Positions 1 through 34,175 of a DNA stretch of 34,175 bases are shown here, one piece after another. Origin of the DNA: Armatimonadota bacterium (GTDB lineage: Bacteria > Armatimonadota > Fervidibacteria > Fervidibacterales > Thermosaccharophagaceae); contig JANXAS010000035.1 in NCBI GenBank assembly GCA_025062195.1, forward strand, positions 1-34,175. Reading direction: 5' to 3'. The notes below the pieces were generated by a model. It saw nothing but the letters and a program-made list of their open reading frames with translations, searched no databases and was not told the origin of the DNA. Every line of letters begins with the position of its first letter. Position 1 is the stretch's first letter. The translations under genes were made by a program, and so were the position numbers.

Positions 1-1
1 A

Positions 2-538
2 TTTGAAGCGTTTAAGTGGGTGCGTCAGCGTGAGGAATTGCTCAGTGACATCTCGGAAATGCTTGAGACACCGCCCGACAGGTTGAGAGAGAGCATATCG
101 GCATTGCTTGAAGAGAGGCGCAACCTGCAAAAGCGCATTGAACAGCTTGAAGCAAGGGCTGCAGCTAAGCATGTTGATGAGTTGCTCAAAGAAGCAATTA
201 CAGTTAGCGGTGTGAGGCTCGTAGCTAAGAGCATCCCCAACATGTCAATAGCAGCGCTTGGACAACTCGCCGATGCTTTGGTTGCAAGGCTACCATCTGG
301 GGTTGCTGTGCTTGCGAGTGTCGTTGGCGGGCGCGTGCTATTTGTGGCAAAGGTGAGCCCGGAGGCGAAGGCTCGCGGCGTGCATGCCGGAGAATTGCTC
401 CGCGAAGTTGCGAGCGTGACTGGTGGCGGCGGTGGTGGGCGAGCCGACTTTGCACAGGCTGGCGGAAAAGACCCAACCAAGTTGGACGAAGCCCTCGCTA
501 AGGCTAAGGAAGTAGTTGAAATGCAGGTGAAAGGGTAA
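2..538 (+). CDS. alaS: Alanyl-tRNA synthetase, C-terminal part (5' end outside window)
   Basis: AlaRS charges tRNA(Ala) with alanine in the cytoplasm. Only the last ~178 codons are present; the frame is open from base 2, so the GTG at 20 is an internal codon and not the start. The visible part is a coiled-coil segment (roughly residues 15-60 of the fragment) followed by the DHHA1/C-Ala domain, with the typical VSPEAKARGVHAGELLREV stretch, a run of six glycines followed by RADFAQAGG, and a terminal helix ending in VVEMQVKG. This glycine-rich 'GGGGRADFAQAGG' block is characteristic of AlaRS. It ends with TAA at 536-538. The catalytic and editing domains lie upstream of the window. Confidence 0.95.
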   Translation, partial: FEAFKWVRQREELLSDISEMLETPPDRLRESISALLEERRNLQKRIEQLEARAAAKHVDELLKEAITVSGVRLVAKSIPNMSIAALGQLADALVARLPSGVAVLASVVGGRVLFVAKVSPEAKARGVHAGELLREVASVTGGGGGGRADFAQAGGKDPTKLDEALAKAKEVVEMQVKG

Positions 539-1058
539 CACCCACCCGATATTAACTTGTCTCACATTGATTGAGTGAATCCGATGGCATTGATGGCATT
601 CTGAGAATCTCAACGAATGAACGAATGGTGATACCGCATCCATTTTAAGGGCATGCCTACTTGTGCTCCGAATTTAGGCTGGACGCCCAGCTGGGGAGAG
701 CCTCTCGCAGTCGGACAAGCGAGGTTTGGTGAGGGGTCAAATTCCACTCCCGAGACATCCTCATCATCACCAAATGCTGCAATTAAAATTTTGGCGAGAA
801 AGTTATGAACGGTTGGCTCGCACAGGTTACCGGCGATTAAACAGCATCGCTCTTCACTTCAAAGTTTGTTGGTTCGTAGTAAGGCACGAAGTGTAACACC
901 GTAGCCGCTAAAGAAGCTGCAAAGCGCGCCGAGGGAGTCGTTGAGTTTGTGATGGGGTTGCTATGGAAATTGGAAAACTAAGGGCAAATAATTTGCGTGT
1001 GCTACAAGTTTGAGTTCAAGCTTGCGCTATTGTTTTGGGTGAATGGAGGTGAATGCTC
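539..1058. other. Intergenic region with half-palindrome and small hairpins
   Basis: This 520-base gap holds no convincing gene. Around 688-724 there are two short GC-rich hairpins (GCTGG pairing with CCAGC, then GAGAG pairing with CTCTC), followed by a G-rich stretch. At 848-891 there is a solo half-copy of the palindromic repeat family seen throughout the right part of the window: a TIR-like CTCTTCACTTCAAAGTTTG followed by TTCGTAGTAAGGCACGAAG, without the partner arm. No clear promoter for the downstream oxidoreductase was found. Confidence 0.4.
848..891 (+). repeat. Solo half-copy of palindromic repeat family A
   Basis: The outer terminal sequence and the first arm (TTCGTAGTAAGGCACGAAG at 873-891) match the ends of the complete family A elements at 17.3, 21.6, 26.9, 27.2 and 28.5 kb. 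The matching second arm is missing, so this is a decayed copy. It links the repeat-poor left part of the window to the same genome as the repeat-rich right part. Confidence 0.6.
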
Positions 1059-2150
1059 ATGCGCAAGGTTAAAGTCGGTATTGTAGGGGCGTGCGGCTTT
1101 ATGGGTCAGACGACGCACATTCACGCTTTTACCTCATTGGTTAACGACTGCGAAGTTGTTGCTGTAGTTGGCAGCCGAGAGAAGTTACTAAACACTGTGG
1201 CTGACAGGTTCGGCATAAGGAAGCGCTATAGAAGCGTTGAAGAACTTTGCAACGACGGCGATATTGAAGCTGCCGTCGTCACCTTACCACCTGAATGGAA
1301 TTTGCCAATAGCTTCAAAGCTGCTCTCTTCGGGCAAGCATGTGATGTGCGAAAAACCTTTAGCTCTCTCGGTTGAGAGCGCAAGTAATATTGTGAAGGTC
1401 GCCAAAGAGCATAAGCGCTTGCTCATGGTGGCATACATGAAGCGTTACGACCCCGGCGTTCAAATGGCGTTAGAGTTGGCTCGCCAATGGGAAGCGAGTG
1501 GCGAGATGGGCTCTCTACTATACGCTCGTGCACATTGCTTCATTGGCGGAAAATGGACAGCGGGGAGGGAGCTGCTCGCGCCGGTTTTGCGAACCGATGA
1601 GCCATATGGCGCCATGCCCGAAAGAGATCCAGGTCCAAAGTGGCTTTCGGATGAACTGCGCAAAAACCTGTATGGGCACGGCAACCTTTATTATCACTTC
1701 CTTCATGTGCACTGCCATAACATCAACCTGATGCGCGCTTTCTTGGGTGACGATTGTAGCATTGTCGGCGTCAACTTGAGGCATAGGGTGCGCTTAGTCA
1801 TGTTTGAGTTTTCAAAAGTGCCAACCATCCTTGAGGTTGGCGGTCCAATAAAACATCACGGGTTTGACGAACACCTCACACTCTACTTTGAGAAAGGCTT
1901 CATGCAAATTGAAACGCCACCGCCATTGCTTGCTCAAGTGCCCGCCAAAGTTACGGTGCATTATGGTGAGCGCAGTGAAACTGTGCAGGTGCACGCCGAT
2001 TGGGATTGGTCGTTTAGAAGGCAAGCGCTGCACTTCATTGAGTGCATACGGGACGGAAAGCAACCTTTGACCAGCGGAGAAGACGCAACGAGGGACATAG
2101 AAGTTGTTGAGGATATATTCAAAGCGCACGCTGCTTCAGTAAATGAATGA
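1059..2150 (+). CDS. Gfo/Idh/MocA family NAD(P)-dependent oxidoreductase
   Basis: The protein (363 aa) belongs to the Gfo/Idh/MocA family, cytoplasmic enzymes that oxidise or reduce a sugar or cyclitol hydroxyl with NAD(P). The N-terminal Rossmann fold shows VGIVGACGFMG (residues ~5-15). The family's catalytic EKP motif is in MCEKPLALS (~residues 94-102). The C-terminal alpha/beta domain carries the YYHFLHVHCHNINLMRAF helix at the place where the family has its active-site histidine. Two in-frame ATGs exist, 1053 and 1059. GGAGGTG at 1045-1051 is 7 bases from 1059 but only 1 base from 1053, so I chose 1059. A sugar isomerase/epimerase follows on the same strand after ~180 bases, a common pairing in sugar or inositol catabolism. 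The substrate cannot be read from sequence. Confidence 0.9.
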   Translation: MRKVKVGIVGACGFMGQTTHIHAFTSLVNDCEVVAVVGSREKLLNTVADRFGIRKRYRSVEELCNDGDIEAAVVTLPPEWNLPIASKLLSSGKHVMCEKPLALSVESASNIVKVAKEHKRLLMVAYMKRYDPGVQMALELARQWEASGEMGSLLYARAHCFIGGKWTAGRELLAPVLRTDEPYGAMPERDPGPKWLSDELRKNLYGHGNLYYHFLHVHCHNINLMRAFLGDDCSIVGVNLRHRVRLVMFEFSKVPTILEVGGPIKHHGFDEHLTLYFEKGFMQIETPPPLLAQVPAKVTVHYGERSETVQVHADWDWSFRRQALHFIECIRDGKQPLTSGEDATRDIEVVEDIFKAHAASVNE

Positions 2151-2333
2151 CACCAGCAGTTGATGAGTATGCTTTGAGCGCGAAACGCCGCGCACATTTA
2201 TTGGGTTGGTAGTAGCGTTGCAGTCAAACTATTCTGCACAGCTCTGCTTGCTCAAAAGCCTATCAGCTTGCGTTGAAGCTCAAGGCGCCGTTAAAAGTTT
2301 CCTCAACACGAAATGGGAAGAGGGGTGAGCACA

Positions 2334-3122
2334 ATGAAGCTTTCATGCCAAGAGGGGCTTGTTAAAGGTGCATCGGTTGAAGAGAAGATGGAAAAGTTAG
2401 CCCAATGGGGATATGAAGGGATTGAGTTCTGGGGCAGCGGGCTTAAGGAGCGCTCCGAGGAGATAAAACGAGCAGCCGAGCGCACTGGGATCAAGGTGAG
2501 CACAATTTGTGCTGGCTACCGCGGCACACCTCTTGACTCAGATCCGCAAGCTCGCAAAATAGCTGTGCAGGATATCAAGGAATTGCTTTCGGTTGCTGCG
2601 GACATCGGTGCAGTGGGACTCATATTCGTTCCTATATTCGGTCCCCCGAGGATACCCGACTTGTCACCATACAAGAGCGCCATTGAGCTTGAGTGCGAGT
2701 TGCTCCTTTGTTTGCTTGACGAGATCGGGAGGCATGCTGAAAGCGTTGGCGCTTATCTGCTTATAGAACCATTGAACCGTTACGAGACACACTTCATCAA
2801 CAGGCTTGAGCAAGCTGTTGAGATTTGCGAACGGGTTGGCAATCCATATGTGCGCATCATGGCTGACTTCTTCCACATGAACATCGAGGAAGCGGACATA
2901 GCTGCAAGCATAAAGGCATACGGCAAATGGATTTACCATGTCCATTTAGCTGATAGCAATAGGTTGCTCCCGGGCTATGGACATACCGATTTCAAAAGCG
3001 GCTTTGCAGCCTTGAAGGAAACTGGCTTTGACAAATACATGGCACTTGAGTGCGGCATCCCAGGTGACTCAGATGAACTGCTGCCAAAGACAGCTGCATA
3101 TTTGAAGGAGTGCATGGGATAG
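2334..3122 (+). CDS. Sugar phosphate isomerase/epimerase (xylose isomerase-like TIM barrel)
   Basis: The 262-aa protein has the AP-endonuclease-2/xylose-isomerase-like TIM-barrel fold (IolE/IolI/hydroxypyruvate-isomerase type). These cytoplasmic enzymes isomerise or epimerise sugars and keto-inositols at a divalent metal. Expected metal-site signatures are present: IEFWG near the N-terminus, LLIEPLNRYETHFIN (metal Glu) in the middle, MADFFHMNIEE, IYHVHLADSNRLLPGYGHTDF and a C-terminal ALECG (last metal Glu). An upstream in-frame ATG at 2313 exists, but AGGGGTGA (2321-2328) lies just before ATG 2334 and inside the longer version, so 2334 is preferred. With the preceding Gfo/Idh enzyme it probably forms a small sugar-catabolic unit. 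The exact substrate is unknown. Confidence 0.88.
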   Translation: MKLSCQEGLVKGASVEEKMEKLAQWGYEGIEFWGSGLKERSEEIKRAAERTGIKVSTICAGYRGTPLDSDPQARKIAVQDIKELLSVAADIGAVGLIFVPIFGPPRIPDLSPYKSAIELECELLLCLLDEIGRHAESVGAYLLIEPLNRYETHFINRLEQAVEICERVGNPYVRIMADFFHMNIEEADIAASIKAYGKWIYHVHLADSNRLLPGYGHTDFKSGFAALKETGFDKYMALECGIPGDSDELLPKTAAYLKECMG

Positions 3123-3200
3123 AAATTGATAGCGCATCAGGAAATGCACCATCAAGGTGTTACCGAAAACAAATTGGAAGTAGACACTGCCCTAATGTAA

Positions 3201-3421
3201 CGGTTTCTTGAGGACACACAAGCAAAGCAATTTGACCCTTCAGGTTCATAACAAACGGCAGACTATATCGTCTGCTTATTCCAAGCGGCAGTGTGTCCTC
3301 GTGGTATAAGCTAAAGCACTTTACCGCTCCACCGTATTGGGAAGAATACCCCCTCCTGCCCGACCCCAACAACCTCGCCCATATTCTACTGAAGGAAGTT
3401 TCCATGAGCCACCAAAGATGA
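3201..3421 (+). pseudogene. Possible decayed 3' gene fragment (unrecognised)
   Basis: Between the isomerase and the convergent prepilin gene, one plus-strand frame (3236-3421, stop TGA 3419-3421) reads as ordinary protein: RFITNGRLYRLLIPSGS, then an aromatic and proline-rich stretch, ending LLKEVSMSHQR. The preceding bases 3201-3247 read coherently in a different frame (RFLEDTQAKQFDPSG), as if one frameshift separates the two. There is no start codon or ribosome binding site for it. I read this as the remnant of the C-terminus of an unknown gene. Chance open reading is possible over so short a stretch. Confidence 0.3.
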
Positions 3422-3429
3422 AAAGCCAA

Positions 3430-4158
3430 CTATGGTGTTAAGCCACGCCTCAACTCATCAAATGCTACTTCTAACTTGAACCACTTTACATGACCATCAT
3501 AAAAAGCAGCGTTTAGACCATCCGTATGGCGACCAGGTAGGCGACCTCTCTGCCCCGCATCCTCGGCTCGGAAGAAGTAATGATTGACATCGGCAATGGT
3601 GTAGGCTCTACCGGGGTAGATTATTATTGTTTCGTGCCGAACGCCATCTCCAAAGAGGAATTCATTTATCCCATAGGCAAGTTGCTGCGCAAGACATGAA
3701 GCACGAGGATGATTCGCTGGGTAAGTTCCATGCCCTGTGGGCAGACTCGGGCATACAAACAGCTGTTCATTCTTCACATAAGGGTAAAGCTGCTCAACTA
3801 TGCAGTAGTTTACTGTGGCACCCCATGGACGATACGGTAGGAACTGGTCATAGTCGTTCACATACATTGCTATCCCTGTGGCTATTTGTTTGAGATTGCT
3901 TTGGCAACTTGAACTCCTCGCCTTCTCCCTTGCCCTTGCAAACACTGGGAACAGTATGGCTGCCAAGATGGCGATTATGGCAATCACCACCAGCAGCTCT
4001 ATCAGTGTGAAACTGACCAACCTACGCTTCCTTACAGCAAATATTTTCTTGGCACACATCTGCTCATCAACCTCCTTTTTGATTTGAGCACCAACGCCCA
4101 TTGTCATTTTCTTACATAGCGCACAAATATACCCAAACGCCCATGTGCTTTGCGCCAT
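3430..4158 (-). CDS. Prepilin-type N-terminal domain protein with H-X9-DG C-terminal motif
   Basis: This is a type IV pilin/type II secretion pseudopilin-like surface protein of the class abundant in Planctomycetes and Armatimonadota. The hydrophobic prepilin helix [20 protein letters not shown] is followed by [12 protein letters not shown] and the [22 protein letters not shown] segment. The C-terminus has the signature [12 protein letters not shown], exactly H-X9-DG. The residue before the prepilin Phe is Ser (LVS/FTLIEL), not the usual Gly. Two in-frame starts each have a good Shine-Dalgarno. ATG 4158 has AGGAGGTGA six bases upstream (242 aa, ~49-residue leader). ATG 4059 has AAGGAGG eleven bases upstream (209 aa, a more normal 16-residue leader). 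I give the longer form because of spacing; the shorter is biologically as likely. Confidence 0.87.
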
Positions 4159-4883
4159 CCATCACCTCCTTTGTTCTTTGGAAGTGACGCATAGCAAACA
4201 GCACAACAAGTATGGGCAGCCTCAGTCACCAATTGCTCCAGCTTGCTTCTTCCTATTCAGCGTTAATGTCCCTCCTACATAAACTATCGTCATTTAGTGT
4301 AGCGAAAAGCGAAGCAATTGTAAACCCAACATTGTATGACAGGCGAAAGGATTGCAGCGAGTCAAAAACGAATACAACGCTACTGCATCATCCATTTCTG
4401 ATTTTCATTTATTGAGCTTGGGTCGTAAATGCTTCTCAATGCTTACATCTGAGCATCTGTGATAACTACTGCTATTGCCAGTCCAACAAATTCCGGTAAC
4501 ACTGGTAGTCGCTGATAACTTCAGAGAGCGCTTCTCCTTCATGATTTTCAGGTCAGGTTGAGTATGAACGCATAGAATGTGCCCTAAGTAATTCAGGCAG
4601 GCTTCGCTTGCCCACACTTTGTAACATCGTTCTTTGATGTGTTTCCTTTGATAAGGCAAAATCCAACTCATGCAATGTCGTGGCTTGCTCGCAATGGTCG
4701 TTTTAAACTTCCTCGTCAACAAGGGATGATACAACATTGTGAGAGTTGTTGCTCGCGCTCCGAAAGGCAGTCATGTTACTCTGATTTAGGCGAGATGTCA
4801 CTCGCTGTTCGGATCGCATTTGAGGGCTTCTTTAGCGGGATGCGCATATTGCCACCGGTGGTATGAATATGGCTCATCAATAT
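4159..4883. other. Intergenic region, possible decayed minus-strand coding remnants
   Basis: This 725-base gap separates the prepilin gene from the HD-GYP gene (both minus strand). It contains a likely promoter near 4310. The longest open frame (minus, 4405-4737) has unnatural composition. Short pieces of other minus-strand frames in the same stretch look more protein-like, for example one ending SDYQCYRNLLDWQ followed by TAG. They do not join into one gene. I read the area as non-coding, perhaps containing an old degraded gene. Confidence 0.3.
4296..4324 (-). promoter_or_regulatory. Putative sigma-70 type promoter for the prepilin gene
   Basis: On the minus strand, TTTACA (4324-4319) and TACACT (4301-4296) are separated by exactly 17 bases, close to the TTGACA/TATAAT consensus. 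The site lies about 140 bases upstream of ATG 4158. It is judged by eye only. Confidence 0.35.
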
Positions 4884-6284
4884 TCATCGTTCATTGACAG
4901 TGAAGGCACTCATGTTTGAATAGACCAACTGAACAAAAGAGGATGCAAGTGTTGGGTCAAACTGCTTCCCGGCTTCCGATAGCACTCTCCTCAACGCCTC
5001 ATCAATTGGCAGCGCTGGGCGATATGCCCTATCAGATGTCATTGCGTGAAAGGCATCAACTATCGCGACAATCCTTGCAAGTAGTGGTATCTCCTCGCCT
5101 CTTAAGCCGTTAGGATAGCCCTTTCCATCCCAACGCTCATGGTGGTGAAGCACAATTGGGATAACATCCCAGGGCAATGAAACATGCGAAAGTATCTCGG
5201 CGCCCTTTGAGGGGTGAAGCTTCACCAATTCATATTCTTCGGGAGTCAGCGGCTGTGGCTTTCGCAGCACTTCGTCTGGGACGGCTATCTTGCCCAGGTC
5301 ATGCATCAATCCGCCAATGTGCAGTGTGTCAATTTGCGCTGATTGAAGGTTGAGCCACTTGCCAAATAGGACAGCCCACTGAGTCACCCATTTTGAATGA
5401 TGCCTTGTGTATGGGTCCTTTGCATCAACAGCCTCAGCGAGTGCTGCTACAGTCTCAATGAACAAGTTCGTCAAGCGCTCGTGCAACACAACATTGCGAA
5501 ACATGAGCGAAAATAGCGCCCCACTAATTGAAGCTGCCTCATAATCGTCGTGTGAGAATGCACCATTGCCCTTCGTGAGCACAAGTATTCCGAGCAATTG
5601 GTTCTCGGAGCGGAGCGGTATAAGCATGACATCGTATGGCAGTTGACGACCAAATTGCAGTAACCTAAACCTATCGCTATCATCACGCCTAACTATGAGC
5701 GGCTCAGAACGGTTGAGGAAGATACGCCACGCAGAATCGCTTATGTTTCCGTAGCGTATCTCATTAGCTATGGCTGGCATTCCATCCTCAACACGCAATG
5801 AGAAGGCGTCATCTTCAACATCGTAGGAGAGGATGACGCACTCGCTTGCATTTGTGAGCTGCCTTATGTGGCGTAATGAAGCCTTCAAATCGCCCTCAGA
5901 GTATGCTTGAGTTTGGAAGCGCTTAAGCAAGTTGACTACTTGCCCAAGCCTCATCTCAAGCTTTGACCTCATTTGATGCTCCCCTTGCAGTTTAGAAACA
6001 AGTTGGCAAATGCCCTCCCCAAGCACGCTCAATTCATCAGCCCGCAGGCGCTCAATCGCTTTTGTTTCGCCACGAATGCAATCCGATAGCGCTTGACTGA
6101 GTGCGCCAATGCGCCTTTTGAAAGCGTCCACAATGTATGTGCTTAGCAAGGCAGCCGTTAGTATGCCAACAAGCACGCCAACGCCGATTGAGGTGGCAAC
6201 TGAGGTTGAGAAAACATGCGAGGCAGTAACAGATATTCCCACACATACCATCGCACCAATAAAGCAGCTGACGAACAGACGCAT
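4884..6284 (-). CDS. Membrane-anchored GAF / HD-GYP domain phosphodiesterase
   Basis: HD-GYP proteins hydrolyse the second messenger cyclic di-GMP. This 466-aa protein has two N-terminal membrane helices (~4-23 and ~30-50), a HAMP-like helical segment, a GAF-type sensor domain (~115-255) and a C-terminal HD-GYP domain. The HD-GYP core is intact: LMHDLGKIAVPDEVLRK (HD pair), KLHPSKGAEIL, LHHHERWDGKGYP (HHExxDGxGYP) and IVDAFHAMTSDRAYR. A catalytically active enzyme is therefore expected. A TTG at 6299 could extend it by five residues, but AGGGGA lies six bases before ATG 6284, so 6284 is preferred. It follows metG on the same strand after ~200 bases. The nearby prepilin gene makes a c-di-GMP/surface-appendage link conceivable but unproven. 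Confidence 0.92.
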   Translation of the reverse strand: MRLFVSCFIGAMVCVGISVTASHVFSTSVATSIGVGVLVGILTAALLSTYIVDAFKRRIGALSQALSDCIRGETKAIERLRADELSVLGEGICQLVSKLQGEHQMRSKLEMRLGQVVNLLKRFQTQAYSEGDLKASLRHIRQLTNASECVILSYDVEDDAFSLRVEDGMPAIANEIRYGNISDSAWRIFLNRSEPLIVRRDDSDRFRLLQFGRQLPYDVMLIPLRSENQLLGILVLTKGNGAFSHDDYEAASISGALFSLMFRNVVLHERLTNLFIETVAALAEAVDAKDPYTRHHSKWVTQWAVLFGKWLNLQSAQIDTLHIGGLMHDLGKIAVPDEVLRKPQPLTPEEYELVKLHPSKGAEILSHVSLPWDVIPIVLHHHERWDGKGYPNGLRGEEIPLLARIVAIVDAFHAMTSDRAYRPALPIDEALRRVLSEAGKQFDPTLASSFVQLVYSNMSAFTVNER

Positions 6285-6488
6285 GCCAAATCCCCTCAAA
6301 GTTCATTCAGGAGCGGATAATAAAACCTCCCTCTATTTTAGGCACAGCCACTCATGAGAGCATAAGACGCCCACAATAAATTTTTGCTGCCCGAAGATAG
6401 AGCTTGAGAACTCATCAGACTGCAATTTGAAGCCCACAGCATAGCCTGGCAAAGGAACTCACCAAATAAAATTTGAAGTGAAGGGCGC

Positions 6489-8480
6489 TCAACTTATCTT
6501 TGTCCCCGGTGGGACTTCCCTGTCAAGGGTGACAAGCGCAAGCGGTTTATCCTCACCAGCTGCCAGTATCATACCTTGCGATATTACGCCGCGAATCTTT
6601 GCCGGAGTTAGATTTGCAACGAGCACGAGCGTTTTACCGATCAATTCTTCGGGCGCAAACTCTTGAGCGATGCCCGCCACCACAGTTCGCCTCTCGGTCC
6701 CCATGTCTACTTCAAGCTTGAGCAACTTATCTGCGCCTTGGATCTGTTCCGCATGGACAACTTTGACCGCCCTCAAATCCAACCTCTTGAATTCATCAAT
6801 GGTTATGTATTGTGCGCCCATTGTTGTTTCACCTTCACAAGCAGCCTTTCTCACTTCACCTTCTTGAGCACTTTGTGATGCGCCTGCATGCACGATTTCG
6901 CCCTTAGGAAACAGCACCTGCGGTTCGCTTGTGCTCAACCCATCGGGCAATTTATCAAACCGAAGGATGTGCTCCCATCGCCAACCATCAAACAAATGGC
7001 ATGCACCCATTTGGCGCGCAATTTCAAAAGCAGTTGATGGCATGAATGGGGACAGCATTATAGCGAGCGATGAGAGCACATCCAAAAGTTCTCTTAACAC
7101 ATCCTGCAACTCCTGTCGCCGTCCCTCTTTTGAGAGCTGCCATGGCGCTCTGCGCTCAATGAATCTGTTTGACGAGCGGACTACTTCCCATATTGCCGAA
7201 AGTGCTTGTGAGAATTCATACCCATCCATAGCTTGAGTTATCGTGGGCACCAACTCGCTTAGCAACCCTCTAAGCTCACCGCAAGCATCACTTAGCGGTG
7301 GAACCTTGCCACCTATGAAGCGGCGAACCATTACGAGCACCCTTTGAACGAGGTTGCCAAGGTCGTTAGCCAAGTCGCTGTTAAACCTCGCATACAAGTT
7401 TGCGCGCTGGAAGTCACCATCAAGTCCGAAGGAGACCTCGCGAAAGAGGAAGTAGCGTATAGCATCAACTGCCCTGTCAAATGTGCATCCGGTCCGTGAG
7501 ACTATCTCATTTGCGAGGCTCACTGGCTCAATCACATTCCCTTTTGACTTGGACATCTTCTCACCCTCAATGTTCCAGAAGCCGTGCCCAAAAACACACC
7601 TTGGAAGTTCAAGCCCAGCAGCAATAAGCATTGCCGGCCACATCGTGCAATGAAAACGCGTGTAAATGTCCTTCCCAACAAGATGCAAGTCAGCTGGCCA
7701 ATAGCGATTGAACTTCTCAACATCTTCTGGCTCGTCGCTCCCATAGCCTATGCCGCTAAGATAGTTTACGAGCGCATCAAACCATACATAGACGACCATG
7801 TGCCCTTCAGATTCAGGATGGCTAATTGGAAACGGTATGCCCCACTTTGAAACCCTCGTTATAGCCACATCTTTCAATCCGGAGCGGACGAATGAGATAA
7901 CCTCATGCCCTCTAAAGTCGGGCGCGAGGAATTCGGGATGCTCTTCGTAGAAGCGAAGCAGCTTCTCCGAGAACGAGCTCAGACGAAAATAAAATGCGGG
8001 CTCGCGCACTAATTGAACTTGCCTTCCGCACTCGGGACATTTGCCATCAACGATTTCCTCGTCAGTGTAGAATGTCTCCTCAAACACGCAATACCAACCC
8101 TCGTAGTAACTTGGATAGATCACATCAGGGCTATGGCGCGTTATCTGCTCTATGAACTTGACTACTGCCATTCTGTGTCTTTGCTGCGTCGTCCTGATGA
8201 AATCGTCATAGGAGATGTTGAAAGCCTTCCACACATCTTGAAATTGCTGTGCAAGCTCATCAACAAACTCCTGTGGGTGTTTGCCGTGCTCTTGAGCAGC
8301 TCTTGCAACTTTGATAGCATTTTCATCGGTGCCGGTGAGGAAAAACACATCCTCGCCGAGAAGCCTGTGGTAGCGCGCGATTATGTCAGCAGCGATTGTG
8401 CAATATGCGGTGCCTATGTGAGGCACATCGTTCACATAATAGATTGGTGTCGTGATGTAAAACTTGCGCCTCACACGCAT
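6489..8480 (-). CDS. metG: Methionyl-tRNA synthetase with C-terminal tRNA-binding domain
   Basis: MetRS charges initiator and elongator tRNA(Met) with methionine. The protein (663 aa from ATG 8480) is the long bacterial form. Class I signatures are present: the HIGH-type motif in VPHIGTAYCTIAADII near residue 20, the CPECGR zinc-knuckle half in the connective domain, WFDALVNYLSG, and GEKMSKSKGNVI (KMSKS loop). After the anticodon-binding helical domain and a short linker comes an EMAP-II/Trbp111-like tRNA-binding domain (RLDLRAVKVVHAEQIQGADKLLK ... GIAQEF ... NLTPAKIRGVISQGM), which promotes dimerisation and tRNA binding. An upstream GTG at 8507 would add nine residues; the GAGAAG/AAGG purines fit ATG 8480 slightly better. 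It follows aspS after ~150 bases on the same strand. Confidence 0.96.
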   Translation of the reverse strand: MRVRRKFYITTPIYYVNDVPHIGTAYCTIAADIIARYHRLLGEDVFFLTGTDENAIKVARAAQEHGKHPQEFVDELAQQFQDVWKAFNISYDDFIRTTQQRHRMAVVKFIEQITRHSPDVIYPSYYEGWYCVFEETFYTDEEIVDGKCPECGRQVQLVREPAFYFRLSSFSEKLLRFYEEHPEFLAPDFRGHEVISFVRSGLKDVAITRVSKWGIPFPISHPESEGHMVVYVWFDALVNYLSGIGYGSDEPEDVEKFNRYWPADLHLVGKDIYTRFHCTMWPAMLIAAGLELPRCVFGHGFWNIEGEKMSKSKGNVIEPVSLANEIVSRTGCTFDRAVDAIRYFLFREVSFGLDGDFQRANLYARFNSDLANDLGNLVQRVLVMVRRFIGGKVPPLSDACGELRGLLSELVPTITQAMDGYEFSQALSAIWEVVRSSNRFIERRAPWQLSKEGRRQELQDVLRELLDVLSSLAIMLSPFMPSTAFEIARQMGACHLFDGWRWEHILRFDKLPDGLSTSEPQVLFPKGEIVHAGASQSAQEGEVRKAACEGETTMGAQYITIDEFKRLDLRAVKVVHAEQIQGADKLLKLEVDMGTERRTVVAGIAQEFAPEELIGKTLVLVANLTPAKIRGVISQGMILAAGEDKPLALVTLDREVPPGTKIS

Positions 8481-8629
8481 CACCTTCTTCTCACTGTAGC
8501 GTTGCACTTATGCGTCACTGTATGAACCCATTTCAATTGAATTGCTCAGACAACGGATTCCCAATGAGTTAACGGTGCGTCTAAAGACGCGCACTTTAAA
8601 GCCGCCGTCCGATTTTCCGCTCACATTGC
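8481..8629. other. aspS-metG intergenic spacer with short hairpin
   Basis: The spacer contains an inverted repeat near 8575-8594 (GTGCGTC pairing with GACGCGCAC around TAAA). No T-run follows on the minus strand, so it does not look like a strong intrinsic terminator; metG may be co-transcribed with hisS-aspS. Confidence 0.25.
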
Positions 8630-10432
8630 TTAATCCTCAAGAGAAAGCCTTATGTGAGTATCCCTGAGGAGTTGCTCACTGACCGGTGTTGGTGAACCTG
8701 TCATTGGGTCGTAGCCTGTGCTTGTCTTCGGGAAGGCTATCACCTCACGAATGTTTTCGGTATCAGCTATTATGGCGATTATCCTATCAAGCCCAAGTGC
8801 AATACCGCCATGCGGTGGCGCACCGTATTCAAAAGCCTCAAGCAAGAAGCCAAACTTTTGGTGAGCTTCCTCCATGGGCAAATCTATCGCCTTAAAAAGC
8901 GCCTCTTGCAGCTGGCGCTTGTGTATTCTAATGCTTCCACCGCCAATCTCGTATCCATTTAGGACGATGTCATAAGCGTTGGCTCTAACTTTGCTGAGCG
9001 GATGCTCAGGGTGTCCCTTCGGGAGCGCTGAGTTTGCCCCTTCAATCAATAAGCACTCATCCTCTGGCAGCGGTGATGTGAAAGGATGATGCACTGGCGT
9101 GTAGCGTCCCTCCTCTTCGTCCCACTGCAAGAGAGGGAAATCAACCACCCAAACAAACTTCCAATCACCATAGCGCTTCAAATTCAACTTTGCTGCAATG
9201 TGATTGCGCAACAACCCCAGAGCGGTGCATGCCAACCAACCCTTATCGGCGACGATGAGAATCAAGTCGCCAGCAGTCGCTTTCAAGCGCTCAAATATTG
9301 CTTCCAATTCGCCGTCGCTGAGGAACTTGGCAACATGAGAATGTATCTCGCTCTCACCGACGGAGATTGTGGCTAAGCCCTTTGCGCCGGCACGCTTGGC
9401 TATGTCGGTCAACTCGGACACATCCTTGCGTGAGAAGCTGGCGCACCCGACGGCATTTAGCGCCTTGACCTTACCGCCAACTGAGGCAACTTGAGAGAAG
9501 ATTTGAAATGAGCTGTTGGCGACAATATCGGTTATGTCGGCTATCTCCATCCCGAAGCGCAAATCCGGTTTATCCGTCCCATAGCGTTCCATTGCATCGC
9601 TATAACTCATCCTCGCAAAAGGCGTCTCTACCTTGATACCAACGGCATGCTCAAAAGCGTATGCGAGCATGCGCTCAACGAGATCAAATATATCCTCTCT
9701 GGTGATGAACGACATCTCAATATCAACCTGAGTGAACTCAAGCTGCCTGTCAGCGCGAGGGTCCTCATCCCTGAAGCACCTTGCAATCTGGAAATACCTC
9801 TCAACACCTGCAACCATCAACAGTTGCTTGCAAAGCTGTGGCGATTGCGGCAACACATAGAATTTTCCGGGGTGCAGCCTTGATGGGACGATGAATTCCC
9901 TTGCGCCTTCCGGTGTGTGCTTCCAAAGTATCGGCGTTTCAATTTCCCAGAAACCCTCAGCATCCATGAAGTCCCTTATCGCCTTTGTGAACTTGTAACG
10001 CAACTCAAGTATCCTTTGCATTCTCTGCCGGCGCAGGTCAAGATAACGATGTTTCAAGCGCACCATCTCATCGGCATCATCGGAAGTGAGCGGGAATGGC
10101 AACGGCTTTGATTCATTCAACACCTCAATTCTCTCGCCACGAACCTCAATTTCACCGGTGGGCAGCTTTGGGTTCTCCGTCCCAGGCGGTCGGCGCACAA
10201 CCTCGCCCTCAACAAGCAGCACATACTCACTTCCAACCTCAGAAGCCAACTTATGAACTTCCCTTAAACAGGCAGATGGATCAAAGACTGTTTGGACGAT
10301 TCCACTTCTATCACGAAGGTCAATGAATATAACACCGCCATGATCCCTAATCTTACTCGCCCACCCACACAGTCTCACCTTTTGCCCGATATGCTGTGGG
10401 CGCAATTCACCGCACCAATGCGTGCGCATCAT
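8630..10432 (-). CDS. aspS: Aspartyl-tRNA synthetase, bacterial type (probably non-discriminating)
   Basis: AspRS attaches aspartate to tRNA(Asp) and, in non-discriminating forms, also to tRNA(Asn). The 600-aa length and order fit bacterial AspRS: N-terminal OB fold (RLCGWASKIRDHGGVIFIDLRDR), class II core (FWEIETPIL; FRDEDPRADRQLEFTQVDIEMSF), the GAD insertion domain (~290-410) and motif 3 (GGIALGLDRIIAIIADTENIREVIAFPK). Residue 31 is His in RDHGG and residue 84 is Gly in RPPGTEN. As I recall, His31 and Gly81 of the Pseudomonas enzyme mark the relaxed, non-discriminating type, whereas discriminating E. coli-type enzymes have Leu at the first site. The start ATG ATG (10432/10429) overlaps the hisS stop (ATGA), so the two are translationally coupled. 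Confidence 0.96.
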   Translation of the reverse strand: MMRTHWCGELRPQHIGQKVRLCGWASKIRDHGGVIFIDLRDRSGIVQTVFDPSACLREVHKLASEVGSEYVLLVEGEVVRRPPGTENPKLPTGEIEVRGERIEVLNESKPLPFPLTSDDADEMVRLKHRYLDLRRQRMQRILELRYKFTKAIRDFMDAEGFWEIETPILWKHTPEGAREFIVPSRLHPGKFYVLPQSPQLCKQLLMVAGVERYFQIARCFRDEDPRADRQLEFTQVDIEMSFITREDIFDLVERMLAYAFEHAVGIKVETPFARMSYSDAMERYGTDKPDLRFGMEIADITDIVANSSFQIFSQVASVGGKVKALNAVGCASFSRKDVSELTDIAKRAGAKGLATISVGESEIHSHVAKFLSDGELEAIFERLKATAGDLILIVADKGWLACTALGLLRNHIAAKLNLKRYGDWKFVWVVDFPLLQWDEEEGRYTPVHHPFTSPLPEDECLLIEGANSALPKGHPEHPLSKVRANAYDIVLNGYEIGGGSIRIHKRQLQEALFKAIDLPMEEAHQKFGFLLEAFEYGAPPHGGIALGLDRIIAIIADTENIREVIAFPKTSTGYDPMTGSPTPVSEQLLRDTHIRLSLED

Positions 10433-11703
10433 GAGCCTCTTTCCTCCAGCGAGCGTAAGTAGTCAACGAGCTTATCCAATGGCACCTGTTGTTGCTTGCT
10501 TTCCCTCATCGCCCTCAAAGTTGCAACGCCATTTGAAAGCTCCTCATCACCAATGATGACAACATAGGTTGCCCCAAGCCTGTCAGCAAAGCGCATTTGC
10601 GCCTTCAAACTCCTGCCAAGGTAGTCCATGTCGGCGCGCACACCAGCACACCTGAGCTCCTTAAGCAATTTAAAGGCATGCTGGCGCACACTTTCACCGA
10701 CCGCGCATACAAAAACATCAACGATGTTACCCTCATCCGTTCGCAAGTTGTAGTGTTGGCGCAAGATTAGAACCCTCTCTATGCCACATCCGAAGCCTAT
10801 GCCCGGCGTCCGCTTACCGCCGCACTCCTCAACCAAGCCGTCATATCGCCCACCGGCAAGCACAGCGCTCTGAGCACCAAGCGATGGATGCAAGAACTCA
10901 AATGTGGTCTTAGTGTAATAATCCAACCCACGAACAAGCCTGCTGTCAACCACGAGTTCTACCCCGATTGTCTTGAGGTAGCTGAGCACGCTCTCAAAAT
11001 GCACCCTGCATTCATCACAAAGGTATGCAAGTATGCGCGGTGCTGAAGCCGTCAGCGCCTTGCAAATCTCTTCCTTACAATCAAGTATGCGCAACGGATT
11101 GACTTTAAGCCTGCGCTTGCAGTCCTCACACAAACCGTCTTTGAGCGGCTCCAAGAACCCAATCAGAGCTTGCCTATATGCTGGGCGGCAATTTTGGCAT
11201 CCAACTGAGTTGATGTGAATTTCATATCCGCTCACCCCAACGCTGCTCAGGAAGTCAACACCAAGCGCTACCACTTCGGCATCAACTGCTGGATCGCTTG
11301 AGCCAAGCACTTCAATGCCAACTTGATGATGCTGTCTCAGCCTGCCAGCCTGCGGACGTTCATATCGGAAAATCGGTGCTATGTAAAACAACTTGACGAG
11401 AGGCATGCCGTAACCGAGGTTGTGTTGAATGTATGCGCGCACAGTCGGCGCAGTCCCCTCAGGGCGAAGTGTGTAGCTTTCGCCACCCGGGTCGGAAAAT
11501 GTATACATCTGCTTCGTGACGATGTCGGAAGATTCACCAGCTGTGCGCACAAACAGCTCCGTCTCCTCAAACGCCGGTGTGCGTATCTCCCGGTAGCCAT
11601 AGAGAGAGCAAACATGTCTGAATGTCTCCTCAACAAACCTCCATTCTGGTATCTCATCCGGAAGGACGTCTTTTGTTCCCCTCGGCGCTTTATATTTCGC
11701 CAT
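10429..11703 (-). CDS. hisS: Histidyl-tRNA synthetase
   Basis: HisRS charges tRNA(His) with histidine; it is a class II dimeric cytoplasmic enzyme. The 424-aa length is typical. Motifs in order: RGTKDVLPDE at the N-terminus, LRPEGTAPTVRAYIQ, motif 2 FRYERPQAGRLRQHHQVGIEVLG, a cysteine-rich insert (GCQNCRPAYR, LCEDCKRRL, ILDCKEEIC, LCDECR), HisA motif RGLDYYTKTTFEF, the GGRYDGLVEECGG loop, motif 3 GIGFGCGIERV, and the C-terminal anticodon-binding domain (YLGRSLKAQMRFADRLGATYVVIIG). The cysteine-rich insert is common in one bacterial HisRS subtype. It begins at ATG 11703 with a modest AAAGG upstream and overlaps aspS by four bases at its end. Confidence 0.96.
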   Translation of the reverse strand: MAKYKAPRGTKDVLPDEIPEWRFVEETFRHVCSLYGYREIRTPAFEETELFVRTAGESSDIVTKQMYTFSDPGGESYTLRPEGTAPTVRAYIQHNLGYGMPLVKLFYIAPIFRYERPQAGRLRQHHQVGIEVLGSSDPAVDAEVVALGVDFLSSVGVSGYEIHINSVGCQNCRPAYRQALIGFLEPLKDGLCEDCKRRLKVNPLRILDCKEEICKALTASAPRILAYLCDECRVHFESVLSYLKTIGVELVVDSRLVRGLDYYTKTTFEFLHPSLGAQSAVLAGGRYDGLVEECGGKRTPGIGFGCGIERVLILRQHYNLRTDEGNIVDVFVCAVGESVRQHAFKLLKELRCAGVRADMDYLGRSLKAQMRFADRLGATYVVIIGDEELSNGVATLRAMRESKQQQVPLDKLVDYLRSLEERGS

Positions 11704-11992
11704 TCATGCCACCAACCTTTGAAGCCACAATTTTTCAGCGTAGCTGAAACCCTTGCAGGGGCGAGTCAAAAAGGCAATGTTCAAACGCCGTGCCAGCCAA
11801 AACTGCCAAGAGCAACCTTTATAAACTAACACCTTACTTACACGATGGCGAACGCCAGCCAAAACCCAAAGAATAAAGGATGACGGCATGTCTATTTCAT
11901 GACCATGTCCATTTTAGCACGATGCAACTTGCATCATCCTTTGCAATGGCTCACAATGTGCCAACTGGTGAATGCATTTGAGGTGACGCAAA
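11704..11992. promoter_or_regulatory. Divergent intergenic region hisS / cinA-like gene
   Basis: Both flanking genes must be started from here. I see no T-box signature for hisS. A short repeat of CCAGCCAAAA occurs at about 11792 and 11852, and GGCGAACGCC (11845-11854) can form a small hairpin. No confident -35/-10 pair was found on either strand. Confidence 0.3.
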
Positions 11993-12811
11993 ATGCAAAG
12001 GACTGCCGAACTCTTCGCCATAGGAAGCGAATTATTGCTTGGGGATGTCTTGGACACAAACACTAATTACCTCTGCAAGCAACTAACCGGTTTGGGCGCA
12101 AGGGTATGTAGGGCTGTTATGCTCCCCGATGATGTGAATGTCATTGCCGATGAGTTACGCTCAGCCGCCGCTCGCAAGCGCACATTGCTCATCACCACCG
12201 GTGGGCTTGGTCCAACTGAGGATGATCAAACGCTAAAGGCAGTGGCAATAGCATTTGGTAGTGAACTGGTGTTGAATGAGGAGGCATACAGGATGGTGCA
12301 TGAGCGTTATTCACAGCTTGCAAGTGAAGGTCTTGTTGAGAGCGCCGAGATGACAGAGCCAAGAAAGAAGATGGCAATGCTGCCCGAGGGTGCAGTGCCA
12401 ATTTTCAATCCGGTTGGAACTGCACCCGCAGTTTGGCTTGAGTGGCAACCTGAACATGTTGTTCTGTGCCTTCCTGGGGTGCCGGGCGAATTGAAAGGCA
12501 TTTGGGAGAACACTCTCCCACCGCTATTGCAAAGGCTCCTTGGAAAAGCCTATTTCAAGCTCGTTGAGGTAATCGCAGACCTGTGTGACGAATCAAAGCT
12601 TGCGCCAATTGTGAGCGAGGCATCCTCAGCTCATCCAAAAGTGTATATCAAATCAAGAGCTTCACGCTTCGGGCGAGATGTCAAGCTCAAGATAACGCTC
12701 TCAGTTTCATCGGACAACAGGGAAGAAGTTGATGCTGAACTTAATTCAGCTGTAGCGCACATCGTCCGACTGCTTAAGGAAAACGGAATCAAGGCACAGG
12801 TGCACGAATGA
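11993..12811 (+). CDS. CinA N-terminal (MoaB/Mog-like, molybdopterin-binding fold) domain protein
   Basis: The 272-aa protein matches the N-terminal COG1058 part of CinA: MQRTAELFAIGSELLLGDVLDTNTNYLCKQL, then TTGGLGPTEDDQTLKAVA (the MoCF fold's GGxGPTxDD signature) and VLCLPGVPGELKGIWEN. In CinA this domain has ADP-ribose/NAD pyrophosphatase-type activity and the C-terminal PncC domain is the NMN deamidase. Here the PncC domain is absent and the protein stops after the intermediate domain, as in stand-alone archaeal and some bacterial versions. GAGGTGA (11979-11985) sits seven bases before the ATG. It is divergent from hisS. A role in pyridine nucleotide repair is the best guess. Confidence 0.88.
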   Translation: MQRTAELFAIGSELLLGDVLDTNTNYLCKQLTGLGARVCRAVMLPDDVNVIADELRSAAARKRTLLITTGGLGPTEDDQTLKAVAIAFGSELVLNEEAYRMVHERYSQLASEGLVESAEMTEPRKKMAMLPEGAVPIFNPVGTAPAVWLEWQPEHVVLCLPGVPGELKGIWENTLPPLLQRLLGKAYFKLVEVIADLCDESKLAPIVSEASSAHPKVYIKSRASRFGRDVKLKITLSVSSDNREEVDAELNSAVAHIVRLLKENGIKAQVHE

Positions 12812-13024
12812 CAATGACGGTGTGAATAAAAGCAGCATGGTGGCGTTAACACCTTGCTGGCGATTTCAAACTCATGAGCATTGGCGCTAATGCGCACTGT
12901 AGCATCCTTACCAATGTAATTGTGGCGGATTATCGCATGCCAATACGACAGACTTGCAGCGCACAACAAGGCGCGCCTCACATCGTCCATGAACGCATTT
13001 GCGCACTCAAGGGTGAAATTCGCT

Positions 13025-15049
13025 ATGAAGCTTTGCCTTTTGCTTTGGCTCAACTTCATGCTTTACATGTTCCTCATCGGTGGCACTGTTAAGGCGCTGT
13101 TTATGCCCTCAACATTGCTGGTAAATCACATCATCTGCTTTGCCATGTGGATTGGCATCCTCTTATCCGTTCGCCAAACCAGAGACGATGTGCTCAGGTT
13201 GACTCTGGCAGGCTCATTAACCATCTGGTATCTTTTAGCTTCGGTGTTTTCCATTTACCCGCGCCTAAGCTTTGAGGTGGCAATGCAACGCCTAATGTAT
13301 TTCGCCGTCTTCCTGATCGCGTGGCGCACCGCAGAAACAGAGGACGGCACAAGATGCATTGCCATAAGCTTGCTAACTGCATGTGCGTTTGAAGTTGCGC
13401 TCTCACTTTTTCAATGGTTGGTTTGGCTTCCGAGGCGTCCACCCGGTGAGCCATTTGAGCGTGTTATCATCGGCACACTCAATCACCCTAACGACCTTGC
13501 GATGTTCCTCATCTTGGGTTTGCCGATGTGGCTCGCCACAATCGCCCAAGAGCAAAAGCGAACCGAATGCAATATACAAGCATATGCAGCGATCAAGTTC
13601 ATCGGGATAGTCGGTGCACTGCTAACTACATTTTGTTTGCTGCTCACTTGTTCAAGGTCGGGTTACATAGGCATGTTCGCAATGGTGCTATCATTCCTCG
13701 CACTCACTCTCAAGTGGAAAAGCGAGGCGAAAGTGAGCTTGCTTAATATTCGCCATATGCCAATCATCGTTGCCTCTTTTGCTACTCTGATGGTATGCGT
13801 TTTGCTTGTCCCGGGAAATTGGGTGCTAAGGCGCCTGATTGCAATGTTCACACACTTTGACATCAGTGTCTACAACCGCATCGCTATGTGGAAATACACG
13901 GCACTGATGGTTGAAGACAGATGGCTAACTGGATATGGTGCTGGGTGCTATCCATTAGCTTATCCGAAGTTCATTCCACAAGGCGGTGTCCGAGAAATCT
14001 TCCTTCACCCGCACAACTTTTATCTGCATATTGCAGCGGAAGCAGGCACAGTCGGGCTTCTGCTCACAGGCATCGTAGCTTTGCTTTGCATCACCAATGG
14101 TTACAGGCACATACGAAGCATCGCCAACAAAACTGTGAACGCATACAAGGTTGCAGCATGGTGTGCATGCATTGGCTTCTTAGTTGGCTCACTCGGCAAT
14201 TCAGAGCTTGAGATACCTGCGATAATGTGTGCGCTAATGGCGTTGCTTGGGATTTGCATTGCGGACAAGAGGGGAAGTTGTTACGAAAGCACTGTAAAGC
14301 CAAAAGCGGTGTGGCAACTTGCGAGGCTGTCAATGGCGTTACCCATAACCGTGCTTATGGTGTTCCTTATGCGCTTTGATTTCGCTCACTTCCTCTTTTC
14401 AGCAGCCATACGAGGCTATTGCTCGGAAGCTATTAAGCTGCTGCAACGCTCAATTGAGCTTGACAGGCAAAATGCCTACTATGCAAGCCAACTTGGTTTG
14501 ATGCTTCACCGTAATGATACCGAAGTCGCAATGAGAATGTATGAGCGTTCGCTACTATGCTTTGATGGCGACCCTTTGCATTGGCACAATCTGGGACACC
14601 TCAACCTGCTCAAACTCAAACGCCTGATTGGCTCATGGTCAATGCGCCTTGATGAACTTAGCGACAAAGCCAAGGAGGAGGCACAGCAACTGGTTGATGC
14701 ATCCCTAAAGTGCTTTTCAAATGCGCTCTCGTTAGACCCATCAAACGACTATTATCGCTCCTGTGTGCTATGTGTTGAGGCACTCCAAAGAGAACTAAAT
14801 GGCGATACTTACGGCGCTATAAATTTGCTTAACAATGCAATGAGACATTACGAATGGACGCAAAGGTGGGCAAGAGAACATGCAGTGGCACTTGCAAAAT
14901 CGTTGGGGATTAATCTGACAGACACTAAACCACTTCACAAGCCTCAAGTTCAAAGCCACAAACCTGCAACCATTAACGAACTACGCCTGCACCTGCCCGT
15001 TCGCTACAGGCGCATCGGCATTGAAAGGGAAGTAATCTTGGTTGAGTGA
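13025..15049 (+). CDS. O-antigen ligase / Wzy-like polytopic membrane protein with TPR tail
   Basis: The 674-aa protein has about ten or more membrane helices in its first ~430 residues and a soluble helical C-terminus. The family features of O-antigen ligase/polymerase (WaaL/Wzy_C) are visible: GTLNHPNDLAMFLILGLPM, a basic LLTCSRSGYIGM segment, and the periplasmic-loop pattern GYGAGCYPLAYPKF ... EIFLHPHNFYLHIAAEAGTVG with the expected histidines. Such enzymes transfer or polymerise lipid-linked glycans at the outer face of the inner membrane. The tail (~455-640) contains TPR-like repeats (IKLLQRSIELDRQNAYYASQLGLML; CFSNALSLDPSNDYY). An ATG at 12920 would extend the frame, but AAGGGTGA (13009-13016) is eight bases from ATG 13025. 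The real acceptor is unknown, and no other polysaccharide genes flank it. Confidence 0.82.
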   Translation: MKLCLLLWLNFMLYMFLIGGTVKALFMPSTLLVNHIICFAMWIGILLSVRQTRDDVLRLTLAGSLTIWYLLASVFSIYPRLSFEVAMQRLMYFAVFLIAWRTAETEDGTRCIAISLLTACAFEVALSLFQWLVWLPRRPPGEPFERVIIGTLNHPNDLAMFLILGLPMWLATIAQEQKRTECNIQAYAAIKFIGIVGALLTTFCLLLTCSRSGYIGMFAMVLSFLALTLKWKSEAKVSLLNIRHMPIIVASFATLMVCVLLVPGNWVLRRLIAMFTHFDISVYNRIAMWKYTALMVEDRWLTGYGAGCYPLAYPKFIPQGGVREIFLHPHNFYLHIAAEAGTVGLLLTGIVALLCITNGYRHIRSIANKTVNAYKVAAWCACIGFLVGSLGNSELEIPAIMCALMALLGICIADKRGSCYESTVKPKAVWQLARLSMALPITVLMVFLMRFDFAHFLFSAAIRGYCSEAIKLLQRSIELDRQNAYYASQLGLMLHRNDTEVAMRMYERSLLCFDGDPLHWHNLGHLNLLKLKRLIGSWSMRLDELSDKAKEEAQQLVDASLKCFSNALSLDPSNDYYRSCVLCVEALQRELNGDTYGAINLLNNAMRHYEWTQRWAREHAVALAKSLGINLTDTKPLHKPQVQSHKPATINELRLHLPVRYRRIGIEREVILVE

Positions 15050-15190
15050 AACTACAAAAGCCTTAGTGAAGATGAACATGAAGGAATTTTTGGTATCTCA
15101 GTGGCGGATGAAACCCGCAAGATCTTTGGTTATAAAGTGGGAGAAAAGGGCAATTTTCTTTTGGCGGATGTTAATCCACCAAAAACTTAA
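15050..15190 (+). other. In-frame open stretch after the O-antigen-ligase stop codon
   Basis: Directly after the TGA at 15047-15049 the same frame stays open for 46 codons to TAA 15188-15190 and reads like ordinary protein (SEDEHEGIFGISVADETRK, then IFGYKVGEKGNFLLADVNPP). It has no start codon or ribosome binding site of its own. It may be a former C-terminus, a fragment of another gene, or chance. Confidence 0.2.
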
Positions 15191-15337
15191 CAAACTAATG
15201 GTGTGAGTGACTTAATAATGCCCATTGCATTCAAGTGTGTAACTTATGACTATGAAAGTTTATTCATTCAAGCGATAAAATTTTCAATGCAACCAACTCA
15301 AGGTTACTGCTGTATTATATAGCGGGTGGGCACACTG

Positions 15338-15901
15338 ATGGAAGACAACGAACTTATACGAAGATGCTTGCAAGGTGATAAGGCAGCCTTTGATGAATTA
15401 GTGCACCGATACCGTGACCGTGTTTATGGAATAGCCCTATACATGCTGCGTGATATAGAACTGGCTGAAGATATCGCTCAGGAGGCATTTCTTAGAGTTT
15501 TTCAAAAGCTCGGATTGTTTGACCAAAGAAAGGGGGCTTTTTCAAAGTGGGTGGCAACCTTGACTGTAAGGCTTTGCCTAAATGCATTGAAAAAGAAAAA
15601 CCGCGACGGACAATTGTTAATTAACACCTCTGAATTGGATGGAAATGAAACTCAACAGCAAGATTTTTCAGAAACACCCGAAGAAGTTTGGTGGCTAAAT
15701 GAGCGGCGAAGAATAATCAAAGATTTGCTGGAAATCTTGCCACCAATGCAACGGGCGACCCTGCTGCTGCGGTATGGAGAGGACTTAAGCATCCAAGAAA
15801 TCGCCGAAGCGTTAAAAGTGCCAGTTGGGACGGTAAAAGCGTGGCTATTTCGCGGCCGTGAAACTTTGCGGAGAAAATTGAAGGAGGCTGGTGTAATGTG
15901 A
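15338..15901 (+). CDS. RNA polymerase ECF-type sigma factor
   Basis: ECF sigma factors direct RNA polymerase to promoters of an envelope- or stress-type regulon. The 187-aa protein has region 2 (FDELVHRYRDRVYGIALYML ... AEDIAQEAFLRVFQKL) and region 4 (LLEILPPMQRATLLLRYGEDLSIQEIAEALKVPVGTVKAWLFRGRETLRRKL) joined by a short linker, with no sigma-3 domain. A GTG at 15326 could add four residues; ATG 15338 is preferred, with a weak GGGTGGG (15324-15330) upstream. The gene overlaps the anti-sigma gene by four bases (GTGA), so the two are translationally coupled. It begins the repeat-rich, AT-richer part of the window and may control the ABC/vWA cluster downstream; that is inference from position. 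Confidence 0.93.
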   Translation: MEDNELIRRCLQGDKAAFDELVHRYRDRVYGIALYMLRDIELAEDIAQEAFLRVFQKLGLFDQRKGAFSKWVATLTVRLCLNALKKKNRDGQLLINTSELDGNETQQQDFSETPEEVWWLNERRRIIKDLLEILPPMQRATLLLRYGEDLSIQEIAEALKVPVGTVKAWLFRGRETLRRKLKEAGVM

Positions 15902-16296
15902 ATGAATGCCATAAATTATTACCTCTCATCCACGACTGGGTGGAAGGGTGCATAAGTTTTGAAGAAGCCTTAATAGTTCAGGAACATTTGCGGAAATGCG
16001 CATTATGCAACTCTATAATTTTGGAGTGGCTTGAGATTGGGGATGAAATTGCCAAATTATTGCCGATTAATGCGCCACAGAAATTTGGGGAAACTTTAAG
16101 CCTCAAGTTTGGGGAAATCTCAAGAATCCCAGTTTTTGAGCTAATTTTTGGCTGGTTTTTGGCTGTATGCGCTGCGGTTTGCTTCAAAAAAATACTTGCA
16201 AGTTTCGCTTTGCTTTTTCTGCATTCGTTGAGCAACTCCTTCAGTTGGATAGAGCTAACATTAAACTATATTTATCTCATATTCAATTTTTTGTAA
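15898..16296 (+). CDS. Zinc-finger (ZAS-type) membrane anti-sigma factor
   Basis: The 132-aa protein begins with GTG inside the stop region of the sigma gene. Near the N-terminus it has the ZAS zinc-binding pattern: Cys4 (NECHK) and, about 30 residues on, HLRKCALC (H-x3-C-x2-C). In this family the cytoplasmic ZAS domain sequesters the cognate ECF sigma factor until a signal releases it. The C-terminal half has hydrophobic segments (about 78-110 and 118-132), consistent with membrane anchoring, but there is no extended extracytoplasmic sensor domain. The protein is short, so sensing may rely on the membrane protein encoded just downstream. Confidence 0.85.
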   Translation: MNECHKLLPLIHDWVEGCISFEEALIVQEHLRKCALCNSIILEWLEIGDEIAKLLPINAPQKFGETLSLKFGEISRIPVFELIFGWFLAVCAAVCFKKILASFALLFLHSLSNSFSWIELTLNYIYLIFNFL

Positions 16297-16309
16297 GGGG
16301 GGAGTAAAA

Positions 16310-16870
16310 ATGCGCATAGTTATAGCTATGTATGCTTTAACTCTTACACTCCCAGCAATGGCTCAGGTAAAAAAGATAGAACCACTGCATCAGATTGCTC
16401 AATCTATTAGCCCTATTGGTGGACTTTGCTTTATCATTATCATTTGTTTTATTCTTGGGGCATGGGTTAGCCTTATTTCCGCATTGCTCCAAAGATGGGT
16501 TCAGCAAAAAATGCGTGTTATTTCCGAAAAAGGCACATATGCATTTTTGCTCGGCATAATACTAACTTTTTTCATCACCATAATCGGTGTCCTTTTTGGG
16601 GCAGCAAGCAGAGACTTCCCACCTGCAGGCATAATTGCACTTTTATCGGCATTCACCCTATGGTCTGCCTTAGCACTCGGCTTAGTGCCAGTTTCTTGGG
16701 TAATCGGTGGGAAAATTGCGAAAACAATGGGTATAGAGCGGGATGACCTATCTACTGCTCTTTTAGGAGCATTCACTTTATTTCTCATTTGCTTCGTGCC
16801 AATTGTGGGGTGGACATTTGCCCTTTACTGGGCAATTGTGGCAGTAGGACTCTGGGTTACGCGGGCATAA
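16310..16870 (+). CDS. Small polytopic membrane protein of unknown function (third gene of ECF operon)
   Basis: I do not recognise the family. The 186-aa protein starts with a signal-peptide-like segment (MRIVIAMYALTLTLPAMAQ, possible cleavage after AMA) followed by about four membrane helices (~33-58, ~74-97, ~107-130, ~146-182) and almost no soluble part. GGGGGGAG is directly upstream of ATG 16310, and it follows the anti-sigma gene after 13 bases, so it is in the same operon. The arrangement sigma, minimal anti-sigma, membrane protein suggests it acts in signal perception or is the first target of the sigma factor. That is inference. Confidence 0.75.
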   Translation: MRIVIAMYALTLTLPAMAQVKKIEPLHQIAQSISPIGGLCFIIIICFILGAWVSLISALLQRWVQQKMRVISEKGTYAFLLGIILTFFITIIGVLFGAASRDFPPAGIIALLSAFTLWSALALGLVPVSWVIGGKIAKTMGIERDDLSTALLGAFTLFLICFVPIVGWTFALYWAIVAVGLWVTRA

Positions 16871-17081
16871 TACTGCCTCAGGGGCGGTTGTTAAGCAAAC
16901 AGCATCATTCGCTTTTGGCGGTATTCGCTCCTTACTCAGAAGTTTATTTGTGCTTTGAAGGGTTAGATTGTTTCCAAAACCGTGAAATCGCAAGGTCAGG
17001 CTACCGCCAACCGAAAAAAGCAGAAATTCGGCAAGCCAGTAGGCTTGCCCTCCGGGATGACGAAAAATCGTGACAGAAAAA

Positions 17082-17246
17082 TTCGGAGGGCAGGGCTACT
17101 GCCATGCCGAAATTCAGCCCCAAAATGGGAAAAATTGTGGCGAAAAATTCGGGGGGCAAGGCTACTATCGAGCCAAAAAGCTTTGTTTTTAAGGTTCGTA
17201 GTTAGCCACAAAGCTGGGGGCGAGGCTACTGCTGAGCCAAAACTTC
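17082..17246 (+). repeat. Family C hairpin repeats (GGGCGAGGCTACTGCCGAGCC type), three degenerate units
   Basis: Motifs of the form GAGGGC(G/A)AGGCTACTGCC(G)AGCC recur at about 17085, 17150 and 17216, each followed by an A-rich stretch. GGCNNGGCT can pair with the following GCC..GCC bases. The last unit (about 17185-17246, period ~62) runs directly into family A element 1, exactly as at 26818 and 27149. Confidence 0.6.
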
Positions 17247-17256
17247 GTTGTTAAGG

Positions 17257-17367
17257 TTCGTAGTTAGCCACGAAGCGAAAGCGTAGTGGCGTCTAATTTG
17301 TTGCTCCACTTTTGTTCTTTGTCCCATTCCTGACGGCACTCTGCTTCGCTCCGTGCCTTACTACGAA
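17257..17367 (+). repeat. Family A palindromic element 1 (111-bp class)
   Basis: The element begins TTCGTAGTTAGCCACGAAGCG and ends with the near-complement GTGCCTTACTACGAA; inner arms GTGGCGTC and GACGGCAC also pair. The core is 111 bp. It carries no coding capacity. Confidence 0.8.
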
Positions 17368-17379
17368 CAAAGCACCAAG

Positions 17380-17476
17380 TTCGTAGTTAGCCACGAAGCG
17401 TTAGCGTAGTGGCGTCAAAAATTGTCTTGTGTTCCATTTTGACGGCACTACGCTTCACTTCGTGCCTTACTACGAA
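17380..17476 (+). repeat. Family A palindromic element 2 (97-bp class)
   Basis: Near-perfect long hairpin: two arms of about 41 bases with few mismatches around a ~16-base centre. Outer TTCGTAGTTAGCCACGAAG pairs with CTTCGTGCCTTACTACGAA; inner AGCGTAGTGGCGTCAAAA pairs with TTTTGACGGCACTACGCT. It lies 12 bases after element 1 in the same orientation. Confidence 0.85.
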
Positions 17477-17500
17477 CAAACCAACAAACTTTCACCACTT

Positions 17501-17560
17501 GGAGGGCGAGGACAATTTTCGTCACTCGGAGGGCGAGGCTTCTGCCGAGCCAAAAAGCTT
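17501..17560 (+). repeat. Family C hairpin repeats, two units
   Basis: TTGGAGGGCGAGGACAATTT followed at once by TCGGAGGGCGAGGCTTCTGCC and GAGCCAAAAAGC. It follows family A element 2 with the same CAACAAACTTTC flank found after element 4 at 27.0 kb. Confidence 0.55.
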
Positions 17561-17607
17561 TTCCACGACGGTCTTTTAACTTCTGCCATCTACAAAGGCA
17601 ACACTGT

Positions 17608-17812
17608 ATGATGAAAGTTTTGTCGCTTCGCGATTCAGACAGCACTCGTATTACTTTGGAATTCGGTGGGCGAAAAAGCATAACTGGTTGCAGCGATAAA
17701 TCGTTTTATGAAGCCATGTATTGGGTGGCAAACCATGTTTGGGTGACCTTTTTGCGATGAAGTCATTTTTGAAGATGGCGTTACTTTGCTTGATGGCTTG
17801 CCACGAACATGA
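17608..17812 (+). pseudogene. Small unrecognised reading frame with apparent frameshift
   Basis: ATG 17608 opens a 50-codon frame (MMKVLSLRDSDSTRITLEFG ... ANHVWVTFLR) ending TGA 17758-17760. At the TTTTT run near 17750 a shift of frame gives a natural continuation, DEVIFEDGVTLLDGLPRT, ending TGA 17810-17812. The joined product of ~67 residues looks like a small alpha/beta protein, but I cannot name a family. It has no good ribosome binding site. A decayed gene or a chance pair of open frames are both possible. Confidence 0.3.
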
Positions 17813-17867
17813 AAAACAGATAGCATCAATTATGGTGGGGGTTATGCAGTTTATGTTGCTTTGTATT

Positions 17868-17914
17868 GGCAGACAGTGGTCTGCCCAATAAATATCGGCA
17901 AAAACAAAAGATGT
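17868..17914 (+). repeat. Family B repeat with perfect 7-bp hairpin
   Basis: GGCAGAC-AGTG-GTCTGCC forms a perfect stem-loop (17868-17885) and is followed by AATAAATATCGGCAAAAACA. The same layout (paired GNCAGNCTGNCC then ATAAAT..CGACAAAAACGAAT) recurs at 32.7 and 32.9 kb and in altered form at 21.5, 22.9 and 24.7 kb. Confidence 0.5.
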
Positions 17915-18201
17915 GGATGGCTGTTAAGCTATCCTTACATTCAACTGCGCAACTTCTATGCAGGTTGAGCGCTAAAATAGATTGGTAGGATGAACGGCGA
18001 AGTATCGCGCTGTGTAGTTTCTTTAAACCGTTGTTTGAGTGAAGGAAAACTTCTGTAGAATGGCTTGGTTATGAAAATTGCCAATTGGTTAAAACTTATG
18101 GGGCTTGGAATGCTCAATACCAATTGCATAGGGTGTGTGAGTGGAACCGCTTAAATAGCTGGCTCGTCAGTTATTCGGCAGTTGGCAAAGGAGTGCCTAA
18201 C

Positions 18202-20007
18202 ATGCGACTGCTTATTATGGTGATAGTTGAAGTGCTGCTAATGGCAATAGCAGTGGCTCAACGCTCCCCCATTCAGATGAAAGTCTATCCGCTATTTGGC
18301 ACAACTGTCCCACCGGGCAGCTTTTTGCCACTCAAGATTGTTGTGCAGAATAATGGACCTTCGGTGGACGGAAGGTTAGTGGTAGAATCATCACAGTTGC
18401 AAACGGATTACTTATACATTTTCCCTGTGAGCTTACCCTCTGGCTCTCGTAAGGAAATTGTGGCAACACCATTCGTATCCCAAACTGCGATGTCCATTAA
18501 GGTGAGCTTAAGGGGTGTAGGCTTTCGTGTAGAGGACTTGATACCAGTGATACCTGATGATACTGCAAAGTTGATTGTTGCTGTCGGTGACGAAATTGGC
18601 GGTTTAGAGTGGTTGCATAAAATCAAATCTATCTCAAAGGGATTCTCAACAACATCATGGGCATATTGCCGCCCCGAAGACTTCCCGGAAAAAACTGCCG
18701 CACTAATTGGGGTTAGTGGGATAATTCTATGTTCTGGTGCTGAGAGGTTGACAATGACTCAGTGGAAAGCTATTCGCCGTTGGGTGATGATGGGTGGAAC
18801 TTTGATAGCACCCGGAGGCTCATCGGCAATCTATTTGCGTCATACAGCATTGGCTTCAATTCTGCCAGTGAGCAATTTGGAGACAAAGATTTGGGATAAT
18901 TGGCAACCATTGGGGCAATGGCTAAATGTTTCTCCCCCATCTGAACCATCTTTTATTACCGTCGGTTTACCACTCAAAGATGCCAAAACTTTTTTCACCA
19001 TTGGAAAGCATTGCTTGATCGCTGCTCGCCATTACGGCTACGGCTCGGTGTTCTTTATGGCTTTTAATCCTTGGGATAGAGCATTTCGTGCCTGGGATGG
19101 TTTGCCATCACTCTGGCTTAAAATAATAGCACCGCATATGCGGTCTGCTGCTTCTGTGTTAAGTGGATTGGTATGTATGGTGACAACACGACGGGAGAAA
19201 ACCTTCAAATTGGATTTTCCCCCAGCCTTGGAAATTACTCTGACGCTTATTATCTATTTCTTCGTTACCACTGTTGCTTACTCCCTACTTCGCCGTATGG
19301 GTTTATTGGATTGGTATTGGTTTATTGCGCCTGTGATTGCCCTTCTCTTTACCCTTATTATTTCTCGGTCAACAGATGTGCTATATAAACTTGGAAACCA
19401 AAGCATTGTGGATGGTGTTCTGATAATGGTGCCAAACGAAAGTGATGGTTATCTTATTGCTAATACAACCTCATTTTTTCAGCGCAGTGGTTTATACAAC
19501 ATGAATTTTGGAGAGGCTGAAAGTGTTATTGGCGAAAGCAGGGAAGAATTTGGTGGTGTTGGGCTTACTATTATTGAAGGACGCACATTAACAGTGCTGA
19601 TGCGTGTGCCTAACCTTAGTTTTCGGTCAGTTCATTTTATCAAACCGATGACACTAAAGGGAGCGGTGAAAATAGGGATTGAAAAAGAGGGCGATCGTGC
19701 GGTTGTAGCTGTGACTAATCAGACACCATTTGCCCTTAAAAGCGTAGAATTTGAGCTTAGAAATTCTCAAACACTCTATTCATATATGAGCGAAATACCT
19801 ATAGCGTCATATTTGGCACCAGGGCAAACAGCAAAAATTCCTTTATCGTTAATTAAAATCCCGGAGAGTTCAGCAGTTTCGCCCGGGCCAATTCCCAATT
19901 TGGTTGCAGAAGTGGACAATATTGATATAATACCGACGATTGATGTCCCGTCTATATATAAGTCACCCATTGAATTAAATGTAGTTTGTTCCCCATTAGA
20001 ATATTGA
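18202..20007 (+). CDS. Secreted/membrane protein with GATase-like domain, associated with ABC exporter
   Basis: No exact family is named. The ~601-aa protein has a signal peptide (MRLLIMVIVEVLLMAIAVAQ, cleavage near AVA/Q) and an N-terminal beta-sandwich-like domain (YPLFGTTVPPGSFLPLKIVV). A Rossmann-like class-I-glutamine-amidotransferase-type domain follows (~140-300; SGIILCSGAERLTMTQWKAI, WVMMGGTLIAPGG, YGYGSVFFMAFNP). Then come two membrane helices (LEITLTLIIYFFVTTVAYSL and WYWFIAPVIALLFTLII) and a C-terminal beta domain. No catalytic Cys-His-Glu set is evident, so the GATase-like fold is probably structural. The start is ATG 18202, with AAAGGAG eight bases upstream, not the earlier in-frame ATG 18085. 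Similar proteins accompany ABC-2 transporters and MoxR/vWA cassettes. Confidence 0.7.
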   Translation: MRLLIMVIVEVLLMAIAVAQRSPIQMKVYPLFGTTVPPGSFLPLKIVVQNNGPSVDGRLVVESSQLQTDYLYIFPVSLPSGSRKEIVATPFVSQTAMSIKVSLRGVGFRVEDLIPVIPDDTAKLIVAVGDEIGGLEWLHKIKSISKGFSTTSWAYCRPEDFPEKTAALIGVSGIILCSGAERLTMTQWKAIRRWVMMGGTLIAPGGSSAIYLRHTALASILPVSNLETKIWDNWQPLGQWLNVSPPSEPSFITVGLPLKDAKTFFTIGKHCLIAARHYGYGSVFFMAFNPWDRAFRAWDGLPSLWLKIIAPHMRSAASVLSGLVCMVTTRREKTFKLDFPPALEITLTLIIYFFVTTVAYSLLRRMGLLDWYWFIAPVIALLFTLIISRSTDVLYKLGNQSIVDGVLIMVPNESDGYLIANTTSFFQRSGLYNMNFGEAESVIGESREEFGGVGLTIIEGRTLTVLMRVPNLSFRSVHFIKPMTLKGAVKIGIEKEGDRAVVAVTNQTPFALKSVEFELRNSQTLYSYMSEIPIASYLAPGQTAKIPLSLIKIPESSAVSPGPIPNLVAEVDNIDIIPTIDVPSIYKSPIELNVVCSPLEY

Positions 20008-20083
20008 TGAGCTGTTATAATGCCGCTAAAATGAAGAGGTTTCCCAAATTTAGCATCGGTCTTTATTGTGGGGGTGAACTAAT

Positions 20084-20950
20084 TTGACATTATGGCGGCT
20101 TTGGGTAAGTGATAACCCCATTTTTCGGTATCACCTATTTGATCAGACTAAGTTGAGATTTTTTCGTTCACCGTGGAGAATTACTGCTGCTGTGGCATTT
20201 CTTGCCTCACTTTATATTGCAATAGTGTTTTATGTGGCTGAGTATGGGTTTGCAGAGCTTGTTCTCTTTTTGGAGTGCTTTTCGCTTTGGATTATTGCAC
20301 CGCTTATGGCTCATTCGCTTTTTGCAATGGAGTTTGAGAAAGCGACTTGGGACATGCTAATTTTGACTCGCTTAACTGTCAGCCAAATTGTAATGGGCAA
20401 ATTTCTGTCAAGATTAGTTCTATTATTCATCTATATCTCCTTTTTCATACCATTGATTTTTATATCAATTGGTGTTGGCCGTAAATTATCACTTTACGAG
20501 ATTTTATCCTTGGTGTTCAAAACTCAGCTTGTTGCCATTAGTTGGGCAATTTTTCTGGTAGCTGTGACGCTATGGCTCTCTTACCGACTTAAGCGTGCGA
20601 TGCTCACTGCTGCTGCAGCTTTCGTTGGACAAGTTTCAGTTGTAGTTATTTTGCCGATATTGTGGATAATGTTTCTTGAACTTATCGTTGTCGATTTTGA
20701 GCCATTTTATAGCAGTTATTGGGAGATGGAAACAACTTACAATTGGATGTTCAACCCTGTAAGTGCCATCATTTTTTATAACCCTGTTTTCACTTTATTA
20801 CTGCTTTTTGTCGAGGGATGGATAGACAGCAAAATGAGTGCTCCCGTTTTATGGGGCACATGGCAGGGAATTGTGTATTTGCTGTTAGCGTATTTACTCA
20901 TAGTAATTCTCATTCGTTCCATTTCCAAAGCGACAAGGAAGCAGTTATAG
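20084..20950 (+). CDS. ABC-2 type transporter permease
   Basis: The 288-aa integral membrane protein has about six hydrophobic segments. Between the first two pairs it has the typical ABC-2 pattern: MAHSLFAMEFEKATWDMLIL followed by TRLTVSQIVMGKFLSRLVLL (the 'E+..gTle.Ll..p.s...i..gK' coupling region). It starts with TTG at 20084, supported by GGGGGTGA (20069-20076) seven bases upstream; no better ATG exists. With the ATPase at 21908 and the second permease at 23035 it probably forms one exporter (two different permeases plus an ATPase dimer) in the inner membrane. Substrate unknown. It follows the previous gene after 76 bases. Confidence 0.82.
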   Translation: MTLWRLWVSDNPIFRYHLFDQTKLRFFRSPWRITAAVAFLASLYIAIVFYVAEYGFAELVLFLECFSLWIIAPLMAHSLFAMEFEKATWDMLILTRLTVSQIVMGKFLSRLVLLFIYISFFIPLIFISIGVGRKLSLYEILSLVFKTQLVAISWAIFLVAVTLWLSYRLKRAMLTAAAAFVGQVSVVVILPILWIMFLELIVVDFEPFYSSYWEMETTYNWMFNPVSAIIFYNPVFTLLLLFVEGWIDSKMSAPVLWGTWQGIVYLLLAYLLIVILIRSISKATRKQL

Positions 20951-21472
20951 TTTATGCTTTAGATTGCTTGAACAGAACTTACGCAACTAACAGTATTTTG
21001 CAAGGTTGAATGACGCTCGGCAAAAGTGAAAAAGATATAAACAGCTTAATAGCTACATTGAACTGCATAAATCATATTGAGGAAGATTGCTCTTTGCTCA
21101 AAAATTTGTTGGTGCTTTGAAAGGTTGGGTTCCTACTGGACCGAAAAACGGAGGGCAAGACTACTTTCTTGCCGAAAGAATTTGCAGTATACTACATAAC
21201 CAGTTGCATAAAGAGCAGGTGGATTATGCTTAAAATATGCTGCTCTCTTTGCTCAAAATTTTGTCTTCGCTAAGTTAGCTATGCCACCGTCTTTAGCAAT
21301 CGGTTTATGACGAAACAAATTAGAGACGAATTTATTCGGCTAAGAAACTACGCCGTTTAAGGAAGAAGCTAAAAATCGTCAGCGACTATGGGCTAAAGCT
21401 AATAGCGTGAGTGGGGAAGATAGCTACCAAAAATTTTAGGTGGGACTTATGCAGTTGAGATTGTCTTGCGGG

Positions 21473-21545
21473 GCAGATGACAGTTTGCCAAAAATGCCAC
21501 AAAAATTATCGGTTCTGGTGGATTTCATCCGCCCCGCATTCAAGT
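21473..21545 (+). repeat. Family B repeat copy
   Basis: GGGGCAGATGACAGTTTGCC and, about 45 bases on, GGTGGATTTCATCCGCCCCGC; GGCGGAT can pair with ATCCGCC. The ordering matches the copy at 22897-22970 (GTAGACGACAGTCTGTCC ... CGGACGGATTTTATCCGCCC). Confidence 0.5.
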
Positions 21546-21592
21546 GCGTGATTCCGTGAGGTAAAGAAGTGAGTTACCAATAAACTTTGCTG

Positions 21593-21739
21593 TTCTTTAC
21601 TACAAACTTTGTTGACCAGGTTCGTAGTTAGCCACGAAGCGTTAGCAAAGTGGCGTCCTAAATTGTCCCATGTCCCATTTTGACGGGACTGTGCGTTGCT
21701 CCGTGCCTTACTACGAACAACAAGATTTTGAGCAAAGAG
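21593..21739 (+). repeat. Family A palindromic element 3 with long terminal inverted repeats (97-bp core)
   Basis: The core 21621-21717 is 97 bp. The palindrome extends outward: left TTCTTTACTACAAACTTTGTTG pairs imperfectly with right CAACAAGATTTTGAGCAAAGAG, giving a ~147-bp element with nested inverted repeats and no coding capacity. This is the architecture of a MITE. I did not find a clear target-site duplication by eye. Confidence 0.8.
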
Positions 21740-21907
21740 TGTAAAACAAATTTGGCAAGCCATGGTGTTGCCCTTATTAATGACCATGTGCTAAAGTCCA
21801 TATTGGATGAGCTTTTTCACAGTGGAGTCATGTTTAGATGACTTTCTGCTGTTGCGTCTTTTGATGCAATGTGAGCGCATAATGGTGTTGTTGGGGGTGT
21901 GTTTTGT

Positions 21908-22834
21908 ATGTTGGAAGTTAAAGGCTTGCGGAAGGAATTCGGTCAACTTGTCGCGGTAAAAGACCTGTATTTTACCCTTAAACCCGGCGACATTTTTGGA
22001 TATATTGGTCCAAATGGTGCTGGCAAGACAACTACATTGCGTATGCTGGCGACTTTACTTGAACCTACTTCTGGAACTGCCATTCTTAGCGGGATAGACA
22101 TAGTTCGTCAACCTGAGGATGCGCGCCCATTAATTGGATTTATGCCGGATTTCTTTGGACTTTACGAGGGTATCACAGTTTGGGAATATCTTGCCTTCTT
22201 TGCCGACGCATATGGCATACCTCGCAGCGAACGCTCACAAGTGATTGAAAATGTGCTTGAATTGGCCGATTTAACCGTCAAGAGAGATGCTTATGTGGAA
22301 ACGCTTTCTCGTGGCATGCAGCAAAGATTGTGTCTTGCTAAAACGCTGCTTCATGACCCATTGCTTTTGCTTTTGGACGAGCCAGCATCTGGTCTTGATC
22401 CCCGCGCTCGCGCGGAGTTGAAAGAATTGTTTAAAGAAATTGGAGCAATGGGGAAAATTGTCATCATTTCATCGCATATTCTGCCAGAGCTTTCGGACTT
22501 TTGTAATAAGATTGGCATAATTGAAAAAGGAGAACTCTTGCTTTGGGGTGATGTTGACAACATTTTGCGTCAACTTCAGCCCACTAAGCTCCTGACAATT
22601 CGTTGCATTGAGAATGCCGAGACGCTCGCTGAGTGGTTGAGCAAGCAGCCAGAAGTTATTAATGTCCAAATTGCTGATAGCATAGTAAAAGCGCAGTTCA
22701 TTGGTAATGATGAGGCACAAGCCGATTTATTGCGCAGAATCATCTTAGATGGTCACAAAATCGCTGCCTTCAACGAAGCGAAGATGAACCTTGAAGATGT
22801 TTTTCTGAAAGTAACGAAAGGTGAAGTTGCATAG
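21908..22834 (+). CDS. ABC transporter ATP-binding protein (ABC-2 exporter class)
   Basis: The 308-aa ATPase energises an ABC-2 type exporter. Walker A GPNGAGKT (residues 34-41), signature LSRGM (133-137), Walker B LLLLLDE (152-158), D-loop SGLDP and H-loop His190 (IISSH) are intact. At the Q-loop position the sequence is GFMPDFFGLYE, with Asp81 where many ABC ATPases have Gln; this MPDFFG variant is common in this exporter subgroup. A ~90-residue C-terminal domain follows (after residue ~215). GTG 21899 is also in frame, but GGGGGTG (21893-21899) is eight bases from ATG 21908. It lies between the two permease genes and probably serves both. Confidence 0.95.
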   Translation: MLEVKGLRKEFGQLVAVKDLYFTLKPGDIFGYIGPNGAGKTTTLRMLATLLEPTSGTAILSGIDIVRQPEDARPLIGFMPDFFGLYEGITVWEYLAFFADAYGIPRSERSQVIENVLELADLTVKRDAYVETLSRGMQQRLCLAKTLLHDPLLLLLDEPASGLDPRARAELKELFKEIGAMGKIVIISSHILPELSDFCNKIGIIEKGELLLWGDVDNILRQLQPTKLLTIRCIENAETLAEWLSKQPEVINVQIADSIVKAQFIGNDEAQADLLRRIILDGHKIAAFNEAKMNLEDVFLKVTKGEVA

Positions 22835-23034
22835 CGCACATTGTCACTGCTTATTTCAAATAGGAATTGCACAGTTGGCGCTGTTTCTTAGGTGTAGACG
22901 ACAGTCTGTCCGTAAAATCATCCTAAAAAATTTATTGGTTCGGACGGATTTTATCCGCCCCTGCATTCAACTGTTATGGTATTAGTTTGAAGTTTGGCGG
23001 GCAAGTTAAAAATAGCGGTATGGAGTGAGCAAAT
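22835..23034. repeat. Intergenic spacer with family B repeat
   Basis: A copy at about 22868-22970 contains GCACAGTTGGCGCTGTTTC, GACGACAGTCTGTCCGTAAAA, and GGACGGATTTTATCCGCCCC. The same first block occurs at 32838 (GCACAGTTGGTGCTGTTTT) before another GATAGTTTGTCCGATAAA, so the two are copies of one element. The ribosome binding site GGAGTGAG of the next gene is near 23021. Confidence 0.55.
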
Positions 23035-24651
23035 ATGGTGCAAATCTCACTAAAGTGCGGGAAAATTCTCAAAATTATTGCGTTATCCCCCTTCCATTGG
23101 TTGCAAAGTGCACTAACATTCGTTGTTAAAAACCCAGTTATCCTTCGCGAAATGAAAGTTCGCATGCGCTTTAAGCGCTCTTTCTGGTTGCAGGATGTCT
23201 ACATATTGTTTCTAATTTTCGTTGTTTCTTTGGCATATCATCTCATTATCGCTGCTGAGACAATATCAAGTCCAACGCAACTGCAAGAGCGTTTACAAGC
23301 TTTCTATTACACACTGCTTTACAGTCTTGCTGGTATTGTTGTTTTGATTGCACCAGCGTTAACAGCAAGTGCAATTTCATTTGAGCGTGAGCGTCGGACA
23401 TTAGATTTGCTTCTTATAACTCCATTGCGCCCAATGCAAATTCTTTCCGGGAAGCTGTTGGCATCGTGGGCATATTTGTTGTTGCTGCTCGTTTTGTCAA
23501 TGCCGATGGTAACAGTGTGCATTATTATGGGCGGAGCATCAATTTCTGACTTATTAGCAACTTATACGATGCTTTCTTTAAGCACGCTTAGTTTATGTGC
23601 ATTTTCGCTTTATTGTTCGGCATGCAGCAGCTCAAGCGGTCTTGCCACATTTTGGGCATATTTGGGGGTAATATTGGCTTCTCTGTATATATTCCCATTG
23701 ATAACGATGCAAAAAATACATCATACTTATAGTTACCAACAATCGCCGCAATCTATTTTTATCATCTTTCCAATTGCCTCAATTCATCCCTTATGTGTTC
23801 CATACATCAAATCCATGCCGACAGAGATTTTGGGCGTGAGGGTGCCATGTTGGGCATTTTGCTCAATATTTAGCCTATTAATTTCAATATTTTGGTTAAC
23901 AGCCTCAGCCGCAAGATTGCCCATTATCCACAATAAAAATTATGTTGGATCTCTCCGTAAACAGGGATTGATGCTTTGTATCCTCGCTGCGTTGAGCTTT
24001 GACCCAGCAATTAAGGAAATCCTTGCCAGTTTAGGATCTATTTCCAAAAGTGCATCGGCGTGGGAGTTGACCATCCTATCCATGCTTCCTACCATCGTAA
24101 TTTTGATGCTCATTATCCCATTTATCCCTTGGATCTCAACATTCGGTGAGCATAACGGAAAAAAAGCAATCAACGATGGCTGGTTTCGTCCTTTAAGGAT
24201 GTTTCAACCAGTTGCATCCGGGGCGCTACCATTTATAATTTTCTGGTTTATGCTCTTTTACTCCATAGCAATGGCTTTATTAATTTGGCGGGCAAAAACC
24301 CTACCTAATTGGGAAGACTCTCTCATTTGGGCTGGTTACTGCGCACTGTTATTGAGTTTTTTCTGGGCAATTGGGCGGTTCTGGTCGGCTTTAATTTGGC
24401 GGTTGACACCAGCACGCTGGCTCACTTTTGGCACAACCCTTTCTGTATTCTATACTACAGGCATTTCGAAGTTATCCCCAATTTATCCGTTTATTTGGCT
24501 ACTTACTTCAGCTTCTCACTCCGATTCTTCACTTGCCGAGTTTAAAAATTTAGTTTTAATTTATAGTGCCGTAATATTTATTTTGACTGCAATTTTGTTC
24601 CTATTTTCCCACATTTTCGCTCTTAGCCGTTTGAGGGCGGCGAAAGTTTAA
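23035..24651 (+). CDS. Large ABC-2 type permease
   Basis: The 538-aa protein has about twelve hydrophobic segments. After the N-terminal PVILREMKVRMRFKR segment and first helix comes the hallmark ABC-2 coupling region SFERERRTLDLLLITPLRPM followed by QILSGKLLASWAYLLLLLVL. It is roughly twice the size of the first permease (288 aa); the second half (from ~250) contains further helices, so this may be a two-unit permease. GGAGTGAG lies upstream of ATG 23035. With the ATPase and the smaller permease it forms the probable exporter. The cargo is unknown. Confidence 0.85.
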   Translation: MVQISLKCGKILKIIALSPFHWLQSALTFVVKNPVILREMKVRMRFKRSFWLQDVYILFLIFVVSLAYHLIIAAETISSPTQLQERLQAFYYTLLYSLAGIVVLIAPALTASAISFERERRTLDLLLITPLRPMQILSGKLLASWAYLLLLLVLSMPMVTVCIIMGGASISDLLATYTMLSLSTLSLCAFSLYCSACSSSSGLATFWAYLGVILASLYIFPLITMQKIHHTYSYQQSPQSIFIIFPIASIHPLCVPYIKSMPTEILGVRVPCWAFCSIFSLLISIFWLTASAARLPIIHNKNYVGSLRKQGLMLCILAALSFDPAIKEILASLGSISKSASAWELTILSMLPTIVILMLIIPFIPWISTFGEHNGKKAINDGWFRPLRMFQPVASGALPFIIFWFMLFYSIAMALLIWRAKTLPNWEDSLIWAGYCALLLSFFWAIGRFWSALIWRLTPARWLTFGTTLSVFYTTGISKLSPIYPFIWLLTSASHSDSSLAEFKNLVLIYSAVIFILTAILFLFSHIFALSRLRAAKV

Positions 24652-24657
24652 TTAGAA

Positions 24658-24703
24658 GTGGCGGACGACAGTCCACATCTCTGTGCAGGCGGTGCTCCGC
24701 CAC
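24658..24703 (+). terminator. Strong stem-loop after the permease gene (family B related)
   Basis: GTGGCGGA at 24658 pairs with TCCGCCAC ending at 24703; the loop contains ACGACAGTCCAC, which ties it to family B. It starts seven bases after the stop codon. No T-run follows, so it may stabilise the mRNA 3' end or only weakly terminate. Confidence 0.35.
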
Positions 24704-24782
24704 ATTCACACTACAGCTTGACCGATTTTTCGTGCGCGCTCCATGCGTCCATACATTCGTTTATAGGTTGCCTGTCATTCGC

Positions 24783-24811
24783 TTTACAACGCTATCACTT
24801 GAAGCTATAAT
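24783..24811 (+). promoter_or_regulatory. Good sigma-70 type promoter
   Basis: TTTACA (24783-24788), a spacer of exactly 17 bases, and a perfect TATAAT (24806-24811). It lies ~120 bases upstream of ATG 24933 and would start a separate transcript for the DUF4175-like gene and perhaps the MoxR cassette. Confidence 0.55.
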
Positions 24812-24932
24812 GATTAGCAGAAACAGTTAAGAAGCGGCATAGCAAGGTGTAATGACTGCGGGATGGTGAACCTTGCGGAATAGACAAAGCGTAACAAAGC
24901 ATTAGGAGATGAAATGGCAGGAGGTAATAAAG

Positions 24933-26324
24933 ATGCGACAGGACGAATTATACCAACAATTGAGCCGATTTCGGCTCAGAATTCGCAAAGTCCTTTCATG
25001 GCGCTATGCTGCAGTTTGTGGAACAGTTGGTGCTGCAATCGCATTTTTTGCCGACATCGGTGATTGGCGAGGCATATGGACAGTTGAAGTTTATGCACTT
25101 GTAGTGCTCATTGTGGCTGCGATTCTGGTCGGTGTAGCATGGGCATTTTGTCGCCCATTGCCGCTGGGAGTTGTTGCACAACTCGTTGACCGGCGAGCAT
25201 GCTTGAAAGACCGTGTGACAAGTGCTTTGCTTTGCAGGGATAATCCATTTGCAGAAGCTTTGCAAGAGGATGCAATTGCACATCTTGCCCCAGTGTATCC
25301 GTCGCAGCTATTCCGCTTCCGTTTGACGGCATGGCATATGGCAATGATTCTGCTAATTTTTGCCCTGCTTGTTAGCCAGTTTTTGCCGAATTTGCTCTCA
25401 CCCTTTATCGGCTTGGTGCGTGAGGACAGAAAAGAAGCTAAGAAAATGGTGGAGCAAGTCCAACGACTCCTTAAACCCGTCGTTGAACGGGTGAAAGAAA
25501 CGGAGGCAACCGAGTTAGAAAGACAAATTGCAAGGCAGATTCAAGAGCTATACAAGCGTGCACAAAAAGGTAGGTTAAGTAAGAAAGAAGCCATGATAAA
25601 GCTTAACAAGCTCCTTTACGATGCCCAAAAGCTTGAACGGAAAGTCAAGCGTGAAGTCCAACTTGTCTCTGCAAAGGCTATCACCGCTGCCCAATTGCTC
25701 CAGCAACAGTTGAAAAATAAGGCACTTGCATCAAAGATGCATTCACTACAGCCGTTGCTAAAAAGGATTCAGGATTTGGAACACATGCTGCAATCGCGGA
25801 ATTTAACAACGAAGCAAAGGCAGACACTGCAAAGTGAATTGCAAATGCTCCGACGGACGATGGAAATGATGACGCAACCAAGCAACCAAGCTTTAAGGGG
25901 TCAAATTGAGGCAATATCCTCAAAAATTTCGCAGTTGCAACAAATGCTTCAGTCGGGTTTGAATGCTGAGGGGCGTCCGCTAAGTGGGTTTGAAAAGGAA
26001 CTGTTGAAAGAGCAGTTGCAAAGCTTGCAGCAGCAATTGCGTGCTTTACAGCTTTCTAAGGAGGCAAAGGAATTTCTCCGAAAGTTGATTAGCGACCCAA
26101 ACTTCAAAGAGGCAATGAAATTGTTGTCGGAGATGCAAAAGCATCTTTTGGGAGAAATTGGGGCAAAAATTCCGAAAATTTCCCCAGAAGAGTTGGAGAG
26201 GATGGTCAAGGACCTTCAAGAGGCTATTGAAGAATTGGCAAAGCTCTTTGGCGACGACGAAAAAATACGGCAATTGGCGAAACAATTGTTGGATGCTATC
26301 AAAAACTTGAGTGGCTTTGTGTGA
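24933..26324 (+). CDS. DUF4175-like membrane protein with long coiled coil (main part)
   Basis: The 463-aa product has three membrane helices (~24-42, ~53-72, ~133-152) with a conserved-looking VDRRACLKDRVTSALL segment between the second and third. A long cytoplasmic or periplasmic coiled coil (~165-400) rich in Gln, Leu and Lys follows, then a helical end. It resembles DUF4175-type proteins found beside MoxR/DUF58/vWA genes. AGGAGGT (24919-24925) is seven bases before ATG 24933, so the ATG at 24909 is not needed. The TGA at 26322 appears premature: the same frame continues through a glycine-rich linker, a second TGA and a coherent tail to 26750 (see the separate entry and finding). Confidence 0.75.
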   Translation: MRQDELYQQLSRFRLRIRKVLSWRYAAVCGTVGAAIAFFADIGDWRGIWTVEVYALVVLIVAAILVGVAWAFCRPLPLGVVAQLVDRRACLKDRVTSALLCRDNPFAEALQEDAIAHLAPVYPSQLFRFRLTAWHMAMILLIFALLVSQFLPNLLSPFIGLVREDRKEAKKMVEQVQRLLKPVVERVKETEATELERQIARQIQELYKRAQKGRLSKKEAMIKLNKLLYDAQKLERKVKREVQLVSAKAITAAQLLQQQLKNKALASKMHSLQPLLKRIQDLEHMLQSRNLTTKQRQTLQSELQMLRRTMEMMTQPSNQALRGQIEAISSKISQLQQMLQSGLNAEGRPLSGFEKELLKEQLQSLQQQLRALQLSKEAKEFLRKLISDPNFKEAMKLLSEMQKHLLGEIGAKIPKISPEELERMVKDLQEAIEELAKLFGDDEKIRQLAKQLLDAIKNLSGFV

Positions 26325-26750
26325 GAGGGTTCTGGGCGGGGGCACCGCCCGCACTTTGGCTTTGGGTGAATTGGCATAGGTTTTGGAGCCAGGGGTTTTG
26401 GCTCTAAAGGTTTTGGCTCAGGCTTCAGCATTGGTGGTCTTGGTCCGGGGAGAAGCGGCATCACTAATAGTGAATGGGTTGGGCAGCCAGAGGGATTCAA
26501 CATCGGTGAGAAAGTGCACTTAAGGTTTCCAGCAACTGAGAAACCATTATTTGGCTCTCAACCATTGTTGCCGGGTTTGGCAATAGGTGAGGATGTAATG
26601 GCTCCACCAGTGCCAACTGGCTCTGGAATTCCATTGAGCCAAATTTTGCCAGTGTATACCAAAAAAGCCGAAGAAGCCATGAATACACAGACAATTCCGC
26701 CATCAGAGCGTGTCCGTGTTAGACGATATTTTGAGGCATTGCGTAGGTGA
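26325..26750 (+). pseudogene. In-frame continuation of the DUF4175-like gene: Gly-rich linker plus C-terminal tail, split by TGA
   Basis: Frame 0 of the preceding gene continues past TGA 26322-26324: EGSGRGHRPHFGFG, a second TGA (26367-26369), then IGIGFGARGFGSKGFGSGFS, a spacer, and a tail ending IPPSERVRVRRYFEALRR (TGA 26748-26750). Related proteins, as I remember them, end with a glycine-rich linker and an 'IPP..R..VRRYFEAL' tail in one polypeptide, so this is probably the missing C-terminus. The only start codon in the tail is GTG 26514, with a poor GGTGAG three bases away; translation from it would give 78 aa. Alternatives are stop-codon readthrough, a recent nonsense split, or sequencing error. 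Confidence 0.55.
26334..26350 (+). promoter_or_regulatory. GC-rich hairpin nine bases after the TGA
   Basis: GGGCGG-GGGCA-CCGCCC forms a six-base-pair GC stem with a five-base loop, beginning nine bases after TGA 26322-26324. It has no T-run, so it is a poor terminator. Its position would suit a readthrough-stimulating structure or a mere consequence of glycine/arginine codons. Confidence 0.35.
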
Positions 26751-26817
26751 AATAGGTAGTAGTCAAAAGCAGGTGGCTACTGCCACAAAGAAGAAACCGT
26801 TCTTCACTGTAACCTTT

Positions 26818-26880
26818 GTTGGTTAAGGTTTGTAGTTAGCTACAAAGCTGAGGGCGAGGCTACTGCTGAGCCAAAACTTC
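26818..26880 (+). repeat. Family C ~63-bp unit
   Basis: GTTGGTTAAGGTTTGTAGTT, then AGCTACAAAGCTGAGGGCGA, then GGCTACTGCTGAGCCAAAAC. The next copy of the leading GTTGTTAAGG begins 63 bases later at 26881 and runs into family A element 4. Compare 17185-17246 and 27149-27211. Confidence 0.65.
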
Positions 26881-26890
26881 GTTGTTAAGG

Positions 26891-27001
26891 TTCGTAGTTA
26901 GCCACGAAGCGTTAGCGAAGTGGCGTCTAATTTGTTACTTGACTTTTGTTCTTTGTCCCATTCCTGACGGCACTACGCTTAGCTCCGTGCCTTACTACGA
27001 A
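26891..27001 (+). repeat. Family A palindromic element 4 (111-bp class)
   Basis: Same ends as elements 1-3. Its centre (TTTGTTACTTGACTTTTGTT, CTTTGTCCCATTCC) closely matches element 1 at 17257, so these two form the longer, 111-bp class. Confidence 0.8.
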
Positions 27002-27083
27002 CAAAGCAACAAACTTTCGTCATTGGGGTGCAAGGACAATTTTCGTCACTTGAAAGGTGAAGCTACTGCCAAGCCAAAGCTTT

Positions 27084-27211
27084 GTTGGTTAAGGTTCGTA
27101 GTTAGCCAAAAAGCTGGGAGGGTGAGGCTACTGCCGAACAAAAGCTTTGTTGGTTAAGGTTTGTAGTTAGCCACAAAGCTGAGGGCGAGGCTACTGCCGA
27201 GCCAAAACTTC
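27084..27211 (+). repeat. Two tandem family C units (65 and 63 bp)
   Basis: Units start at 27084 and 27149 with GTTGGTTAAGGTTYGTAGTT and each contains the G-rich hairpin core GAGGGYGAGGCTACTGCCGA. A third leading segment at 27212 merges into family A element 5. Confidence 0.65.
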
Positions 27212-27221
27212 GTTGTTAAGG

Positions 27222-27318
27222 TTCGTAGTTAGCCACGAAGCGTTAGCGTAGTGGCGTCCCAAATTGTCTTGTGTTCCATTTTGACGGCACTACGCTTCAC
27301 TTCGTGCCTTACTACGAA
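27222..27318 (+). repeat. Family A palindromic element 5 (97-bp class)
   Basis: Almost identical to element 2 at 17380, including the centre ATTGTCTTGTGTTCCATTTT. The outer end continues to CAACAGATTTTTGATTAAAGAG at about 27348. Confidence 0.85.
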
Positions 27319-27380
27319 CAAAGAAGCAACAGATTTTTGATTAAAGAGCGGCTCAATTTATGAAGGGGTGTGGAATTCAA

Positions 27381-28388
27381 ATGGTAAGTGGCAAAGAGAT
27401 GGCAACATGGTGCCGAGATTTGCTGCGCACTGTTGAGAATGAAATACGAAAAGTTATCGTGGGAATGAATGAAGTCGTTGAGGGCGTGCTTGTGGCATTA
27501 GCAGCTGGTGGGCATGTGCTGCTGGAGGGTGTGCCAGGGTTGGGCAAGACAATGCTTGTTCGGACATTGGCACAGGCGCTTAACCTGAAGTTTTCGCGCA
27601 TTCAGTTTACACCAGACCTTATGCCTGCCGATATTACTGGCACTGATGTCCTTACGGAAACGGAAAGTGGTGAACGGACATTCGTATTTCGTCCCGGACC
27701 AATCTTTGCCAATATCATCTTAGCCGACGAGATTAACCGAGCTACGCCAAAAACACAATCAGCGCTTTTGGAAGCAATGCAAGAGTTCGCTGTTACCGTC
27801 GGTGGAAAACGCTACATTTTGGAGCCGCCATTTTGGGTAATGGCAACACAGAACCCGATTGAAATGGAGGGGACCTATCCACTACCTGAGGCGCAAGTAG
27901 ACCGCTTCTTTTTCAAGCTGCTTGTCCCGTATCCATCTCTTAGCGAGTTGCGTGAAATTGTTGACCGAACGACGGGAGCAGAACTGCCGTATGCATCTCC
28001 TGTTGCTTCAAAGGATGAATTGCTCAAATTACAGCGAATTGTTAGGGATGTGCCTATTGCTGAGCCAGTTCGTGATTACGCCTTGAAAATTGTCTTGGCA
28101 ACGCATCCGCACTCCGAAATGGCACCACCTGATGTCAATCGTTATGTCCGTTACGGCGCCAGCCCAAGAGCTGGGCAAACACTCCTTTTGGCTGGCAAAG
28201 TTTACGCCCTTTTGGATGAGCGTTACAATGTTTCCCGTGAGGACATCAAAAAAGCAGTTAAACCAGCATTGCGCCACCGAATTATCCTGAACTATGAAGC
28301 CGAAGCTGACCAAATTACGACGGATATGCTTCTTGAACGAGTAGTTGAGCATGTGGAACGAACCGAACGAGAGCCAATTGCCGTTTAG
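27381..28388 (+). CDS. MoxR-family AAA+ ATPase
   Basis: MoxR ATPases are chaperone-like AAA+ rings that mature or activate partner vWA proteins, often inserting metal or remodelling complexes at the membrane. The 335-aa protein shows Walker A GVPGLGKT (50-57), Walker B IILADE (112-117) followed by INRATPKTQSALLEAMQE, sensor 1 MATQNPIEMEGTYPLPEAQVDRF (from ~154), and the lid domain with VNRYVRYGASPRAGQTLLLAGK. ATG 27360 is in frame, but AAGGGGTG (27363-27370) lies inside that extension, so ATG 27381 is chosen. It heads the MoxR-DUF58-vWA-BatA series, all on the plus strand. Confidence 0.95.
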   Translation: MVSGKEMATWCRDLLRTVENEIRKVIVGMNEVVEGVLVALAAGGHVLLEGVPGLGKTMLVRTLAQALNLKFSRIQFTPDLMPADITGTDVLTETESGERTFVFRPGPIFANIILADEINRATPKTQSALLEAMQEFAVTVGGKRYILEPPFWVMATQNPIEMEGTYPLPEAQVDRFFFKLLVPYPSLSELREIVDRTTGAELPYASPVASKDELLKLQRIVRDVPIAEPVRDYALKIVLATHPHSEMAPPDVNRYVRYGASPRAGQTLLLAGKVYALLDERYNVSREDIKKAVKPALRHRIILNYEAEADQITTDMLLERVVEHVERTEREPIAV

Positions 28389-28441
28389 GGGTGCGTGAGC
28401 AACGCAAATTAATGTGGATGTTGCCGTGATTTGTAACACCA

Positions 28442-28600
28442 TTTACTCAAAAGTCTGTTGGTTCGTAGTAAGAAGCAGAGCTAAGTGGAATGCCGTCAAA
28501 AATGAGACACGAGACATGGAAGATGGGACATTTAAGACGCCACTTTGCTTTCGTCTCGTAGCTAAATACGAACCTAACCGGCAAAGTTCTTAGTAAAGAG
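28442..28600 (-). repeat. Family A palindromic element 6, inverted orientation, long terminal repeats (111-bp core)
   Basis: Core 28462-28572 is 111 bp. Compared with elements 1-5 it lies in the opposite orientation and is more diverged. Outer inverted repeats TTTACTCAAAAGTCTGTTGG (left) and CCGGCAAAGTTCTTAGTAAA (right, reverse complement) frame it, giving ~159 bp. It fills most of the gap between the MoxR and DUF58 genes. Confidence 0.75.
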
Positions 28601-28664
28601 CGATTGGCAAAATTGTAATTGGGAAAAGTGAAGAAACAATGGCTAACGGAGTGTCATCAAATTC

Positions 28665-29576
28665 ATGCTAAAAACGCCACTTCTCTCAATGCCAAAGGTG
28701 AATGTGGCTATGTTAGATGATCAGTTACTGACCCGTTTGGAAAGAATGAGACTTAACCCACGGCGCTTGCATTCTGGCTTGCTTCACGGGGAGAGGATCT
28801 CAAAGAAGAGGGGAATTTCCGTTGAATTTTCCGACTTCCGCCCATACGCCATTGGGGATGATGCTCGTCATCTTGACTGGAAAATCTATGCACGCTTGGA
28901 CAGACCCATCATCAGAACATACAGAGATGAGACTGAATTGCCAGTTTATTTGATGATAGACGCATCAGTATCAATGAATTTTGGCAATCCACCGAAGTGG
29001 AATTTGGCACAGCAATTGGCAGCAGCATTGGGCTACATTGTGCTATGCGGCGGCGATGCGTTATTTCCTATCGCTATTTCGGTGGAGAATCAGCGCTTTA
29101 CTTTCCTGCGTGGAAAAGCAATGTTTTTGCGCCTAATAAATTGGCTGAGAAGCTTGCAGCCGACTGGCAAAGGATTGGCAAGTTACTTGCGCCAATTTGC
29201 GTATGCGGATGTCCCCAAGGGTATGGCGTTGTTGCTTTCTGACGGGTTGGATTCTGAATTCCCAAACGCTTTGCAGCATTTGGCATCACGGGGGCACGAA
29301 GTGTTATTCGTGCATATTTTATCAGATGCCGAATTGGAACCCTCTTTAGAGGGCGATTTGAAACTGCTTGACTGCGAAACTGATGAATCTCTTGATTTAA
29401 CGGCAACAGATGGTGTGATTAGGGATTATATGAGAAATCTTGGCAAGTTTTGCTCACATATTGAGAGCATATGTCGCCGCTCAGGTGGTTGGTGCATTCG
29501 TGTCCGCTCTAATGCTTCGGTTAGTGACATAATCTTCCGTCAACTGCGGCAATTAGGGGTCGTGAAGATGGCATGA
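28665..29576 (+). CDS. DUF58 domain protein (vWA-like fold, MoxR partner)
   Basis: The 303-aa soluble protein carries the DUF58 signature FSDFRPYAIGDDARHLDWKI (55-74) followed by YARLDRPIIRTYRDETE, then a vWA-type segment LMIDASVSMNFG with the D-x-S-x-S metal site (D99, S101, S103), and MALLLSDGLDSE. DUF58 proteins nearly always sit next to MoxR and are thought to be its substrates or adaptors. The start is ATG 28665 with a distant GGAGTG; the true start could be a later Met (MPKVNVAML). The gap to MoxR (276 bases) contains family A element 6; such genes usually abut, so the repeat has probably inserted. Confidence 0.92.
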   Translation: MLKTPLLSMPKVNVAMLDDQLLTRLERMRLNPRRLHSGLLHGERISKKRGISVEFSDFRPYAIGDDARHLDWKIYARLDRPIIRTYRDETELPVYLMIDASVSMNFGNPPKWNLAQQLAAALGYIVLCGGDALFPIAISVENQRFTFLRGKAMFLRLINWLRSLQPTGKGLASYLRQFAYADVPKGMALLLSDGLDSEFPNALQHLASRGHEVLFVHILSDAELEPSLEGDLKLLDCETDESLDLTATDGVIRDYMRNLGKFCSHIESICRRSGGWCIRVRSNASVSDIIFRQLRQLGVVKMA

Positions 29577-29846
29577 AGCGAAATTTCCATTTTGTGGGAG
29601 CAATTTCGGCTGTGAACGAAAATTTTACTCTTTACTCAAAACTTGTTGGTTTACAGAAGGCAATGAGCTAAGCATAGCGCTGCCCTTGAAAACGATTTAA
29701 AGACACTAAGGTAGGCTTTCATCTGGCAAACTGCATTTTGAAGTCATTGTGGGGGTGAGGTGCCTGCCGAACCTTTAAAACCATGGGAGGGTGAGGCTCT
29801 TGCCTAACCTTTTAGGTAAAATATTGCTTATGCGGGGCGGTAGCTT
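29577..29846. repeat. Intergenic spacer with decayed family A end and two family C units
   Basis: CTCTTTACTCAAAACTTGTTGG at about 29631 is a family A terminal sequence followed by a degenerate arm. GTGGGGGTGAGGTGCCTGCC (about 29750) and TGGGAGGGTGAGGCTCTTGCC (about 29784) are family C hairpin units. GGGGCGG (29833-29839) precedes the start of the next gene. Confidence 0.5.
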
Positions 29847-32708
29847 ATGCGTTTCACCGACCCATTGTGGCTGATAATCTTGCCATTCTTGTTGCTTATG
29901 CTGTGGTGGACTGGCAAGAGAATGCATGGTATTGCTCCATCAAGGAAGCGTTTTGTATTGCTGCTTCGTGGCATTATTTTCACACTTTTAGTCATTGCAC
30001 TGGCTGGAGTTCAAGCTGTCCGAATTCACAGGCGTGTTTGCACGATATTCGTTTTGGATGTTTCTCATAGCATCTCAGAATCCGCAAGGGAAAAGGCGGT
30101 TGAATTCATCTCAAAAGCCGTTAAAAATGCGCAAGATGAAAATAAGTCTGGCATTATTGTCTTCGGTCGTCAACCTATTCCTGAAGTTGCCCCAACACAG
30201 TTACGCTCTTTACCACCGCTATATGCTGCTCCCGACAAATCCGCTACAGATATAGCTTCGGCATTAAGACTTGCTATGGCACTTTTCCCAGATGGCTATG
30301 CCAAGCGCATCGTTTTGTTCTCGGACGGAAACGAAACCGATGGCGATGCTCAAAGTGTAGCAACTGTGGCAAGAACGGAGAATGTAACAATTGATGTAGT
30401 TCCGTTGCCTATTGAGAAAAACAAAGAGGTTTTAATAACCGATGTGATAATGCCATCAGAAGCCAAGATAGGTCAGCCTTTTCCCGTCCGCATAATCATT
30501 GAAGCAACGGATGATGCAGAAGGTGTCCTGCGAATTGATAAAGATGGAGTTCCAGTCAAAGAATTGGCAGTGCGATTGGTTAAGGGTAAGAATGCAATTG
30601 TGGAGAGTTTAAGGGTTGATGAGGCAGGGATAAGTCGTTTTCGCATAGCTTTAGAGGCAGCTCCTGACAGTGACCCACGAAACAATATCGGCATTGGATT
30701 GGTTTCTGTGAAAGGCAAACCAAAGGTTCTTTTGGCAGATAGTGAGCCAGATTCAGCAGATGCGTTGGTAAGGGCGTTGAAAGCCAATAATTTAGAAGTC
30801 GTTAAATGTCCTGAAGGAGGCTTGCCAACAAGGGTGGAAGAGTGGGGGCAATATGATGGAATTGTTTTGTCAGATTTCCCCGCTTATGCTATGTCAGAGC
30901 ATCAAATGAGGGTTATCCGAAGCGCTGTCAGGGATGCAGGTGTTGGTTTTTTGATGATTGGTGGCGAAAAGTCTTACCAGTCTGGTGGCTATTATGGCAC
31001 GCCAATTGCCGAGGTTTTGCCGGTTGATTTGGATGTGAGACAGCGAAAGCTCTTCCCTGCTGCAACAATTGTCATAATCATGGATACTTCTGGCAGTATG
31101 TCTGTGACAGAGGGCGGGGTTCAAAAGGTTCACCTGGCAGCGAGAGCAGCAATTGAAACTCTTAAAATGCTCCGCCCAATTGACCGTTTCGGTGTGATAG
31201 TTAGTGGTGAAGGCGCAGATTGGCTCTCGCCAATACGCCCAGCAGGTGAACGAGAACGGATCATAGAAATGATTAGCCGGATTTATGCCAGTGGTGGTGG
31301 GATTTACTGCCGTCCGAGTTTGTCGTTGGCGGCGAAGGCGATTGTTGCCGAAACGACGACAGTTCGCCACATCATTTTTCTGGCTGATACAGACGACTGT
31401 GACGAGCAAGAAGGTTGTTTTGAAATTGCACGGCAATTGCGCTCAATAGGTGTGACTATAACGGCGGTTGGGTTTGGGAGACCAAATGGTATCCATACCC
31501 CATTTCTTAAGCAACTTGCACAAATTGGTGGCGGTAACTTCTATATTACCCGATTCATGCGAGATTTGCCGAAGCTATTCACGGCAGATGTGAGCATAAT
31601 GACACGGTCAGCCATAGTGGAAGAGACTTTTCTTCCCAAGATCGTTGGGCATGATGAGACGCTTCGTGGAATTGACTGGCAAAAAGTGCCCCCATTACTG
31701 GCATACAACCTGACTTCCGACAAGCCATTGGCTCGCACATTGATGCGAACTGACAGAGATGATCCTCTACTGGCGACTTGGCAGTTTGGGCTTGGGACTT
31801 CAATTGCGTTCACTTCCGATGCCAAGCCGAAATGGGCGAGACAATGGATAATGTGGGACGATTTTTCAAAATTTTGGGCAAATGTTGTCCGATCATCACT
31901 CAGGAAAGCTGCAAAGGCAAAATATATGCTTGCAACTAAGGTTAATCGCGGACAGGCTGTCATTGAATTAGAAGCCTACACAACTGAAGGGGAGCCAATT
32001 AACCTATTGCAGCCAGAAGTGAAGGTTGTGACTCCGAACGGCGAATGTAAAAGTTTGACACTTCAACAGGAAGGGTTGGGACGATATAAAGGGCAAGTCC
32101 CCGTCACAGAAACCGGCATTTATTTGGTTACAGTGGCGGAAAACAAAGGGATGGGAAAGGCGCAAGTTTATACAACTGGTTTTGCGATGCCATACCCGGC
32201 GGAATATCGGTTTGTTCGTGCAAACATACCGTTATTGAGGAAATTGGCTGAATTAACGGGCGGTAAATTCAATCCCAAACCGGAAGAGGTATTTGACTTG
32301 CCAAAAAATCCTGGGGAATCTTTGGACGATTTGTGGCAGTTATTCGCTTGGTTAGCATTGGCATTGCTTCTGATGGATATAGCGGCGAGGAGATTGGCAA
32401 TAAGCCTTTCGGATATATTCTCGGGATTTTTTGGGAAAATTTTGGGAATTTTTCTCGGGGCAGCCGCAGGAAAGCCAGAAAAAGCATTGGAGGAAAAAAG
32501 AAGGTTGCTTGCAGCAAAACAAAGGGCTAAACAACGAGAAGCTGTCAAAACTTTGACAAAACCAATTTTGTCTCCCAAGGAAATGGAGCAGCCATCCGAG
32601 CCATCGCAATTAGCCGAGCCAACGAAGGAAAAGATGCCATCACCAACTGCCGGTGCCTCGTCAAAAACGCTTTCACGGCTGTTGGAAGTGAAACGACGAA
32701 AGAAATAA
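29847..32708 (+). CDS. Large membrane protein with two vWA domains and a GATase-like domain
   Basis: The 953-aa protein has two N-terminal membrane helices (~7-22 and ~36-56). vWA domain 1 has D71-V-S-H-S75, T134 in KSATDIASAL and FSDGNETDG. A beta-sandwich and a GATase-like domain follow (~290-400: KPKVLLADSEPDSADALVRAL, IVLSDFPAYAM, GFLMIGGEKSYQSGGYYGTP). vWA domain 2 has D413-T-S-G-S417 and LADTDDCDEQEG; the usual Thr of the second metal motif is replaced within GGGIYCRPSL. A beta domain, one more helix (~828-845) and a basic Lys/Glu-rich tail complete it. vWA domains with intact D-x-S-x-S bind Mg2+ or Mn2+ and partner proteins; this is a likely MoxR client in the inner membrane. Start ATG 29847 is preceded by GGGGCGG. 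Confidence 0.88.
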   Translation: MRFTDPLWLIILPFLLLMLWWTGKRMHGIAPSRKRFVLLLRGIIFTLLVIALAGVQAVRIHRRVCTIFVLDVSHSISESAREKAVEFISKAVKNAQDENKSGIIVFGRQPIPEVAPTQLRSLPPLYAAPDKSATDIASALRLAMALFPDGYAKRIVLFSDGNETDGDAQSVATVARTENVTIDVVPLPIEKNKEVLITDVIMPSEAKIGQPFPVRIIIEATDDAEGVLRIDKDGVPVKELAVRLVKGKNAIVESLRVDEAGISRFRIALEAAPDSDPRNNIGIGLVSVKGKPKVLLADSEPDSADALVRALKANNLEVVKCPEGGLPTRVEEWGQYDGIVLSDFPAYAMSEHQMRVIRSAVRDAGVGFLMIGGEKSYQSGGYYGTPIAEVLPVDLDVRQRKLFPAATIVIIMDTSGSMSVTEGGVQKVHLAARAAIETLKMLRPIDRFGVIVSGEGADWLSPIRPAGERERIIEMISRIYASGGGIYCRPSLSLAAKAIVAETTTVRHIIFLADTDDCDEQEGCFEIARQLRSIGVTITAVGFGRPNGIHTPFLKQLAQIGGGNFYITRFMRDLPKLFTADVSIMTRSAIVEETFLPKIVGHDETLRGIDWQKVPPLLAYNLTSDKPLARTLMRTDRDDPLLATWQFGLGTSIAFTSDAKPKWARQWIMWDDFSKFWANVVRSSLRKAAKAKYMLATKVNRGQAVIELEAYTTEGEPINLLQPEVKVVTPNGECKSLTLQQEGLGRYKGQVPVTETGIYLVTVAENKGMGKAQVYTTGFAMPYPAEYRFVRANIPLLRKLAELTGGKFNPKPEEVFDLPKNPGESLDDLWQLFAWLALALLLMDIAARRLAISLSDIFSGFFGKILGIFLGAAAGKPEKALEEKRRLLAAKQRAKQREAVKTLTKPILSPKEMEQPSEPSQLAEPTKEKMPSPTAGASSKTLSRLLEVKRRKK

Positions 32709-32994
32709 TTTTGGGGTTGCTTTGTAGGGTCAGAAGGTTGCCTGCCCGAAAATAGCGATAAAAACGAATGATGTGAGCGGCTTAAAAGCCGCCATTACAT
32801 CCAGATTGTAACTCTTATTTTGAGTAGCAGTAGCACAGTTGGTGCTGTTTTGCGAAGGCGGATGATAGTTTGTCCGATAAATGTTGACAAAAACGAATTA
32901 TGAGTGTGATTAGCAGCTGCTCTTTCATCAATTTGCGTAACTATTTCTGAGCGTAACTGTCAAATTCAAATGGCAATTTAGGGGTGATTGGTTG
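32709..32994. repeat. Intergenic spacer with two family B copies and a perfect hairpin
   Basis: Copies at about 32728-32800 (GGTTGCCTGCCCGAAAATAG, CGATAAAAACGAATGATG) and 32838-32910 (GCACAGTTGGTGCTGTTTT, GATGATAGTTTGTCCGATAA, TGACAAAAACGAATTATGAG) share the ATA..CGACAAAAACGAATNATG tail. GCGGCT-TAAA-AGCCGC (32777-32792) is a perfect stem-loop 69 bases after the vWA stop codon; it lacks a T-run. GGGGTGA (32981-32987) serves the next gene. Confidence 0.5.
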
Positions 32995-34175
32995 ATGGTC
33001 TTACAAACACCGTTTCTGCTTTGGTGGTTCTTGCCAATTATGCTCTTTATAATCCTGATTTATTTGCTGAAAATTCGCAGGAAAGAGGTAAAAGTCCCGG
33101 CAGTCTTTCTTTTCCCGAGAATTACTACCGATGTCCGTGCAAATGCACCATGGCAACGGCTGAGATTCAACTGGCTGATGATACTGCAACTTTTGGCAGC
33201 TTTGTTGCTATTAATAGCATTGGCAAGACCAATGATAAAGGGTGAGGGATTGATCGGTAAAACTGTCATATTTGTATTAGATGCATCTGCGAGCATGAAG
33301 GCAAAAGATGTGTATCCAGATCGCTTCACCGAAGCTAAGCGATGGATTTACCGTCATCTTAACACCCTACACTCAGATGACCAAGCAGCATTGATTGTTG
33401 CTATGACTGAACCTCGTGTAGTTGCATCATTAACCACAAATCATCAGCAAGTAAGGCAAGCGTTGGAAAACTTGTCGGCAACAGATGCGCCGTCTGATAT
33501 TGGCGCAGCAATGCGATTAGCAGCAAATATTGTTATCAACCGCCGCAATGCATGCATTGTGCTCATCTCCGACGGTTCTTTTGGAGAAATTAGGGATTTT
33601 TCCCCAGGAGCTGCTGAGGTTATATACAAAGTTGTTGGGAAAAGCAGCAAAAATGCGGGATTTGTAACCTTAGATGCACAGCGCTACGGGAACCAATTGA
33701 GATTATTTGTTGCCATTCGCAACTTTAGTCAACAGTTTATGAATGGCATTCTTAGTTGGTTCGCTGATGGTCAAATAATTGATGCACAGGAATTAAAGCT
33801 ATCTCCGGGGAAAATTCACGGGGAAATGTTAGAGCTTCCGGCAACCGTTAAAGAGGTGAAAGTTCGTTGGGAGTGTGACAGCGACATTTTGTCATCGGAC
33901 AATGTCGTGCATTGGGTTGGGAGCGGACTAAAGCCCATACGAATTTTGTTGGTCAGTTATGGCAACTTTTTCCTTGAAAAAGCCCTTTCGCTTGAGCCAG
34001 GAACCCTGGTGGATAAAATCGTTCAATTGCCCAAAGAGACGGTGAACAATCCCAGTTTCTCAGGAGACTACGATATTGTCATATTTGACGGAATAAAACC
34101 ACAGCCCGTAAATGCGAAAGCATTATGGATTATTGGGGTAGCAGATGGAAATTTTGTGCAGCAAATCGGCAAAGT
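32995..34175 (+). CDS. BatA-like membrane protein with vWA domain (3' end outside window)
   Basis: The frame from ATG 32995 is open to the window end (393 codons). The N-terminus is the BatA/aerotolerance N-terminal domain: TPFLLWWFLPIMLFIILIYLL (first helix), VKVPAVFLFPR, the APWQRLRFNW motif, then LMILQLLAALLLLIALARPM (second helix). A vWA domain follows with VIFVLDASASM (D-x-S-x-S; the aspartate is ~residue 97), SATDAPSDIGAAMRLAANI (MIDAS Thr/Asp region) and CIVLISDGSFGE. A beta domain and IRILLVSYGN, the start of a Rossmann-like domain, come next. GGGGTGA lies seven bases upstream. In Bacteroides-type operons BatA sits downstream of MoxR and DUF58, as here. It is the last visible member of the cassette. 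Confidence 0.93.
   Translation, partial: MVLQTPFLLWWFLPIMLFIILIYLLKIRRKEVKVPAVFLFPRITTDVRANAPWQRLRFNWLMILQLLAALLLLIALARPMIKGEGLIGKTVIFVLDASASMKAKDVYPDRFTEAKRWIYRHLNTLHSDDQAALIVAMTEPRVVASLTTNHQQVRQALENLSATDAPSDIGAAMRLAANIVINRRNACIVLISDGSFGEIRDFSPGAAEVIYKVVGKSSKNAGFVTLDAQRYGNQLRLFVAIRNFSQQFMNGILSWFADGQIIDAQELKLSPGKIHGEMLELPATVKEVKVRWECDSDILSSDNVVHWVGSGLKPIRILLVSYGNFFLEKALSLEPGTLVDKIVQLPKETVNNPSFSGDYDIVIFDGIKPQPVNAKALWIIGVADGNFVQQIGK

Follow-up and report, generated by a model that had tools for sequence, protein, structure and literature searches.

A predicted selenoprotein family encoded beside a MoxR gene in many members of one bacterial phylum, probably the Armatimonadota

The gene at positions 24909–26750 of the window, which is the whole stretch of 34,175 nucleotides that was analysed, encodes a selenoprotein with a probability of about 0.95: UGA 26322 and UGA 26367 are read as selenocysteine (Sec) and UGA 26748 is the stop codon. 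Comparative genomics makes the prediction of Sec decoding at both UGAs near certain. The product is therefore a membrane-anchored coiled-coil protein of 613 residues carrying Sec472 and Sec487, not one of 471 residues. Sec insertion explains the in-frame TGAs, the hairpins that follow them, the Cys found in homologues and the presence of a Sec machinery. The features are as follows.

24909–26750, + strand: complete selenoprotein gene, start ATG 24909, 613 amino acids including two Sec
26322–26324, + strand: first TGA codon, Sec472, shared with G001 and G003 of the same order; 36 genomes have a corresponding TGA, and Cys occurs here among homologues
26333–26351, + strand: SECIS-type hairpin 1 (UGGGCGG-GGGCA-CCGCCCG), spaced 15 nt from the UGA, with an energy of -13.4 kcal/mol
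26367–26369, + strand: second TGA codon, Sec487, kept in G001 and G003
About 26378–26412, + strand: SECIS-type hairpin 2 (14 bp with a GGGUU loop), spaced 23 nt from the UGA, with an energy of -15.0 kcal/mol
26634–26747, + strand: conserved C-terminal tail of two short helices, in which E588, P597, V604, Y607 and F608 are invariant
26748–26750, + strand: true stop codon TGA; the structure 3' of it (-4.1 kcal/mol) is not of SECIS grade
27360–28388, + strand: moxR-type AAA+ ATPase gene, conserved neighbour
28665–29576, + strand: gene for a DUF58 protein, neighbour
29847–32708, + strand: gene for a VWA-domain membrane protein, neighbour

The two in-frame TGAs and the terminal TGA had been pointed out in a first-pass annotation, and reading in the frame of ATG 24909 confirms their coordinates. 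Selenocysteine insertion was absent from the four options offered there, none of which is the answer. In the mechanism proposed here, a SECIS hairpin just 3' of each UGA would direct Sec insertion, SelB and tRNA-Sec would decode UGA 26322 and UGA 26367 as selenocysteine, and translation would end at the ordinary stop UGA 26748, which is without a SECIS-type hairpin downstream.

Hairpins were scanned with the bacterial SECIS model, whose published spacing is 16–37 nt (PMC13188914), here slightly widened to 13–37 nt; to pass the cut-off, a hairpin had to have a G-led loop and reach -7.5 kcal/mol. In energy, stem and loop both window sites fit the model. Hairpin 2 fits in full, and the spacing of hairpin 1, at 15, is one short of the published range. 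The 6-bp GC stem described in the first-pass annotation is indeed present (GGGCGG at 26334–26339 with CCGCCC at 26345–26350, beginning nine bases 3' of the first TGA), and its energy beats every control codon of the gene; the second hairpin had been missed. At the place of hairpin 2 the relatives have a hairpin of different sequence. Across the family 35 of 39 UGAs are followed by a hairpin passing the cut-off, four missing -7.5, and six of 46 terminal TGAs reach this value. The same proportion (35/39) come in the top 10% within the gene they belong to; the p value of 2.5e-28 from a KS comparison of ranks with a uniform distribution is a description and not a probability, as the 39 sites are not phylogenetically independent. 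Recurring loops are GGUCA, GGUCU, GUCU, GGU and GGUC. GC-rich genes give some background, since 39 of 117 Cys codons in Cys-form homologues also have a hairpin within the cut-off. In genus g6, the Cys form of genome G021 keeps the peptide ACALDARQW and has a weak hairpin (-4.9); the hairpins of its seven Sec relatives range from -10.7 to -23.1.

A profile search of 291 genomes of the phylum detected homologues in 156. Frames were then examined in 93 genomes; 36 of them, spread over 16 families, carry either a single TGA or two in frame within the matching Gly-rich segment (G234 being counted from the profile-search table). The usual context is A-G-G-T-TGA-x-S-x-G; some TGA homologues have a UxxC motif (UGSC, URAC, UATC) and some a Cys 6–10 residues further on. 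The same site is occupied by UGA or Cys in homologues: an alignment of the first 21 sequences places Cys in the TGA column of eight members that lack the TGA. Internal stops are nearly all TGA, with one TAA and no TAG among the matches listed. A contig search with the single protein recovered only one distant locus, in a Fimbriimonadaceae metagenome-assembled genome; the naming of the phylum as probably Armatimonadota goes back to this one match. In genome G055 (L084, G055:C75) two TGAs lie only seven codons apart (GGTU-NSPGGTU), with a hairpin after each.

The window's own genome contains selA, selB, selC and selD: the matches score 581 bits for selA, 421.8 bits for selB and 364 bits for selD, and the tRNA-Sec scores 73.8 bits and has the anticodon TCA (UCA in RNA). 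The selD gene (L047 1501-2436, G000:C140) has an in-frame TGA of its own at the catalytic SG-U-xxK, read SG-TGA-ASK, the known Sec site. The predicted selenoprotein SelD thus provides an internal control for the decoding of UGA as Sec in this genome. Formate dehydrogenase is the commonest bacterial selenoprotein; the best match to its alpha subunit here (L145, G000:C93:71403-73394) is without an in-frame TGA and appears from its sequence not to be a Sec form, so that the Sec machinery may be maintained for only a few genes, the window gene and selD among them. Within the 36 TGA-bearing genomes selB is above the cut-off in 32, and selA with tRNA-Sec in a further two (G233 and G126) brings the total to 34; searches of the remaining G003 (61% complete) and G024 (88%) found no Sec machinery. 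The association between TGA and selB (Fisher p 0.002) is supporting evidence only, because its significance is lost when phylogenetically independent pairs are compared (median p 0.375). A selB-family match in another genome (G290:C31:2536-3663) has one in-frame TGA of its own.

Programmed readthrough yielding short and long forms had been among the earlier options; in this reading, or in a leaky version of it, a near-cognate tRNA (Trp or other) would suppress UGA. A conserved in-frame TGA with downstream structure is also compatible with this process, and a product cut short at either UGA would retain the membrane part and the coiled coil. However, the residue at the site in TGA-free homologues is often Cys, not Trp or Gly, the hairpins have the spacing and the G-led loop expected of a bacterial SECIS, and the genome has a Sec machinery: all three point to selenocysteine, and readthrough is very improbable. 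Some truncated product arising from failed Sec insertion is possible.

The fate of the coding sequence around the TGAs was followed by using the read-through translation as a query against 41 genomes drawn from its order and phylum. G001 and G003, which belong to the same order and are about 57–60% identical, have two TGAs at exactly the same columns as the window gene, an agreement far beyond coincidence. The Gly/Phe-rich continuation of the frame past the TGAs, described earlier, is confirmed. Synonymous sites are saturated (about 0.66–0.88 different), and the nonsynonymous difference is 0.21–0.28 before the first TGA and 0.28–0.33 after the second. The 14 codons between the TGAs are the least different stretch (nonsynonymous 0–0.10), a value confounded by the first SECIS stem, which falls within these codons. 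Conserved coding sequence thus flanks the in-frame UGAs on either side, and purifying selection persists downstream of both. The assembly is a draft in 170 contigs, a circumstance that would suit the earlier suggestions of recent nonsense mutations or consensus errors; yet the identical two codons recur in highly diverged genomes that were assembled separately, the sequence 3' of them is still under selection and internal stops are almost only TGA. Retention of the TGAs together with selection at saturated synonymous distance means that mutation, pseudogene formation or assembly error cannot explain the pattern, and the chance that one of them lies behind it is negligible. Translation of the tail at 26634–26747 requires decoding of both UGAs. 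A separate tail gene starting at GTG 26514, a codon that is in frame, is just as hard to credit, as the coiled coil and tail form a single open frame in TGA-free homologues and the inter-TGA segment, the most conserved piece in close relatives, lies upstream of that GTG. A UGA-reassigned genetic code, judged unlikely at the outset, is rejected because the gene's own UGA 26748 aligns with the C-terminal ends of homologues stopped by TAA or TAG.

The selenoprotein comprises membrane helices near the N-terminus, a long coiled coil, the Gly-rich Sec segment and a conserved C-terminal helical hairpin. The hydrophobic helices lie near residues 33–54, 61–81 and 141–162; with these helices and the positive-inside rule, both the coiled coil and the Sec tail would be expected outside the cytoplasm. 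AlphaFold2 models the 613 residues with a mean pLDDT of 73.7: the long helices of the N-terminal part are confident, segment 470–573 with both Sec is of low confidence (below 50 in the Sec region) and two short helices at 576–612 carry the invariant residues. The model suggests that the Gly-rich segment is probably disordered. A Foldseek search of the PDB with the predicted structure returned no match at E 0.001 and therefore no fold-based function. Members of DUF4175 combine N-terminal membrane helices with a long helical region, and the general architecture of the window protein is alike; the label DUF4175-like was nevertheless not borne out, as the protein has no Pfam match at E 0.01. Searches of Pfam and NCBIfam gave no match for it, and no model common to two of the 21 members.

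Homologues of the window gene mostly lie directly upstream of moxR, which is found downstream at 26 of the 36 loci whose sequence extends far enough for a test, the exceptions being mainly from genus g6. Across many bacteria of a single phylum, probably the Armatimonadota, the selenoprotein family thus adjoins a MoxR gene. The MoxR, DUF58 and VWA proteins encoded by the window's neighbours recall the MoxR AAA+/VWA pairs RavA-ViaA and NorQ-NorD and the MoxR-DUF58-VWA clusters; no selenoprotein partner of any of these was found in the literature searched. Related palindromic repeat elements (GTTCGTAGTTAGCCACGAAGC ... GCTCCGTGCCTTACTACGAAC) are present in three intergenic regions (17083–17561, 21620–21718 and 26783–27329), and one set fills the interval that separates the selenoprotein gene from moxR.

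The window gene shares with bacterial SelB/SECIS selenoproteins such as SelD, FdhA and GrdA the in-frame UGA, a hairpin about 15–37 nt on, Cys homologues and the presence of selA, selB, selC and selD in the genome. Most characterised bacterial selenoproteins have a thioredoxin-like fold (PMC13188914), whereas the Sec residues here are predicted to lie in a low-confidence Gly-rich segment of a coiled-coil membrane protein. None of the 119 prokaryotic selenoprotein families listed in 2026 (PMC13188914) fits when compared by name or motif, and the unnamed deep-Sep families come from Desulfosarcina and Desulfosediminicola (PMC12013277). A search of mainly open-access journal papers found nothing that connects selenoproteins to DUF4175 or to Armatimonadota; its one match for Armatimonadetes concerns Planctomycetes. 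The decoding mechanism is canonical, and none of the sources consulted lists this protein family among the selenoproteins, so that in this respect it is new.

Sec472 and Sec487, borne on a mobile Gly-rich segment, could form a redox-active selenol pair: a diselenide in the window protein, and a Sec-Cys pair in relatives with UxxC or U..C. The gene order suggests that the protein would serve as a redox-active tail acting with the MoxR-DUF58-VWA module. That an extracytoplasmic diselenide, or a metal site including the two His between the Sec residues, works as a redox switch of this module is a tentative and rather unlikely proposal; the conserved His could act as ligands, or their conservation could simply be a by-product of the SECIS stem. 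If true, the redox-switch reading would describe the first selenium-dependent MoxR chaperone system.

The family is predicted to be phylum-wide, and reading its TGA as stop truncates the proteins just before the conserved C-terminal helices. With at least 12–15 changes between Sec and non-Sec states among 91 sequences, it offers a useful case for the study of Sec/Cys exchange. MoxR/VWA chaperone clusters are widespread and poorly understood: the selenoprotein would link selenium to them and suggest a testable chemical activity for these clusters.
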